NCBI GenBank assembly: GCA_944320795.1
Contig: CALUIU010000006.1
Coordinates: 1 to 64,000, forward strand
Length of the DNA: 64,000 bases
Direction: 5' to 3'
Source: Candidatus Paraprevotella stercoravium
GTDB taxonomy: Bacteria; Bacteroidota; Bacteroidia; Bacteroidales; Bacteroidaceae
Shown piece by piece: positions 1 through 64,000 of the stretch (its first letter is position 1; each line of letters opens with the position of its first letter). Below the pieces are notes generated by a model. It did no database searches and was not told where the DNA came from. It was given only the letters and a program-made list of their open reading frames with translations. Both the position numbers and the translations under genes were made by a program.

Positions 1-14
1 ACGGGCCTTTTTTC

Positions 15-65
15 ATAAAAATGAAGAAAGTGCATCAAAATGCATATTAACATACATTTTGACAC
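15..65 (-). terminator. Probable terminator of the sigma-factor operon
   Basis: Read on the minus strand, an 11-bp stem with one mismatch (arms 35-45 and 52-62), extended by a GTG/CAC pair, is followed by a T-rich tract that corresponds to the A-rich bases at 15-29. It lies just past the stop of the last gene of the minus-strand run. Confidence 0.45.
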
Positions 66-76
66 ACCCTCTTTTT

Positions 77-559
77 TCATTTAGCCGGACATTGCGACGG
101 TATCAGTTTTATAAATCTTTTGTTATTGGGAATGTTCTGCAACATTCTGCGGTGGAACTTGTCTTCGGCAATCATCACCGCATGCACCTTCTTGGGCGAA
201 ACGACCTTACACATCTTTTTAAAATAGGCCTGCTCCAATTCTGCCGATTCAACCTTCAACTCGGTAATCCGCTCCACACATTCCTTACACTCTTTTTCTG
301 TAGGATTCTCTTTCTTATGTATGCGTTTGAGTTTCATGATTTCCTTATTGATTTTTCGCTGTTTGTCATGCAGCTCATGATATAGCGGAAAGAAATTCTT
401 GGCATCGAGAGCAGTCATTCCGGTACTGAGAATGATAAATTCCTCCATTTCCTCACGGAATTTCTGCGGAGAAAAATTGTGCGGCCCCTTCTGCTGAGCC
501 GAAAGTCCGGTCAGCCATCCAAAAGCCATCAGAACAATCAGTAACACTTGTTTTTTCAT
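77..559 (-). CDS. Periplasmic Spy/CpxP-like helical protein
   Basis: Predicted exported protein of 160 residues. The chosen ATG at 559 begins MKKQVLL and gives a standard signal peptide ending near LSAQQ; an ATG at 574 would add five residues (MSFIV) and sit 3 bases from the preceding stop. The mature part is strongly charged and probably helical, with many Lys and Glu and Cys residues in KECKECVER and KKMCK. Length and composition resemble periplasmic chaperone-like proteins of the Spy/CpxP type, but no diagnostic motif was found. As the last gene behind an ECF sigma factor and its presumed regulator, it may be an envelope-stress effector. That role is inference. Confidence 0.6.
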   Translation of the reverse strand: MKKQVLLIVLMAFGWLTGLSAQQKGPHNFSPQKFREEMEEFIILSTGMTALDAKNFFPLYHELHDKQRKINKEIMKLKRIHKKENPTEKECKECVERITELKVESAELEQAYFKKMCKVVSPKKVHAVMIAEDKFHRRMLQNIPNNKRFIKLIPSQCPAK

Positions 560-577
560 AACAATAAAACTCATAAA

Positions 578-961
578 TTAATTTGAACCTGTGAGATACA
601 TGGCTATCTCACTATTATCTACCAAAGCATAGTCCAGCATATCCTCCATATATACCGATTCAGTTTCCGGCGTAACATTGATATCATGCTCTACAGAAAC
701 CGAAGCTACCGGAGTTTTAGAAGCAGAAATCTGCTTCAGATAAATCCAGGCACCTGTCATGGCCACAGAACATACTACCGCGGCCGTAGCCAGCCAATAG
801 CGCAAATGGCGTATTCTGGCAGCAGGCTGATGCACTACCGGAGCATTCTTTTCCGGCAATTCATTCATCAGCCGATCCGCAAAATCTGCGAAATAGTTCT
901 CCGGCACGGTGAACGGTTCTTTCTTGCCAAACTTTCTACGAATAATATATTCTTCTCTCAT
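578..961 (-). CDS. Single-pass membrane protein, candidate anti-sigma factor
   Basis: Protein of 127 residues starting at MREEYII; an ATG seven codons upstream (982) is possible. A basic N-terminal stretch containing a VPENYF motif, common near the start of Bacteroidales membrane proteins encoded beside sigma factors, is followed by one hydrophobic segment at about residues 60-80 and an acidic tail. The order (cytoplasmic N-terminus, one membrane span, outer tail) and the position directly after the ECF sigma gene fit an anti-sigma or sigma-accessory protein. No zinc-binding anti-sigma motif is visible, so the role is inferred from context. Confidence 0.6.
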   Translation of the reverse strand: MREEYIIRRKFGKKEPFTVPENYFADFADRLMNELPEKNAPVVHQPAARIRHLRYWLATAAVVCSVAMTGAWIYLKQISASKTPVASVSVEHDINVTPETESVYMEDMLDYALVDNSEIAMYLTGSN

Positions 962-1010
962 AATGACTCCTACTTTGTACACCTATATGACAATATAAAG
1001 GGGAAAAGGT

Positions 1011-1556
1011 TTAATCTTCCTCCTGAAAAAATTCCGCTATCTTTTTGACTGCGTGATGATATGTAGCCTTCAGGGCGCCAACAGAAGTACCGAGAATCTC
1101 ACTGATCTCCTCGTACTTCATATCCTGAAAATATTTCATCTGAAAAACCAAACGCTGCTTCTCCGGCAGGCGTGCGATGACTTCCTGCAACTGGGCCTGC
1201 AACTCATCGCCGTCAAAAAATTCATCACTCATCAGGAAATCAACCACACTGGAATCCTCATCCAGACTAAAATGGTTTTTCTGCTTCTGCACAAAATTCA
1301 AGGACCCATTGATCGCTATGCGATAAAGCCACGTCGAAATCTTGGAGTCCCCCCGAAAAGCATCTAAATTAGTCCATGCCTTAATAAATGTATTCTGCAA
1401 AAGATCATTTGCATCATCATGTGACAGAACAATACGACGGATCTGCCAATAGATGGGTTCACTGTAAATCGACACGACACGGGCAAAAGCGGCACGCTGC
1501 AAGGATTTGTCCTGCAACTGCCTCACCAGTTCTTCTTCATTGCTTGTCATATTCAT
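1011..1556 (-). CDS. ECF RNA polymerase sigma factor
   Basis: A 181-residue sigma-70 family protein of the extracytoplasmic-function class. Region 2 is visible at about residues 25-95, with the DANDLLQNTFIKAW and STWLYRIAIN signatures that bind core polymerase and the -10 element. Region 4 at about 120-175 carries LPEKQRLVFQMKYF and the YEEISEILG helix-turn-helix that reads the -35 element. It lies 26 bases after the L,D-transpeptidase gene and 49 bases before the candidate anti-sigma gene, so it may be co-transcribed with cell-wall functions. Its target promoters cannot be derived from this window. Confidence 0.93.
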   Translation of the reverse strand: MNMTSNEEELVRQLQDKSLQRAAFARVVSIYSEPIYWQIRRIVLSHDDANDLLQNTFIKAWTNLDAFRGDSKISTWLYRIAINGSLNFVQKQKNHFSLDEDSSVVDFLMSDEFFDGDELQAQLQEVIARLPEKQRLVFQMKYFQDMKYEEISEILGTSVGALKATYHHAVKKIAEFFQEED

Positions 1557-1582
1557 TGCCTATGCACAGTGTATGCTTATCT

Positions 1583-3115
1583 TTATCTGTTTTTAAGTTT
1601 CTCTATAATAACACGGTCATAACCATAAGGATCACCACAGGAACGCAGTTTCCCCGACGCATCAAAATACATAGTCTGGTAGGTAATGAACAACGGATAC
1701 GGAGCGGAAAAACGGTAATAACTCATTGGCTTAAAACTCTCGGACTGCTGCCAACGCTTGCCCTTTTCTGTAATCGGCTGCAGATCAAGGGAAAGACGTA
1801 TCTTATCCATTGTTTTGTCGTCATCGACCAGGAACGAAGCCAACTCCAAAGGTTTCTCCAGACGAATACATCCGTGACTGATAGCCCGGTTGCTGCGAGC
1901 AAAGGCCGAACGGTTATTCGTATCGTGAAGAAATACCGAGAAATTATTCGTAAAGCGGAATATCATACGCCCCAATGAATTCCCTTCTCCTTTTTCCTGC
2001 CGGAGCATATAATTGCCTGAAAGCAACATGGCCGCACTTACTTCAGCCGGATTCAACTCTTCACCACTGCCCTTTTCTATAATCTTGATCTTATTGCGCT
2101 CGAAATAGCCCAAATCTCCTACATGCCGGGTGGCTATCTCATTCTTGATAATACTGAAAGGAATCACCCAATAGGGATCAATTTGCATATAATCAATCTT
2201 ACTGTGCAACAAAGGAGTCTTATGTTTTAGCGAACCGCCGCAGATTTTCATCTCCAGACTCCTGCCGGATTCCTCATCATAGGCTGTCAGTTCCTGAGAT
2301 GCCATATTTACCCATACATAGCGCTTATCGGGTTGCTTGCGGCGCCAACGCAGGCGCTCCAGATTGGACAGTATTTTATCCTTATTATAAGAGGCGGATT
2401 CCGAAGAAAGATACAATGCCAACAAGCGCAAATAAGCCGGATTGTCAGACTCACTGGCACGGATAGTATCTACAAAAGAAATATGTTTCAGATTGTTCAA
2501 CGCACGATGGATATAAGCCTGATCCGCACGCTCTGTCGGTATATCATAAAGACGGATATAGGTAACTTGCGGTTCCGAATCAGCGACATCCAACCGGTTG
2601 AACACTTTCGAAGGCTCCAGCAAACCAAAGCGCAAGCCACAAAGCAAACGAAGATAAAGCTGTGTAAGACGATATTCCAGACGTCCATAAGTCGCACTGA
2701 TGTCCTGAGAAGAAGAAAAATCGAGTGCGCGCACCCGTTTCAAATCCTTACGGATATCTTTCGTCGGAAACAACGCCGAAGGCATACCCCATCTTTTGAC
2801 ATCAGAACACAAAGCCAAAAGACTGTCAGCACGGGCGTCTATCCCATTACGGGTTACCCAAAGAAAAGGGCCTTTTTCCAAATAGTAACGGTTAAGAAAA
2901 GCGTCAGTATATAATGCTGCCGGTGCTTTGCGAATCTGTTCTTCTATAGCGGTTCTGATCTTTCCGCTATACAAAGAACAGGAATCAGAATTCCACTGCT
3001 GCAAGTCATCTATAGACACAGAATAAAAGCCCTCTACCTTTTCCTTAGCACAGGAAAACATAAAGGTACAAGACAAGACAAGAAACAGCGAGCGGCATAT
3101 TCCCAATTTCATCAC
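1583..3115 (-). CDS. L,D-transpeptidase (YkuD domain) lipoprotein
   Basis: A 510-residue lipoprotein. The signal ends in a lipobox (FMFSC, acylated Cys near residue 22). The C-terminal half contains the YkuD catalytic core with SHGCIRLEKP; the Cys at about residue 416 is the expected nucleophile and the His just before it is part of the active site. YkuD enzymes form 3-3 peptidoglycan cross-links or attach proteins to the wall. The long N-terminal region resembles the scaffold of YcbB/LdtD-type enzymes, including a peptidoglycan-binding-like section (QPDKRYVWVNMASQELTAYD marks the start of the catalytic part). Two adjacent ATGs (3115, 3112) are possible starts. It follows the small secreted protein by 6 bases and precedes the sigma factor by 26. 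Confidence 0.93.
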   Translation of the reverse strand: MMKLGICRSLFLVLSCTFMFSCAKEKVEGFYSVSIDDLQQWNSDSCSLYSGKIRTAIEEQIRKAPAALYTDAFLNRYYLEKGPFLWVTRNGIDARADSLLALCSDVKRWGMPSALFPTKDIRKDLKRVRALDFSSSQDISATYGRLEYRLTQLYLRLLCGLRFGLLEPSKVFNRLDVADSEPQVTYIRLYDIPTERADQAYIHRALNNLKHISFVDTIRASESDNPAYLRLLALYLSSESASYNKDKILSNLERLRWRRKQPDKRYVWVNMASQELTAYDEESGRSLEMKICGGSLKHKTPLLHSKIDYMQIDPYWVIPFSIIKNEIATRHVGDLGYFERNKIKIIEKGSGEELNPAEVSAAMLLSGNYMLRQEKGEGNSLGRMIFRFTNNFSVFLHDTNNRSAFARSNRAISHGCIRLEKPLELASFLVDDDKTMDKIRLSLDLQPITEKGKRWQQSESFKPMSYYRFSAPYPLFITYQTMYFDASGKLRSCGDPYGYDRVIIEKLKNR

Positions 3116-3121
3116 ATGAAA

Positions 3122-3433
3122 TTATCCTATTGAAATTTTACGCACCAGTTTTCCCAATTTCAGGATATAACATCCTTTCGGCAAAGAGGTGCTGACTGTA
3201 TACTCAGAACTCTCCACCTTATATGATCCTACTTTCAAACCGGCCAGATTATAGATTTCCAGAACCAATCCCTCGGCATGCTGCACCGTAATCTGACTGC
3301 CACGCACCGTGATTGATGGTGTCAGCTCATCCATCTGCCCGAAGACAGGAAGATCAGGAAAAGCATAAAGAGGAGTTACAGCCGGTAAAAATAAAGCTAG
3401 CAACAATGTAAGTGTAACGTATTTCTTCTTCAT
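3122..3433 (-). CDS. Small secreted protein made mostly of a C-terminal sorting-type domain
   Basis: A 103-residue protein with a clear signal peptide (MKKKYVTLTLLLALFLPA). The rest is almost entirely one beta-rich module with LEIYNLAGLKVGSYKV, LPKGCYILKLG and a final VRKISIG, the pattern of the Por/type IX secretion C-terminal domain and related beta-sandwich tails in Bacteroidetes. Normally this module ends a much larger exported protein; here it stands nearly alone. It is the promoter-proximal gene of the minus-strand run with the L,D-transpeptidase. Function unknown. Confidence 0.7.
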   Translation of the reverse strand: MKKKYVTLTLLLALFLPAVTPLYAFPDLPVFGQMDELTPSITVRGSQITVQHAEGLVLEIYNLAGLKVGSYKVESSEYTVSTSLPKGCYILKLGKLVRKISIG

Positions 3434-3460
3434 AAATCCTAAAATCCTTACTCAATGTCA

Positions 3461-3492
3461 CAAATATAAAGTATTTTCTTCGAAAGAACAAG
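3461..3492 (-). promoter_or_regulatory. Promoter of the transpeptidase/sigma run
   Basis: On the minus strand CTTG (3489-3492) is followed after 20 bases by TATATTTG (3461-3468), a good match to the Bacteroidales consensus, 28 bases before the first ATG at 3433. Confidence 0.6.
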
Positions 3493-3506
3493 AATTCTAA
3501 AAAAAA

Positions 3507-4421
3507 TCAGAGATGTAAAGTCAGATTTTCACGCGCCAACAATGTATCCGGAAAAATTGACTGTGCCTCACAAAGCAATTCATCTTCATTCTCATAACGG
3601 GCAGAAAAGTGACCGATACACAAACGACGCACGCCAATCATACGTGCCATCTCAGCAGCCTGACGGGCAGTGCTGTGGCAGGTTTCACGTGCCCGACGCT
3701 TGTCCGATTCGGCAAAAGTGGCTTCGTGATAAAGCAAATCAACACCTTTCAGAAAAGGAACAATCTCAGGTTGATAAGCGGTATCAGAACAGTAGGCATA
3801 ACTGCGCGGCGGATTGGCGGGACGAACAAAGTATGCATTAGGTACGACCGTTCCATCTTCCAGCGTCCAGTCAGCGCCTTGCTTAATACGCCCAATCGCA
3901 TAATCAGGCACTTTATAGAAATCTATTTTTTCACGGATAATATGTGGCAATACCGGTTTTTCACGGAAGCAAAAACCCATGCAAGGCACACGGTGGCGCA
4001 ACGGAAAAGCATAAACCTCCACCGAACGGTCCTCGTAAATCAACGAATACTCCTCGACTGCAAGTTCGTGAATCTGCACCTCATAAGGCATTCCCTGACA
4101 GAAAAAATCCAACTGGGGGCGCAAAAGTGACTCCAGCGGTGCCGGCGCATAGATGTACAACGTTTCGGTACGTCCCAGAAGTCCGAACGTAGAAATCAAA
4201 CCAATCAAGCCAAAGCAATGGTCCCCATGCAGATGGGATATGAAAATATGGTTCAGACGGGAGAATTTCAAATGCGAGCGACGCAACTGCAACTGGGCAC
4301 CTTCCCCACAATCAATCATAAAAAGCTTGTCGCGCACATTCACCACCTGCGCCGAAGGATAATGACGCATGGTAGGTAATGCTGAACCGCATCCCAAAAT
4401 ATTCACTTCAAATTTTTCCAT
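3507..4421 (-). CDS. rnz: Ribonuclease Z
   Basis: A 304-residue metallo-beta-lactamase-fold tRNA 3'-processing endonuclease. The zinc motif HLHGDH is at residues 63-68, with further ligands in YCSDTAY, YHEATF and a C-terminal IGHFSARY. Length and motif order fit the short bacterial RNase Z (ElaC) form, which cuts pre-tRNAs after the discriminator base. It is transcribed in the same direction as rpsA but lies beyond the rpsA terminator, so it probably has its own weak promoter or depends on read-through. Confidence 0.95.
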   Translation of the reverse strand: MEKFEVNILGCGSALPTMRHYPSAQVVNVRDKLFMIDCGEGAQLQLRRSHLKFSRLNHIFISHLHGDHCFGLIGLISTFGLLGRTETLYIYAPAPLESLLRPQLDFFCQGMPYEVQIHELAVEEYSLIYEDRSVEVYAFPLRHRVPCMGFCFREKPVLPHIIREKIDFYKVPDYAIGRIKQGADWTLEDGTVVPNAYFVRPANPPRSYAYCSDTAYQPEIVPFLKGVDLLYHEATFAESDKRRARETCHSTARQAAEMARMIGVRRLCIGHFSARYENEDELLCEAQSIFPDTLLARENLTLHL

Positions 4422-4430
4422 AAAACAATA

Positions 4431-4467
4431 TAAATAAAAAAGAGCGGTGACCCGAGGACACCGCTCT
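4431..4467 (-). terminator. rpsA terminator
   Basis: A perfect 9-bp stem (4441-4449 with 4459-4467) around a 9-base loop is followed on the minus strand by a TTTTTATTTAT tract. It lies 24 bases after the rpsA stop and before the rnz start. Confidence 0.85.
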
Positions 4468-4490
4468 TCGCTGTTTATTCTTGAATAGAA

Positions 4491-6278
4491 TTATTCACCT
4501 TTTTCCATCTGAGCCTTCAAAGCTGCCAATGCATCGATATCACCCAGGGTAGTTGATGCAGCCTGGTTCTGAATCATCGGAGCATCTTCCTTCTTTGATG
4601 ACTTCTTAGGAGCAGCAGCCTTCTTAGCTTCCTTAGCCTCAGCGCGCTGTGCATCTTCGAAGATACGGCTGTGAGACAGGATGATGCGCTTGCTTTCCTT
4701 GTTGAACTCAATCACCTTGAATGGCAACTTCTCGTTCAACTGAGCCTGTGAACCATCTTCCTTAACGAGGTGCTTCGGAGTTGCGAAACCTTCTACACCG
4801 TACTCCAACTGGATAACTGCACCCTTGTCGAGCATCTCAACGATAGTTCCTTCGTGAACTGAATCCTGAGTGAATACAGTCTCGAATACATCCCATGGGT
4901 TCTCCTCCAGCTGCTTGTGACCCAAGCTCAGACGACGGTTTTCCTTGTCAATCTCCAGAACCTGAACCTCGATCTCAGCACCGATCTGAGTGAACTCTGA
5001 AGGATGCTTGATCTTCTTAGTCCAAGACAGGTCAGAGATGTGGATCAATCCGTCAACACCTTCCTCGATCTCAACGAATACACCGAAGTTAGTGAAGTTG
5101 CGAACCTTTGCAGTGTGCTTAGAACCTACAGGATACTTAGCCTCGATGTTCTCCCATGGATCAGCCTTCAGCTGCTTGATACCCAGAGACATCTTGCGCT
5201 CTTCGCGATCCAGAGTCAGGATAACTGCCTCTACTTCGTCACCAACCTTCATGAAGTCCTGAGCTGAACGCAGGTGCTGGCTCCAAGACATCTCAGAAAC
5301 GTGGATCAGACCTTCTACACCCGGAGCGATTTCGATGAATGCACCGTAGTCAGCCATAACGACAACTTTACCCTTAACCTTGTCACCTACCTTCAAGTTA
5401 GGATCCAAAGCATCCCATGGGTGCGGAGTGAGCTGCTTCAAGCCCAGAGCGATACGCTTCTTCTCATCATCGAAGTCGAGGATAACCACGTTGATCTTCT
5501 GATCCAACTGAACAACCTCGCGAGGATCGCTAACACGGCCCCATGACAAGTCTGTGATGTGGATCAAACCGTCTACGCCACCCAAGTCGATGAATACACC
5601 GTATGATGTGATATTCTTAACGGTACCTTCCAATACCTGTCCTTTTTCCAGCTTGCTGATGATTTCCTTCTTCTGCTGCTCCAACTCAGCCTCGATAAGA
5701 GCCTTGTGAGAAACAACAACATTCTTGAATTCCTGGTTGATCTTAACCACCTTGAATTCCATAGTCTTGCCAACGAATACATCGTAATCGCGGATAGGCT
5801 TAACATCGATCTGTGAACCTGGCAAGAATGCCTCGATTCCGAATACATCAACGATCATACCACCCTTAGTGCGGCACTTGATGTATCCCTTGATAATTTC
5901 TTCTTTCTCCAGAGCCTCGTTAACACGATCCCAAGAACGAGTAGCACGAGCCTTCTTGTGTGAAAGGATCAACTGACCCTTCTTGTCTTCCTGATTCTCG
6001 ATATACACCTCAACAACATCACCTACTTTCAAATCAGGATTGTAACGGAACTCACTCATAGGAATGATACCGTCTGACTTAAAGCCGATGTTCACAACAA
6101 CCTCACGCTTGTTCATTGCGATAACAGTACCGTCAACTACTTCGTGATCGTTTACCTTGTTCAAAGAACCTTCGTAAGCCTTCTGCTGTTCTTCACGACT
6201 TACATTTGTTGTGTCACCGCTTTCATAAGCTTCCCAGTCAAAATCTGCCAGAGGAGCTACATTTTTCAAATCTGCCAT
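4491..6278 (-). CDS. rpsA: 30S ribosomal protein S1
   Basis: A 595-residue protein with six S1 RNA-binding repeats starting near residues 48, 130, 213, 298, 385 and 473. Repeats 3-5 are the most typical (YGVFIDLGGVDGLIHITDLSW-type strands), and repeats 1 and 2 are the divergent ribosome-binding kind. S1 binds mRNA on the small subunit and helps initiation, which matters in Bacteroidetes because they rarely use Shine-Dalgarno pairing. A Lys/Ala-rich linker and acidic tail follow the last repeat. Single-gene unit with its own promoter and terminator. Confidence 0.97.
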   Translation of the reverse strand: MADLKNVAPLADFDWEAYESGDTTNVSREEQQKAYEGSLNKVNDHEVVDGTVIAMNKREVVVNIGFKSDGIIPMSEFRYNPDLKVGDVVEVYIENQEDKKGQLILSHKKARATRSWDRVNEALEKEEIIKGYIKCRTKGGMIVDVFGIEAFLPGSQIDVKPIRDYDVFVGKTMEFKVVKINQEFKNVVVSHKALIEAELEQQKKEIISKLEKGQVLEGTVKNITSYGVFIDLGGVDGLIHITDLSWGRVSDPREVVQLDQKINVVILDFDDEKKRIALGLKQLTPHPWDALDPNLKVGDKVKGKVVVMADYGAFIEIAPGVEGLIHVSEMSWSQHLRSAQDFMKVGDEVEAVILTLDREERKMSLGIKQLKADPWENIEAKYPVGSKHTAKVRNFTNFGVFVEIEEGVDGLIHISDLSWTKKIKHPSEFTQIGAEIEVQVLEIDKENRRLSLGHKQLEENPWDVFETVFTQDSVHEGTIVEMLDKGAVIQLEYGVEGFATPKHLVKEDGSQAQLNEKLPFKVIEFNKESKRIILSHSRIFEDAQRAEAKEAKKAAAPKKSSKKEDAPMIQNQAASTTLGDIDALAALKAQMEKGE

Positions 6279-6344
6279 TTAGTTAATTAATTGATAATAA
6301 AAATACTAATAATGTTAGACATTATATTGTTTAAAAATTCGCCG

Positions 6345-6352
6345 CAAAGATA
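6345..6352 (-). promoter_or_regulatory. rpsA promoter -7 box
   Basis: TATCTTTG on the minus strand, 67 bases before the rpsA ATG. No good TTTG is seen at the usual upstream spacing. The rest of the 6279-6605 divergent region is AT-rich with no further feature recognised. Confidence 0.55.
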
Positions 6353-6565
6353 ACTCAAATTCTCACTTATATAAAAACAAAAGACTTGTTATTTTTATAT
6401 ATTTAAGCATAAATAACATATTATTACATTATCTATAAAATCATATTTTCTTTCCGTCTTTGAAAGGAAAGCCGCATTTTAAAGATAATGAAATAAAGGA
6501 AAACGAATGTCACATATTTATAGATTTTTCGCTCTTCATATATTCGAATATTCTCAGTTTTGTCG

Positions 6566-6573
6566 TATCTTTG
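6566..6573 (+). promoter_or_regulatory. pfkA promoter -7 box
   Basis: TATCTTTG lies 33 bases before the ATG at 6606, with a weak TTCG 19 bases upstream. The box lies inside the longer open frame that begins at 6507, which argues against that upstream start. Confidence 0.6.
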
Positions 6574-6605
6574 TGCTACTCACAAACATTAATAGAATTC
6601 AGAGC

Positions 6606-7586
6606 ATGAAAAAAAAGATTGAATGTATCGGTGTCCTGACATCTGGAGGTGATGCTCCGGGAATGAATGCCGCCATACGTGCCGTAACCCGTAGCGCTAT
6701 AGCTGAAGGCTTCAAGGTAAAAGGTATTTACAGAGGATATGAAGGACTTCTGCGAAACGAGATTCAAGAATTTACCACCGAGAACGTAAGTAATATCATC
6801 CAGCGTGGAGGTACTATTCTGAAAACAGCCCGCTGCAAAGACTTCCAAACTGTAGAAGGCCGTAAAATTGCCTACGACAATATGGTAGCTCAAGGTATTG
6901 ACGCACTGGTGGTCATCGGAGGTAACGGTTCACTTACCGGTGCCAGAATCTTCGCAGAAGAATATGATGTACCTTGTATCGGATTGCCGGGAACCATTGA
7001 CAATGACTTGTATGGCACAGATTCAACGATCGGTTACGATACAACCCTGAACACAATCGTAGAATGCGTAGACAAAATCCGCGACACTGCTACCTCACAC
7101 GAACGTATCTTTTTCATTGAAGTGATGGGACGCGATGCCGGCTTCCTGGCACAGAACAGTGCTATCGCCAGTGGAGCCGAAGCTGCAATCATTCCGGAAG
7201 ACTCCACCAATGCCGACCAGTTGGAGCAGTTCATCGGACGCGGAATCCGTAAGAGTAAGAGTTCAAGTATCGTCATCGTATCCGAAAGCCCGAAATGCGG
7301 TGCCATGTACTATGCTGAGCGCGTAAAACAGGAATATCCGGAATATGACGTGCGTGTATCTATCTTGGGCCACCTGCAACGTGGAGGTTCTCCAAGTGCC
7401 AGCGACCGTATCCTGGCCTCACGCTTGGGCGTAGGTGCCATTACAGCCATTCTGGAAGGACAGCGCAACGTAATGATCGGTATCCGTGACGACGAAATCG
7501 TTTACGTTCCGTTTACCAATGCTATCAAAAATGACAAGCCGATCAAAAAAGAGCTGATCAACGTATTGGGTATCCTCTCTATCTGA
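6606..7586 (+). CDS. pfkA: 6-phosphofructokinase
   Basis: A 326-residue PFK that phosphorylates fructose 6-phosphate in glycolysis. Family motifs are in order: [14 protein letters not shown] (residues 12-25), the nucleotide loop GGNGS (105-109), the catalytic [14 protein letters not shown] (128-141), MGRDAGFLA and [13 protein letters not shown]. In E. coli PfkA the loop is GGDGS with an Asp that helps hold Mg-ATP; here it is Asn. The next residue is Gly as in ATP-dependent enzymes, not the Asp of pyrophosphate-dependent ones. Start chosen at MKKKIEC because it matches the family N-terminus and lies after the promoter. Confidence 0.96.
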
Positions 7587-7610
7587 TTCTATTCAGATAT
7601 ACAAATGATC

Positions 7611-7651
7611 AGAGAAGGGTTGTTTCGCAAATGACGAAACAACCCTTCTCT
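7611..7651 (+). terminator. pfkA hairpin
   Basis: A perfect 17-bp inverted repeat (7611-7627 with 7635-7651, 7-base loop) starts 25 bases after the pfkA stop. Neither side has a long T tract, so it may act as a terminator or as an mRNA 3' end stabiliser. Confidence 0.65.
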
Positions 7652-7752
7652 GATTATTCCAGAGCCACCGCACACTCCGATTTTCTAAAACAATAAAAGA
7701 GAAGGTGTCAAAATTCTTTTTTGAAAAATGAATTTGAAATTTGCCCCTAAAA

Positions 7753-7800
7753 GATAAAAGAAAAAGCCACATCATGACTCAATACAGAGTTTGATATGGC
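7753..7800 (-). terminator. Terminator of the 7908-8348 gene
   Basis: Minus-strand stem GCCATATCA/TGATGTGGC (7792-7800 with 7766-7774, one mismatch) followed by TTTTTCTTTTATC. The remaining bases between here and the pfkA hairpin hold nothing recognisable. Confidence 0.65.
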
Positions 7801-7907
7801 CCTTTTAAATATCACGGTTATAATCTGTAACTTTGAAAAAGAAGCAATCATTTAGTTCTGACACATCCTCTTTCAAGTCAAAATATCCCATACAACCTAA
7901 AAAAGAA

Positions 7908-8348
7908 TTATTCCTCAAGCAATTTTTTCAAAAAGTCATTCAATTCCTCATCAAGACCTTTTAAAAGGTCCTTGTCCAGAATAATCGTATCATCATCGAC
8001 CAGATAAAGATCACTCACCACATCTTGCTCCTCATCCATAAGCACAAAAGAGAATGGCTTCAATATAGGAAGTTTTTCCCACACATCATGCATACTTTGA
8101 ATGCACTTCCTCAACACAGGAACATTCGTTTCATAAAAATGCTCATCTTTTGAATCAATCCATTCCTCAACTACACAACGGGTCAATTCATCGAAATCAT
8201 CATTATATACAAGAAGTTCGCCAGACTCAGGCTTGATCTGCAAATGAATATCCGTAAGTACCGGATCTGACTGAATCATCGAAAATTTAGCAGCGACTTT
8301 ATTCAAAGCACGTTCTATCTGTTGAATCGTAGGGGATGTTACGCTCAT
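7908..8348 (-). CDS. Hypothetical acidic protein
   Basis: A 146-residue soluble protein with no signal peptide or membrane span. I chose MSVTSPTIQQIERAL (8348) because the 48 codons upstream encode an unconvincing hydrophobic and aromatic stretch over AT-rich intergenic DNA. The protein is acidic, with a final helix rich in Leu, Asp and Glu (LLKGLDEELNDFLKKLLEE). It lies downstream of secA on the same strand but beyond the secA terminator. Function not recognised. Confidence 0.75.
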   Translation of the reverse strand: MSVTSPTIQQIERALNKVAAKFSMIQSDPVLTDIHLQIKPESGELLVYNDDFDELTRCVVEEWIDSKDEHFYETNVPVLRKCIQSMHDVWEKLPILKPFSFVLMDEEQDVVSDLYLVDDDTIILDKDLLKGLDEELNDFLKKLLEE

Positions 8349-8504
8349 AAGCAAAAGTCTTTTATATTTATAGAAACCAAAATTACAAAAAATATTTGTA
8401 ATACTACCTTTTGAAGCAAAAAAAAACAAAATAAGCCTATGAAAATAAGAATACAAAAGACTATCTGACAGCCCTCCGAGCAAAAAAAACAAACGAAACT
8501 TTAT

Positions 8505-8537
8505 ACAAACAAAAACCCGGACTCATTTGAGTCCGGG
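8505..8537 (-). terminator. secA terminator
   Basis: Perfect 10-bp stem (8516-8525 with 8528-8537) and a minus-strand TTTTTGTTTGT tract, 30 bases after the secA stop. Confidence 0.85.
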
Positions 8538-8567
8538 CATACTTCATCTATAAGACAAAATTTACAA

Positions 8568-11500
8568 TTACAGACCTGCTCCGTGGCAGTTCTTGAACTT
8601 CTTACCGCTACCGCATGGACATGGATCATTACGATTTGGAGTCTTGTCAGCAACATAAGGCTGCTGTGCCTGAGCTTCGCGCGTATCCTGAGCTGCTGCG
8701 GCTGCCATATCAGGATCATTCAAATCCTCATGGCTTTCAACATAATTCTGTTTCTGGTGTGCCGGCTCCGGATCCACCTCACGTACCTCCTGTGGAGCCT
8801 GTACCGGAATCTGACCACGCATCAAAATGCTCAAGGTCTGGTTATTGATCTTGTCTACCATCTTGTCGAACAGAGTAACACTCTCCAACTTGAAGATCAA
8901 CAGAGGATCTTTCTGCTCATAGCTTGCATTCTGCACTGAGTGCTTCAACTCATCCAAAGATCTCAGATTCTCCTTCCAAGCCTCATCAATAGTATGCAAC
9001 ATAATTGTTTTCTCAAACTCCTTGATTACAGACTTGCTCTCGCTTTCATAAGCCTCCTTCAACGGAGTTGAAATCTGATACATACGACGTCCGTCAGTAA
9101 TCGGAACCAAAATATTCTCATACATGGCTCCCTGTGTCTCATACACCTGCTTGATTACCGGATTAGCCACAGCCGCCATCAGATCGGTCTTCATCTTGAA
9201 GCGCTTCATAGCCTCTTCATAGGCTTTATTATACAGTTTCTCGCGCTTCATTTCATTATATTCCTGTTCGGTAAACGGACATTCCATGGCCAGAACTTCA
9301 AGGAAGTTCTCCTTGCAGCTGTCATAATCACCACCATCAATGAAGTAAACACAGCGATCCCAAATCATATCAGCGATATCCATGCCAATACGCTCACCCA
9401 TTAAGGCATGACGACGCTTTTCGTACACAACCGTACGCTGTTTGTTCATTACATCATCATACTCCAGCAAACGCTTACGCACACCGAAGTGGTTCTCCTC
9501 TACCTTCTTTTGGGCACGCTCGATAGATTTACTGATCATCGGATGTTCAATCATCTCACCATCCTCAAAGCCAAGTCTATCCATGATACGTGCAATACGT
9601 TCGCTAGCAAACAGACGCATCAATTTATCTTCCAAAGATACAAAGAAGACAGAAGATCCCGGGTCACCCTGACGACCGGCACGTCCACGTAACTGACGGT
9701 CTACACGACGGCTCTCATGACGCTCCGTACCGATGATAGCCAGACCACCGGCCGCCTTCACTTCATCACTCAGTTTGATATCCGTACCACGACCGGCCAT
9801 ATTGGTAGCAATGGTCACCGTACTGCTTTGTCCGGCCTTAGCAACAATATCAGCCTCCTGCTGATGCAGTTTCGCATTCAACACATTGTGAGGGATCTTT
9901 CTCATCTGGAGCATCTTGCTCAACATTTCTGAGATTTCAACAGAAGTAGTACCCACAAGTACCGGACGACCGGCCTTAATCATCTTCTCTACTTCTTCGA
10001 TTACCGCCTTATACTTCTCGCGCTGAGTCTTGTAAACACGGTCATCCATGTCCTGACGGGCAATCGGACGGTTGGTCGGAATCTCAACGACATCCAGCTT
10101 ATAGATATCCCAGAACTCACCTGCCTCAGTGCTGGCCGTACCGGTCATACCGGAAAGCTTGTGATACATTCTGAAGTAGTTCTGCAAGGTAATTGTTGCG
10201 AATGTCTGTGTGGCAGCCTGAACCTTTACATGTTCTTTAGCCTCAACCGCCTGATGCAAACCATCGCTCCAACGACGACCGTCCATGATACGACCGGTCT
10301 GCTCATCGACAATCTTCACCTCACCGTCGATCACTACATATTCGTCATCGCGGTTAAACATGGTGTAAGCCTTAAGCAACTGCTGAATAGTATGAACACG
10401 CTCGCTCTTCACGGCATAGTCACTATAAAGCTGATCCTTCTTCTGCAAACGCTCTTCTGCTGACAGTGTTGTATCTGTTTCCAAAGCAGACATGGCTGCA
10501 GTAATATCAGGCAACACAAACAAATCAGGGTTAGAAGTAGCATGAGCCAACCATTCATTACCCTTGTCCGTCAGATCTACGCTGTTCATCTTCTCATCTA
10601 CCACGAAGTACAACGGCTCTACAGCCTCCGGCATACGCTTATTGTTGTTCTCCATGTAGATCTCCTCTGTCTTGAGCATACCGGCCTTGATTCCCGGTTC
10701 AGACAGATATTTGATCAACGGCTTATTCTTTGGAAGAGCCTTGTGGCTACGATACAACTGCAGGAATCCTTGAGCCACCTTCTCTTTATCTTCTGTAGCG
10801 ATAAGCTGTTTGGCTTCGGCCAGATATTGGGTAGCCAACTGACGCTGAACGGCAACAAGCTGCTCTACCAACGGCTGATAAACACCAAACAACTGATTGT
10901 CTCCCTGAGGCACCGGTCCGGAAATAATCAATGGAGTACGGGCATCATCGATCAAAACTGAGTCCACCTCATCCACAATCGCATAGTTATGACGACGCTG
11001 TACCAGATCTTTCGGATTAGTGGCCATATTGTCGCGCAAGTAGTCAAAACCGAACTCATTGTTAGTACCGAAAGTAATATCAGCCATGTAAGCCTTACGA
11101 CGTGCATCTGAGTTTGGCTGATGACGGTCAATACAATCTACGCTCAATCCGTGGAACATATAGATCGGTCCCATCCAGTCAGAGTCACGCTTGGCCAGAT
11201 AGTCGTTCACGGTTACCACGTGCACACCGTTTCCTGTCAACGCATTCAGGAACACCGGCAAAGTAGCCACCAATGTCTTACCTTCACCGGTTGCCATCTC
11301 GGCAATCTTACCCTGATGCAATACGATACCACCGAAGAGCTGCACATCATAGTGCACCATATTCCAGCGGATGTCGTTACCACCGGCTGTCCAGTGAGCG
11401 TGATATACGGCCTTATCTCCGTCAATATCCACGAAATCGTATTTCACAGCGAGCATGCGGTCGAAATCGTTTGCAGTAACGATTACATCCTCATTTTGGG

Positions 11501-11864
11501 CAAAACGCTCGGCGGTAGACTTCACGATAGCGAACACCTGAGGCATTACTTCGTTCAGGGCTACCTCATAACGTTCCAAAACTTCTTTCTCCAGTTTGTC
11601 AACCTGAGCAAACAGAGGAGCACGGTCCTGAATCTCAGTCTGCTCAATTTTCGCCTTCAGTTCGGCAATTTTATCTTTCAGGTCATTGGCTGATCCTTGT
11701 ATGTAATTTTTCAACTCCTGCGTTTTAGCACGGAGGGCATCATTATCCAAGGCCTGAATTTCCGGATAAGCAGCCTTCACCTTCTCTACCAAAGGCTGAA
11801 TCAGCTTCATATCCCGTGTTGATTTATTACCAAACAGCTTGCTTAAAAATTTATTTATATCCAT
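8568..11864 (-). CDS. secA: Preprotein translocase ATPase SecA
   Basis: A 1098-residue motor of the Sec translocase that drives unfolded preproteins through SecYEG. The Walker A motif ATGEGKT is at 191-197, with [13 protein letters not shown] as the Walker B/DEAD region, GMTGTA, the [10 protein letters not shown] helicase motif and the [12 protein letters not shown] arginine finger. The C-terminus has an acidic linker and a complete zinc-binding SEC-C tail ([14 protein letters not shown]). The protein is longer than the E. coli one because of insertions typical of Bacteroidetes SecA, including about 100 residues after the [10 protein letters not shown] region. Confidence 0.98.
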
Positions 11865-11897
11865 AGTTATTTTGTTGTATTATCTGTCAAACGACTG

Positions 11898-11905
11898 CAA
11901 AGTTA
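11898..11905 (-). promoter_or_regulatory. secA promoter -7 box
   Basis: TAACTTTG on the minus strand, 33 bases before the secA ATG. It gives secA its own start although it follows the alkaline-phosphatase-like gene by 91 bases. Confidence 0.5.
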
Positions 11906-11955
11906 TTATAAATTTCATAAAAACACACATTCTCTTAACGGTAAATAGCGTTTTT

Positions 11956-13542
11956 CTACTTTAAATCCGTCAGAGGATAAGCCGAGCAAGCGTTTGGCGC
12001 ACGGATACGCATAAATTGTGACAACGTAGGAGCCACACAATCAACCGATACCGGCGACTTGATTATTTGCGATTTAATATCATAACCCAGGAAAAAAAGC
12101 GGGAAGCTGACAAAGCCTTCACGAATCCACAAAGGCTCATTTGAATTCTCTGTCTCCAGTTTCCATCCGGAAGACACATCTATCATAATATCTCCCGAGC
12201 ATTTCGGATGATAGCTGTTACGGATTTTACTGATAATCGGGCTCCAGGAACCCACATTCAGACGATGACTGGTATATACATCCTGCACACCTTCCAACTG
12301 AATGATAAAATCCTGACACCGTTGCAATACTTCCGCCGAATTCAGCTGTTTGTTTTCCAACAACTTTTTATTCAGATAGATCTGCGCGTTATAGGAAGCC
12401 TCGACATACTGCCCTTCGCCATACATGGCCATCAGATACATATTCAGCAAAGCGACTGCTTTTTTCATACTGAACACACCGGTCGGAATCCGATAACGGG
12501 CCAGTTCCGGCCGTTCCGGATCGGCATAGCCTGTTGACGTGATGACAAAAAGCACCTGTCCTGCTCCGACACGTTTTTCGACATAATCGATCAAGTCTCC
12601 CAACTGACGGTCCAGACGCACATACGTATCCTGCAGTTCTATCGGATAATCTGATGAAGTTTTATGTTCAAAATTTCCGGCATAATACGTCACTGACAAA
12701 AAGTCAGTAACATCATCCTTGCCCAGTGCGGTACTCTCCATACACACTTTGGCAAACTTATTTATTTCTTCATTGACACAGCCCGTCGTCTTGAACTGAG
12801 AGATACGCTGGTCGCCCTTAAAACGGTGCTCAAAAGAATTAGCCACAGCACTGCCCAGCAAATAATTGAAGTTACCCACCAGATCATTGGATGGCGTCCA
12901 TTTGAAGTTATCTACAGCCTCCCACAGCGAATGAGTACGGTCATAGGCACTGGCCCAAGCCGGATAGCCGCCGTAATAAGAGGAAGTAACCCACTGCCCC
13001 GTTTCATCATTTATCCAGAAAGCTCCGTCTGCCGCATGACCGGCCGCCAGAATGGCTGCATCCCGAAAAGGAGAAATAGCATACACCTGTGCTGCCCCGC
13101 CAGAAGCCATTTTCAGTTCATCCACCAAAGTGGAAGTACGCAAATGCTTCGGTGACGAAGCCGTTCCCTTAGGCAAAGCCGGATATTTTTCATCATCTAC
13201 ACAAAATACAGGACGAAGAATCTTGCGATCCATCCACATATTGGCCACAATGCCATTTTCATAAGGAGAAGCGCCAGTAAACAGACAGGCTACCGCCGAT
13301 GCCCGATCGGGACTGACAAACGGATATTCCGCATTCAGGCACACATAACCGTCTTTCATCAGACGCTTGAATCCCCGCTCGCCATACAGCGACTTGAAAG
13401 CCTGCATATAATCCGAGCGTAACTGGTCAATCGTAATGCCTACCACCAAACGCGGAGCATCTGAAGCCGCATAGGCCGATGCATTGGACAAAATCCATGC
13501 TCCCAGCAAAGCGGTAAGTAAACGATAGTTTTTTAAATGCAT
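11956..13542 (-). CDS. Alkaline-phosphatase-superfamily protein, predicted inactive
   Basis: A 528-residue exported protein (signal peptide ending near ASAYA) of the PafA/type I phosphodiesterase fold. The scaffold is clear: VGITIDQLRSDY, the ELQDTYVRLDRQL helix, RIPTGVF and VDCVAPTLSQF all match the family. The metal sites do not. The nucleophile Thr is Ser77 in FVSPDR; the usual DYVGH ligand pair reads YYAGN (286-290); the usual ADHG reads STGY (336-339); and the His of HVPVIF reads FPLFF near the C-terminus. Only Asp39 remains. It probably binds a partner or ligand rather than hydrolysing phosphate. It starts 8 bases after lnb, so the two are almost certainly co-transcribed. Confidence 0.85.
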   Translation of the reverse strand: MHLKNYRLLTALLGAWILSNASAYAASDAPRLVVGITIDQLRSDYMQAFKSLYGERGFKRLMKDGYVCLNAEYPFVSPDRASAVACLFTGASPYENGIVANMWMDRKILRPVFCVDDEKYPALPKGTASSPKHLRTSTLVDELKMASGGAAQVYAISPFRDAAILAAGHAADGAFWINDETGQWVTSSYYGGYPAWASAYDRTHSLWEAVDNFKWTPSNDLVGNFNYLLGSAVANSFEHRFKGDQRISQFKTTGCVNEEINKFAKVCMESTALGKDDVTDFLSVTYYAGNFEHKTSSDYPIELQDTYVRLDRQLGDLIDYVEKRVGAGQVLFVITSTGYADPERPELARYRIPTGVFSMKKAVALLNMYLMAMYGEGQYVEASYNAQIYLNKKLLENKQLNSAEVLQRCQDFIIQLEGVQDVYTSHRLNVGSWSPIISKIRNSYHPKCSGDIMIDVSSGWKLETENSNEPLWIREGFVSFPLFFLGYDIKSQIIKSPVSVDCVAPTLSQFMRIRAPNACSAYPLTDLK

Positions 13543-13550
13543 TATCTTAT

Positions 13551-14762
13551 TTATATTTGATTTTTCTTATAATAAAGGATATATCCTAAAGATCTTATTA
13601 ACAAAATACATGCCAAAGATACAACCGGCGCACAAAAATCCTGAGGTGTAAAGACTGAAAAAATCATAAAAAACACCAACCATATCAAATAAATCATATG
13701 AAGAGAAGTCTTTTGACGATGAACAGCGCACCAGATAACCCGTGGCAAGAAAAACAACGGTAATGGGTTCAGCAGTAAAATCTGCCAGTTCGAGCCAACA
13801 GTCGGATGCTCGGAAAAAAAGGACAGCAGAGCAACCACACAGCCCATCAAACCGACCAGCACTTGAAACAACAAGTCCACACCCCAATAAATTCTGTTTC
13901 TGCGATATTGTAAAACTCCAACCAGCAATGTCATGACGCATAAAACGACACCCACTGTTACCGGGGTAAGATAATCGGAAAACAAGCATGACGTCCCTTC
14001 AGCCGGATGCTGTTCCGGTAAAGGAACCAGTATTTCTTCACGAAGAACAAAGGGACGTTTTTTTCCATCCGGTGTACAGATAACCGCATGAGAAGCATAA
14101 TCTTTCATATAAAAAGGTGCGAACATCTCCTGACGCAAGGTAATCGGTTTGTCTGCGTCTATTCCAAGACAAAGGTCATTCCCCACTTCCGCCCAAGGGG
14201 CATCTGCCGTATACTGATGGATAATCTGGCGATAAGTAAGCACTCTCCCTTTGTATTCCTGATACTCAACCGTACCGTCGATTGCTTCCTCTATACGGTC
14301 GCGTGCACGGGTGGTACAATTATCATAAAGAAAGTTATAACGATACATGCGGTTTTCCGGCTGATAATTAATCATCAGCAGACGGAACAGATTCTCTTTC
14401 TCTTCCCGCGTCAGATTCAAGACCTGAGCATAAACGGCAGATCCACGACGACGGTATTCTTCCTCCATCAAGTCATAAGGAATAATACCCAACTCATAAT
14501 CACATTCGCCCTTGGTAAAACGCCATATAAAATTAGGTGCCCCAAAATCAAACAGCCCATAATTGAACGCCCAATCATCACCGTTTGTCATATTCCGGTA
14601 ACGTATTGCCGTATGCCCATAAAGCGCATAAATCTCGGTTGACGGAGAGCAGGTCAGCAGACTGAACTCTATCGAGTCTTGTTCAAAGTCCTGTGCCTGA
14701 ACCTTTTCAGGGCAAGTACAGACTGTCCACAAAAGCAATAAAAGCCAATAAATTTTCTTCAT
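13551..14762 (-). CDS. lnb: Lipoprotein N-acyltransferase Lnb (DUF4105)
   Basis: A 403-residue inner-membrane protein with a signal peptide, a DUF4105 periplasmic domain and about five C-terminal membrane spans (roughly 280-398). DUF4105 has an NlpC/P60-like arrangement; likely catalytic residues are His50 in YALYGHTAIRYR and Cys149 in FLYDNCTTRARDR. This family was identified in Bacteroides as the enzyme adding the third acyl chain to lipoproteins, replacing Lnt. Assignment rests on domain recognition and topology. Start chosen at MKKIYWLLLL (14762); the 46 codons upstream have no coding character and overlap the promoter. Confidence 0.8.
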   Translation of the reverse strand: MKKIYWLLLLLWTVCTCPEKVQAQDFEQDSIEFSLLTCSPSTEIYALYGHTAIRYRNMTNGDDWAFNYGLFDFGAPNFIWRFTKGECDYELGIIPYDLMEEEYRRRGSAVYAQVLNLTREEKENLFRLLMINYQPENRMYRYNFLYDNCTTRARDRIEEAIDGTVEYQEYKGRVLTYRQIIHQYTADAPWAEVGNDLCLGIDADKPITLRQEMFAPFYMKDYASHAVICTPDGKKRPFVLREEILVPLPEQHPAEGTSCLFSDYLTPVTVGVVLCVMTLLVGVLQYRRNRIYWGVDLLFQVLVGLMGCVVALLSFFSEHPTVGSNWQILLLNPLPLFFLPRVIWCAVHRQKTSLHMIYLIWLVFFMIFSVFTPQDFCAPVVSLACILLIRSLGYILYYKKNQI

Positions 14763-14812
14763 AAAGCTCTTTATATATGAGATAATCAAACCTCTTTTTC
14801 TCAAAAACAGCA

Positions 14813-14820
14813 CAAAAGTA
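14813..14820 (-). promoter_or_regulatory. lnb promoter -7 box
   Basis: TACTTTTG on the minus strand, 50 bases before the chosen lnb start. No well-spaced TTTG is seen. Confidence 0.4.
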
Positions 14821-14978
14821 ATCATTAAATCAACATCACCCTTACAAACTGATATAAAAAATATACAGAATTCCATCTGAACGCAAATCAGAACAACCAT
14901 GGTTTTCCTTTCATTGAAAAAAGAAAAAGAAAGTCACGCAAAATACCGAAAAAAGTAGCACAAATAATCATTTTTATA

Positions 14979-14986
14979 TAACTTTG
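14979..14986 (+). promoter_or_regulatory. coaX promoter -7 box
   Basis: TAACTTTG, 27 bases before the GTG start of coaX. A TTG start at 14984 would fall inside this box, which supports the GTG at 15014. Confidence 0.6.
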
Positions 14987-15013
14987 CATTCCAAAAGCAT
15001 ACATTCGAATAAC

Positions 15014-15745
15014 GTGAATCTGATTATAGACATAGGAAATACACTGGCCAAGCTGGTGGCTTTTGACGGAGATGTTCCCATTGAGGAGGTCAGAACCTCC
15101 AACGAATCTTTGGAAGCATTAGACTCATTCATAAAAAAATACAAATTTCACAAAGGAATTGTCGCCTCTGTGATCGGCTTTTCTCCGACAATTAAAAACC
15201 AGCTGTCTTCCGTAGGTTTCCCCATACTTTATTTCAGTCCGTCCACACCCATCCCGATTCAGAATCGTTACAGGACTCCAGGAACACTGGGATCCGACCG
15301 GTTGGCTGCAGTCATTGGCGCCCAAATGCAATATCCGGGACACAACATTCTGGTCATTGATGCCGGCACGTGTCTCACCTACGAGTTCATTGACAATCAA
15401 GCCAATTACTGGGGTGGAAACATCACATCCGGTTTACAGATGCGTCTGAAGGCCATGCATACCTTTACAGCCAAGTTGCCGCTTATCGACAGCCAGGGAC
15501 CGATACCGGAGTTGGGATACGATACAGAAACCGCCATGCGTTCGGGAGTAATCACCGGTATGACCTTCGAAATTGAGGGATATATCCGCCACTTTCGGAA
15601 GAAGCATCCGGATCTTTTGGTTTTTTTAACAGGAGGAGACGAGTTTAATTTTGATTCCAGCATAAAAAATATCATCTTTGCAGACAAATACCTTGTTCCA
15701 AGAGGACTAAACAGAATATTAAATTTCAACAATGAAAAGTTCTAG
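15014..15745 (+). CDS. coaX: Type III pantothenate kinase
   Basis: A 243-residue ASKHA-fold kinase that phosphorylates pantothenate in the first step of coenzyme A synthesis. The phosphate-binding loop NLIIDIGNT opens the protein, followed by GSDRLAAVIGA (residues 93-103) and the second phosphate motif IDAGTC (115-120), plus LTGGD near the C-terminus. The GTG start gives the usual family N-terminus. Its 3' end overlaps the next gene by 14 bases, and it heads a five-gene plus-strand run. Confidence 0.93.
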   Translation: MNLIIDIGNTLAKLVAFDGDVPIEEVRTSNESLEALDSFIKKYKFHKGIVASVIGFSPTIKNQLSSVGFPILYFSPSTPIPIQNRYRTPGTLGSDRLAAVIGAQMQYPGHNILVIDAGTCLTYEFIDNQANYWGGNITSGLQMRLKAMHTFTAKLPLIDSQGPIPELGYDTETAMRSGVITGMTFEIEGYIRHFRKKHPDLLVFLTGGDEFNFDSSIKNIIFADKYLVPRGLNRILNFNNEKF

Positions 15746-17051
15746 AAAGATACTTTATAGTTTATTACTTGCCGCCACACAAATATTGCCGGCCACAGCA
15801 CAGACCAACGGAACCAATTCTCCCTACTCACGCTTCGGACTGGGAACTCTTGATGATCAGTCACAAGGGTTCAACAAAGCCATGAGCGGATTAGGAATCG
15901 GTTTGCATGCCGGCAATCGGGTAAATATGCTGAACCCGGCATCTTATGCCGTAGCAGATTCACTTACTTTCATTTTCGATGTAGGAATGTCTCTGCAAAA
16001 CGGTAATTTCAGCGACGGAACAAATCGTATAAACGCACATAACACCTCATTGGATTATGTAAACGCACTGTTCCGGCTTCGGAAAAATTTAGGCTTTTCA
16101 TTTGGTTTTGTCCCTTATTCCAGTATCGGATACAACTTTACGACATCGCAACATGTCGGAACAGATTATGTATCCGGAAACACCATCACCAACAAATCTG
16201 TTTATTATGGCGATGGAGGTATTCACCAGCTATATGCGGGAATAGGTTGGAAACCGTTTCAGGGTTTCTCTATCGGTGCCAATGTCGGTTATCTGTGGGG
16301 TAATTACTATCACACCATAAGCCAGACTCTGTACAATGGTTCGTCTGTAGATTCAAACGCAGACAATTTGTACCGCCAGTTCAATGCCGACATCGCTTCT
16401 TATAAAGTAGATTTAGGTATTCAATATGACATTCCGATCAACAAAAAGAATCAAATAACCCTAGGTGCCATTGCCGGTATCGGTCACAAGATCAACAATA
16501 CGGCAACCCTATTGAATTATACCACCAAAGGCGACTCTGTAACTCAGGAAGTTAATCAGGCTTTTCAAATCCCTTTCAGTTTCGGTTTTGGCTTCAGTTG
16601 GAATCATAATAACCAATGGAACATTGGCGCGGACATTCATCACGAAAGATGGGCCGACTGTGTGCTCCCTGCCATTGATGACGAAACCGGACGTTATGTC
16701 GCCCAAAAAGGTATGTACCTGAACCGCACCAAGGCCGTAATCGGTGCAGAATTTGTACCCGACAGAGAAAGCCGCCATTATCTACAGCGCGTAGAATATA
16801 AAATAGGAGCTTCATACAGCACTCCATATGTAAAAGTGAATGGCACAGACGGTCCTCGCGAATACGGTATTACTGCCGGATTCGGTTTCCCGATCACCAA
16901 TAAAATCAACAGTCGCTCCATGATAAATGTATCCTTCCAGTGGTTACATAGCAGTCCGAGCGCCACTTCTATGATTACAGAAAACTACCTGAAGCTGAAT
17001 GTAGGCATTACATTCAATGAAAAATGGTTCATGAAGTGGAAGATCAACTAA
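15732..17051 (+). CDS. Outer-membrane beta-barrel protein
   Basis: A 439-residue protein with a signal peptide ending at ATAQ. The start of the mature part (SPYSRFGLGTLDDQ) and the alternating aromatic/polar strands after it are typical of a FadL/OmpP1-like barrel family found next to coaX and lptC in Bacteroidales. Substrate unknown. It overlaps coaX by 14 bases, which suggests translational coupling, and lies directly before lptC, so a link to outer-membrane assembly is plausible but unproven. Confidence 0.75.
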   Translation: MKSSRKILYSLLLAATQILPATAQTNGTNSPYSRFGLGTLDDQSQGFNKAMSGLGIGLHAGNRVNMLNPASYAVADSLTFIFDVGMSLQNGNFSDGTNRINAHNTSLDYVNALFRLRKNLGFSFGFVPYSSIGYNFTTSQHVGTDYVSGNTITNKSVYYGDGGIHQLYAGIGWKPFQGFSIGANVGYLWGNYYHTISQTLYNGSSVDSNADNLYRQFNADIASYKVDLGIQYDIPINKKNQITLGAIAGIGHKINNTATLLNYTTKGDSVTQEVNQAFQIPFSFGFGFSWNHNNQWNIGADIHHERWADCVLPAIDDETGRYVAQKGMYLNRTKAVIGAEFVPDRESRHYLQRVEYKIGASYSTPYVKVNGTDGPREYGITAGFGFPITNKINSRSMINVSFQWLHSSPSATSMITENYLKLNVGITFNEKWFMKWKIN

Positions 17052-17056
17052 TTTCT

Positions 17057-17692
17057 ATGAAATCAAAGAGACATAATTATATGAACGCCAATTCATGCAT
17101 AGCAGTTATACTTCTGATAACTGCTATGCATGTTTTGATATCTTCTTGTTCCGACTCCAAAGACAATACAGCACCGGCCGTAAATGAAAATGACTCTCTC
17201 CCGTTCATGCAAGCCAAAGGAATCAGCAATCTGATTTCTGACTCTGGAATTATCCGTTATAAGATCATTGCGGAGAATTGGGACATTTACAACACGACCA
17301 ACCCTCCCAAATGGACATTTCTGAAGGGAATTCTACTGGAGAAATTTGATACGACCTTTCATGTGGAATGGTTCGTACAGGCAGATACGGCCTATTGTTA
17401 CAATCAAAAATTATGGGAGTTACGAGGCCGCGTTGTGGTCCGAAATGTTGAAGGAACTGTTTTTAAAACGGAAGAACTGTTTTGGGACATGTCCACCCAC
17501 AAGGTATACTCCAACATGTACGTACGGATCATCACTCCCGAACGCGAAGTGGAAGGAACCCGTTTCCAGTCCAACGAACAAATGACCCAATATACATTCT
17601 ATAACTCCAAAGGCTCATTACCCTTCGATGATGCGGCCTCATCCAGTCCGCAAGACTCCGCCATGCGTGAAGGGCCAGCCAAACCAAATTAA
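17057..17692 (+). CDS. lptC: LPS export protein LptC
   Basis: A 211-residue protein with an N-terminal membrane anchor that also carries a lipobox-like LISSC. The beta-jellyroll part contains KWTFLKGILLEKFDTTFHVE, RVVVRNVEGTVFKTEELFWD and YVRIITPEREVEGTRFQSNE, the repeated strand pattern of LptC, which passes lipopolysaccharide from LptBFG to the periplasmic bridge. Start chosen at ATG 17057, five bases past the previous stop; an ATG at 17081 is an alternative. Confidence 0.85.
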   Translation: MKSKRHNYMNANSCIAVILLITAMHVLISSCSDSKDNTAPAVNENDSLPFMQAKGISNLISDSGIIRYKIIAENWDIYNTTNPPKWTFLKGILLEKFDTTFHVEWFVQADTAYCYNQKLWELRGRVVVRNVEGTVFKTEELFWDMSTHKVYSNMYVRIITPEREVEGTRFQSNEQMTQYTFYNSKGSLPFDDAASSSPQDSAMREGPAKPN

Positions 17693-17696
17693 TATT

Positions 17697-18965
17697 ATGG
17701 GAATAATTTTTTTAGAAATAGCATTTATTCTATTGCTCTCCGCATTTTTTTCCGGTATGGAGATCGCCTTTGTGTCTTCCAACAAACTACGTTATGAGTT
17801 GGAAAAATCCTCACAAAACTTTACCAGCAAAGTGCTTGATATCTTTTATGAACATCCAAACAATTTTATTTCCACATTATTGGTTGGAAATAATATTGCC
17901 CTGGTAGTTTATGGTATCCTCATGGCCAGAGTTCTCGATTTCTATCTGCTCGAGCCATTAGGATTAGGACAATACGAAGGAGCCAAACTGATCATCCAGA
18001 CTCTAATCTCTACTTTGATCGTGCTGGTCACCGGAGAGTTTCTCCCTAAAACGCTGTTTAAGATCAACCCGAATAAAATGATGAAGATTTTTGCTTTCCC
18101 GGCTTTTATCTTCTATATAGTACTTTATCCCGTTTCCGAACTTACCAGCGGACTGTCACGTCTGTTTCTCCGCCTCATCGGACTGAACACCAGCAAAGAC
18201 CAGACGGAACAAGCCTTTACAAAAGTTGACCTGGACTACTTCATCCAATCCAGTATAGACAGTACGTCCGATAAAGAAGAAATCAACGAAGAAGTCAAGA
18301 TTTTCCAGAATGCTCTGGAGTTTTCCAATGTCAAGGTGCGTGACTGCATTGTACCACGTACAGAAATACAGGCCATAGACCGGACCGCTTCACTCGAAGA
18401 CCTGAAAAACCTGTTTGTAGAAAGCGGCAAATCCAAAATTATTGTCTATGATGGAGACATTGACCATATTGTTGGATTCATCCATTCATCGGAACTGTTC
18501 AAAATACACGACCAGTGGCAGGGAAATATCCGTGAAGTTCCTATTGTGCCCGAAACCATGCAGGCACAGAAATTGCTCAAGACTTTCATGCAACAGAAAA
18601 AGTCACTGGCAGTCATCGTTGACGAATTTGGAGGAACTTCAGGCATTGTCACCATGGAAGACCTGGTGGAAGAAATCTTCGGAGATATCGAAGATGAGCA
18701 TGACACCTCCAACTATGTGGCCAAGAAACTGGAACATAATGAATACATTATCTCGGCACGTCTGGAAATTGAGAAAGCAAATGAACTGCTGGATCTGGAT
18801 CTACCCGAATCGGACGACTATCAAACCGTGGGAGGACTGATTCTGCATCAATATCAAAGTTTTCCGAAACTCAATGAAGTTGTTTCATTCGGAAAATATG
18901 AGTTCAAAATCATAAAAAATACCATGACCAAGATTGAATTAGTACGTCTGAAAATCGTTGAATGA
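17697..18965 (+). CDS. CNNM/DUF21 transporter with CBS pair
   Basis: A 422-residue membrane protein. A DUF21 transmembrane region occupies about residues 1-165, with GNNIALVVYG and TGEFLPKTLFK motifs, followed by two CBS domains (VRDCIVPRTEIQAI and VDEFGGTSGIVTMEDLVEEI) and a C-terminal CorC/HlyC domain. Members are Mg2+ or Co2+ transporters or gliding-associated GldE relatives. The ATG at 17697 gives the standard N-terminus; the longer frame overlaps lptC. Confidence 0.9.
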   Translation: MGIIFLEIAFILLLSAFFSGMEIAFVSSNKLRYELEKSSQNFTSKVLDIFYEHPNNFISTLLVGNNIALVVYGILMARVLDFYLLEPLGLGQYEGAKLIIQTLISTLIVLVTGEFLPKTLFKINPNKMMKIFAFPAFIFYIVLYPVSELTSGLSRLFLRLIGLNTSKDQTEQAFTKVDLDYFIQSSIDSTSDKEEINEEVKIFQNALEFSNVKVRDCIVPRTEIQAIDRTASLEDLKNLFVESGKSKIIVYDGDIDHIVGFIHSSELFKIHDQWQGNIREVPIVPETMQAQKLLKTFMQQKKSLAVIVDEFGGTSGIVTMEDLVEEIFGDIEDEHDTSNYVAKKLEHNEYIISARLEIEKANELLDLDLPESDDYQTVGGLILHQYQSFPKLNEVVSFGKYEFKIIKNTMTKIELVRLKIVE

Positions 18966-19007
18966 CATTTTTTTGTGGAAATACACCTTATTTTGAAGGT
19001 TTTTTTG

Positions 19008-19015
19008 TATCTTCG
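19008..19015 (+). promoter_or_regulatory. Possible promoter of the PpiD-like gene
   Basis: TATCTTCG, one base off the -7 consensus, 46 bases before the ATG. The 96-base gap after the preceding gene supports a separate start. Confidence 0.4.
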
Positions 19016-19061
19016 TACGCTTTTATAGAAAAATAAATAACAAAAATTCATAATTAAACTA

Positions 19062-21212
19062 ATGGCAACTTTACAAAAAATCAGAAGCAAAGGCCCACTT
19101 CTTATGATTGTGGTGGGATTGGCGTTGTTTGCATTCATCGCCGAAGAATTCTTCCGCTCTATGCAGTCTGCCTCAGCAGAAAGCAAGCAGAGAGTAGGTG
19201 AAATTTACGGAGAGTCCTTGTCATACCAAGACTTCCAGGCTATGGTAGACGAGTACACCGAAGTAGTTAAGTTAACCCGCGGAGCCAACTCTTTGGACAG
19301 CGAAGAAATGACTCAGATCAGAGACCAGGTATGGAACACATACGTACAGAACAAGCTGATTGAGCATGAAGCAGAGAAACTGGGTCTGACTGTTACTGAT
19401 GCAGAAGTACAGGAAATTATCAACAAAGGACAGAGCCAGTATCTGATGCAGACTCCATTCCGCAACGAGCAGACCGGTGCTTTTGATGTAAACATGCTGA
19501 AGAAATTCCTTGCAGACTACGATAACATGAAAAAGAACCCGTCACAAATGCCGGCTGACTATATCCAATACTATGAAAGCCTGTTCAAGATGTGGCAGTT
19601 CATCGAAAAGAGCATCAAGCAAGAAGCACTTGTCAACAAATACCAGTCTCTTCTGGCACATACAGTAATCAGCAACCCGGTATCAGCCAAGATGAATTTT
19701 GAAGGACGCGTCAACGAAAGTGACGTCCTGTTGGCTTCCGTACCTTTCACTACAATTGCCGACAGCACCATCAAGGTTGAAGACGCGGATCTGAAGGCCA
19801 AATACGAAGAGATGAAAGAGAACTTCAAACAAATCAGCGAAAGCCGTGACTTCAAATATATCAGCGTAAGAGTCAGAGCCAGCGAAAAGGATAAGGCAGA
19901 CTTGAAGAAAGAAATGGACGAAGTCAGCAAGCAGTTGGTAGAAGGAGGCAATATCGCCAAGATCGTACGCGAAGGAGGTTCATTAGTAAACTATTCTGAG
20001 ATCCCGGTCGGCAAAGCTGCATTACCAGGCGACATCGCCATGCAGTTAGACACAATGACCCTGAACAAGGTTGTAGGTCCTTATTACAATCCGGGTGATC
20101 AGACATATAATGTCGTAAAACTGATGGATCGCGTATCTGCACCGGATTCTATCCAGTATCGCCAGATTCAGATCGCAGGAGCTGATGAAGCTACAAATAC
20201 CAAAACAGCAGACAGCATCATGACTGCTTTGAATAATGGTACTCCATTTGATTCTATCGCCAAGAAATATGGCCAGACAGGCGAAAAGATCTGGATTACA
20301 TCCAGAAATTATGAAGGTGCCACGATGGGCGCTGATGATCTGAAATATATCAAGGCAATCAGAAACGGTAATGTAAACGAATTGCAGAACCTGAAAATCT
20401 CACAGGCAAATATTATCCTACAGGTAACAGACCGTCGTGCCATGGATACAAAGTATGATGTGGCTATTGTAAAATGCCCGGTTATTTTCAGCAATGAAAC
20501 TTACTCTAAGGCATACAATGACTTCAGTCAGTTCCTGGCTGCCAATCCAACCCTAGAGGCAATGGAAGCCAATGCGGCAAAAGCAGGTTATCAGTTGCTG
20601 ACGCAGAAAGATATGTTCAGCAACCAGCATACAGTTGCCGGTATCAGTAACACCAGCGAAGCTTTGAGATGGCTGTTCAATGAGGATACAGAAGTGAACA
20701 GTGTTTCCAAGATGTATGAATGCGGCAATAACGACAATATGCTGGTCGTTGCCTTGACTGCCGTAAATCCTGTAGGTTACCGTTCAATGGAAAGCGTAAA
20801 AGACATTCTGACCCGCGAAGTGATCAAAGACAAGAAAGCAAAACAGATTTCAGAGAAGATGGCTGCATGGAAGAGTGTAAACGATGCCCGACAGATGACA
20901 GGTGCCGTAGTTGATACAGTAAAACACATTACATTCAATTCACCTGTATTCGTTAGCGCAACAGGTAGTAACGAACCTGCCATTAACGGTGCTGTAGACA
21001 AGACCAACAAGGGTCAGTTCAAGAGTGGCGTAAAAGGTATGGCCGGTGTGTATGCCTTCCAGGTACTGAACAAGACAAAAGGACAGGAAAAAATGGACGC
21101 CAAGGCTGAAGAAAACATGTTGAACAGCAAGAATATGCGTGGCATGGGCCAGTTCATCATGGATTTGTATAACAAAGCAGAAGTAATGGATCATAGATAT
21201 CTGTTCTTCTAA
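19062..21212 (+). CDS. PpiD-like peptidyl-prolyl isomerase
   Basis: A 716-residue membrane-anchored periplasmic foldase. One N-terminal membrane span (about residues 10-30), a SurA_N-type chaperone region (VQNKLIEHEAEKLGLTVTDA), then a parvulin domain around SIQYRQIQIAGADEA to FDSIAKKYGQTG, followed by a long C-terminal chaperone part. PpiD proteins sit by the Sec translocon and help outer-membrane proteins fold. It ends a run of envelope genes (barrel protein, lptC), which fits that role. Confidence 0.9.
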   Translation: MATLQKIRSKGPLLMIVVGLALFAFIAEEFFRSMQSASAESKQRVGEIYGESLSYQDFQAMVDEYTEVVKLTRGANSLDSEEMTQIRDQVWNTYVQNKLIEHEAEKLGLTVTDAEVQEIINKGQSQYLMQTPFRNEQTGAFDVNMLKKFLADYDNMKKNPSQMPADYIQYYESLFKMWQFIEKSIKQEALVNKYQSLLAHTVISNPVSAKMNFEGRVNESDVLLASVPFTTIADSTIKVEDADLKAKYEEMKENFKQISESRDFKYISVRVRASEKDKADLKKEMDEVSKQLVEGGNIAKIVREGGSLVNYSEIPVGKAALPGDIAMQLDTMTLNKVVGPYYNPGDQTYNVVKLMDRVSAPDSIQYRQIQIAGADEATNTKTADSIMTALNNGTPFDSIAKKYGQTGEKIWITSRNYEGATMGADDLKYIKAIRNGNVNELQNLKISQANIILQVTDRRAMDTKYDVAIVKCPVIFSNETYSKAYNDFSQFLAANPTLEAMEANAAKAGYQLLTQKDMFSNQHTVAGISNTSEALRWLFNEDTEVNSVSKMYECGNNDNMLVVALTAVNPVGYRSMESVKDILTREVIKDKKAKQISEKMAAWKSVNDARQMTGAVVDTVKHITFNSPVFVSATGSNEPAINGAVDKTNKGQFKSGVKGMAGVYAFQVLNKTKGQEKMDAKAEENMLNSKNMRGMGQFIMDLYNKAEVMDHRYLFF

Positions 21213-21242
21213 TATCAGAATCACGTTTCATTATATCTAATA

Positions 21243-21275
21243 AAAAGTGCACCGTTTTGCGGTGCACTTTTTTTA
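21243..21275 (+). terminator. Terminator after the PpiD-like gene
   Basis: Perfect 12-bp stem (21243-21254 with 21260-21271), 5-base loop, followed by a T tract on the plus strand. Confidence 0.9.
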
Positions 21276-21416
21276 TCCCCTCATTTCAATCAAATTCTAA
21301 TGATTCAGTTTGTTTTTCTGATCCGATGGCTTTGAAATACTGCATCTGTATTATAATTATTTTCTTTGCTTCTCATGATACAGATAAAAGAAGAAGCAAA
21401 GTAAATGAATGGATTA

Positions 21417-21448
21417 TTTGCGAATCCGTTGAGAATGCGCTATTTTTG
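21417..21448 (+). promoter_or_regulatory. Promoter of AAA_9 gene A
   Basis: TTTG (21417-21420), 20 bases, TATTTTTG (21441-21448): an exact Bacteroidales promoter 32 bases before the ATG. A 10-bp inverted repeat (21364-21373 with 21392-21401) lies just upstream. Confidence 0.75.
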
Positions 21449-21479
21449 TAAATAAACAGGGATACAAAAAACAGAGCGC

Positions 21480-23036
21480 ATGATGATCCGAAAATATCCG
21501 GTAGGCATACAGAATTTTGAAGACCTCCGCAAAGAGGGCTACTGTTATGTGGACAAGACTGAGCTGATGTATCAGTTGGTGCAGAGTGGAAAATATTACT
21601 TCCTGAGCCGTCCAAGACGCTTCGGAAAAAGTCTGCTGCTATCTACGATACAGGCTTATTTTGAAGGAAAAAAAGAACTGTTTCGCGGACTTGCAATCGA
21701 GCAGTTGGAACAGGAATGGAATATTTATCCGATATTGCATCTGGATTTGAACGCACAAAAGTATGACACGCCGGAGAGTCTGTACAGCATGCTCAACGAT
21801 GCTTTGTGCAACTGGGAAAGTCAATATGAAACACGCTCTAGCGAAGCAACCCATTCCCTGCGCTTTCAGGGAGTGATTCAGCGTGCCGCCGAAAAATACG
21901 GCCAGCAAGTCGTTGTCCTGATCGACGAATACGACAAACCCATGCTTCAGGCTATCGGCAATGAAGCGCTGCGAACAGAATACCGCAACACCCTGAAGGC
22001 CTTTTATGGGGTATTGAAGAGTTGTGACAAGTATCTGCGCTTTGCCATGCTGACCGGTGTCACCAAATTCAGCAAGGTCAGCGTATTCAGCGATCTGAAC
22101 AATCTGATGGATATTTCCTTATCCTCACGTTTCGCTTCCATCTGCGGAATCACGGAACAGGAACTACACCAGTACTTTAAAGAGGACATCAGATTACTGG
22201 GTGAAAGCCAAGGAATGTCTCCGGAAGACACTGCACAGGAACTGAAACAATGGTATGACGGCTATCACTTTTCGGATAGAAGCGAAGACATTTATAATCC
22301 CTTCAGTCTGCTCAATACTTTTGCACAAAGGCAATTCGGCAGCTATTGGTTCGAAACAGGTACACCTACATTCTTGGTGGAACTGCTGAAACACTGTCAT
22401 TATGACCTGAACCGTCTGACGCAGGAAATGGCCATGGCGGATTCTCTCAACGGAATGGACTCCATGGAAGAGAACCCCGTGCCGATTCTTTACCAGAGCG
22501 GGTATCTCACCATCAAAGACTTTGATCGGGAGTTCCGGTACTATACTTTAGGCTTTCCGAATAAAGAGGTGGAAGAAGGATTTACCAAATTCCTGCTTCC
22601 GCATTATGCGCATCTGTCTTCCGGGAACTCAGCATTCGAACTGAGTCGTTTTGTACAGGAAGTGCGTGGCGGTCAGACTGACGCCTTTATGAAAAGGCTG
22701 CAAAGTTTCTTCGCCGACTGTCCGTATGAGCTGGCACGTGATCTGGAACGCCATTATCAGAACGTGCTTTTCATTGTCTTCAAACTTTTGGGATTCTACA
22801 CACAGGCGGAATATCACACTTCAGAAGGTCGTATTGACCTTGTCGTGCAGACCACGGACTATATTTATTTGATGGAGTTCAAGCTGGAAGGCACTGCCGA
22901 AGAGGCCTTGCGCCAGATCAACGAAAAGCATTATGCCCTACCCTTTGCGTCCGATCCCCGGAAACTTTTTAAAATCGGCGTGAACTTCAGCAATGCTATC
23001 CGAGGCATCGAAAAATGGTTAATCGAGGAAAAATAA
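21480..23036 (+). CDS. AAA_9 ATPase with C-terminal PD-(D/E)XK domain (copy A)
   Basis: A 518-residue protein of the AAA-ATPase-like/PDDEXK_9 family. Walker A reads SRPRRFGKSL (43-52), Walker B VVLIDEYDKP (145-154), and a sensor-like MLTGVTKFSKVSVF follows near 195. A PD-(D/E)XK nuclease-like core is at about 450-485 (RIDLVVQ, then LMEFKLEGTAEEALRQI). The family is greatly expanded in gut Bacteroidetes and its biological role is not established. Start at 21480 or the adjoining ATG at 21483. Closely related to copy B at 25586; both have promoters of the same layout. Confidence 0.93.
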   Translation: MMIRKYPVGIQNFEDLRKEGYCYVDKTELMYQLVQSGKYYFLSRPRRFGKSLLLSTIQAYFEGKKELFRGLAIEQLEQEWNIYPILHLDLNAQKYDTPESLYSMLNDALCNWESQYETRSSEATHSLRFQGVIQRAAEKYGQQVVVLIDEYDKPMLQAIGNEALRTEYRNTLKAFYGVLKSCDKYLRFAMLTGVTKFSKVSVFSDLNNLMDISLSSRFASICGITEQELHQYFKEDIRLLGESQGMSPEDTAQELKQWYDGYHFSDRSEDIYNPFSLLNTFAQRQFGSYWFETGTPTFLVELLKHCHYDLNRLTQEMAMADSLNGMDSMEENPVPILYQSGYLTIKDFDREFRYYTLGFPNKEVEEGFTKFLLPHYAHLSSGNSAFELSRFVQEVRGGQTDAFMKRLQSFFADCPYELARDLERHYQNVLFIVFKLLGFYTQAEYHTSEGRIDLVVQTTDYIYLMEFKLEGTAEEALRQINEKHYALPFASDPRKLFKIGVNFSNAIRGIEKWLIEEK

Positions 23037-23142
23037 AAAGGAGAAAATCCGATTCATCTGAAAAGCCCGAGATGATAGATTTCAAACACTGATTATCTCT
23101 TTCTGAATATAAAACAATAACCAAAACTAAACTTTAGGGAAC

Positions 23143-23826
23143 ATGAAGATCATATACGCTACAATCAGCAAGACCGGAAAGCGTCCGCAAAACGAAGATG
23201 CTGTTCTGGTGTCTGATGCACCGGAAAGAGAAAGATGGACCGGCATTGTCTGCGACGGTTTGGGCGGACATAAGGGCGGAGAAATAGCCAGCAATACAGT
23301 GATCACAGCCTTTATGAATTACTGGACGGACCAGGAAAAGCAGGAAGATTCCAAAGAAAAGATACTCTATGCCTGTGCCTCGGCTTTCAAAGAGCTGAAT
23401 GCAAAGGCCAATGAATTGCATCATCTGGAGATGGGAACCACTTTAGTCATGGCCAGCATCAAACAGGAGCAGTTCACTGCGGTACACGTAGGCGACAGCA
23501 GATGTTATCTTTTCAGAAAAGACAGCGGACTCTTGTTTCAAACGCGTGACCACACGGAGAACAGTTTCGGATGGGAAGTGATAAACCGTTGTTTCTTCTC
23601 TTACGATCCGATAAAGGCCTATCCGGATATCATGCAGTTTCCCGTCAAATCCGGTGACCGTATTCTGCTATGCTCCGACGGAGTCTATAAAAGCATGACT
23701 CCGGAAGCACTTCAGGCCCTGATGAAGAAACATGATACTCCAGAGCAGATTGTGGAAGAAATCGATCGGATCTGTCAGACCGAATCGCACGACAACTATT
23801 CGGCCATCGTCGCTTTTTGCGAATAA
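23143..23826 (+). CDS. PP2C-type serine/threonine protein phosphatase
   Basis: A 227-residue stand-alone PPM phosphatase. All core motifs are present: RPQNEDA, CDGLGGHKGGE, MGTTL, VHVGDSRCYLF, LLCSDGVYKSM and SHDNYSAIV, so the Asp residues that bind the metal pair are intact and the enzyme should be active. There is no sensor or membrane domain. No Ser/Thr kinase gene lies in the window, so its substrate is unknown. It begins 106 bases after AAA_9 copy A and may be read through from it. Confidence 0.93.
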   Translation: MKIIYATISKTGKRPQNEDAVLVSDAPERERWTGIVCDGLGGHKGGEIASNTVITAFMNYWTDQEKQEDSKEKILYACASAFKELNAKANELHHLEMGTTLVMASIKQEQFTAVHVGDSRCYLFRKDSGLLFQTRDHTENSFGWEVINRCFFSYDPIKAYPDIMQFPVKSGDRILLCSDGVYKSMTPEALQALMKKHDTPEQIVEEIDRICQTESHDNYSAIVAFCE

Positions 23827-23871
23827 CCTTATTGAAAAACATTTCTTCAAACCATACAAACAAAACAAAGA

Positions 23872-23915
23872 ACAGCGGACGGAAAGACAGGTCATTACAA
23901 CTTTCCGTCCGCTGT
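23872..23915. terminator. Bidirectional terminator between convergent genes
   Basis: Perfect 15-bp stem (23872-23886 with 23901-23915). The minus side continues TCTTTGTTTTGTTTG and the plus side TATTCTTATAC, so it can serve the PP2C gene and the convergent protease-like gene. Confidence 0.8.
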
Positions 23916-23950
23916 TATTCTTATACTTTATCTGCCTATAACCTGCACGC

Positions 23951-25261
23951 CTATTCCATCCGGAGCCACATATCCTTAAAATTGAGAATCATCTTATCAA
24001 AAGCTGTCATCTCGGGCAATCCATACAGCATATCAAACTCTTCTCCCTGAAGATCGCCTTCCATGGCCACTCTTACAGAATCGGATTTAACGGTACGATC
24101 CCCAATTTTATAATGCATGTCTGTATAACCAATCTTGGCAGATCTCACTCCTCCGGCTCCGGCATAACGCAAGGTATCTGTTGCAGTCATACCTTCGAAC
24201 AGATTCCGGTTACGGTCAAAATACTTAAAGGTAAGACCGTGATAAGCAGCACCACTGTCCAGATGAGCATCTATATATGTCTGTGACTTACAGTCATACA
24301 AAGACAAAACGAACGCCTTTCCGGCAGACCGGTAAATATTGGGAGCATAAGACGGTTTTGCAGACAGTTTCCCGGGAACAATAAGATTACAATTGGCAAA
24401 ATCAAACTGAATCTCACCAAGCGGCATCATGGTCTGAGTACCCAGCACACAATGCAAACCGATTTCCTTAAGCTGGGTATCGGCTTCGGCATTTCCCGTT
24501 GAAAAATCAATGATCTGGAAAGGCACGTTCCTATAGACGATTTCACCCAAGCAAACAGAGTCTACAATGGCAAACTTGCTGTTCACATTGGATACACCGC
24601 TAATCTGAGTCCCGGCAAAATCATAAAGTTTGAGATTCAGTTTGCGGGCCATCTCCTCCGACATCACGTTGGCTCCCGCGCCCGTATCATAATTTACCCG
24701 AACCGTTTCTCCTTGAATCTGGACCGAAAGACAAATCAAACCCGGATTCTCACGTTTTCCGGAAAGGTAACTGAAAGGTATGCGAATCTCCTTTGCCGGT
24801 TTGATTACCTGAAAGCCACCGGCATCACACAACGCCGCATATTGGTTTTCTGTAGCCACAAACAGCGGTTCTGTGGGCACTTGCGCCTGTGCCAGAGCCG
24901 TATTGTAGGCATGCATCATCTGATAAGCATCATTCCACAATCCCAAACGGGCGGCATCATCCGACATCAGATACAATACATTGGCCACACCTCCGCCCAA
25001 ATCACCCTGATACTTCTCCAACAGAATGCCGCCATAGTGCATGGCCGAATCCGGCTCGTTATAGAAATGGGCCACAAAGAAGCGGGATAATGTCCTCAAA
25101 AACGGACTTTGTATATGCCCCCCCTCCTCCATGTAAATCTTTCTCAACTGATGCCAGGACTCACTGTTCATGGCATTTCCGATACGCTCATCAACACTTT
25201 GTGCAGCAGACACATTCACAAACAGGAAAGCCAGCAAAACATAGGAAATGATTCTTTTCAT
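23951..25261 (-). CDS. Retropepsin-like aspartyl protease, exported
   Basis: A 436-residue protein with signal peptide (MKRIISYVLLAFLFVNVSAA). Two retropepsin-type half-sites are visible: NYDTGAGANVMS in the middle and HLDSGAAYHG in the C-terminal half, each with the Asp-(T/S)-Gly triad, so one chain could form a complete bilobal active site. An N-terminal helical region of about 150 residues has no recognised fold. Similar two-DTG proteins are common in Bacteroidetes with unknown substrates. Start chosen at MKRI (25261); nine upstream codons do not encode a signal. Confidence 0.82.
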   Translation of the reverse strand: MKRIISYVLLAFLFVNVSAAQSVDERIGNAMNSESWHQLRKIYMEEGGHIQSPFLRTLSRFFVAHFYNEPDSAMHYGGILLEKYQGDLGGGVANVLYLMSDDAARLGLWNDAYQMMHAYNTALAQAQVPTEPLFVATENQYAALCDAGGFQVIKPAKEIRIPFSYLSGKRENPGLICLSVQIQGETVRVNYDTGAGANVMSEEMARKLNLKLYDFAGTQISGVSNVNSKFAIVDSVCLGEIVYRNVPFQIIDFSTGNAEADTQLKEIGLHCVLGTQTMMPLGEIQFDFANCNLIVPGKLSAKPSYAPNIYRSAGKAFVLSLYDCKSQTYIDAHLDSGAAYHGLTFKYFDRNRNLFEGMTATDTLRYAGAGGVRSAKIGYTDMHYKIGDRTVKSDSVRVAMEGDLQGEEFDMLYGLPEMTAFDKMILNFKDMWLRME

Positions 25262-25452
25262 ACTTGTTGCTTTACAAAAATGATACATCTACCTAAAAAA
25301 AGCATCTGAGACACAATCCTTCGGAAATGACCAACCCGATTACTATAGAAAGCATTTTCTATAATAGCATGACCACCCCAATTGATTGTCTCGTTATAAA
25401 ATTACAAAAAATATTTTTACCCCCCCAATTTAACATTATTAAATATTAATCA

Positions 25453-25515
25453 GCGTGAAATTCAGCAATGCCACCCAAAAGCATTGAGACATGATTCATA
25501 GAGGAAAAATAAAAA
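25453..25515 (+). pseudogene. 3' remnant of a third AAA_9 gene
   Basis: This stretch aligns with the last 20 codons plus stop of AAA_9 copy A (22978-23039): it shares gcgtgaa, ttcagcaatg, a GCAT block and an identical gaggaaaaataaaaa end, with roughly four of five bases matching and one gap. The frame is broken by an early TGA. Similarity continues weakly into the flank beyond the stop (CCG-TTCATTTGATAA versus CCGATTCATCTGAAAA). The rest of the 25262-25585 gap holds only AT-rich DNA and the copy B promoter. Confidence 0.7.
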
Positions 25516-25526
25516 TCAACCGTTCA

Positions 25527-25558
25527 TTTGATAATCCCCATGAAATACACTATTTTTG
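25527..25558 (+). promoter_or_regulatory. Promoter of AAA_9 gene B
   Basis: TTTG (25527-25530), 20 bases, TATTTTTG (25551-25558), 28 bases before the ATG and built like the copy A promoter. Confidence 0.75.
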
Positions 25559-25585
25559 TGAGGAAACGATAAAACAGACTGCTCT

Positions 25586-27163
25586 ATGAAATATCCGATA
25601 GGAATACAGAGTTTTGACCAGATCATCGAAGACGGGTATGTGTATATTGACAAAACCGATCTGGTGTACCGACTGGCAACGGAAGGGAAAATATATTTCC
25701 TCAGCCGGCCGCGCCGTTTCGGGAAAAGCCTGCTGGTCTCTACCCTGAAAAACTATTTTCTGGGACGGAAGGAACTTTTCAAGGGACTGAAAATAGACGC
25801 CCTGGAAAAGGACTGGAAGGTTTATCCCGTATTCCATATTGATTTCAATGGTTCCAACTTCACCAAACAAGGTATTCTGGAGAACCGCATCGGAAGCTAT
25901 ATATCCGATTGGGAAAAACTATACTCACTGGAATCCAAAGAGATTGCAACAGATCTGGGCAACCGTTTTATCCGGGTGCTTCGCGCCGCTCATGAGCAGA
26001 GTGGCCGCCGTGCCGTGGTGCTTGTCGATGAATACGACAAACCGGTGCTCGATGTGCTGGATGTGGACAAGAATCTGGAGGAGGAGCACCGCAACATTCT
26101 GAAAAGCTTCTATTCGGTGTTCAAAGGGGCTGACGAGCATCTGCAGTTCGTATTCCTTACCGGAGTGACCAAATTCTCACAGGTCAGCGTATTCAGCGGA
26201 TTCAACCAACCGTTGGATATCAGCATGCACAGCAAGTATGAAACGCTTTGCGGTATCTCTCAGGAGGAACTGAATGCGGTTTTTCGGGAACCGATTGAAG
26301 AAATGGCAGCAGTTTACAGATGTTCCTATGAAGAAATGATGGCTCTGCTTAAGGCACAATACGACGGGTATCATTTCAGCGATCTCATGACGGATATCTA
26401 TAACCCGTTCAGTCTGCTGAACGCATTCGAGTCCCAGCGCATCAGCGACTTTTGGTTCAAAAGCGGAACCCCGACTTATCTCATCCGCCTTCTTTCGCAT
26501 ACGGACGAGAATATGAGCGAGATTACCGGAAAGTACTACACAGCTGAAGAATTCATCGACTATAAGGCCAATATCGAGCAGCCCCTGCCGATGATTTATC
26601 AGAGTGGTTATCTCACCATAAAGGATTTTGATTTTCGTCGAAACGCCTTCCTGCTTGATTATCCCAATAATGAAGTGAAAAAAGGATTTCTGGCTCTGAT
26701 TGCAGGCAGTTATTTCAATACACGCGAGAGTATTTACTCTTGGATACAGAATGCAGCCTTTCAGTTACAGGACGGAAAACTCGACGAATTCCGCAGCGGA
26801 CTGACATCTTTTCTGGCTAGTATCCCTTACACCATGCGACGCAAGGAGAACGAACGCGAAAAGGAACGTTATTTCCATTACACGTTCTATCTCATCATGC
26901 GCCTGATCAGTGTCTATACGGTGTACACGGAAAAAATGCAGAGCTATGGACGGGTGGACTGTATCGTAGAGACAAACGATTATGTCTATATCTTCGAATT
27001 CAAACTGGACGGCACAGCCGACGAGGCCATGCACCAGATTGAAGCAAAAGGCTATGCCCGCGAATACGAAGCGGACAAGCGAAAGGTTTATCTCATCGGC
27101 GCCGTGTTCTCTTCAGAAACCGGAACGATTGAAGATTGGAAATCTGCTCCCGAAACAATTTAA
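25586..27163 (+). CDS. AAA_9 ATPase with C-terminal PD-(D/E)XK domain (copy B)
   Basis: A 525-residue paralogue of copy A. Walker A RPRRFGKSLL (41-50), Walker B VVLVDEYDKPV, FLTGVTKFSQVSVF, and a C-terminal nuclease-like core with RVDCIVET and IFEFKLDGTADEAMHQI. The two copies share domain order and motif spacing but have diverged throughout, so the duplication is not recent. Its 3' end points into the truncated avd-like gene at 27233, and it occupies the side where the rest of a DGR would be expected. Confidence 0.93.
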   Translation: MKYPIGIQSFDQIIEDGYVYIDKTDLVYRLATEGKIYFLSRPRRFGKSLLVSTLKNYFLGRKELFKGLKIDALEKDWKVYPVFHIDFNGSNFTKQGILENRIGSYISDWEKLYSLESKEIATDLGNRFIRVLRAAHEQSGRRAVVLVDEYDKPVLDVLDVDKNLEEEHRNILKSFYSVFKGADEHLQFVFLTGVTKFSQVSVFSGFNQPLDISMHSKYETLCGISQEELNAVFREPIEEMAAVYRCSYEEMMALLKAQYDGYHFSDLMTDIYNPFSLLNAFESQRISDFWFKSGTPTYLIRLLSHTDENMSEITGKYYTAEEFIDYKANIEQPLPMIYQSGYLTIKDFDFRRNAFLLDYPNNEVKKGFLALIAGSYFNTRESIYSWIQNAAFQLQDGKLDEFRSGLTSFLASIPYTMRRKENEREKERYFHYTFYLIMRLISVYTVYTEKMQSYGRVDCIVETNDYVYIFEFKLDGTADEAMHQIEAKGYAREYEADKRKVYLIGAVFSSETGTIEDWKSAPETI

Positions 27164-27232
27164 TCGAAACAATTGCTCTAAAATATCCACTCATTGGAAA
27201 ATCACTGATGGATCGGGTCTACCTCTCTATAT

Positions 27233-27352
27233 TTAAATTTTTTCTCCCAACATGAAACGAAAGTCACGCTGCATGTATTTCATCAGGCCGACAATTTGAA
27301 GCATCAATTGATAGGAAGCTCCATATACCGGAAAATTGACATAAATAGCCAT
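27233..27352 (-). pseudogene. Truncated avd-like four-helix-bundle gene
   Basis: A 39-codon frame beginning MAIYVNFPVYGASYQLM and ending MLGEKI then TAA. The sequence matches the opening of the four-helix-bundle (Avd-type) proteins that accompany reverse transcriptases in Bacteroidales DGRs; family members run to about 110-130 residues and usually continue straight after a (T/M)LGEKI motif. The start lies 6 bases after the stop of the preceding gene, as expected for an operon. The remaining helices are missing and the sequence after 27233 bears no resemblance to them, so this is a stump. Recognition is by eye from a short sequence. Confidence 0.6.
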
Positions 27353-27358
27353 ACCATA

Positions 27359-27844
27359 TCAAGATTCCTTTGTTACCCATATTTCTTTTATCTGCTTACG
27401 CAATTCTGCCAGAAACACCACACAAGCCATCGGTGTGCTTTCTTCCAACGGATAATCCAGCACCTTTTGACATAAAGCGCGAAGCGAATCCTGTTTTTCC
27501 GTGCTATTGCTCAGACTGGTTATCGGAATGGAAGCCAACCAACTGGCGTAATCTTCGGAAAGTTTCTGTTCGTCATCATTCAAATAGACCAGTACAGTAT
27601 CACCCTTCATCTCATACCTTCTTCCTGACACAAACTTTTCCAAACTACTTTTCGGGAAACCGATATAAACCACTTCGCAACCCGCCTTCCGAACAAAACG
27701 CCGAAAGGCCTTGAACGGGTGGAGCAAGCCACAGGCCAACCAAGCACTTTCCTGATAAGCCTTATAAAAGCTGCCTTCACCAAGGAACAGAATCGTCCCA
27801 TCAGGACGAAACTGCTCAGTTTGTAATTTCTCTTTTATCGTCAT
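27359..27844 (-). CDS. DGR-associated hypothetical protein
   Basis: A 161-residue cytoplasmic protein. The ATG at 27844 (MTIKEKLQTEQFRPDGTILF) is preferred to a TTG two codons upstream. It opens with a TEQFRPDGTILFLGEGSFYKAY motif region and contains GCEVVYIGFPKSSLEKF. Proteins of this pattern are, to my recollection, found between Fib_succ_major target genes and avd/reverse transcriptase genes in Bacteroides DGR loci; the placement here, between such a gene and an avd-like stump, agrees. Biochemical role unknown. Confidence 0.7.
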   Translation of the reverse strand: MTIKEKLQTEQFRPDGTILFLGEGSFYKAYQESAWLACGLLHPFKAFRRFVRKAGCEVVYIGFPKSSLEKFVSGRRYEMKGDTVLVYLNDDEQKLSEDYASWLASIPITSLSNSTEKQDSLRALCQKVLDYPLEESTPMACVVFLAELRKQIKEIWVTKES

Positions 27845-27870
27845 AAGCAAAAAAAATAAAAATTTTCGAC

Positions 27871-27881
27871 CTGCTTCGCAG
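27871..27881 (-). repeat. GCGAAGC mini-hairpin downstream of the target gene
   Basis: Minus-strand CTGCGAAGCAG, 63 bases after the target-gene stop. The GCGAAGC core is known to form an unusually stable DNA mini-hairpin. Some DGRs need a hairpin just after the variable region; this one is short, so the link is tentative. Confidence 0.35.
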
Positions 27882-28343
27882 TTTTTAGATCAATAAGCGA
27901 GACAAGCCCACATTAAAAAAATCGAACTCGGAACACAAATACCTTTAATCTGTGACAGGACGAACGGCATGACCACGAAAACGATAATCTTGGCTTTTAA
28001 TAGCACCATTACTATCAAAATATAAGTGATAAGCATCGGAATCATAACTCTCGATAAGTGTGCTCGTCCAATAATCACCACCTCCTCCCAAGCCATAATG
28101 GTTTGCACTAAGACGATAACCGACAGCAGGAAGAAAAATACAATTACCATTAGGACCCGTTACTTTTTGACCTTTTATACCATTATAAAGAGTCCATGTC
28201 CAAACACAATTATCTATGAGTTCCTGCATTTCCTCCATTGTGGGCATTCGCCAACTACCTCCCCATAGAGTACGGGCTACATCATATTCGGTTCTACCAA
28301 TATTATCGCCTATAAAAATCCAGCCTTCGTTTTCCTTATAATA

Positions 28344-28349
28344 TAAATA
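28344..28349. repeat. Left target-site duplication
   Basis: TAAATA, identical to 29375-29380 on the other side of the element. Confidence 0.85.
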
Positions 28350-28367
28350 ACGTGAGTTCGACGAATT
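28350..28367 (+). repeat. IS982 left inverted repeat
   Basis: ACGTGAGTTCGACGAATT, 18 of 18 identical to the inverted right end at 29357-29374. Confidence 0.9.
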
Positions 28368-28452
28368 ATAAGTTCCTGTAAATTTGGTGATTAGCGAAAA
28401 TTGTTGTAACTTTATAGTGCTGAATTACAAAGATTTACAAACAATAATCGCT

Positions 28453-29357
28453 ATGATCACCGAGAGCAAAGTTATAGAATTATTTTGTATGGCAGATGAT
28501 TTCTGCAAATTTTTTGATGCTATGATGGCAAAATATACGCTTAAACCTACCGTAAAGCGCAAATATCACCGTGCATCCACTATGTCCAAAGCTGAAATCA
28601 TGCTTGTCATGATACTTTTCCATGATTCGGGCTATCGTTGTCTGAAGCATTTCTATCAGGAAAAGATCTGCAAGCATATGCGCCATCTCTTCCCCAAGGT
28701 CGTCTCCTATAACCGTTTTGTTGAATTGGAAAAAGAAGTAGCCATCCCATTGGCCCTGTTTATCAAGAAGGTGCTTTTGGGTAAGTGCACAGGAATCAGC
28801 TTCGTAGACAGTACCCCCTTACGGGTATGCAAGAACCAGAGAATTCATATTCATAAAACGTTCAAGGGAATAGCTCAAAGAGGAAAATGTTCCATGGGCT
28901 GGTTCTTCGGATTCAAGCTGCATCTGATATGCAACGAACGTGGAGAACTTCTGAATTTCATGATTACCCCCGGAGACGTGGATGACCGTAAACCTCTTGA
29001 ATACAAAGCCTTTGTGGAATTCATTCATGGAAAGCTTGTCGGAGATAAGGGATATATCGGAAAAAATTGTTTCAGAGATTGTTTGTCGATGGCATACAAC
29101 TAATAACCAAGTTGAAAAGCAACATGAAAGGAACATTGATGTCTCTTTCTGACAAACTGCTTCTCAGGAAACGAGCCATTATCGAAACTGTCAATGACGA
29201 ACTTAAAAATATAGCACAGGTCGAACATTCCAGACATAGGACTTTTGATAATTTTATTGTCAACCTTTTGAGCGCAATTGCAGCATATTGCTGCTTTCCT
29301 AAGAAACCATGTATTAATGTTTTAAGAACGATTGATACATTACCTGCTTTGTTCTGA
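28453..29357 (+). pseudogene. IS982 transposase, split by a -1 frameshift
   Basis: The first frame starts at MITESKVIELF (28453) and runs through MSKAEIMLVMILFHDSGYR, FVDSTPLRVCKNQRIH and KGIAQRGKCSMGWFFGFK to GYIGKN, then terminates at 29103. The second frame, from about 29067, continues the family sequence ([19 protein letters not shown]) through the [14 protein letters not shown]-type C-terminus to 29357. The two join by stepping back one base at a run of six A (29061-29066). Either a base has been lost, or the A_AAA_AAT heptamer (29061-29067) allows programmed slippage. IS982 transposases are normally one frame. Confidence 0.88.
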
Positions 29358-29374
29358 ATTCGTCGAACTCACGT
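29357..29374 (-). repeat. IS982 right inverted repeat
   Basis: Reverse complement is ACGTGAGTTCGACGAATT, identical to the left end. Confidence 0.9.
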
Positions 29375-29380
29375 TAAATA
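29375..29380. repeat. Right target-site duplication
   Basis: TAAATA, matching 28344-28349. Confidence 0.85.
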
Positions 29381-29867
29381 GGAATCACTATCATAATCAT
29401 CCTTCTCCACTATTTCTCCCCAAGCATAATAATCACCATACTCTTCAGGCTTCGTAGCCCCAATATTACAACTGGCCCATTTGATGCCACTTGGCAAACC
29501 CAGATCTACTGCTCCTGAGGGGAAATCTCCAGCCTCTCCAGAGAACTGTTCTTCGGAACTATCTGTACTGCATGAGTTAAACAAAACAGCACAACACAAA
29601 AAAGATAAAAAATAAACGAATTTCATAAGCTACTCATTCTAAAATTAATCATATTTCATTATTTATTTTTCAGATCAAACTCATATCAAAAGTTTTATGA
29701 TAAAAACATATATCATATATTTTTACATAATCTATCACAGATATAAAGAATTTTACTTACATAAAAGGAAATTACAAAGAAAAATGCAAAAAATCAAGAA
29801 CGCATCCAAACACAATCATATCGCAATATCCTTTAAACAAATTCAACAGCCAGTTATTTTCTTTTCC

Positions 29868-29933
29868 AAATTTCGTCCCGTCGGTACTCAAATATTGTTT
29901 CGATGAAATTTGAGTACCGACGGGACGAAATTT
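29868..29933. repeat. Perfect 26-bp inverted repeat
   Basis: Arms 29868-29893 and 29908-29933 pair without mismatch around a 14-base loop. The plus side continues ATTTTTG. It lies in a 435-base gene-free stretch between the interrupted lipoprotein gene and the ilvC terminator. The remainder of that stretch (29627-29867) is very AT-rich and shows no credible gene. Confidence 0.9.
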
Positions 29934-29971
29934 TTGCAATCTCCTAAGGAAGCATTCACCTGATCGGTATC

Positions 29972-30011
29972 AAAACAAAAAAAAGAGGAAATGCAACGCG
30001 CATTTCCTCTT
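29972..30011 (-). terminator. ilvC terminator
   Basis: Perfect 12-bp stem (29983-29994 with 30000-30011), 5-base loop, and a TTTTTTGTTTTG tract on the minus strand, 50 bases after the ilvC stop. Confidence 0.9.
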
Positions 30012-30061
30012 CATATTTAAATTCATAAAACGAGTGAAACTACTTTCACTCCAGAACTTTC

Positions 30062-31105
30062 TTAGTTGTTCTCCGGACGCAATTTGCGAACAGTCTCGGC
30101 AGTACGCCACATCTCGCTGTCGTGCAAAGCCTGCAACTCCTTCTCCAACTTCACGCGATAGTCCGGCTGTGAGTTAGAGTCGATAGAAATCTGTGCCTCG
30201 TTACCGCTCTTCACGGATTCATACAGCTTCTGCATCACTGGCTTGATGGCATCGTGGAACGGACCCATCCAGTCCAAAGCACCGCGCTGTGCGGTAGTAG
30301 AACAGTTAGCATACATCCAGTCCATACCCTTCTGTGCAAACAAAGGCATCAAAGACTGAGTCAGCTCTTCTACGGTTTCGTTGAAAGCCTCAGATGGTGT
30401 GTGGCCATTCTCACGCAACACTTCGTACTGAGCCAGCAACAAGCCCTGGATAGCACCCATCAATGAACCACGCTCACCGGTCAGGTCAGAGTAAACCTCA
30501 CGCTTGAAAGTTGTTTCAAACAGATAACCGGAACCGATACCGATACCGAAGGCCAAAGTACGGTCCATTGCTCTACCGGTAGCGTCCTGATATACTGCGT
30601 AAGAGCTGTTCAAGCCACGACCTTCCAGGAACATGGTACGCAAAGAAGTACCTGAACCCTTAGGAGCAACCATAATCACGTCGATATCTGCCGGTGGGAT
30701 AATATTTGTTCTTTCTTTGTAAGTGATTCCAAAACCGTGTGAGAAGTACAGAGCCTTGCCCGGAGTCAGGTACTGCTTGATCTGTGGCCATACGGCAATC
30801 TGAGCGGCATCTGACAGCAACATGCAGACGATAGTACCCTTCTGAGCAGCCTCTTCGATAGAGAACAGTGTTTCGCCCGGAACCCATCCGTCAGCCACTG
30901 CCTTATCGTAAGTCTTGCCCGGACGCTGTCCGACGATGACGTTGAAACCGTTGTCGCGCAGGTTACAAGCCTGACCCGGTCCCTGAACACCATAACCCAA
31001 GACAGCAATAGTCTCGTCTTTCAAAATCTCACGTGCTTTTTCCAATGGAAATTCTTCGCGGGTCATCACGGTTTCGATAACACCGCCAAAATTCAATTCT
31101 GCCAT
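30062..31105 (-). CDS. ilvC: Ketol-acid reductoisomerase
   Basis: A 347-residue enzyme that isomerises and reduces acetolactate or acetohydroxybutyrate with NAD(P)H in valine and isoleucine synthesis. The Rossmann loop VLGYGVQGPGQACNLRD is near residue 35. The catalytic half contains DLTGERGSLMG and AFNETVEELT, with Mg-binding Asp and Glu residues. Last gene of the branched-chain cluster; a 107-base gap before it contains two possible -7 boxes, so it may also be made separately. Confidence 0.97.
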   Translation of the reverse strand: MAELNFGGVIETVMTREEFPLEKAREILKDETIAVLGYGVQGPGQACNLRDNGFNVIVGQRPGKTYDKAVADGWVPGETLFSIEEAAQKGTIVCMLLSDAAQIAVWPQIKQYLTPGKALYFSHGFGITYKERTNIIPPADIDVIMVAPKGSGTSLRTMFLEGRGLNSSYAVYQDATGRAMDRTLAFGIGIGSGYLFETTFKREVYSDLTGERGSLMGAIQGLLLAQYEVLRENGHTPSEAFNETVEELTQSLMPLFAQKGMDWMYANCSTTAQRGALDWMGPFHDAIKPVMQKLYESVKSGNEAQISIDSNSQPDYRVKLEKELQALHDSEMWRTAETVRKLRPENN

Positions 31106-31172
31106 TTTTCTAATTTTTTATTGTGTTGTTTATTGCTGGTATTTCTTTTTCTATTTAAAATCTAATCGCCAG

Positions 31173-31188
31173 CAAATATACAAATTTA
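31173..31188 (-). promoter_or_regulatory. Possible ilvC promoter boxes
   Basis: Two adjacent minus-strand -7-like sequences, TAAATTTG (31181-31188) and TATATTTG (31173-31180), 68-76 bases before the ilvC ATG. No TTTG is found at the usual spacing. Confidence 0.35.
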
Positions 31189-31212
31189 TTTTATAAAACG
31201 AATAAAAAGCTA

Positions 31213-31977
31213 CTATTTATTACTAAAATATATTCTAAAGCGACATAATGTCTCTTCTTTGCCATCGGCTTCAGGCGCCCGGCGTATCTCTATATCATAC
31301 ACTCCGTCGCCACAGGATTCCTTGTAAAACAGCAAGGTATCTCCCACATGCCCCTCTGCGATATAGGCCACCTCAAAACGACGGATATACTGGGTGCGAT
31401 AAGTATCAAGCGGAAACAGATCAAGCACATGCTCCACATATTTCACACTGTTTACATGTCCGTTCACATCGATATCGCTATACACCACCGGATAAGTGCG
31501 CACACACTCGGGATTGCTCAGTTTGATGCGTGAAAACTTCTCGATGGGGCAAGGCTTCTCGCTTTCGATATAGTCCATGATATGACCGTCATTCATCAAC
31601 AGCAGATCCGCAGGCTTGCGTGTGTCCATATTGATCATGGCCCAAATGGAACGGGCATAACCGATAGGAGTGCCGGAAGCGTCGCACACCGCAAAATTAC
31701 GGTCGGTAAACAGGCGATACACATTTTCGATCCAGGTATCTACCGTAAACTCCTCGAATTCCTTCGGCATACGCTCCATCTCGACCACAAGGCGCGAAAG
31801 TACCCAGGTGTAGTTGCTCTCATTCAGAGAAGCCATACCGAAACCGCGCTCCTTGGCATGGAAACCGGCGCAGTTGAGCAGATGGTTACCCAGCACACCC
31901 AGAAAGAGCGAACCGCTGAAGTCTACATGAAACGGCTCGGCCACCAGCCGATAGGTTCCTATCTTACCGTACTCCAT
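31213..31977 (-). CDS. Acyl-ACP thioesterase
   Basis: A 254-residue double-hotdog protein of the bacterial acyl-ACP thioesterase family (Fat-type). The N-terminal hotdog begins YRLVAEPFHVDFSGSLFL, and the second contains VVYSDIDVNGHVNSVKYVEH, where the Asp, Asn and His are the family's active-site residues. It releases fatty acids from acyl carrier protein. Its place between ilvN and ilvC (3 bases after ilvN) is conserved in Bacteroidales and may link branched-chain precursors to branched fatty acid output; that link is inference. Confidence 0.9.
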   Translation of the reverse strand: MEYGKIGTYRLVAEPFHVDFSGSLFLGVLGNHLLNCAGFHAKERGFGMASLNESNYTWVLSRLVVEMERMPKEFEEFTVDTWIENVYRLFTDRNFAVCDASGTPIGYARSIWAMINMDTRKPADLLLMNDGHIMDYIESEKPCPIEKFSRIKLSNPECVRTYPVVYSDIDVNGHVNSVKYVEHVLDLFPLDTYRTQYIRRFEVAYIAEGHVGDTLLFYKESCGDGVYDIEIRRAPEADGKEETLCRFRIYFSNK

Positions 31978-31980
31978 GAC

Positions 31981-32553
31981 TTATCCGTTGGCTTGTTGTT
32001 TCTTCTGGGCCTCGTAAGACTCGCGACGTTCGGCCAGGAAACGGTCCAGATATTCAATACAGCTCTTGGTGATGGCAATGCGTCCGGAACGCACGTACTG
32101 CAACACGCAGTTCCACTGGTTCAGCGCATGATAAAGTGACATTATCTCTTCCGTGCGTCCTTTCTTGGTCACAACGGTATAGGTCGGATTCACCTCCACA
32201 ATCTGTGCTCCATGACGGCGCACCTCTTCTGAAACTTGAGGAGCATCAATCACCACCGGAGTGGCAAGCTTATACAGAGCCACTTCCTGAATGAAGATTT
32301 CATCATCGGTAAAGTAATTGGCCTGCAATACATCGATTTTCTTTTCGATCTGCTTGGTGATGATCACAATCTGCTCTTCGGTAGTCCAGCAGGTAATGGT
32401 ATATTTATGTACTCCCTTAATGCTGGAGGCCGACACATTCAGACTCTCAATGTTTACCTGCCGACGGGTAAATACGGCAGTGACCTGATTCAGTACACCG
32501 GCAAAGTTCTCGGAGAAAACAATCAGGGTATAAAACTTCTTATCTTGTTCCAT
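31981..32553 (-). CDS. ilvN: Acetolactate synthase small subunit
   Basis: A 190-residue regulatory subunit with an N-terminal ACT domain (YTLIVFSENFAGVLNQVTAVF, then RRQVNIESLNVSAS) and a C-terminal ALS_ss_C domain. It binds valine for feedback control of the catalytic subunit encoded 12 bases upstream. Relative to E. coli IlvH the C-terminal part is slightly longer and ends in a Lys/Gln-rich tail. Confidence 0.94.
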   Translation of the reverse strand: MEQDKKFYTLIVFSENFAGVLNQVTAVFTRRQVNIESLNVSASSIKGVHKYTITCWTTEEQIVIITKQIEKKIDVLQANYFTDDEIFIQEVALYKLATPVVIDAPQVSEEVRRHGAQIVEVNPTYTVVTKKGRTEEIMSLYHALNQWNCVLQYVRSGRIAITKSCIEYLDRFLAERRESYEAQKKQQANG

Positions 32554-32565
32554 GTTTCAATCTCC

Positions 32566-34266
32566 TTATTTAATCTCTAACAACATATCGTCCACATCAT
32601 TGCCGGGGCAACACATGGGCAGTACTTCTCCCTCTTCGATTACAGCCACCTGCAACAGATATGGTCCGTCGGTATGGATCATCTTGTCGATGGCTTTCTC
32701 CAGATCGGCACGCTCAACAACCGTTTCGCACGGAATATCGTAAGCCGAAGCAATCTTCTCATAGTCGGGATTAAGCATCGGAGTGAAAGAATAACGGTGG
32801 TTAAAGAACATCTCCTGCCACTGGCGCACATTGCCCAGATAATTGTTATTGAGCAGAATGATCTTTACCGGAGCACGTTGCTCCATAATGGTTCCGAACT
32901 CCTGAATAGACATCTGGATACCACCGTCACCCATAAAGGCACATACCAGGCGGTCGGGTGCTCCAAACGTGGCGCCAACAGCTGCCGGAAGTCCGAATCC
33001 CATCGTTCCCATACCGCCGGAAGTTACCATGCTTCGTTTTTCAGTAAACTTGAAGTAGCGGGCGGCCAGCATCTGGTTCTGACCGACATCGGTCACCAGG
33101 ATAGCTTTGTTATCGGTCATCTCCGTAACCTTGCGCACCACCTCACCCATCTTGATCGGTCCTTCCTGCGGATGAATCTCAGGTTCGATCACGCGCACGC
33201 GCTCTTCTTCATAATGTTCGTTGAAGCTCTCGATCCACTCAGTGTGTTTCTGCTCCTTCAGCAGAGCGGTTACAGCACTCAGGGTGTCCTTACAGTTACC
33301 CAACACAGCCAGGTCAACCACCACATTCTTGTTGATTTCACTCGGGTCGATATCGAAATGGATTTTCTTGGCCTGAGTGGCGTAAGTGCTGAGTTTTCCG
33401 GTGATACGGTCATCGAAACGCATTCCCACCGCAATCAGCAGGTCGCATTCCTGAGTCTTGCGGTTGGTGGCCAGACTGCCGTGCATACCGAGCATACCCT
33501 TGTTCAACGGATGATCGGAAGGCAGAGCAGAGAGTCCTAACAGAGTGCAGCCGGCAGGCATATCGGCCTTTTCGAGGAAAGCACGGATCTCTTCCTGCGC
33601 ACCGCCCAATTCAACTCCCTGACCAACGAGCACCAGAGGTTTCTTGGCTTCGTTAATCATACGGGCGGCTTCCTGAATGGCCTCATCTTCTATCTTCGGC
33701 ACCGGCACATAACTGCGGATAAAGTCGATACTCTCCGGTTCGTAGTCTACCAGCTCGGTCTGCGCATTCTTGGCAAAATCGAGCACTACCGGACCGGGAC
33801 GACCGCTGCGGGCAATATAGAACGCACGGCTCACAGCCCAGGCTACATCTTCCGGACGACGGATCTGATAAGCCCATTTGGTAATTGGCTGGGTCACACC
33901 TACCAGGTCACATTCCTGAAAAGCGTCTGTTCCCAACATAGAGGCACCCACCTGACCGCAGATGACGACAATCGGAGTGCTGTCCATCATGGCATCGGCA
34001 ATACCGGTAATGGTATTGGTAGCACCGGGACCACTGGTCACCAGACAAACACCCACCTTTCCGGACACACGGGCATAACCCTGTGCCGCATGGGCTGCCG
34101 CCTGCTCGTGACGCACAAGAATGTGATTCAAAGTTTCTTTATGATCGTACAAAGCGTCGAATGCCGGCATGATGGCACCACCGGGATAACCGAATAAGGT
34201 GGTTACCCCTTCGTGCTCCAAGGAGCGCATCAACGCTTCTGCTCCAGTTATCTTTTGTTTTTCCAT
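32566..34266 (-). CDS. ilvB: Acetolactate synthase large subunit
   Basis: A 566-residue thiamine diphosphate enzyme condensing pyruvate with pyruvate or 2-oxobutyrate. The N-terminal domain has GYPGGAIMPAFDAL and the catalytic Glu in LVRHEQAAAHAAQGYAR; the middle domain binds FAD; the C-terminal domain carries the ThDP/Mg motif GDGGIQMSIQEFGT ending in NNNYLGNVRQWQ. It lies 13 bases after ilvD and 12 before ilvN. Confidence 0.97.
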   Translation of the reverse strand: MEKQKITGAEALMRSLEHEGVTTLFGYPGGAIMPAFDALYDHKETLNHILVRHEQAAAHAAQGYARVSGKVGVCLVTSGPGATNTITGIADAMMDSTPIVVICGQVGASMLGTDAFQECDLVGVTQPITKWAYQIRRPEDVAWAVSRAFYIARSGRPGPVVLDFAKNAQTELVDYEPESIDFIRSYVPVPKIEDEAIQEAARMINEAKKPLVLVGQGVELGGAQEEIRAFLEKADMPAGCTLLGLSALPSDHPLNKGMLGMHGSLATNRKTQECDLLIAVGMRFDDRITGKLSTYATQAKKIHFDIDPSEINKNVVVDLAVLGNCKDTLSAVTALLKEQKHTEWIESFNEHYEEERVRVIEPEIHPQEGPIKMGEVVRKVTEMTDNKAILVTDVGQNQMLAARYFKFTEKRSMVTSGGMGTMGFGLPAAVGATFGAPDRLVCAFMGDGGIQMSIQEFGTIMEQRAPVKIILLNNNYLGNVRQWQEMFFNHRYSFTPMLNPDYEKIASAYDIPCETVVERADLEKAIDKMIHTDGPYLLQVAVIEEGEVLPMCCPGNDVDDMLLEIK

Positions 34267-34279
34267 GTTTCTAAATCGG

Positions 34280-36085
34280 CTAGTCGTTAATAATTCTTAC
34301 TCCTCCCTTATCGGCTGAGCTTACCATCGAAGCATAGGCCTTGAGTGACTTCGGCACCACACGCTTACGGGTCATCGGGCGCTGCGGACGGGCAGCCAGT
34401 TCTTCATCGCTCAACTTCACGTTGATGCTTCGGCTCGGAATGTCTATCTCAATCAGGTCACCGTCGACAATCTTTCCGATGTTTCCGCCGGAAGCGGCTT
34501 CGGGAGAAATGTGTCCGATACTCAGTCCGGAAGTACCTCCGGAAAAACGTCCGTCGGTAATCAGAGCGCATTCCTTTCCCAAATGACGGCTCTTGAGATA
34601 AGAGGTCGGATAAAGCATTTCCTGCATACCGGGACCACCCTTCGGTCCTTCGTGGGTAATGACCACCACGTCTCCGCTCTGCACGGCTCCGTTCAGGATT
34701 CCTTCGCAGGCATCTTCCTGAGAATCGAATACCTTGGCCGGACCACAGAAATGCCAAATGCTTTCGTCCACTCCGGCGGTCTTTACGACACAACCGCCCT
34801 GTGCGATATTTCCGAAGAGAACGGCCAGACCACCGTCTTTACTATAGGCATGCGCCACGTCACGAATACAACCTTCGGCACGGTCGGTATCCAGCGAATC
34901 GTAAACCTTGCTCTGTGAGCCCATCTTGTTACTGAATACCCCTCCCGGCGCGCTGGTATAGATACGCATGGCTTCGGCATCAACGGTAGGACCGGTCACA
35001 TCGTATTTGGCAATATCTTCGGCCAATATTGTTCCGTTCACCCGATGACAGCTGGTGTCCAACAGTCCCGCACGGTTCAGTTCGGCCAGAATGTTCAGGA
35101 TACCACCGGCACGGTTACATTCCTGAATGGAATATTTGGCCGTATTCGGTGACAACTTGCACAAGCAAGGAACCTTACGGCTCAAAGCGTCAATATCACT
35201 CATTTTGAAATCCACTCCGGCCTCGTTGGCTACAGCCAGCAGGTGAAGCACCGTATTGGAAGACCCCCCCATGGCAATATCCAGTGTCATGGCGTTCAGG
35301 AAAGCCTGACGGGTAGCGATGCTGCGCGGCAGCACGCTGTCATCTCCCTCCTCATAATATTTCAAGGCGTTGTTCACAATCAGACGGGCAGCATCCTTGA
35401 AGAGCTGGATGCGGTTGGTATGAGTAGCCAGAATAGTACCGTTTCCGGGAAGTGACAGACCGATAGCCTCGGTCAGACAGTTCATGGAATTTGCGGTAAA
35501 CATACCCGAACAGCTTCCGCAACCCGGACAGGCACAGGATTCGATCTGTTGGATCTCCTCATCGCTGACCGTTACATCGGCAGCCTTCACCATAGCCGTA
35601 ATCAGGTCGGCATTGGCACCATTGTACTTATGGGCCTCCATAGGACCGCCGGAAACAAATACGGTAGGAATGTTCAGACGCATGCTGGCCATAAGCATAC
35701 CCGGAGTAATCTTGTCGCAATTCGAAATACAGATCATCGCATCGGCCTTGTGTGCATTGACCATATATTCCACACTGTCGGCAATCAGGTCACGTGAAGG
35801 CAGGGAATACAGCATACCGTCGTGTCCCATCGCAATACCGTCGTCAATGGCAATGGTATTGAACTCGGCAGCATAACAACCCAGTTTCTCGATCTCAGCC
35901 TTGACCATCTGTCCCACCTCATGCAAATGGGTATGGCCCGGTACAAATTGCGTAAAAGAGTTAACGATCGCAATAATGGGTTTGCCGAACTGTTCACGCT
36001 TCATGCCGTTGGCCACCCACAGGGCACGGGCTCCGGCCATGCGGCGACCTTCTGTGCTCTGTGCACTACGTAATCTATTTTTCAT
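34280..36085 (-). CDS. ilvD: Dihydroxy-acid dehydratase
   Basis: A 601-residue iron-sulphur dehydratase that makes the 2-keto acids of valine and isoleucine. Cluster and active-site motifs include [30 protein letters not shown] and [15 protein letters not shown]. First gene of the cluster, with a very good promoter 30 bases upstream. Full length for the family. Confidence 0.97.
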
Positions 36086-36114
36086 GTTTTAGCTTCTATT
36101 TTAAATTCTGAACA

Positions 36115-36145
36115 CAAAATTAGATTGTTTTTTATTCTAAACAAA
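36115..36145 (-). promoter_or_regulatory. Promoter of the ilvD-ilvB-ilvN operon
   Basis: TTTG (36142-36145), 19 bases, TAATTTTG (36115-36122) on the minus strand, ending 30 bases before the ilvD ATG. No leader peptide rich in branched-chain codons is visible. The stretch 36146-36353 holds only AT-rich DNA with nothing recognised. Confidence 0.8.
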
Positions 36146-36353
36146 ATTTTTTAGCAAAAAAAGCTCATAAAATACAATCTAAAAGAAAATAAAGCGTTTT
36201 AAAAACAAATCATAAGAAAACTAGCGTAAAAAGAAAGATTAATGTCAGTTTAAAGGATATTCGGGAGTAAGAAGCGGGAATCCTGAAACGGGTAAGGACA
36301 CAAAAAAAACGACAAAAGGCATGGAAGGCATGGTCCTATAACCAAAAAAATTG

Positions 36354-36361
36354 TATCTTTG
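36354..36361 (+). promoter_or_regulatory. Promoter -7 box of the SlyD-like gene
   Basis: TATCTTTG, 110 bases before the chosen start at 36472; no clear TTTG upstream. The long leader contains no recognised riboswitch. Confidence 0.5.
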
Positions 36362-36471
36362 TCCTTATGGAATCAGGACGTACACTCATTTTATATGCTT
36401 TATAATTATATATAGAATGGCTTTACTGATACCGAATAATGAATTTTCAATTAATAAAAATAGAAAAAACA

Positions 36472-37065
36472 ATGAACACCACATCTAACAAGTACATCAA
36501 TGTAGCTTATGAACTTTTCTCGGATTTTGACGGCAAGAACGAAATGGTAGAAAAAGCTACAGCAGAACATCCGTTCCACTTTATTTCTGATATGGGAACA
36601 ACCCTCGATGCTTTTGAGGCACATATCAAACCTCTGGCAAAAGGCGAGAATTTCGACTTTACCTTGAGTGTAGACGAAGCTTACGGCCCATATGAGCAGG
36701 AAAGAGTTCTGGAACTGGACAAGGCTGTATTTACCATCAATGGCAAATTCGATACAGACCATATCTATCCGGGAGCCGTAGTTCCTTTGATGAACGCTGA
36801 CGGCGCACGCTTCAACGGTACCATCGTTGAGATTGTTGGCGAGAAGGTTACCGTAGACCTGAATCACCCGCTGGCCGGCAAGGAATTGCATTTTGTAGGC
36901 GAAGTTGTAGAAAACCGTGAGGCTACAAAAGAAGAAATTCAGGAAATGCTGAACATGCTGAGCGGCGAAGGCTGTGGCGGCGGATGCGGAGGTTGCGGAG
37001 GTGGCTGTGGCGACCACGAGTGTGGCGGATGCGGCGAAGAAGGCAGCGGTTGCGGTTGCCATTAA
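36472..37065 (+). CDS. slyD: SlyD-type FKBP peptidyl-prolyl isomerase with metal-binding tail
   Basis: A 197-residue cytoplasmic isomerase and chaperone. The FKBP core is split by the insert-in-flap domain as in SlyD (YELFSDFDGKNEMVEKAT, LDAFEAHIKPLAKGENFDF, then YGPYEQERVLELDK). The last 30 residues are almost only Gly, Cys and His (for example CGGCGGGCGDHECGGCG), the nickel/zinc-binding tail that in SlyD stores metal for hydrogenase maturation. Start chosen at MNTTSNKY; eleven upstream codons lie over AT-rich leader. Confidence 0.93.
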   Translation: MNTTSNKYINVAYELFSDFDGKNEMVEKATAEHPFHFISDMGTTLDAFEAHIKPLAKGENFDFTLSVDEAYGPYEQERVLELDKAVFTINGKFDTDHIYPGAVVPLMNADGARFNGTIVEIVGEKVTVDLNHPLAGKELHFVGEVVENREATKEEIQEMLNMLSGEGCGGGCGGCGGGCGDHECGGCGEEGSGCGCH

Positions 37066-37098
37066 TCAGATATTCAACCATTTTGATCGGATTCAGTT

Positions 37099-38175
37099 AT
37101 GAGTAACAGTTTCGGAAATATTTTCAGACTGACCAGTTTCGGCGAAAGTCACGGTCCGGCGGTCGGCGGAGTCATCGACGGCTTTCCGGCTGGCATCGAA
37201 ATTGACGAGGAGTTTGTCCAAAGTGAATTGAACCGGAGAAGACCGGGACAAAGCCTTCTGACCACTCCCCGGAAAGAAAACGACCGGGTGGAATTCCTTT
37301 CCGGAATCTTTGAAGGCAAATCTACGGGATGCCCGATCGGTTTCATCATCCGAAACCAGAACCAGCATTCCAATGATTACGACAATATCCGGAACGTGTT
37401 CCGTCCGTCGCACGCGGATTACACCTACACACAAAAATACGGACTGCGTGATCATGCCGGTGGCGGACGCTCTTCAGCCCGTGAAACCATTGCGCGCTGT
37501 GTAGCCGGCGCTTTGGCCAAACTGGCCCTCAAACAGTTGGGCGTACAGATTTATGCCTATACCTCACAAGTGGGCGACATTGCCCTGTCACAGGACTATA
37601 AGCACTACGATCCGGCGCTGATCGAACAAAACAACGTGCGCTGTCCGGACCCGGAAATCGCAGCACGTATGGCAAAAAAAATTGAAGAAGTCAAGGCCGA
37701 AGGAAACACGATCGGAGGTATTATCACAGGAGTGATCAAAGGTTGCCCGGTAGGACTTGGCGAACCGGTTTTCGGCAAGTTGCATGCTGCGTTAGGACAA
37801 GCCATGCTCAGCATCAACGCCGTAAAGGGTTTTGAATACGGACAGGGATTTGCCGGCGTAAGCCAGACCGGAAAGATGCAGAATGACCTGTTCTTCAACG
37901 ACAACGGACGCATCAATACCCATACGAACAACAGCGGCGGCATTCAGGGAGGTATCAGCAACGGACAGGACATTTACTTCCGTGTAGCCTTCAAACCGGT
38001 AGCGACCCTGCTGATGGAGCAGGAAACAGTAACCGTCAATGGCGAGGATACCGTTCTGAAAGCCAGAGGCCGCCATGATGCCTGCGTGTTGCCACGTGCT
38101 GTTCCGATTGTGGAGTCTATGGCTGCCATGGTCATTCTGGACTACTATCTGTTAAATAAAACAACCCGCTTATAA
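37099..38175 (+). CDS. aroC: Chorismate synthase
   Basis: A 358-residue FMN-dependent enzyme that makes chorismate from EPSP, the last common step to aromatic amino acids. Signatures: [19 protein letters not shown] at the start, [32 protein letters not shown], and the C-terminal [18 protein letters not shown]. It follows the SlyD gene by 33 bases and ends at a strong hairpin. Confidence 0.97.
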
Positions 38176-38212
38176 AATTTTTCGACATATCGGTTTGGTA
38201 ACCGTTATTTAT

Positions 38213-38262
38213 AATAAGAGTCCTATTATCACCCGGCAATGGCGTTTAATAGGACTCTTATT
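38213..38262 (+). terminator. aroC terminator
   Basis: Perfect 16-bp stem (38213-38228 with 38247-38262) with an 18-base loop, ending in TCTTATTTATAT. Confidence 0.7.
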
Positions 38263-38301
38263 TATATATCTGCCCATATATTTTTAAAAGCCTCAACCAT
38301 C

Positions 38302-38988
38302 ATGCAAAATATACTGATCATTGAAGACGAAAAAAGAGTTGCCGACTTGCTGCAAAAAGGATTGGAAGAAAATGGTTATCAAACCATGGTGGCCTATGAC
38401 GGCGCCATGGGATTACGACTGTTCCGTTCGAACTCTTTTCATCTGGTTATCTCGGATATTGTCCTGCCCAATCTGGACGGGTTCGAACTCTGTAAGGAAA
38501 TCCGCAAGTTAAATGCCAAAGTTCCCGTGCTGATGCTCACAGCTTTAGGCTCAACAGACGACAAGCTGGAAGGATTCGATGCCGGAGCTGACGACTACAT
38601 GACCAAACCTTTCGATTTTCGGGAATTGACCGCCAGAGTAAAAGTCCTCTTGAAACGGGAAACCGGAACAGCAAGCCGCTCACCGCAACAGATCTGTTAC
38701 GCTGACCTGTCCATTAATCTGGATCTACAGGAAGTAAAACGGCAAGGAAACGGCATAAAACTGACTCCCAAAGAATACAAATTATTGGTCTACATGGTGG
38801 AAAATGCCGAAAGAGTCATCAGCCGAATGGAAATAGCCGATAAAGTATGGAACACACACTTTGATACCGGCACCAATTTTATTGATGTATACATCAACTA
38901 TTTGCGAAAAAAGATAGACAAAGAATTCGAGGTTAAACTGATTCATACCAAACCAGGAATAGGTTTTATATTAAGCGATAAATTATGA
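38302..38988 (+). CDS. OmpR-family response regulator
   Basis: A 228-residue two-domain regulator. The receiver has acidic residues IIEDE (6-10), the phospho-acceptor Asp52 in VISDIVLPNLDG and the conserved Lys in DDYMTKPFDF. The DNA-binding winged helix carries LTPKEYKLLVYMVENAERVISR and the FIDVYINYLRKKID recognition region. The ATG at 38302 gives the normal N-terminus; the longer frame overlaps the aroC hairpin. It overlaps the kinase by four bases (ATGA). Such regulators bind tandem direct repeats, and a matching array lies upstream of mgtA. Confidence 0.96.
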   Translation: MQNILIIEDEKRVADLLQKGLEENGYQTMVAYDGAMGLRLFRSNSFHLVISDIVLPNLDGFELCKEIRKLNAKVPVLMLTALGSTDDKLEGFDAGADDYMTKPFDFRELTARVKVLLKRETGTASRSPQQICYADLSINLDLQEVKRQGNGIKLTPKEYKLLVYMVENAERVISRMEIADKVWNTHFDTGTNFIDVYINYLRKKIDKEFEVKLIHTKPGIGFILSDKL

Positions 38989-40355
38989 AAATCAAAACCC
39001 GACTTACATTACAAAACACCGTTGTCATCGCTACAGTCTTTTTACTGTGTATGGTCATGATATACTTTATCAGCGAACAGACACGCAGCAGGACTTTCTT
39101 TCACAACCTGAAAAGCGAAGCGATTACAAAAGCTCACCTATTTCTGAAAAATCAGGTGGACGCGCAAACCATGCAATCCATTTACCTGAACAACAAAAAA
39201 TTTATCAATGAAGTCGAGGTTGCCGTATATAATGCGGATTTTCAAATGCTTTATCATGACGCCATACAGAATGACATCGTCAAGGAAGACCGGAAAATGA
39301 TCGACTACATTTTGAACAAAAAGGAAATAGAATTCTACATCGGCCGCTATCAGGCCATCGGTATGGTATACTCATTTTCCGGAAAAGATTATATCATTAC
39401 AGCTGCAGCATATGACGGTTATGGCTATGACAACATTGAAAAACTGCAGGAAAACCTTATTTACCTATTCATCATCGGATTGACGCTATTATTTGCAGCC
39501 TGTTATTTTCTGGCCTATACATCCTTAAAACCAATCCGCGACATCACCCGCGAAGCCGAAAATATTACTGCCCTGTATATAGACAAGCGACTGCCCGTAA
39601 AAAACGAAAAGGACGAGTTGGGAGAACTTTGCATGACCTTCAATGATCTTCTCGAACGCCTGGAAGTATCGTTTCAATCACAAAAAATGTTTGTCAGCAA
39701 TGTTTCGCATGAATTGCGCACTCCCCTGGCCGCCCTTATTGCCGAGTTGGATTTGTCTTTACAAAAAGAACGGACAGAACAGGAATATCAAAAAGCCATA
39801 CAGAATGTATTACAGGATGCCAGACGAATGACCAGACTCATTGACGGTCTTTTAAATCTGGCCAAAGCAAGCTATCAGAAAGAACAGATCAAGATGCAGG
39901 AAATCCGATTGGACGAACTCTTGCTGGATACCAGAGAGATTATTCTTAAAGCGCATCCGGAATATCATATTGAACTGATTTTTGAGCAAGAGGAGGACGA
40001 TGATGACCGGCAGATCATCGTCAAAGGAAATCTTTATCTCTTGAACATCGCTTTTTCCAATCTGATGGAAAACAATTGCAAATACTCTGCCGATCACTCT
40101 TCTTTTGTCCAGATATCCTTTTGGAAAGAATGGACCATAGTCCGGCTTTCCGATGACGGCATCGGTCTGTCGGAAACAGACAAGCAAAATCTGTTTACCT
40201 TATTCTATCGGGGCGAGCAGGACAAGACGATAGAAGGGCATGGTATCGGTATGGCGTTATCCCAAAAAATCATTCATTTGCACCAGGGACATATTACTGT
40301 GCATTCGGAACAGAACAAAGGAACTACCTTTATTGTAGAACTGCCGCACATTTAG
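38985..40355 (+). CDS. Sensor histidine kinase
   Basis: A 456-residue membrane kinase. Two membrane spans (about 13-30 and 158-178) enclose a periplasmic sensor of about 125 residues, followed by a HAMP domain, the HisKA box with phospho-acceptor His242 (NVSHELRTPLAAL) and an ATPase domain with N-box NLMENNCKYS, SDDGIGLSE and GHGIGMALSQKI. Partner of the regulator it overlaps. The ligand is unknown; the position before mgtA suggests cation or envelope sensing. Confidence 0.95.
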   Translation: MKIKTRLTLQNTVVIATVFLLCMVMIYFISEQTRSRTFFHNLKSEAITKAHLFLKNQVDAQTMQSIYLNNKKFINEVEVAVYNADFQMLYHDAIQNDIVKEDRKMIDYILNKKEIEFYIGRYQAIGMVYSFSGKDYIITAAAYDGYGYDNIEKLQENLIYLFIIGLTLLFAACYFLAYTSLKPIRDITREAENITALYIDKRLPVKNEKDELGELCMTFNDLLERLEVSFQSQKMFVSNVSHELRTPLAALIAELDLSLQKERTEQEYQKAIQNVLQDARRMTRLIDGLLNLAKASYQKEQIKMQEIRLDELLLDTREIILKAHPEYHIELIFEQEEDDDDRQIIVKGNLYLLNIAFSNLMENNCKYSADHSSFVQISFWKEWTIVRLSDDGIGLSETDKQNLFTLFYRGEQDKTIEGHGIGMALSQKIIHLHQGHITVHSEQNKGTTFIVELPHI

Positions 40356-40409
40356 GTTACTCCCCCAAAGCCTCCCGTAATAGAAATGCCTATATCGCAG
40401 AGAAACAAA

Positions 40410-40453
40410 TTCTAATAGTTTTCTAATACCATTCTAATAGGTCTCTAACGGTG
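40410..40453 (+). promoter_or_regulatory. Four 11-bp direct repeats, likely response-regulator site
   Basis: Units TTCTAATAGTT (40410), TTCTAATACCA (40421), TTCTAATAGGT (40432) and a weaker CTCTAACGGTG (40443) follow each other at exactly 11 bases. OmpR/PhoB-type regulators bind such tandem sites on one helix face. The array ends 18 bases before the mgtA -7 box, where an activator would replace the missing TTTG. Confidence 0.75.
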
Positions 40454-40471
40454 TTTCTCAAAAGACACTTC

Positions 40472-40479
40472 TACTTTTG
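40472..40479 (+). promoter_or_regulatory. mgtA promoter -7 box
   Basis: TACTTTTG, 46 bases before the mgtA ATG, with no TTTG at the standard distance, as expected for an activator-dependent promoter. The leader is too short for a Mg riboswitch. Confidence 0.65.
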
Positions 40480-40525
40480 CAGCGTGAAAACAAACAGGAA
40501 TCATAACTTGTAAAACAAAGCAAAA

Positions 40526-43174
40526 ATGTGGAAGAACAAAAAACACCAGACAACATTTGCCTTTGACGCAGAAAAGGTATTTTGGGTAGCCAACCAACCG
40601 ATCAGTTCTGTATTCAGTTATTTCCAGACCACAAAAGTAGGATTGAGTCCGGAAGAAGTAGACAAGAGACAGGCACTTTACGGGAAGAATGAGGTGGTAC
40701 ATGAAAAAAAGAAAAATCCTGTTTCGACCTTTGTAAAAACCTTTATCAACCCGTTTATCGGAGTCCTGACCGGTCTGGTCATCATTTCCTTTATTCTTGA
40801 TGTTCTTCTGGCCGAACCGGGAGAACAGGACTGGACAGCCATCATCATCATTTCGACCATGGTGATTTTCAGTGCTATACTACGTTTCTGGCAAGAATGG
40901 AAAGCAAACACATCCAGTGAGGCTCTGCTCAAACTGGTAACCAACACTTGTTATGTAAAACGGTCGGGAAATCTGGACGAAGAAATCAATATCGCAGAAC
41001 TGGTACCGGGCGATCTGGTGGTGATCGCAGCCGGCGACATGATTCCGGCCGATATCCGAATCATTCAGGCAAAGGACCTGTTCGTCAGCCAGTCATCGCT
41101 CACCGGAGAATCAGACCCCATTGAAAAATGCGCGGAATCCCAAAAGAAAAAATACAGCAAAGGCAGCGTTGTTGAATTAGACAACATCTGTTACATGGGA
41201 TCAAATGTAGTCAGCGGATCGGCTACAGGAATCGTCCTGGCTACCGGAAACCATACCTATCTCGGAACAATTGCCAAAAACATTTCCGGACATCGTGCCG
41301 CCACAGCCTTTGACAAAGGTATCAGCAAGGTGAGCATTCTGCTGATCCGTTTTATGCTCGTCATGATTCCCTTTGTATTCCTGATTAACGGACTGACTAA
41401 AGGTGACTGGCTGGAAGCTTTTATCTTCGCGGTTTCCGTAGCGGTGGGTCTCACTCCGGAAATGCTTCCCATGATTGTAACCGCCAATCTGTCCAAGGGA
41501 GCCATAGCCATGTCCAAGAAGAAAACCATCGTGAAGGATCTGAATGCCATCCAGAATTTCGGAGCCATGAATATTCTGTGTACCGACAAAACCGGCACAC
41601 TGACCTGTGATCAGATCGTACTGGAAAAATACATCAACGCAGATGGCAGCAGTGACACGGAAAAACGCATTTTACGTCATGCCTACTTCAACAGTTTTTT
41701 TCAGACCGGATTGAAAAATCTTATGGACAAGGCGATCTTGTCTCATGTCAGAGAACTCTCTCTGGAACATCTGAAAGACAATTACAAGAAAGTAGATGAA
41801 ATTCCGTTCGACTTTACCCGTCGCCGAATGTCTGTCGTTATTGAAGACAAACAGGGCAAATGCCAGATCATAACCAAAGGCGCCGTAGAGGAAATGATTG
41901 AAATCTGCTCTTATGCCGAATTCGACAAAACCGTACAGCCATTCACACCTGAACTGAAACAGAAAGCCCGAAAAATCAGCGAACAAATGAACCGGCAAGG
42001 TATGCGTGTTCTGGCTGTTGCCCAAAAAAGTTATCTGGATAAAGAGTGTCATTTCTGTGTAAAAGACGAGAATGACATGGTGCTGATCGGATTTCTGGCT
42101 TTTCTGGACCCGCCCAAGCCATCGGCAGCCAGCGCCATCCGCCAATTACACGAACATGGAATAGAAGTGAAGATTCTGTCGGGAGACAACGACGCTGTGG
42201 TACAGACCATCGCCCGTCAGGTAGGCATTGAGACCCGAAATGCGGTTACCGGTATCGAATGGGAAACGATGAATGAAGCAGAAAGGCAAAAGGCTGTAAT
42301 CGAGACAACCGTATTTTCAAAACTGACCCCTCTGCAAAAAACAGAAATCATCACCCTGCTTCAGGAACAGAAAAACACGGTCGGTTTTTTGGGAGACGGT
42401 ATCAATGACGCGTCGGCACTGCGTCAGTCGGACATCGGTATTTCCGTTGATTCAGCTGTAGATATCGCTAAAGAAAGCGCGGATATTATTCTCTTGGAGA
42501 AAGATCTGATGGTTTTGGAGGACGGCGTACTGGAAGGAAGAAAAACTTTCGGCAATATGACCAAATACATAAAGATGACCGCCAGCTCCAACTTCGGCAA
42601 TATGTTCAGCGTAATGGCCGCCAGCGCTTTTCTGCCGTTTCTGCCTATGCAACCAATCCATCTGCTTATTCAGAATCTGCTTTACGACATCTCGCAGACT
42701 ACCATTCCGTTTGACCGCATGGATACGGATTATCTGCGCAAGCCACGCAAATGGGACGCATCGGATTTGAGCCGGTTTATGATCTTCATCGGTCCGATCA
42801 GCTCTATCTTCGACATCGTGACTTATCTGGTCATGTGGCATGTATTCGGATGTAATTCAGTAGAACATCAGGCTCTGTTTCAGTCCGGATGGTTTGTAGA
42901 AGGGCTATTGTCTCAGACACTGATCGTACATATGATCCGCACCCGGAAAATACCGTTCATACAGAGCCGTGCTTCCTGGTCAGTCACCGGACTTACTCTG
43001 CTGATTATGGTACTCGGAATCATCATTCCCTTTACCTCTTTCGGCAAGTCCATCGGACTGGAACCGCTTCCGTTGAGTTACTTTCCCTGGCTAATCGGAA
43101 TTTTACTGTCTTATTGTGTCCTGACACAAGCTATAAAGAACTGGTACATCAGAAAATTTGTAAAATGGCTGTAA
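40526..43174 (+). CDS. mgtA: Magnesium-translocating P-type ATPase
   Basis: An 882-residue P3B-type ATPase. The phosphorylated Asp354 lies in CTDKTGTLTCDQ; other motifs are the actuator SLTGES, nucleotide-binding KGAVEEM, LDPPKPSA and the hinge GDGINDASALRQSDIG. About ten membrane segments, with the usual pattern for MgtA (NLLYDISQTTIPFDRMD near the C-terminus). It imports Mg2+ when supply is low. The two-component genes 150 bases upstream and the direct repeats between them suggest direct control. Confidence 0.95.
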   Translation: MWKNKKHQTTFAFDAEKVFWVANQPISSVFSYFQTTKVGLSPEEVDKRQALYGKNEVVHEKKKNPVSTFVKTFINPFIGVLTGLVIISFILDVLLAEPGEQDWTAIIIISTMVIFSAILRFWQEWKANTSSEALLKLVTNTCYVKRSGNLDEEINIAELVPGDLVVIAAGDMIPADIRIIQAKDLFVSQSSLTGESDPIEKCAESQKKKYSKGSVVELDNICYMGSNVVSGSATGIVLATGNHTYLGTIAKNISGHRAATAFDKGISKVSILLIRFMLVMIPFVFLINGLTKGDWLEAFIFAVSVAVGLTPEMLPMIVTANLSKGAIAMSKKKTIVKDLNAIQNFGAMNILCTDKTGTLTCDQIVLEKYINADGSSDTEKRILRHAYFNSFFQTGLKNLMDKAILSHVRELSLEHLKDNYKKVDEIPFDFTRRRMSVVIEDKQGKCQIITKGAVEEMIEICSYAEFDKTVQPFTPELKQKARKISEQMNRQGMRVLAVAQKSYLDKECHFCVKDENDMVLIGFLAFLDPPKPSAASAIRQLHEHGIEVKILSGDNDAVVQTIARQVGIETRNAVTGIEWETMNEAERQKAVIETTVFSKLTPLQKTEIITLLQEQKNTVGFLGDGINDASALRQSDIGISVDSAVDIAKESADIILLEKDLMVLEDGVLEGRKTFGNMTKYIKMTASSNFGNMFSVMAASAFLPFLPMQPIHLLIQNLLYDISQTTIPFDRMDTDYLRKPRKWDASDLSRFMIFIGPISSIFDIVTYLVMWHVFGCNSVEHQALFQSGWFVEGLLSQTLIVHMIRTRKIPFIQSRASWSVTGLTLLIMVLGIIIPFTSFGKSIGLEPLPLSYFPWLIGILLSYCVLTQAIKNWYIRKFVKWL

Positions 43175-43295
43175 TTTTCCTCGACGAACTAAAAATCAGG
43201 AAACACGGATTAAACCCGATTCATACGGTTCGTCAACAGAACCTCCAGGAAAAAACATAGTTTCTAAAAATTGCAGACAGCAAAACCTTAGGATA

Positions 43296-43340
43296 AAAGG
43301 ACCTTATCAAGATTCTTTCGGGACTTTGATAAGGTCCTTT
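43296..43340 (+). terminator. mgtA terminator
   Basis: Perfect 15-bp stem (43296-43310 with 43326-43340), 15-base loop, ending in CCTTTATTATATC. The other gap bases up to 43473 hold only the sbcD promoter box. Confidence 0.8.
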
Positions 43341-43407
43341 ATTATATCACCCTCATTTCCTTTTCTAAAAAAAATGGTCCTACTTCCTTCTTCCTGAAAG
43401 TTTTTAC

Positions 43408-43415
43408 TAACTTTG
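43408..43415 (+). promoter_or_regulatory. sbcD promoter -7 box
   Basis: TAACTTTG, 58 bases before the sbcD ATG; the upstream element is weak. Confidence 0.55.
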
Positions 43416-43473
43416 CTTCAATAAACAGACTTATTCCGGATTTTTATTTATCAACTTCTGATCTACCCCACTT

Positions 43474-44727
43474 ATGAAGATTATACATACCAGCGACTGG
43501 CATTTGGGACATAGCCTGTACAACTATGACCGCAGCGAAGAACAACAGGCTTTTCTGGACCAGTTACACGACATCGTGGCTTGCGAACAACCGGACGTTC
43601 TACTGGTCTGTGGCGACATTTATCACACAACCACCCCTTCATCGGCCACTCAAAAGATGTATACTGACGGACTGCTGGCCATCCATAAAGCCAGTCCCGA
43701 CACCCGAATTATCATTACTGCCGGTAATCATGACAGTTGTGCCAAACTGGAAATAGACCGAAGTCTATGGCAGCATTTCAACGTCACCGTTATTGGAAGC
43801 ATAGCCCGAAACGCTGACCGAAGCACAGACTGGGAGCAGCATATTCTCGAAATTACGGACCATTCGGGGACCGCTATTGGCTACATCGGTGCGGTTCCTC
43901 ATGTGTATCCGCATAATTTCCCGTCCCAAAACGGAACATTAAACCGGGAAGAAAGACAACCGGCATTCTTTCATGAACTGTCAGCCCGGATAGAACAAAG
44001 AAACAAAAAACGGTTGCCGGTCATTCTTACGGCACATCTGGCTGTAACCGGAACTGACGACACGGAGGAGGAAATGAAAGTAATCGGCGGAATGGATACT
44101 GTCACTGTGAATGAACTGGGTTACGGATATGACTATCTGGCCTTAGGGCATATACACTATCCGCATATCGTACAGAAAGATTATCCGACAGCAGCCTATT
44201 GCGGCAGCCCGCTGGCAGTAGATTTTGACGAAGACTATCCACATACCATCACAGTGGTAAACATACAGCAGCACGGAGAACTCCCACAACTGAAAACCAT
44301 TGAAATCCGGAATCCGCGTCCGCTCACAACTTTTCCTCAAAAGGCAAGCGGACTGGATGAAGCCATAAAGGCTTTAGAGCAGTGGCCGGAAGAGAAGAAG
44401 GATTATATCCGTGTAAATATCAAAGCGGAAAAAGGAATAACACCGGACATAGTGGAGCGGATCACAAGGCTGCTGCAAGGCAAGCAATGCCGCTTTTGCT
44501 ATGTAAAGATCCAAAAGGAAGAAAGTGACCGTGAACGGAAACGCAATGAACTGAGCATCGAAGAACTGAAACAGAAATCTCCGGTAGAGATTGCACAAAT
44601 GTATTACGAGGAAAAGGAAGGTGAAACCATGGAACAGGAACTGACCCAACTGATGCTACAGGCATGGCAAGAAACCACACGTGATCAGGAAGAACAGGAA
44701 AATTCCTCAGAACCCGATAAGCTGTAA
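43474..44727 (+). CDS. sbcD: Exonuclease SbcCD, nuclease subunit
   Basis: A 417-residue Mre11-type phosphoesterase. Metal-binding motifs are complete: SDWHLGH at the start, CGDIYH, AGNHDSC, TAHLAVTG and LGHIHYP. With SbcC it cleaves hairpins and protein-blocked DNA ends and limits long palindromes. The C-terminal part has the capping domain and a Glu-rich tail. sbcC begins 22 bases later. Confidence 0.96.
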   Translation: MKIIHTSDWHLGHSLYNYDRSEEQQAFLDQLHDIVACEQPDVLLVCGDIYHTTTPSSATQKMYTDGLLAIHKASPDTRIIITAGNHDSCAKLEIDRSLWQHFNVTVIGSIARNADRSTDWEQHILEITDHSGTAIGYIGAVPHVYPHNFPSQNGTLNREERQPAFFHELSARIEQRNKKRLPVILTAHLAVTGTDDTEEEMKVIGGMDTVTVNELGYGYDYLALGHIHYPHIVQKDYPTAAYCGSPLAVDFDEDYPHTITVVNIQQHGELPQLKTIEIRNPRPLTTFPQKASGLDEAIKALEQWPEEKKDYIRVNIKAEKGITPDIVERITRLLQGKQCRFCYVKIQKEESDRERKRNELSIEELKQKSPVEIAQMYYEEKEGETMEQELTQLMLQAWQETTRDQEEQENSSEPDKL

Positions 44728-44749
44728 CCTTTTCTACAACAACGGACAC

Positions 44750-47700
44750 ATGAAACTCAAGAAACTGATTCTAAAAAATATCGCTTCCATAGAGGATGCT
44801 GAGATTTGTTTTGACCAGAATCCTTTGGACAATGAACCGGTATTTCTCATCTGCGGAAATACCGGAAGTGGCAAGACAACCATTCTCGACGGTATCTGTC
44901 TGGCACTCTATAATGCCACGCCACGCATGGACAAAACCGCAAAAGAGACCTATACAGACATCTCCGACCAGAATGACCGGCGCGAAGACTTTACCATAAA
45001 CGACTGCCGGTTACTGATGCGCCGGAACACAGCAGAAGCCTGGAGCATTCTGGAGTTTACCGGAAGCAATGAACACGAATACCGGGCCGAATGGTATGTG
45101 GCACGTGCCCACAAGCGTCTCAACGGAAATCTGCAAAAGGTAAAATGGAGTCTGGAAGATCTTACGGAGCAAAAGACGTGGACCAAAGCCACGGAAATCG
45201 GACAGGAAATCCTGCATGCCGTAGGACTGACTTTTGCCCAATACTGCCGGACCGCATTACTGGCACAAGGGGATTTTACCCAGTTTCTGCAAAGCAAGGA
45301 AACAGAGAAATCTGAAATTCTGGAGAAACTGACCGGAACTGAAATATACTCTCAAATCGGAGCCAAGATTTTTGCGCTGACCAGAGATAAAAAAAGGAAT
45401 TACGAAGAACAGCAGCAGCGGCTTGGCGACATAAAAATCCTTTCGGAGGAAGAAGTCGGACAAATTCTGGCAGAAATAGAAAAACAGAAGCAGGAACTGA
45501 AAAGTAAAGAACTGGAACAGGAAGAAATCCGACGCAAAAGCGAATGGATAAAACAAAATCTGGAACTGACTCTGAATATAGAGCAATACCGGAAAAAACA
45601 AGAAGAGATTGAAAGGCAGTTAAATGAGCCTGAATGCAAAACCAAAGAGGAAATTCTAAGTCTGTGGACCGAGACAGAAGATATACGGAATATCATCAGA
45701 CAAAAACAACGGTTAATTCAAGACCGAGAAACCTGTCACGAAAAGCGGAAACAGCTTACCGAGACTTACCACCAGCTTATGAACACTTACTCCACCTGGC
45801 TGTCCGGTTTACAACAGCGACATCTGGAATTGGAAAAACTGGAGCATGAACTGAAAGCCACCGCTAATCTAAAACCAATGTTCGAACAAAGCCAGACCAT
45901 TTTGGGTAACCTGAGAAACCTGATGCGTTTTGACGAAAGGATCGAAAGCCACAACAAGGAACTCAAGAACCTTTCCGAACAACTTCCCAAACATCAAAAC
46001 AGACTGCAGGAATGGCTGACGAAGCAGAAAACAGGTGAACAGCGACTGGCCGAACAGCAAAGGTCAATTACCGACATAGGAAATCATTTGGGCAAAGACG
46101 AATATATCCTCCTGCAAGATGAACAGAAAAAACTTACGGAAGAACTGGTAAGACTGACTCAGGCGCAACAGATTATTCTGCTTTTGAGAGAAAAAGTAGA
46201 GCAAAGACAGAAGTCGGCAAACGAGTTGCAGCTGACTCAGGAAAAACTGAAACAACATATCCCTCTGGAAGAGGAAACCCGAAAAGCCGCGGCAAAAGCT
46301 GCCGAAATATTCCAACAGACGGAGGAACTTCTTGAAAAACAGAAACTGGCATTATCGGATTGGGCAAAAGAAATTCGCCAAAGGCTGCACCCCGGAGACA
46401 CCTGTCCGGTATGTGGAAACCGTGTGGAAGCAAACCTCCGAGAAGAGGATTTCCAATCGGCACTGGCGCCGCTGCAGCAGGAACTGGAAAGGAAAAAGAA
46501 AGAAAAGGAACAGATTGAAAAGAAACTGATCGAGCTGCAAGTACAAAAGGAAAATTTTCTTGAGCTGAGTGAAAAACAGAAAAAGAAATTCGAAGATGAC
46601 CATGCGACTTACCGGACAACATACCAGCAGACAGTAGACGCCTGCGCGGCCTGCGGTATCCTTCAGTTACAAAAGGAAACCCAAAATCTGATCAATGAAA
46701 AGATCCAAAAGAACAGAGACCGGCAGAATGAGATCGGAGCACGCATAAAAGTATTGCAGGAACAAATCAATCTGCTCCATCAAAAACAACAGGAAAAAGA
46801 CCGTATACAGCAGGAGTTGGAACAGATACGCCGAAAAGCCAATGAAGAAGAACTACGCATAAACACCTTGCTTCAAGGACAAAAGGAACTGCAACGGACA
46901 CTGTTACAAGATTTACAGGAAAAGAAGACTACCGAACAGGCAACCTATCCCCAAATCCTATGGGAGGATTTTCAAATGGACACAACCGTTTCCCCCCAAA
47001 TATGGATTGAAAGACTGGAAAAGGAAACTGCTGCCTATCTTCAAAAGACTGAACGCCAGAAGCAAATTCAGGAACAGATCGAACTGGGAGAGATACAACG
47101 GAAACAGACAGAACGGCTGCGGGAAATGGCTGTCGGTATATTTCCCGAATGGCAGGACTATGTAGCAGTATGCGAAACAGAAAATCCTCACCAGGAAACC
47201 GACTGGAATGAACTCATACGTTCGGCCAACACTCTGGATGAACGTATCAGACATCAGGAGCAGGAATGGCAACAGGCATCAATAGCCGAGAAAGCCTTTT
47301 TGGAAAGCCATCCGGATATTTCGAAAGAAAAAATTGAACGGATGAGTACACTCAGCGGAACAGCAGTGGAATCTTTCCGAAAAGAGATACAACAGCTGAA
47401 AGATCTTCTGTTACAATATCACACCAATCTGCAACAAAGCCTGAAACTCCGGCAAGAACTGCTGACCCGGAAACCGGAGCTGACCGAACAGGATACCCCA
47501 GAGCTACTGAATCAGGCACAGAAACGACTGACCGACAGCATCGCACAGATCCATCAGCATATCGGACGGAATCAGGCACAGCTCGAAAACAATACGAATA
47601 ATCTGAAAAAAAGCGAAGATCTGAGAAGGGAAATCGAAAAATGCGGAAACAGTTACCGGCAATGGTTCCGGTTATGTACTCTGTTCGGTGATGAGAAAGG

Positions 47701-48166
47701 TAAAAAGTTCCGGAACATCGCCCAAAGTTTTGTTCTGAAGGAATTGCTCGAAAGAGCCAATTTCTATTTGGAAAAGCTTACAGAACGCTACGAACTGAGC
47801 TGTCAGGCAGGCTCACTCACCATCTTGCTGACCGACTGGTATCAGGGAGGAGTATCACGCCCGGCCAGCACTTTATCGGGCGGAGAAGGGTTTCTGGTAT
47901 CCCTCTCACTGGCTTTGGGACTTTCTTCCTTGAACCGGCAAAGCCTGTCCGTTGACACACTTTTCATTGACGAAGGGTTTGGAACACTGAGCAGTGACTA
48001 TTTAAACGTCGTGATGGACACTCTGGAACGCCTTCACCAGTTAGGTGGCAAAAAAGTGGGTATCATCAGCCATGTGGAGGGTTTGCGCGAACGTATCAAG
48101 ACACAAATTCAAGTGAAGCGCATTGATCAGGGACGCAGTCGCATAGAAGTTAAACAGGAAAATTAG
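44750..48166 (+). CDS. sbcC: Exonuclease SbcCD, ATPase subunit
   Basis: A 1138-residue Rad50-like SMC ATPase. Walker A GNTGSGKTT is at 36-44; long Gln/Glu-rich coiled coils on both sides of a zinc hook CPVC (about 552-555) give the rod shape; the signature LSGGEGFLVSLSLALG and Walker B DTLFIDEGFGTLSSD lie near the C-terminus. Start chosen at MKLKKLILKN (44750); the longer frame overlaps the 3' end of sbcD. Confidence 0.96.
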   Translation: MKLKKLILKNIASIEDAEICFDQNPLDNEPVFLICGNTGSGKTTILDGICLALYNATPRMDKTAKETYTDISDQNDRREDFTINDCRLLMRRNTAEAWSILEFTGSNEHEYRAEWYVARAHKRLNGNLQKVKWSLEDLTEQKTWTKATEIGQEILHAVGLTFAQYCRTALLAQGDFTQFLQSKETEKSEILEKLTGTEIYSQIGAKIFALTRDKKRNYEEQQQRLGDIKILSEEEVGQILAEIEKQKQELKSKELEQEEIRRKSEWIKQNLELTLNIEQYRKKQEEIERQLNEPECKTKEEILSLWTETEDIRNIIRQKQRLIQDRETCHEKRKQLTETYHQLMNTYSTWLSGLQQRHLELEKLEHELKATANLKPMFEQSQTILGNLRNLMRFDERIESHNKELKNLSEQLPKHQNRLQEWLTKQKTGEQRLAEQQRSITDIGNHLGKDEYILLQDEQKKLTEELVRLTQAQQIILLLREKVEQRQKSANELQLTQEKLKQHIPLEEETRKAAAKAAEIFQQTEELLEKQKLALSDWAKEIRQRLHPGDTCPVCGNRVEANLREEDFQSALAPLQQELERKKKEKEQIEKKLIELQVQKENFLELSEKQKKKFEDDHATYRTTYQQTVDACAACGILQLQKETQNLINEKIQKNRDRQNEIGARIKVLQEQINLLHQKQQEKDRIQQELEQIRRKANEEELRINTLLQGQKELQRTLLQDLQEKKTTEQATYPQILWEDFQMDTTVSPQIWIERLEKETAAYLQKTERQKQIQEQIELGEIQRKQTERLREMAVGIFPEWQDYVAVCETENPHQETDWNELIRSANTLDERIRHQEQEWQQASIAEKAFLESHPDISKEKIERMSTLSGTAVESFRKEIQQLKDLLLQYHTNLQQSLKLRQELLTRKPELTEQDTPELLNQAQKRLTDSIAQIHQHIGRNQAQLENNTNNLKKSEDLRREIEKCGNSYRQWFRLCTLFGDEKGKKFRNIAQSFVLKELLERANFYLEKLTERYELSCQAGSLTILLTDWYQGGVSRPASTLSGGEGFLVSLSLALGLSSLNRQSLSVDTLFIDEGFGTLSSDYLNVVMDTLERLHQLGGKKVGIISHVEGLRERIKTQIQVKRIDQGRSRIEVKQEN

Positions 48167-48188
48167 TAGTAAATACAAACAAAAAATT

Positions 48189-49583
48189 ATGAATCTCAAT
48201 AAAAAAATCTCTATTTTACTGACGGCAGGCCTCTATCTTTGCCTGCCTTTGAATCTTATAGCCAAAGATAAAGAAACAGAAAAAAAAGGTGCAGTAGATG
48301 ATATCGCCGTAATGAATTACTTCAGCAGGAATATTGCACAAGACACCATTCTGCCTTTCCGGTGTGACCAGAAGTTGAAATCCGGAAATATAGAATCCGC
48401 AAGCAATCAGATATGGAACATCTGGAAAACAGCAAACGCTCATTTGAAAGAAGAAAAGCTGATTCCACTCAAGAAATTACCCGAAGGTCATAAAGGACTC
48501 TGGAAACTGCCTGCCGAGAAAGAGCCTAATGCGCAAATGCCCTATTACTGGGGATACAAAGGCAAATGTCCTGAAGCGGGTTATCCGCTGTTTCTGTATC
48601 TGCATGGCTCCGGACCAAAGGACCAAGAATGGTATACCGGCTGGAGACTGGCACAGATGTTTGAAGACAATCCTTCGGTATACTTTATCCCTCAAATACC
48701 CAACGAAGGAGCCTACTATCGCTGGTGGCAGAAAGCCAAGATCTATGCCTGGGAGCGTCTGTTCCGTCAGGCCATGCTTTCCGATTCCATTGACGCCAAC
48801 CGCTTTTATTGTTTCGGTATTTCAGAAGGCGGATACGGCAGCCAGCGCCTGGCCTCCTACTATGCCGACTATCTGGCCGCAGCAGGCCCTATGGCCGGAG
48901 GCGAACCTCTGATCAACGCCCCGGTGGAGAATTGCATGAACATCGGTTATTCCATGCTGACCGGTTCCGAGGACTATGGTTTTTACCGCAACACACTGAC
49001 GCAATATACCTTGGCGGCATTTGACAGTCTGGAACAGAAGTATCCGGGATGTTATCGCCATCGCATCGCCCTTATTCCGGGACGCGGCCACGGCATTGAC
49101 TACCGCCCCACTACCCCTTGGCTGAAAGACTTCGTGCGCAATCCGCAACCCAAAAGTTTCATCTGGGAGGATTTTGAGATGGACGGTATCTACCGCCGGG
49201 GATTCTATAATCTGGCCATCGTAGAACGTGCTCCACTAAAATCCGGAGAACGCACCGTATACACCATGCAGATTACAGACAACCGCATTGATCTGGAGGT
49301 TAAGAATGTAACCTACAAGGTTGTGGAAACCGATCCACAGTGGGGCATTGGACTGAAATACCAAAAGACCTGTCAGGATGCCAAACAGGGCAAATTCCTG
49401 ATCTATCTTTCTTCCGATCTGGTCAATCTGGGACGAAAAGTATCGGTCTACGTAAACGGCAAGAAAGCCTATGCGGGCAAGCCTCAGCAGCGTCTGGAGC
49501 ATCTGGTAAACAGCTGCATCACCTTTGCCGATCCGGAACGCCTGTTCCCGGCCGCTGTAGCCATTGATCTTGAAAAACTATAA
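48189..49583 (+). CDS. Secreted alpha/beta-hydrolase (esterase-like)
   Basis: A 464-residue exported protein. After a signal peptide and about 100 residues without a recognised domain, the hydrolase core begins YPLFLYLHGSGPKDQEW, continues to the nucleophile elbow GISEGGYGS (Ser) and has a late RGHGIDYRP with the likely catalytic His. A C-terminal beta-rich domain follows (about 330-464). The arrangement resembles PHB-depolymerase-like and feruloyl-esterase-like secreted hydrolases; the substrate is unknown. It starts 22 bases after sbcC and 13 before the protease gene. Confidence 0.85.
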   Translation: MNLNKKISILLTAGLYLCLPLNLIAKDKETEKKGAVDDIAVMNYFSRNIAQDTILPFRCDQKLKSGNIESASNQIWNIWKTANAHLKEEKLIPLKKLPEGHKGLWKLPAEKEPNAQMPYYWGYKGKCPEAGYPLFLYLHGSGPKDQEWYTGWRLAQMFEDNPSVYFIPQIPNEGAYYRWWQKAKIYAWERLFRQAMLSDSIDANRFYCFGISEGGYGSQRLASYYADYLAAAGPMAGGEPLINAPVENCMNIGYSMLTGSEDYGFYRNTLTQYTLAAFDSLEQKYPGCYRHRIALIPGRGHGIDYRPTTPWLKDFVRNPQPKSFIWEDFEMDGIYRRGFYNLAIVERAPLKSGERTVYTMQITDNRIDLEVKNVTYKVVETDPQWGIGLKYQKTCQDAKQGKFLIYLSSDLVNLGRKVSVYVNGKKAYAGKPQQRLEHLVNSCITFADPERLFPAAVAIDLEKL

Positions 49584-49596
49584 AACAAGAATAGAT

Positions 49597-50682
49597 ATGA
49601 AACGGACAAATATCCTTCAGACTTCCTCACTTCTTTTATGGTTGCTGACCGGCATTCTTTTCGGTGCCTGTAACCAGAGCGAAGAGGCCATCAACGAAAA
49701 GTGCGGAAGCGGTGTGGTCCTGATCAAGAATCAGGGCTATTATGAACTGAGCATCCCGAACGGCGGAAGCATTTACTTTACCAACTATTCCAAAGAAGAA
49801 GGACTGGTACAATTTACCATCAATCCGGACTCCATTGTTCCTTTTGAATCTTATGGTACCGGTTTCTTCGTGTCTGATGAAGGGCTGATTGCCACCAACC
49901 ATCATGTCATCGCCCCTTATGTTTCACCCAGCGAAGTGAAACAGGCCATCCGCGAAGTAGTGCGCCAGGTACAGGCACAGCTAAGTGCCGAATATGACCA
50001 GATGGTGGCCATCCAGAAAGAAGTACAGCAACGACAGATGCTGAAATATATGTTCGGACAGGACTATACGGAGGAAAGCTACACGGCCGCGTGGATCGAA
50101 TCGCAGATGGAATCGTACCGACGGCTGTATCAGGCCTATTCCTCACTGAACATTGCTCAGGCACAATTGAAACTGCGCAACAAAATAGACATCGCCTATA
50201 ATGACAGCTACATCAAAAGCGAGGCCGATTTCCATTCCTGCAATCTGGTAGGCAGCGACGAGGAGCATGATCTGGCTCTGATCCAGCTTGCCGACGGCAA
50301 GACGCCTCAGGGACGCTATGTATTTCCGGTAAGCGACACTGATCCGCTCGAGGATTATTCCATCTGGGAACAGGCCATGAAAACCATCCATGCCGACAAG
50401 AACCAGCGTCTGGTCATGATCGGTTATAATCTGGGACCGGTATTGGCCGTGACCAATCAGGGCATCAAGGCACAATACACTTCGGGAAGCATCAGCCAGA
50501 AGGACGAGGACCGCATCCTGTATTCCATTCCGGCTCTGCACGGTTCCAGCGGTTCGCCCGTGATCAATGCCCGCGGACAACTGGTGGCCATCCAATATGC
50601 CGGACTGGACAAGACACAAAGCTTTAATTATGGCATCCGTTCCATCCATCTGCGCCGGCTGATGGATAAGGCCGGAGAATAA
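49597..50682 (+). CDS. Trypsin-like serine protease lipoprotein
   Basis: A 361-residue lipoprotein (lipobox LFGAC). The chymotrypsin-fold triad is visible: His in GLIATNHHVI, Asp in EEHDLALIQL, and Ser in LHGSSGSPVINARGQ. A helical, Gln-rich insert of about 100 residues separates His and Asp. No PDZ domain. The ATG at 49597 gives the proper lipoprotein signal; the longer frame overlaps the hydrolase gene. Probably a periplasm- or surface-facing protease of unknown target. Confidence 0.88.
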   Translation: MKRTNILQTSSLLLWLLTGILFGACNQSEEAINEKCGSGVVLIKNQGYYELSIPNGGSIYFTNYSKEEGLVQFTINPDSIVPFESYGTGFFVSDEGLIATNHHVIAPYVSPSEVKQAIREVVRQVQAQLSAEYDQMVAIQKEVQQRQMLKYMFGQDYTEESYTAAWIESQMESYRRLYQAYSSLNIAQAQLKLRNKIDIAYNDSYIKSEADFHSCNLVGSDEEHDLALIQLADGKTPQGRYVFPVSDTDPLEDYSIWEQAMKTIHADKNQRLVMIGYNLGPVLAVTNQGIKAQYTSGSISQKDEDRILYSIPALHGSSGSPVINARGQLVAIQYAGLDKTQSFNYGIRSIHLRRLMDKAGE

Positions 50683-50805
50683 ACTATAGGCGGCCCGCCA
50701 GAAGAAAACAACCCGAAAATCAAACCGGTTATCAAAAGTTTTCAATACGGCAAACAGATTCTGAATCAAGGAAGAATTCCACGTTTAAGAAAGAAGATTT
50801 CATCC

Positions 50806-52089
50806 ATGGGAAAAATAAAGGATAACACCAAAAATCTATGGAACCATACGGAACAGGTTCCCATCTTTGTGTATCTGCTCCGTTGGCTGATACTTTCTGC
50901 ACTGTCGGGAGCAGTCATCGGCAGTGGCTCTGCCCTGTTGCTCGTTTCGCTCGAATGGGCCACCCGGACCCGTGAAGAGCATCTGTGGCTCATTGCCCTC
51001 CTGCCTTTGGCCGGACTGCTCATTGGTCTGATGTATCACTATTGGGCCGGAACAGCTTCCAAAGGAAACAATTATCTGATTGAGGAAATCCGCTCCCCCA
51101 ACGGTATCATCCCCTTCCGCATGGCTCCTTTGGTCTATATCGGTACGGTACTGACCCACCTGTTCGGAGGTTCTGCCGGACGAGAAGGCACAGGAGTACA
51201 GATGGGTGGAGCTCTGGCCGACCGTTTTTCGAAGTATCTGCATCTGCCGACACGCGACCATCAGATTATGGTCACTATCGGCATCAGTGCCGGTTTTGCT
51301 TCGGTATTCGGCACCCCTCTGGCCGGAGCGGTCTTTGCCCTGGAAGTTGTAATTATCGGACGTATGCGCTATGATGCCATTCTTCCGGCTTTTCTCTCAG
51401 CCGTATTTGCCCATCTCGCCTGTGAAGCCTGGGGAGTAAGCCATACACATTATCATATAGGAACTGTCCCGTCCATCAATCCCCAACTGATATTATGGAC
51501 CCTGCTGGTTTCGATAGCTTTTGGAATGGTCTCCATGCTCTTCTCCAGAAGCGTAAGTTTCTGGAGCCGGTTCAGCAGCAAGTATATCGCTTATCCCCCC
51601 TTCCGTCCGCTGATAGGAGGCGTAGTGATTGCACTCGCTGTATGGCTGCTGGGCACCACCAAATATATCGGTCTGGGAGTACCTACGCTGGTAGCTTCTT
51701 TCCACGAACAGCAGCAACTCTATGACTTTGTTCTGAAACTGCTGTTCACCACCTTTACCATTGGCGTAGGATTCAAGGGTGGCGAGGTGACCCCCCTCTT
51801 CTTCATCGGTGCGACCTTGGGAAGTGCCCTTTCAGCCTGGGCGCCCATGCCGATGGGCCTTTTGGCCGGTATGGGTTTCGTAGCCGTATTCTCCGGAGCG
51901 ACCAACACCCCCGTGGCCTGCACGCTGATGGGGATCGAACTGTTTGGAGCCGAGGCCGGCATCTACATCGGTCTGGCCTGTGTTACCGCCTATCTATTTT
52001 CGGGCCATACCGGAATCTATACGGCACAGATCATCGGATCGCCCAAACACCAGAAGTATATGAACATGAAAGGAAAAACCTTAAAATAA
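50806..52089 (+). CDS. CLC-family transporter, possibly fluoride/proton antiporter
   Basis: A 427-residue membrane protein of the CLC chloride channel fold. The helix F motif reads GREGT (125-129, gating Glu127), where ordinary CLCs have GREGP or GKEGP, and the anion-site motif usually GSGIP reads KGNNYL (86-91). Both changes are characteristic of the CLC-F clade that exports fluoride. Later motifs GTPLAGAVFALEV and FKGGEVTPLFFIGA are conserved. No C-terminal CBS domains. I found no fluoride riboswitch in the 123-base gap upstream. CLC membership is certain; fluoride specificity is inferred. Confidence 0.9.
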   Translation: MGKIKDNTKNLWNHTEQVPIFVYLLRWLILSALSGAVIGSGSALLLVSLEWATRTREEHLWLIALLPLAGLLIGLMYHYWAGTASKGNNYLIEEIRSPNGIIPFRMAPLVYIGTVLTHLFGGSAGREGTGVQMGGALADRFSKYLHLPTRDHQIMVTIGISAGFASVFGTPLAGAVFALEVVIIGRMRYDAILPAFLSAVFAHLACEAWGVSHTHYHIGTVPSINPQLILWTLLVSIAFGMVSMLFSRSVSFWSRFSSKYIAYPPFRPLIGGVVIALAVWLLGTTKYIGLGVPTLVASFHEQQQLYDFVLKLLFTTFTIGVGFKGGEVTPLFFIGATLGSALSAWAPMPMGLLAGMGFVAVFSGATNTPVACTLMGIELFGAEAGIYIGLACVTAYLFSGHTGIYTAQIIGSPKHQKYMNMKGKTLK

Positions 52090-52094
52090 TCCTT

Positions 52095-52145
52095 GTTTCG
52101 TCCCTATCCGTATTCAGTCAACGAATAGGGACGAAACGTTTTTAA
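52095..52145 (+). terminator. Terminator after the CLC gene
   Basis: Perfect 13-bp stem (52095-52107 with 52125-52137), followed by GTTTTTAAA. Confidence 0.85.
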
Positions 52146-52211
52146 AAAGGTATTTACCCTCAAAAGGATCAGCAATAAGCGACTTTTTACTTAAAAAATG
52201 TAATTATAGAA

Positions 52212-52241
52212 TTGTCATTACACCGAATCCTCGTAAATTTG
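52212..52241 (+). promoter_or_regulatory. Promoter of the ArsR-family gene
   Basis: TTG (52212-52214), 19 bases, TAAATTTG (52234-52241), 18 bases before the start codon. Confidence 0.65.
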
Positions 52242-52258
52242 TAGATAATTATAAAAAG

Positions 52259-52585
52259 ATGACCGAAAAAAAGAACTATACAGAAAGACAGGAGCGCATT
52301 GCCCGCTTTGCAAAGGCCTTGGGACATCCGGCACGAATTGCCATCATGGAGTTTCTGGCCAAGCAACAGACATGCTACTTTGGAGCCATACACGAAGAGC
52401 TGCCGATATCGAAGGCTACCGTGTCGCAACATCTCAAAGAACTGAAAGACGCCGGACTCATACAAGGTGAGCTCGAAACGCCCAAAGTAAAATACTGCAT
52501 CAATCAAGACAATTGGTTATTGGCAAAATCATTATTCAAAGATTTTCTGGAAACTAAACTGAACAAAAAAAGTTGTTGCCAATAA
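52259..52585 (+). CDS. ArsR-family transcriptional regulator
   Basis: A 108-residue winged-helix repressor. The helix-turn-helix is in LPISKATVSQHLKELKDAGLI with the wing GELETPKVKYCIN. A Cys lies in QQTCYFG and a Cys pair in the last residues (KKSCCQ), possible metal or redox contacts, but the classic ELCVC motif of arsenic sensors is absent. No ars operon is nearby, so the inducer is unknown. Confidence 0.88.
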   Translation: MTEKKNYTERQERIARFAKALGHPARIAIMEFLAKQQTCYFGAIHEELPISKATVSQHLKELKDAGLIQGELETPKVKYCINQDNWLLAKSLFKDFLETKLNKKSCCQ

Positions 52586-52598
52586 ACTATCTTAAGAA

Positions 52599-52646
52599 AA
52601 TCTGACAATTGTCTTTTTTTCACCAGAACGGAATCTGACTGTTGTC
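52599..52646 (+). promoter_or_regulatory. Two copies of a TCTGAC-NN-TTGTC element
   Basis: AATCTGACAATTGTC (52599-52613, containing the palindrome GACAATTGTC) and AATCTGACTGTTGTC (52632-52646) are direct repeats 33 bases apart, about three helix turns, between the ArsR gene and the PurF paralogue. Each can also fold on itself. Candidate operator; the binding factor is unknown. The first copy is followed by seven T and could alternatively end the ArsR transcript. Confidence 0.4.
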
Positions 52647-52705
52647 AGGACAAATAAAACAAATCAACACTACTAATTAAAATAACTTCAAAAACATTAA
52701 AAGGA

Positions 52706-54112
52706 ATGGGTGGTTTTTTTGGAACAGTCTCGATGACTGAATGTGTAACCGATTTATTCTACGGCACAGACTACAACTCACATTTGGGAACGAAGCGTGC
52801 CGGTATGGCTACGTATGCCGAAGGAAAAGGATTCATGAGAAAGATTCACAGTTTGGAAAGTTCTTACTTCCGAACAAAATTTGAAGACGAACTTCCGTCC
52901 TTCGAGGGCAAATCCGGTATTGGTGTGATCAGCGACACCGACCCGCAGCCTATCATGCTCAACTCTCATCTGGGTAAGTTTGCCATTGTCACTGTTGCCA
53001 AGATCAACAATGCCGAAGAACTGGCAAAGGAATTGCTGGAAGCAAACATGCACTTTGCCGAAATGAGCATGGGAAAAACCAATCCTACGGAACTGATCGC
53101 CCTGCTGATCATTCAAGGTAAAGACTTTGTGAGCGGTATCGAAAATGTGTTCAACAAAATCAAAGGCTCCTGCTCTATGCTGATCCTGACAGAGGACGGT
53201 ATTATTGCCGCACGCGACAAATGGGGACGCACCCCGATCGTTATCGGAAAGAAAGACGGTGCCTATGCCGCAACCAGTGAATCCAGCAGTCTGCCGAATC
53301 TGGATTTTGAAATTGACCGCTATGTAGGACCGGGCGAAATCATCCGCATGCGTGCCACCGGACTGGAACAGTTGCGCGCCCCGAACAAGGAAATGCAGAT
53401 CTGTTCTTTCCTGTGGGTTTACTACGGTTTCCCGGTTTCCTGTTATGAGGGAAGAAATGTGGAGGAAGTACGCTTCCAAAGCGGTTACAAAATGGGACAG
53501 ACCGATGACTCGGAAGTGGACTGCGCCTGCGGTATTCCTGATTCGGGAGTAGGTATGGCTTTGGGTTATGCCGAAGGAAAGGGAATCCCTTATCACCGTG
53601 CCATCTCCAAATACACTCCGACATGGCCGAGGAGCTTCACACCAAGCAATCAGGAAATGCGTTCATTGGTAGCCAAGATGAAGCTGATTCCGAACCGTGC
53701 CATGCTTCAAGGCAAGCGTGTGCTTTTCTGCGATGACTCCATCGTACGCGGAACGCAGTTACGTGACAACGTAAACGTACTGTATGATTACGGAGCAAAA
53801 GAAGTACATATGCGTATCGCCTGCCCACCGTTGATCTACGGCTGTCCGTTCATCGGCTTCACTTCTTCAAAGAGCGACATGGAACTGATCACCCGCCGCA
53901 TCATCAAGGAGATTGAAGGCGACGAAAATGCCAAATTGGACAAATACGCCACAACCGACTCTCCGGAATACAAGGAACTGGTGGAGCGCATCCGTGCCCG
54001 TTTCGGACTGACCTCTCTGAAGTTCAACACTTTAGAAACCCTGATCGAAGCTATCGGACTGCCTAAGTGCAAAGTCTGCACTCACTGTTTCGACGGCTCC
54101 AGCAAGTTCTGA
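52706..54112 (+). CDS. PurF-like amidophosphoribosyltransferase paralogue without catalytic Cys
   Basis: A 468-residue protein with the PurF layout: an N-terminal glutaminase-type Ntn domain and a C-terminal phosphoribosyltransferase domain with PRPP loop VLFCDDSIVRGTQL. In true PurF the initiator Met is removed to expose Cys (MCG...); here the protein begins MGGFFGTVS, so the nucleophile is Gly. The normally HRGQ-type loop reads NSHLGTKRAGM. Glutamine cannot be hydrolysed in the usual way; it could use ammonia, another amine donor, or be regulatory. The end KVCTHCFDGSSKF is conserved-looking. Promoter not clear. Confidence 0.88.
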   Translation: MGGFFGTVSMTECVTDLFYGTDYNSHLGTKRAGMATYAEGKGFMRKIHSLESSYFRTKFEDELPSFEGKSGIGVISDTDPQPIMLNSHLGKFAIVTVAKINNAEELAKELLEANMHFAEMSMGKTNPTELIALLIIQGKDFVSGIENVFNKIKGSCSMLILTEDGIIAARDKWGRTPIVIGKKDGAYAATSESSSLPNLDFEIDRYVGPGEIIRMRATGLEQLRAPNKEMQICSFLWVYYGFPVSCYEGRNVEEVRFQSGYKMGQTDDSEVDCACGIPDSGVGMALGYAEGKGIPYHRAISKYTPTWPRSFTPSNQEMRSLVAKMKLIPNRAMLQGKRVLFCDDSIVRGTQLRDNVNVLYDYGAKEVHMRIACPPLIYGCPFIGFTSSKSDMELITRRIIKEIEGDENAKLDKYATTDSPEYKELVERIRARFGLTSLKFNTLETLIEAIGLPKCKVCTHCFDGSSKF

Positions 54113-54155
54113 TTTCAAGAACAAGTACCCAATACAAATACACATAGATGTATAA

Positions 54156-54207
54156 AAAGAGGTGTGCCATTCTGTGCAATTCGCTTCACAGAATGACGCA
54201 CCTCTTT
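54156..54207 (+). terminator. Terminator after the PurF paralogue
   Basis: 21-bp stem with two mismatches (54156-54176 with 54187-54207), 10-base loop, ending in CTCTTTCACG. The following bases to 54442 carry no recognised gene or RNA. Confidence 0.7.
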
Positions 54208-54442
54208 CACGTTTCAAGAACATCCTTTTATTTTTCCTTGGAAAGACATTCGAATCTTTCAGACAAAGAAGCAGCCTCTTTCGAACAGAGGACTACAGTA
54301 ATTCGGACAGAGGAATCCTAAAGAAAAGGAGCTGCACCAGCGAACTGATACAACTCCCGATTAACTACAAAATTACCAATTATTCCAGGACTGTTGTCAA
54401 TATCACATCGGAACAGTCCCACTCATATAAAAGAACCCATTT
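54208..54442. other. Gene-free stretch, nothing recognised
   Basis: No open frame with credible composition, no promoter on either strand and no repeat matching elsewhere in the window. It lies between two gene ends, so it is probably plain 3' spacer. Confidence 0.5.
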
Positions 54443-54797
54443 TTATTTTTCTCCTTGTGGCTTCTGAGGCCGTTGCGGACGTGCCTTCTGCTGCTGTTTC
54501 CACAAAGTCTGCTGTTCCTCTGTCAGTACAGCCTTGATACCTTCGTTCAGTTTCTTTCGTGCCTCTTTCATCTTCTCATCGCCACGGGTAAGTCCTTCGA
54601 TGGATTTGAAATACTCCTGATACAAGGCTGTGATTTTCTGTATCTGATCTTCGCTAAGGCTTAGTTCTTTAGTCATTCTTCCTACACTGCGCTCTACTTT
54701 CTGCTCAGTAGTAAGCGGTTTACGGTCTCGTGTTTTGTGCTTGCATTGTTTGCCAACTCATCATCACCAGAGCGGCCATTAATAATACCTTTTTCAT
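54443..54797 (-). pseudogene. DUF4890/Spy-like periplasmic protein, frameshifted
   Basis: The ATG at 54797 encodes a signal peptide (MKKVLLMAALVMMSWQTMQA) but the frame stops after QNTRP. One frame over, RKPLTTEQKVERSVGRMTKELSLSEDQIQKI continues to a Lys/Gln/Pro-rich end at 54443. Removing one base from the run of four T (plus strand, 54733-54736) would give AQTRDRKPLTTEQ and one open frame of 117 residues. The restored protein resembles small periplasmic DUF4890/Spy-type helical proteins. The short downstream piece alone (ATG at 54676) would lack export. Confidence 0.75.
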
Positions 54798-54954
54798 ATT
54801 TCCAATTTTAAGAATGTAATCCGTTTAACAGCTATTTTTTACTGCATTTGGTTCTATGACAGACCAACAAGAAAAAGGTTTAATCAAAAGGTAAGAAAAA
54901 ATATTGATTTGTGGTATTTTAACAAATAAAACTTTCATATCAAAGCTAAAACGA

Positions 54955-54986
54955 AAACAGCGACCACCCGCAAGCAGTCGCTGTTT
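54955..54986 (-). terminator. Terminator of the HAD gene
   Basis: Perfect 10-bp stem (54955-54964 with 54977-54986), with a moderately T-rich minus-strand tail, 65 bases after the stop. Confidence 0.55.
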
Positions 54987-55051
54987 ACCATACCGTCACA
55001 ACGAACGGTGTCATTCAAATAAGAAAATGATCTTATACGGTAGTTGACGAA

Positions 55052-55690
55052 TCAGAGCAGTTCTTCAAGTGACGATATCAGTGCCACATGAGGATAAACC
55101 TGCAGTTCCTCGCGGGTGGTCATGCCATGCAGCACACCCACAAAATCCACTCCGGCGGCACGAGCTGTCTGCGCATCCACCACACTGTCGCCCAGATAAA
55201 GCACCTCATCTGCCGCCACCTTCAGTCGGTCCAGAGCTGCCAGCAGTCCTTCGGGCGAAGGCTTGTGCGCCCGGACATCCTCGCCTCCGATAACCACATC
55301 CAGAAAATCGTCGCCCAGATAGCGGGACAACAGATCCAGAATACGGTAACGGTATTTTGTGGAAATGATGCCCAACTGCGCTCCCTGCTCCTTCAGACTG
55401 CGCAACACCTTCAGGGTTTCGGGAAAGAGCACCGTATTGGCAGTCATGTGCACATCCGCGGCCTTGACATATTCCGCCTTGTAGGCAGCCAGCACCGCCG
55501 GGTCGCTCACTCCGGTGAGCAGGGCAAACGATTCCTCCAGAGTCAGACCGATGGTGCGTTTGATCTGCATTTCGGAAATGCCCTGATAATCGTGGTTATC
55601 GAGCACGATGCGAAAACACTTTACGATTCCTTTTGACGAATCGGCCAGCGTATAATCAAAGTCAAACAAATAAGCTTTATATTTCTTCAT
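55052..55690 (-). CDS. HAD-family phosphatase (phosphoglycolate phosphatase-like)
   Basis: A 212-residue HAD-IA hydrolase. Motif I is FDFDYTLADS with the nucleophile and acid Asp pair, motif II is IISTKYR, and motif III/IV are KPSPEGLLAAL and LYLGDSVVDAQTA. A helical cap lies between motifs I and II. The family includes phosphoglycolate and beta-phosphoglucomutase-type enzymes; the exact substrate is open. An ATG six codons upstream (55708) is possible, but MKKYKAYLFDFD is the usual beginning. Confidence 0.9.
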   Translation of the reverse strand: MKKYKAYLFDFDYTLADSSKGIVKCFRIVLDNHDYQGISEMQIKRTIGLTLEESFALLTGVSDPAVLAAYKAEYVKAADVHMTANTVLFPETLKVLRSLKEQGAQLGIISTKYRYRILDLLSRYLGDDFLDVVIGGEDVRAHKPSPEGLLAALDRLKVAADEVLYLGDSVVDAQTARAAGVDFVGVLHGMTTREELQVYPHVALISSLEELL

Positions 55691-55792
55691 AATCTCTGTT
55701 GTTTCCATTCCGGCTGCAAAGATACGAAATTCTCTGAAAACCGCTTTCAGTCATTTTCAGGAAGCGGGGAAAGAAAATCAAAAATAAATCCA

Positions 55793-55800
55793 TACATTTG
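55793..55800 (+). promoter_or_regulatory. Promoter -7 box of the potassium channel gene
   Basis: TACATTTG, 33 bases before the ATG; the upstream element is not clear. Confidence 0.5.
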
Positions 55801-55832
55801 TATTTATTCATCATCAGAAAAACCTATAGAAT

Positions 55833-56657
55833 ATGGATACAAGACATTACCCTCCACGCATGGCAGAGCAGGAAAAAGGCTATAAATTAGTTTACGGAAA
55901 GATTCACGAGCAACTGAAGCGGAAGTGGTTCCAATACACCGAACTGTTTTTCATCGTAGGCTCCATCGCTTCGATCATCTACAGTTCGTTCGAAATTTCA
56001 GCTCCTTTCCGGGCCCAGCTGTTTCTTTTCAACTATATAGCCTCTTTTGTATTTACCATAGAATATGCCCTGCGCCTGATTTCCGCACCGATGCAGTATC
56101 CCGACAAACGGGGATGGCAGGCCAGACTGAAATATGTCTTTTCATTCTATGGCATCATTGATTTTGTGGCCATCCTTCCTTTCGTGGTCATCTACACCTA
56201 TCAGAACTCGCCGCATCTGAATCTCGTGGTGCTGGCCTATATCCTGATTATCTTCAAACTGATCCGCTATTCGCGCTCGTTCCGTCTGATCGGTGAAGTG
56301 CTTCAGGCCGTGCGCGAGGAACTGGTGACCGCCTATACGGCCTGCGGCATCATGCTCGGCTTCTCGGGCATCCTGATGTATTATATCGAACGGTACGCAC
56401 AGCCGGAAGCATTTGCCAACATCGGCGACGGATTCTGGTGGGCCATTGTAGCTTTCACCACGGTGGGCTACGGCGACATCTACCCCATCACCCCGTTGGG
56501 ACGCCTGCTCAGCAGTCTGATCAGTCTGATCGGCATCGCCATGATTGCCATCCCTACCGGTATCATCAGCTCGGCTTTCATGAACATGATGCTGGACAAA
56601 CGGAAAGAAAGAGATGAAAAAGAAAAGGAAAAAACAGATACTGAAAACAATCCATAA
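55833..56657 (+). CDS. Voltage-gated-type potassium channel
   Basis: A 274-residue six-span ion channel subunit. The S4-like segment IIFKLIRYSRSFRLIGEVL has regularly spaced Arg and Lys residues; the pore carries the selectivity filter TTVGYGDIYPITPLG (about 208-222). The final span is followed by a short charged tail (DKRKERDEKEKEKT), without RCK/TrkA regulatory domains. Resembles bacterial Kv-like channels (KvAP type). Confidence 0.93.
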   Translation: MDTRHYPPRMAEQEKGYKLVYGKIHEQLKRKWFQYTELFFIVGSIASIIYSSFEISAPFRAQLFLFNYIASFVFTIEYALRLISAPMQYPDKRGWQARLKYVFSFYGIIDFVAILPFVVIYTYQNSPHLNLVVLAYILIIFKLIRYSRSFRLIGEVLQAVREELVTAYTACGIMLGFSGILMYYIERYAQPEAFANIGDGFWWAIVAFTTVGYGDIYPITPLGRLLSSLISLIGIAMIAIPTGIISSAFMNMMLDKRKERDEKEKEKTDTENNP

Positions 56658-56669
56658 AAACTGCATACA

Positions 56670-57071
56670 ATGAAAAAACTGTTTCTAATCCTAGCCACAG
56701 CACTGACCGTTGTGAGCTGCCACACCGGCAAACAGGCCGGAAAACCCATGCTGGGCGCCGACCGTGACCGACACGGATGCATCGCCTCGGCAGGATATAC
56801 CTGGAGTAAAGTCCGGAAAGACTGTGTCCGCACCTTCGAAGAGGGCATCCGTCTGGTTCCGGCACATGTAAAAACTTCCGTAGCCGCTTATGTGATTTTC
56901 TCACCCGATCAGGAGCGCGCCGAAGTTTTCCTTCCGGGACAGAAAAAACATCCGGTACTGAAACGCAAGGGAGGTATCTGGAAAAAGAAACCATACGTTC
57001 TGGCCAGAAACAAGAACGGATGGATTCTGAAAACAGGCGGAACTGATGTTTATGTCTCTCCGCAGAAATAA
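56670..57071 (+). CDS. Small lipoprotein, function unknown
   Basis: A 133-residue protein with a lipobox (TVVSC, acylated Cys near 17). The mature part contains GCIASAGYTWSKVRKDCVRTFEEGI, with two Cys that may pair, and a basic C-terminal half that looks beta-rich (VFLPGQKKHPVLKRKGGIW). The Cys-containing segment recalls haemolysin-like DUF333-type peptides found in small lipoproteins, but the match is loose. It starts 12 bases after the channel gene, so the two are probably co-transcribed. Confidence 0.75.
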   Translation: MKKLFLILATALTVVSCHTGKQAGKPMLGADRDRHGCIASAGYTWSKVRKDCVRTFEEGIRLVPAHVKTSVAAYVIFSPDQERAEVFLPGQKKHPVLKRKGGIWKKKPYVLARNKNGWILKTGGTDVYVSPQK

Positions 57072-57081
57072 AAATCAAGAA

Positions 57082-57115
57082 GCGGCTCCGATTTCCTTTT
57101 GGAAGTCAAAGCCGC
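57082..57115. terminator. Hairpin between convergent genes, copy 1 of a repeated stem
   Basis: GCGGCT/AGCCGC (57082-57087 with 57110-57115) and an inner GATTTCC/GGAAGTC stem with a TTTT loop. T-rich on both sides, so probably a bidirectional terminator. Very similar to 60104-60135. Confidence 0.75.
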
Positions 57116-57151
57116 CTCTTTCTTTAAAAAGTGTACTAAAGGCGTTTCAAA

Positions 57152-59959
57152 TCAAAATTTCTTGGGATTTTTGTTCCAGTGATATACCAGATGCAGCATC
57201 ACATAATGCGGCAGAGAGCGGTACCAGGTTTCTACCCGTCCCTGGGCATTGACCTCATATTGTGTGGCCGACAGGTTGTGCAGCAGGTCAAAGGCTTCCA
57301 GACGCGCTATGATCTTGCCCTTCCAGAATGACTGGCTCAGAGAAGCATTCAGCAAAAAGTCATTCGTATTCAGTTCCGAGCTGCCATAGCCGCGACGGCT
57401 GTACATGGTGGCATCCAGCGCTACCGTGGTCTTCAATTTCGGTATCGTATAGCGGCCGGAAAGACCGTAATTGAAATCCCATACATTCAGGGTCTCGAAA
57501 TCATACATACGCCCCACCGAATGCCGCCAGCTGACATCACCCGAAGCACGCAAGTTCAGCATGCCCTTGCTATATTGGATATAGGCTCCGTCATGCAGCG
57601 TCGTGGTGTTGACGATATTCCGGTGGCTTTCCGTCTCACCGGCCAGCATCGCATAATCCACGGAATGCCGGTAGTTCGCATCGGCGTTCATCTGCCATCT
57701 CCAGTATTTCTTTTCGCCCAGAGCCTGTGAATAGTCAAACTTGGCCGTACCCGAATAGGCACCGTCCACATTCACCGGTTTATAGGTATATACACCGGTT
57801 TCCGGATTATAGTTCACGGACTGGGCCACATCCCGATGCTGATAATTGTATGTGGCAGCGATGTGCCATTGCCGTTCGTTCTTTCCCCATCTGTCCGTAT
57901 AGTCCACAGAAACCATCGTATTGGCCTTCTTCTTCAAGTCGGGATTTCCCAACTTAACCACCAGCGGCTGACTGTCGTCCCGATAGTTCACCCAGTCATA
58001 AAAATCCACATCCTTAAGGTCATAACGGAGATTCACAGAAAAGCTGTGGTTTCCGCCAGGCGACACCGTACGGAAACTTACGTAAGGAGAAAGAAGCGCC
58101 GTGTGCCGATATACGGTTGTGTCAATCACTCCCCGCTGATAATCCAGTGCTTCGTGCAAGATGGGCACAGAAACACCCATTCTCCACTGGTCATAAACAA
58201 TTTTAACCGGAATGTCACCCACCTGATAATATTTCCCCTTGGAAAAAGTTATATTGGGCTCGACTCTTACACCATAAACATGACTGTCATAAGAGTTTGC
58301 CGGATCGGTGATCGCATTCAGCATGTCCAGCTGGGAAGCCAACAGCAAGGTGTCCGGATGATACAGATAATCATGTTTCCGAACATCACCATAGTTAACG
58401 GTAGAACCTACCGACATTCCCATTTTACCAATCAATTCCGGAACTGAGTAAGTCAATGAACCATATACTATCGAGGTACGGTTGGCCCTGTCACTGGCAT
58501 TATAACGGACATCCTTTGTCTGGGTATTTGCCTGCCAGGTGTTGTAGCAGTCAGACAGCCATGACTTCTCGTCGGTATACCAATAGGAAAGATAATAATT
58601 CAAATTCCGTTCTTTCTCCTTGTTCGTATTAAAGGCTCCCATAACACTTTGATCGAAATGCAAGGTATGCCCCTCGCTCAGATTATCCGTAAACATGGAG
58701 GCTGTCAGGGTGTCGCTCTGCAGGTCGTCCCACTGGTTGAAAAGGGAATGACCGTTGGCATGGCGCTTTTCATAATTGAAGTTGGTATTTATTTGCAAGT
58801 AGCCCGGTTTGGTAGCCACATACTCATTGCTCAGCTTCACTTTCCAGTTACCGGAATGGTCAGTATTTTCGGTCTGTGACAACGGATGGCTGCCTTCCAG
58901 AAACTGTTCCTGGCGACGGCGCATCTCTCTGTCATCCGACGTGCTGGTATAGTCTGCCACAAAATTGTTCTTGCGGACCTTGTCTTTCGACTGATAGTCC
59001 AGATCAAAAGCCACACTGCGTGTGGTGGTCAACGAACGGGGCATGGTGGCCGGAGACCAAAATCCGCGCTCGCCGATATGACGGCCCTCATTCACATTAT
59101 TCAGATTGGCCATCACGGAGTAACGCCACAAATCGGTGAAGCCCAAAAGAAAGCCACGCCCCAGCCAGCGGTCGTTCGTACCTCCGGCGGCTTCCACATT
59201 GGCTATGTAACCCTGACTGTATTCTGGTTTCAGATTCACATCCATCACAAACTTGCGGGGTTCCACATCGTAACCCAGAGCCACACTCTTGTCCGTCTGC
59301 TTGTCATAAACCTTGATGTCCTTCACCGTGTAATAAGGCAGATTCTCCATCAGGACTTTCTTGTTGCCGTGCATGAAGGTGCGCGATCCCAACATCAGTT
59401 CGTCCACCTTACGCCCGTTGACAAAGATCTCTCCGGACTGATTCATCGTTACGCCCGGAAGCTGGTCTATCAGGCTTTGCAGCATCGAACCGTCCGGAAG
59501 CTTGAAGGCATCGGCATCGTAGACGATTGTATCTCCCTTATAATACATCTTGACTTTGGTAGCCTTGACCACCACCTCATCTAGTTCCTTCTTCCATTCC
59601 TTGCGCATCATGAGGGTGGACAGACTCAGGTCACCTTTTTGCGTGGAAGGTACGGAGAAACGACGCCACACATCCCCATAGCCGACTCTTGTGGCACGCA
59701 GCAGGTAATGACGGCCGGCTTTTACAGAAGCCGTATAGATCTCTTTCAGGGACTTGCCGGAAGTAGAACGAATAGAGATACAGGAGGCGGAATCCACCAC
59801 AACCGCACTGTCCGGAGTCAGCACAGACAACTTGACACCGCTGAGTGGGATCTTCAGGAACTCGTCTTCAATATCGACTTGAATTTTCACGATTTGGGCT
59901 ACCGCTCTTATACAACAACAGAGCAGCAATATACCCATCAAAAGACTTTTTTGGATCAT
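57152..59959 (-). CDS. TonB-dependent-receptor-like outer-membrane protein
   Basis: A 935-residue protein with signal peptide (ending IRAVAQ). An N-terminal carboxypeptidase-regulatory-like beta domain (about 25-115) precedes a plug-type region with LDEVVVKATKVKMYYKGDTIVYDADAFKL, LIDQLPGVTMNQSGEIFVNG and VKDIKVYDKQ, then a large beta-barrel. This is the Bacteroidetes outer-membrane receptor family without a paired SusD; none is present nearby. A TonB-C-like protein is encoded upstream on the same strand. Substrate unknown. Confidence 0.9.
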   Translation of the reverse strand: MIQKSLLMGILLLCCCIRAVAQIVKIQVDIEDEFLKIPLSGVKLSVLTPDSAVVVDSASCISIRSTSGKSLKEIYTASVKAGRHYLLRATRVGYGDVWRRFSVPSTQKGDLSLSTLMMRKEWKKELDEVVVKATKVKMYYKGDTIVYDADAFKLPDGSMLQSLIDQLPGVTMNQSGEIFVNGRKVDELMLGSRTFMHGNKKVLMENLPYYTVKDIKVYDKQTDKSVALGYDVEPRKFVMDVNLKPEYSQGYIANVEAAGGTNDRWLGRGFLLGFTDLWRYSVMANLNNVNEGRHIGERGFWSPATMPRSLTTTRSVAFDLDYQSKDKVRKNNFVADYTSTSDDREMRRRQEQFLEGSHPLSQTENTDHSGNWKVKLSNEYVATKPGYLQINTNFNYEKRHANGHSLFNQWDDLQSDTLTASMFTDNLSEGHTLHFDQSVMGAFNTNKEKERNLNYYLSYWYTDEKSWLSDCYNTWQANTQTKDVRYNASDRANRTSIVYGSLTYSVPELIGKMGMSVGSTVNYGDVRKHDYLYHPDTLLLASQLDMLNAITDPANSYDSHVYGVRVEPNITFSKGKYYQVGDIPVKIVYDQWRMGVSVPILHEALDYQRGVIDTTVYRHTALLSPYVSFRTVSPGGNHSFSVNLRYDLKDVDFYDWVNYRDDSQPLVVKLGNPDLKKKANTMVSVDYTDRWGKNERQWHIAATYNYQHRDVAQSVNYNPETGVYTYKPVNVDGAYSGTAKFDYSQALGEKKYWRWQMNADANYRHSVDYAMLAGETESHRNIVNTTTLHDGAYIQYSKGMLNLRASGDVSWRHSVGRMYDFETLNVWDFNYGLSGRYTIPKLKTTVALDATMYSRRGYGSSELNTNDFLLNASLSQSFWKGKIIARLEAFDLLHNLSATQYEVNAQGRVETWYRSLPHYVMLHLVYHWNKNPKKF

Positions 59960-60097
59960 TGTTTTTGAGTAATATTAGTTATAGATCTCGTTTTAAACAG
60001 TTTTCTGAGTAATAGAAAGAAGAATAAACACACAACACCGAAACGCAAGGAGATACCAAGAATGTATCCATCCGTTGTGACAAAAACGGACGGATTC

Positions 60098-60135
60098 AAA
60101 AAACGGCTCTGATTTCCTTTTGGAAGTCAGAGCCG
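60098..60135 (-). terminator. Terminator of the TonB-C-like gene, copy 2 of a repeated stem
   Basis: Perfect 14-bp stem (60104-60117 with 60122-60135), TTTT loop, then six T on the minus strand (60098-60103). A second inverted repeat, CGCTTAAAC (60134-60142) with GTTTAAGCG (60155-60163), overlaps its right arm by two bases. Confidence 0.85.
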
Positions 60136-60189
60136 CTTAAACGTATACATACCTGTTTAAGCGTTATAACTTACACATAAATAGGAAAG

Positions 60190-61728
60190 TCATTTCAGCG
60201 TTATCGGAATAGAAAACTTACTCTCTACAAAAACAAAATTGGCGGATGCCGGATGCCAACGGAACTTTTCGCTCATCTTTGTCAGTGACTCGGTTACCTT
60301 TTTCTCCAGATCCGGATTCTTCGTTGAGTTCCTGACGCATGTAATCTCACTCATTCTTCCATCCTTCTTTACCACAAAAGAATAAAGTAATTTTCCGGAG
60401 GATTCCTCAGGCAGAAGAGTACTCAGGTAATTTTGGAACGCCTCCAAGCCGTCGGACGGATGAGCCGGGAGTTCCGGGTCCACATAAACCGGACGGCTGT
60501 CTGCCTCAGTTTCTTTCCGTTGGCATTGATCCCATTCGGATTTACTCAGATGCAGACGCACCACACAACTGCTGGCCACAGCCTTACCATCCTGCCACGC
60601 CGGCAAAGCCTTAGGAAGGGAGGAGAACATGCGCTCCATCTCCTGCTTCACTGCCGGTGAATCGGCATCCGGAACAACATCGGTTATTTTTCCGTCCGGA
60701 GCAATCGTAAAACGGACTTCCGCAGACAGAGGCTGCTCAGACGGATATCCTTCCGGCCACTTCAAAAAGTGAAGGCAAATCAATTTCACATTGTCTGCAA
60801 ACTCCGGCTGATAATCATAGAGCTGGGAGTCCTCTACCATGAAAGTGCAGACATTTTCTCCGTCCGTAGAAAGCGCATTCCGGATCTCCGAGACTTTTTC
60901 AATAAGATATTTTCCGTCACTCTTGCCCACTTGCACATGGAAACACACTTTTGGCGCTTGCCCGTCCTTAAAAATGTCATAAGAAACCTCAAAAGTCCGG
61001 TCATCTACAGGACGGATCTCGAAACTGTCTTTCCAGAAAGCGTCAAAGTCCGATTCGCCGACCAACAGGTCATAAAAAGGCACTCCATCCATACGCTGCA
61101 TGTTTTCCCGTTTCTTATCAAAGGCCTGCAAAACCGGTTCCGCACAATAGGCCGAACGCAAATGGGACAACTCTTGTTCCAAAGTATCGGGCATCAGGAT
61201 ATAGGCGGACAGGTATCTTTCATAAAACGAGCGGACAAAATGCTCTGCCGTGCTTTCCTGATCCACAGGCTGGCGGGAAATCTCAAACAGGGAATCTCCA
61301 TACTTCGTGCCGCCCCAGAATGGAGTAACGTAAGAAATGCGATAATCACCTTCCGTTCCGACAACGCGCACCGGAATATCCGTCAGGGAACCGTCCGGAG
61401 AGAAGCGCCAGGAAACGGCATACCAGTTGCCGTCCAGATGACGGCAGGTCATCGACTGGGCCGCATAGGAAGTCACGTCCTGAGAGCGGGTCATCAAGTT
61501 TGCATCCACCACATTGCTGGCCCGATATACTTTCGCAAGCATGGCCGTAGTGAGATATTTCTTGTTCGCATCCTCAGTTCGGTGTATGTCCTCATTCAAC
61601 CAATACTCCTTGTATTGTTGTGTCAACCAAGGAATAACCCCTTCGTCCTGATCTGAATTCGTAAGAGGCTTGCTATTTGCAGCCCATGGTAGCAGCAAAA
61701 GGCCAAGTAAAGCAACACGATAATTCAT
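60190..61728 (-). CDS. Exported protein with DUF3828-like regions and TonB-C-like end
   Basis: A 512-residue exported protein; the ATG at 61728 gives signal peptide MNYRVALLGLLLLPWAANS, better than the ATG eight codons upstream. Two regions resemble DUF3828 repeats (about 35-155 and 160-290). Two C-terminal segments look like TonB C-terminal folds: one around VRFTIAPDGKITDVVPD and a second around LLYSFVVKKDGRMSEITCVRNS ending in FRWHPASANF. There is no membrane anchor or proline-rich arm, so it is not a classical TonB energy transducer; it may bind other envelope proteins. Confidence 0.7.
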   Translation of the reverse strand: MNYRVALLGLLLLPWAANSKPLTNSDQDEGVIPWLTQQYKEYWLNEDIHRTEDANKKYLTTAMLAKVYRASNVVDANLMTRSQDVTSYAAQSMTCRHLDGNWYAVSWRFSPDGSLTDIPVRVVGTEGDYRISYVTPFWGGTKYGDSLFEISRQPVDQESTAEHFVRSFYERYLSAYILMPDTLEQELSHLRSAYCAEPVLQAFDKKRENMQRMDGVPFYDLLVGESDFDAFWKDSFEIRPVDDRTFEVSYDIFKDGQAPKVCFHVQVGKSDGKYLIEKVSEIRNALSTDGENVCTFMVEDSQLYDYQPEFADNVKLICLHFLKWPEGYPSEQPLSAEVRFTIAPDGKITDVVPDADSPAVKQEMERMFSSLPKALPAWQDGKAVASSCVVRLHLSKSEWDQCQRKETEADSRPVYVDPELPAHPSDGLEAFQNYLSTLLPEESSGKLLYSFVVKKDGRMSEITCVRNSTKNPDLEKKVTESLTKMSEKFRWHPASANFVFVESKFSIPITLK

Positions 61729-61886
61729 ACCCAAATCTTTTAATCGTTCCACAATAAGTCCTTATGTATATTTTGTCCTGTTCCTATATTGACAGGTCAT
61801 TAATAACCTTTACTTGTAGTAACATATCACAAATTGAACCCAAAAAACAATCTAAAGCAAATATAAATGATGTTTTTTTGTTAAAA

Positions 61887-61902
61887 GTATACTTAAGTAT
61901 AC
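61887..61902. promoter_or_regulatory. 16-bp perfect palindrome, candidate operator
   Basis: GTATACTTAAGTATAC lies 83 bases before the LuxR-type gene and 159 bases before the divergent TonB-C-like gene. A poor promoter (TTCG, 19 bases, TATCTTAG, 61931-61961) follows, so the site is placed for a regulator of that gene. Confidence 0.45.
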
Positions 61903-61984
61903 CTCAGAAGAAATATTATGAGGGATATCATTCGATGAAATAATAAAAAACATTATCTTAGCCTAAATAAAATATAGGGAGACA

Positions 61985-62734
61985 ATGAACATACATAAAT
62001 TATTTAATGAATGGAATAAAGTAACCGATACGATTCATTTTTCAAAAGAGCAAATCGCCCAACTGATCCATCTTATAAAACTGGTTATGCTGGATGAATA
62101 CGAGAGCTTTTATATCATAGATTATAGCCAGAAACGATTTGTATATGTCCATGAAAATCCATTGTTCCTGTGCGGGCATTCCGCCCATGAGGTTCAGAAT
62201 ATGGGATATAATTTTTATGCCCGATACGTACACCCTGAGGATATTCCATTTCTGTTCGAAGTCAACGAGATAGGTTTCCGGAAATATCGGGAACTGTCAA
62301 AAGTAGATCGCAATAAAGACGGCTATATCTCTTATGATTTCCGCATAAAAAACCGAAACTCTTATTTTCCCGTACGCCATACCCTGATTCCGCTGATCAA
62401 GAACGAGCGGCAGGAAATTGTCTGGGCACTCTGTAAGGTTTCTCTGACCGATCAGAAGCACCCGAATATGATCATGGGTAAAGTGGGCGAAAAAGAAATA
62501 TTATGGAACCGGGAAACAAAATGTTGGGACGAAATGCCAAGTCCTCAATTAAGCGAGAAAGAAAAAGAAATTGTCAGACTGTCTGTTCAAGGGTTTACAG
62601 AAAAAGAAATGTCTGAGAATTTGCAATTATCCGAGAGTGCCATTAAAAAAAGGAAAAAAATCCTGTTTCAAAAACTACATGTAAAAAACATGTCTGAGGC
62701 CATTATCTGTTGCACCAATAAAAAACTGTTTTAA
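61985..62734 (+). CDS. LuxR-type regulator with PAS-like N-terminus
   Basis: A 249-residue regulator. The N-terminal 150 residues look like a PAS fold (ESFYIIDYSQKRFVYVHENP, YARYVHPEDIPFL, YDFRIKNRNSYFPVRHTLIPL). The C-terminal helix-turn-helix is of the LuxR/GerE kind: LSEKEKEIVRLSVQGFTEKEM, then LQLSESAIKKRKKILFQKLH. It may sense a small molecule or redox state. Single gene with a strong terminator. Confidence 0.88.
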   Translation: MNIHKLFNEWNKVTDTIHFSKEQIAQLIHLIKLVMLDEYESFYIIDYSQKRFVYVHENPLFLCGHSAHEVQNMGYNFYARYVHPEDIPFLFEVNEIGFRKYRELSKVDRNKDGYISYDFRIKNRNSYFPVRHTLIPLIKNERQEIVWALCKVSLTDQKHPNMIMGKVGEKEILWNRETKCWDEMPSPQLSEKEKEIVRLSVQGFTEKEMSENLQLSESAIKKRKKILFQKLHVKNMSEAIICCTNKKLF

Positions 62735-62745
62735 CAACACACAAC

Positions 62746-62795
62746 AATCCCCTCCTTTTAAAACCGTTTTAAAGTGGTTTTAAAAGGAGGGGATT
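62746..62795. terminator. Terminator between convergent regulators
   Basis: Perfect 20-bp stem (62746-62765 with 62776-62795), 10-base loop. It lies between the LuxR-type and TetR-type genes, which converge. Confidence 0.8.
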
Positions 62796-62809
62796 ATGAT
62801 GTAGCTTCC

Positions 62810-63532
62810 TTATTTCATCAAACAATACCGAATATCCTCTTCACTCATTCCCCTTTGTCTCATACGCTCCGCAATACCCTCTAATTCATCCTTGCTTTGT
62901 GAACGGGTGCCTTGCTTGTGTTCGTACAGCAAACGGGACAAAGTTCGTATCGCATTCTGAATTCTCTGCTGTCCCTCGTCTGTATTGAGATCAATCCGAC
63001 AGAAAGGAGAACATTCCTTATGCAGACACAGATAATAGATTCCGCCAATCAACAAACTGGATATGGCACTGATGTCCATTCCAGAATCCTTAAAATCCGA
63101 CTCATACTTATCCACCAAAGGGATGGTATGCAGCTCGCGGCTCATGGCCGTGCGCAAAGTGACCTGATTGGTGTCTGATATCTCCCAACGCAAAAGCTCC
63201 AGCATGATGGATTTATGGCTTAATTCATTGAACAGATTGATCAAGAGTTCGGCATAAACTTCTTCTGTACGAACCTGATCATTCTCCACGCTCATCGTGT
63301 CCTTGAACCAGTAATCAAAGTCACGCACAAAGTGCTCAAAGAAATTTTCCTGGTTCCGGTAACGGCTGTAAAAGGTGATCGGCTCAATTTTGGCGCGCTT
63401 AATGATGTCCAAAACGGTCACATTGGAGAATCTCTTTTTCAATATCAGTTCCTTGGCGGCTTTGTCAATGCAGTTTTCTATATCGGCTTTGCTTCGTCTC
63501 GGTCTCCTCGGTTTACGGTTTTCCTGTTCCAT
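62810..63532 (-). CDS. TetR-family transcriptional regulator
   Basis: A 240-residue regulator. The TetR helix-turn-helix is at about residues 10-60 (NCIDKAAKELILKKRF, VTVLDIIKRAKIEPITFYSRY). The C-terminal part is helical with an acidic/basic tail ending GMSEEDIRYCLMK. The ATG at 63532 (MEQENRKPRRPRRSK) gives a basic N-terminal arm; the longer frame is unlike any regulator start. Target unknown. Confidence 0.88.
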   Translation of the reverse strand: MEQENRKPRRPRRSKADIENCIDKAAKELILKKRFSNVTVLDIIKRAKIEPITFYSRYRNQENFFEHFVRDFDYWFKDTMSVENDQVRTEEVYAELLINLFNELSHKSIMLELLRWEISDTNQVTLRTAMSRELHTIPLVDKYESDFKDSGMDISAISSLLIGGIYYLCLHKECSPFCRIDLNTDEGQQRIQNAIRTLSRLLYEHKQGTRSQSKDELEGIAERMRQRGMSEEDIRYCLMK

Positions 63533-63686
63533 TATAAAAAGTATTATATAGGGAATATCAATCCCGTTATTACACAAATTCAGCAATCGGACAGGCTCAC
63601 CCATCCAACTGAATTCAAAGTTATAAAAACAATGCAAACGAGAAAAAGAAAAGCAACTTTTATTTTTAATACATGTAAATATTTAT

Positions 63687-63729
63687 ACAAAAATAGCAGA
63701 CTGCATCTCATACCGAAGATACAATCTGC
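63687..63729 (-). terminator. pflA terminator
   Basis: 13-bp stem with two mismatches (63696-63708 with 63717-63729), 8-base loop, then TATTTTTG on the minus strand, 17 bases after the stop. Confidence 0.7.
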
Positions 63730-63746
63730 CATTATACTTTTATTGA

Positions 63747-64000
63747 TTATTTCTGAGCCGGAAACACGTCCTTATAGCGTTCACGGATGATCTTGATCCG
63801 TTCTGCCGAGAGCGGTTCCACATCCTTCAGCGGATAAGGCAAGCCCAACTGCTCGTACTTGAACACACCCATCGTGTGATAAGGCAACCATTCGATTTTC
63901 TCCACCACCGGATAGCCCTTGAGATATTCCACCAGGCGGTCGAGCTGCTCGTCGTCATCGGTCAGCCCCGGCACGATCACGTGACGGATCCAAACCTTGA
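63747..64000 (-). CDS. pflA: Pyruvate formate-lyase activating enzyme, C-terminal part
   Basis: The gene runs off the right edge; 83 codons plus the stop are inside the window (a GTG at 63980 is internal, not a start). The visible sequence KVWIRHVIVPGLTDDDEQLD, then IEWLPYHTMGVFKYEQLG, matches the end of the radical-SAM glycyl-radical activase that turns on pyruvate formate-lyase under anaerobic conditions. The CxxxCxxC cluster motif would lie outside. pflB is probably just beyond the window. Confidence 0.9.
   Translation of the reverse strand, partial: KVWIRHVIVPGLTDDDEQLDRLVEYLKGYPVVEKIEWLPYHTMGVFKYEQLGLPYPLKDVEPLSAERIKIIRERYKDVFPAQK

Follow-up and report, generated by a model that had tools for sequence, protein, structure and literature searches.

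The locus at 27233-29626 is very probably the dead remnant of a chromosomal Bacteroidales diversity-generating retroelement (DGR) of the type target, MSL, avd, template repeat (TR) and reverse transcriptase (RT). Its gene order, the homology of a truncated avd gene, the residue pattern of the variable region (VR) in the target and a hairpin motif downstream of the VR all support this reading, which had been put forward in an original prediction made from this DNA.

Layout of the locus and the interrupted target

The window (the whole stretch of 64 kb that we analysed, C6:1-64000) comes from a 2.84-Mb genome, whose assembly consists of 61 contigs and is 97.3% complete. Read on the minus strand from the gene at 30062-31105, which we take from its protein to be ilvC, the locus contains the start of a lipoprotein gene, an IS982-type element, the remainder of the lipoprotein gene, MSL and a stub of avd. 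The ORFs confirm the coordinates and distances given earlier: MSL (27359-27844) and the avd stub (27233-27352) are 6 bases apart, and 69 bases separate the stub from the stop, at 27163, of an ATPase gene on the plus strand. This gene (25586-27163) occupies the place expected for TR and RT; its earlier label AAA_9 was wrong, as Pfam gives AAA-ATPase_like (PF09820) and PDDEXK_9 (PF08011). We note that two AAA-ATPase_like genes (21480-23036 and 25586-27163) flank a protease gene in the window, that other stretches of the genome are 72-78% identical to the gene at 25586-27163, and that a long palindrome upstream of the lipoprotein gene (29868-29933) recurs at C2:106883-106954, on both strands, with 83-84% identity.

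Both pieces of the lipoprotein gene (minus strand) are ORFs that align with an open 482-aa ortholog in the nearest relative (G004). The N-terminal half (29369-29626) shows a lipobox-like FNSC (by eye) followed by the start of a Lcl_C/Fib_succ-type domain, and the C-terminal half (27945-28343) matches Lcl_C with an E-value of 1.1e-4, below the curated cut-off of Pfam. Between them lies the insertion (28350-29374, plus strand; ends placed from the positions of the terminal inverted repeats ACGTGAGTTCGACGAATT), flanked by 6-bp direct repeats TAAATA at 28344-28349 and 29375-29380. Its transposase, spread over two overlapping frames, is PF13612, which we equate with the IS982 family, in line with the claimed IS982 insertion in the target; a second copy, 87% identical, is found at C1 in the same genome. 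The ortholog carries a Mfa_like_1 fimbrillin-like domain, and judging from this likeness, together with PMC4159848 and PMC12632263, the target gene probably encodes an adhesin of the cell surface or a protein of the pilus tip.

The MSL accessory gene and related loci

The MSL (MutS-like) gene is open and encodes 161 aa from its ATG (27359-27844, minus strand; assigned from the ORF, Pfam and the family alignment). It matches MutS_I (PF01624) at an E-value of 0.0033, under the curated cut-off of Pfam; among 11 aligned members of the MSL family, four match PF01624 at E-value ≤ 0.1 (best 2.2e-5). The window protein is 24-53% identical to 10 MSL proteins from intact and broken DGRs, the 53% partner being a truncated MSL. 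PMC10053308 lists MSL among the accessory proteins of DGRs and places it in PF01624, which supports the suggestion that the 161-aa gene is a DGR-type accessory gene. MSL directly adjoins avd in intact DGRs also (gap of 0 bases in L092 and 1 in L095). The MSL protein alone found no match in the contigs of named close relatives, and no MSL relative was found in viral contigs, therefore a phage origin could not be shown.

Using the MSL protein as a single query, we found the gene in 4/61 genomes, and a profile built from three members found it in 20/301 genomes sampled from the family, its own genome included. Together this gives 22 MSL-bearing genomes (the window genome and G034 are common to both searches); at least one region was examined for each of the other 21, and for G068 four of its six MSL places were covered. 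A full-length DGR-type RT lies beside the locus in 10/22 genomes (G034, G048, G064, G112, G120, G135, G183, G204, G222 and G323), and no full-length RT was found in 11/22, a count that is biased as it is anchored on MSL, misses remnants that lack MSL (e.g. the one in the nearest relative) and comes from many fragmented assemblies. These 11 include nine with no RT at the locus (G000, i.e. the window genome, G054, G074, G092, G109, G110, G168, G234 and G265), one with only the C-terminal half of the RT, fused behind a cut MSL (G210), and one with an RT in pieces with stops (G247). Some of them are incomplete (G074 79%, G210 80%, G168 86% and G110 87%), and two, G234 with 3 contigs and G247 with a single one, are near-complete. 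Elsewhere in G109 and G074 there are weak RT matches (E-values 1e-5 to 4e-9, the level of the group II maturase of the window genome); the G109 contig stops 2 kb past MSL, and another gene fills that space. The remaining genome, G068 (1/22), was left unclassed (56% complete, without RT match); two of its loci (L099, L107) have large lipoproteins with several MSL-like genes close by, some in tandem, an arrangement that might represent a large number of targets served by a single unseen RT.

The target is open in 8/11 RT-less genomes (G054, G092, G109, G168, G210, G234, G247 and G265), with those of G168 and G265 sitting at a contig edge; in the remaining three, it is split (window) or the contig ends before it (G074, G110). 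A scan of named genomes gave nine loci, five of them taken to be ones already counted (G204, G210, G168, G092 and G110). Three of the four new ones have an RT (L112, L113, L117) and one does not (L118), all four being judged at the locus only. Over both sets, an RT lies beside 13/26 loci, no full-length RT was found for 12/26 and one is unclassed. Target, MSL-type gene, template and RT occur together in 13 related loci, 12 of them in the order of the window. The other is L106 (G183, 5414-8016), an intact DGR in which a weak match to the MSL profile (E-value 2.2e-6) lies between avd and TR, and the order therefore differs from that of the other twelve.

Accessory gene and target without a nearby RT, a finding that the original prediction had named as speaking against it, thus do occur (12/26), yet 13/26 loci have the RT beside them. 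Because of these 13, and because several others keep a truncated MSL, RT or TR, we regard the RT-less loci as further relics. In L096 (G210, 7232-8087), MSL breaks off at about residue 92 and its frame continues as the C-terminal half of a DGR RT, next to an open target, which we interpret as an internal deletion relic. Behind the 3' part of MSL, L104 (G074, about 6597-6782, minus strand) contains a template-like repeat rich in Asn codons, and no RT was found in this locus; we interpret the repeat as a template left without its enzyme. L100 (G234, 6992-12367) has three tandem lipoproteins with VR-type ends ahead of a shortened MSL, and no DGR RT was found in this near-complete genome. In L118 (Bacteroides faecalis KCTC 15687, 3176-6045), a VR-type target, the hairpin motif and a frameshifted MSL stand with an intact avd; the 4.6 kb that follow avd contain no RT, and of a template-like repeat only a piece of 61 bases is present.

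Variable region, avd stub and hairpins

The DGR-type variable region (FLPAVGYRLSANHYG...HAVRPV; 27954-28136, minus strand) was identified by its residue pattern against related templates. Over the 13 RT-bearing loci, 273/285 mismatches between VR and TR fall at template adenines, taking one repeat pair per locus (the target end and the stretch before the RT) and leaving other repeats aside. The first 10 loci give 26/27, 22/22, 24/27, 20/23, 27/27, 25/29, 20/20, 22/22, 12/12 and 16/16 (214/225), and the further three give 25/25, 13/14 and 21/21 (59/60). Because the TR matching the window was not found, the adenine test for the window was run on templates of other species only. We compared the window VR with four templates (L014, L092, L094 and L095) picked because they could be aligned without gaps. 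In columns where the templates have Asn, Asn is kept in 0/18 in the window VR, as compared to 20/29 for the other consensus columns (Fisher p 1.4e-6), and 17/18 codons are NNY (ending in T or C), the corresponding rate in the C-terminal half outside the VR being 34/65 (binomial p 1.5e-4). The four true VRs keep Asn in 2/14, 0/15, 3/14 and 3/17, and the ortholog in the nearest relative keeps 2/17 Asn and 19/29 others against the same four templates. With six templates, the window VR keeps 0/19 Asn and 22/33 others; the number of Asn kept ranges from 0 to 6 in seven other RT-less targets, among them that of the nearest relative, and from 0 to 5 in the six true VRs. Between the window and its nearest relative, 44/69 target residues are identical ahead of the VR and 19/58 inside it. 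The Asn loss, the retention of other columns and the NNY codons agree with the proposal that the lipoprotein C-terminus is a DGR variable region; judged from its sequence, the window target displays the residue pattern expected of DGR rewriting, as real variable regions do.

What is left of avd is a 5' third, cut after codon 39 (LGEKI, then TAA; 27233-27352, minus strand) and assigned by homology to Avd N-termini. The stub matches the Avd N-terminus at E-value ≤ 0.05 in 5/7 avd-bearing intact loci, namely with 54% identity over 37 aa (E-value 1.5e-10), 44% (6e-8), 42% (5e-7), 31% (3e-4) and 29% (0.047), the E-values being computed on small sets of loci; it does not match in the avd-bearing intact loci L093 and L097. 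Two further loci of the named-genome set match with 51% and 49% identity, and L113 and L117 do not. Against PHROG 3206 ('Avd protein of DGR'), the match is weak (E-value 0.12) and covers the whole stub. When two intact Avd proteins were scanned, 23S_rRNA_IVP scored above its cut-off and bAvd below. None of the three frames past codon 39 in the window is Avd-like (by eye). The 39-codon frame had been called avd-like, and with Avd relatives in these intact loci it appears to be the N-terminus of an Avd.

In 6/10 intact loci (6/7 with avd, 0/3 without), the VR is followed after 69-102 nt by a short hairpin whose loop is 3 nt long and which has TCGA or TCGC behind it. It was not found near the VR of L112, L113 and L117, which have an RT and each an avd match; the total is therefore 6/13 intact loci, with 7/13 lacking it near the VR. 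The window contains a counterpart of this post-VR hairpin of avd-bearing DGRs, CTGC-GAA-GCAG then GTCGA (27866-27881, minus strand), one of three occurrences of the motif on both strands of the 64 kb. Its 4-bp stem is weak, and the region folds no better than shuffled sequences (z 0.74). The same motif is present in the relics L096 and L118. By eye, 27897-27911 (minus strand) appears to be the eroded counterpart of a terminator-like hairpin that follows the VR in several intact DGRs and is found in the nearest relative too.

The same place in the nearest relative

As had been proposed with the original prediction, the same locus was compared in a relative. The nearest one, G004, shares 93.5% DNA identity with the window over 5.6 kb of flank, and in the same place it has the target alone: the lipoprotein gene is open, its end is of the VR type, and none of MSL, avd and RT stands beside it. 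The lipoprotein is followed by the terminator-like hairpin, a degraded 3' end of an ATPase gene and the same protease gene as in the window; the small hairpin motif is absent. Queries with MSL, avd and RT gave nothing credible in this locus (best E-value 0.58), and no MSL was found across the G004 genome. An open VR-type target without machinery implies that, in one sister species at least, the target persisted after the DGR machinery was lost. The ATPase relic resembles the gene at 21480-23036 and not the neighbour of avd, so we do not claim a shared insertion. Elsewhere in G004 (L058:7597-8616; C1:223.7-224.5 kb), a DGR-like RT with the motif LPIGNYTSQ lies in a prophage-like stretch beside another gene; we rejected it as the partner of the lipoprotein, as its neighbour is different and the G004 genome contains the lipoprotein VR only once.

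The MSL profile found no match in 17 congeners, and because of this it is only by inference that we take the cassette to have once been complete here. The same 0/17, along with a nearest relative whose locus holds the target alone, would fit a history in which a partial cassette (target end, MSL and avd start) arrived by recombination and a complete DGR never stood here. We consider this unlikely: the same lipoprotein with its VR-type end sits in the same place in G004, as if it were an ancestral DGR target, and the decayed ATPase 3' end that separates target and protease gene there indicates that this locus has lost sequence too.

Search for a template and an RT in the genome

The original prediction left two options, either that the DGR is dead or that an RT elsewhere in the genome diversified the target. 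We searched the whole assembled genome with the VR. At the DNA level (E-value up to 10), the VR matched only other stretches no longer than about 30 bases, and at the protein level there is no second copy and no second target; VR/TR pairs in related loci are readily found by blastn (word size 7) at E-values of 2e-39 or better. An RVT_1 search hit one place, with two ORFs separated by stops. This place also has a GIIM domain, and its motif is QGGPLSP as compared to IGNLTSQ in the DGR RT of L014; we therefore rejected it as a DGR RT and consider it a broken group II intron maturase. A DGR RT used as query found nothing at E-value 1e-10, and another found only the maturase site. TR and RT, claimed to be absent from the locus, were found neither there nor elsewhere in the assembled genome, which thus shows neither the DGR-type RT nor the template repeat of a functional DGR.

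Because neither a second VR copy nor a DGR-type RT was found, the first option is supported and the second is not. That the target is still diversified, or was until the insertion entered, by an RT and template elsewhere has in its favour that remote targets and multi-target DGRs are known (PMC8144416 and PMC3521204) and that the window MSL is still open; it is very improbable given these searches and a target split by an IS.

The ATPase junction

The junction between avd and the ATPase gene is unique within the genome. A misassembly that fused the ATPase gene to a live DGR could be imagined, given the ATPase paralogs in the genome and DGR repeats able to confuse assemblers, but none of the paralogous stretches (72-78% identical) spans the junction, the separate assembly of G004 has the same target beside an ATPase relic 3' end and the same protease gene, and the rest of the assembly yielded no DGR RT, which makes an artefact hardly credible. 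Ordinary small genes that merely resemble DGR parts are an equally implausible source, since order, spacing, hairpin motif and VR pattern are all as in intact DGRs and the same order lies beside DGR RTs in 12 loci, even if the single-profile matches are weak.

Proposed history and its meaning

In the DGR that we believe once stood here, the RT, partnered by Avd and perhaps by MSL, would by the known mechanism have made cDNA from the template RNA and misread its adenines. This cDNA would have taken the place of the stretch at the end of the lipoprotein gene that lies upstream of the small hairpin, and so have produced variants of a surface protein. A deletion, possibly tied to the arrival of the neighbouring ATPase gene, would then have removed the rest of avd, TR and RT and frozen the last variant. 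Before or after this loss, the IS982-family element would have split and inactivated the target.

Loss of the DGR machinery with the last target variant kept may be a common fate in these gut Bacteroidales, a proposal we make tentatively from the 11 RT-less as compared to 10 live MSL-bearing genomes among 22, and from the open targets in eight of the 11. Surveys anchored on the RT would miss such remnants; a count could be based on the VR residue pattern together with an MSL stub and the hairpin behind the VR. In itself no more than a fossil, the window is useful as a key to a class of DGR targets without RT. Should such fossils prove common, one could measure how fast bacteria gain, use and discard targeted hypermutation, and ask whether selection still acts on the frozen variants; the frequency of RT-less remnants is the part worth following.

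Comparison with known systems

Bacteroidales DGRs such as L092, L093, L094, L095, L097 and L112 share the gene order, MSL-avd adjacency and VR type of the window, which differs from them in lacking two thirds of avd, the TR and the RT and in having an IS in its target. The cassette resembles the DGR of Bordetella phage BPP-1 in its Avd protein and in a hairpin motif behind the VR; according to PMC3240598, BPP-1 needs a hairpin/cruciform after the VR for target recognition, and by analogy the motif in the window may play the same role. The phage hairpins described there have GC-rich stems of 7-10 bp (8 bp in BPP-1) and 4-nt GRNA loops and lie 4-34 bp from the VR, whereas those found here have a 4- to 5-bp stem and a 3-nt loop, followed by TCGA/TCGC, and lie about 65 to 100 bases downstream. 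Decayed DGRs, with an RT inactivated by a nonsense mutation, an IS or a frameshift, are described in PMC3521204, so the kind is already known. In those examples, the damaged RT still has an intact VR and TR next to it, whereas in the window TR and RT are gone and the target side is what is left.
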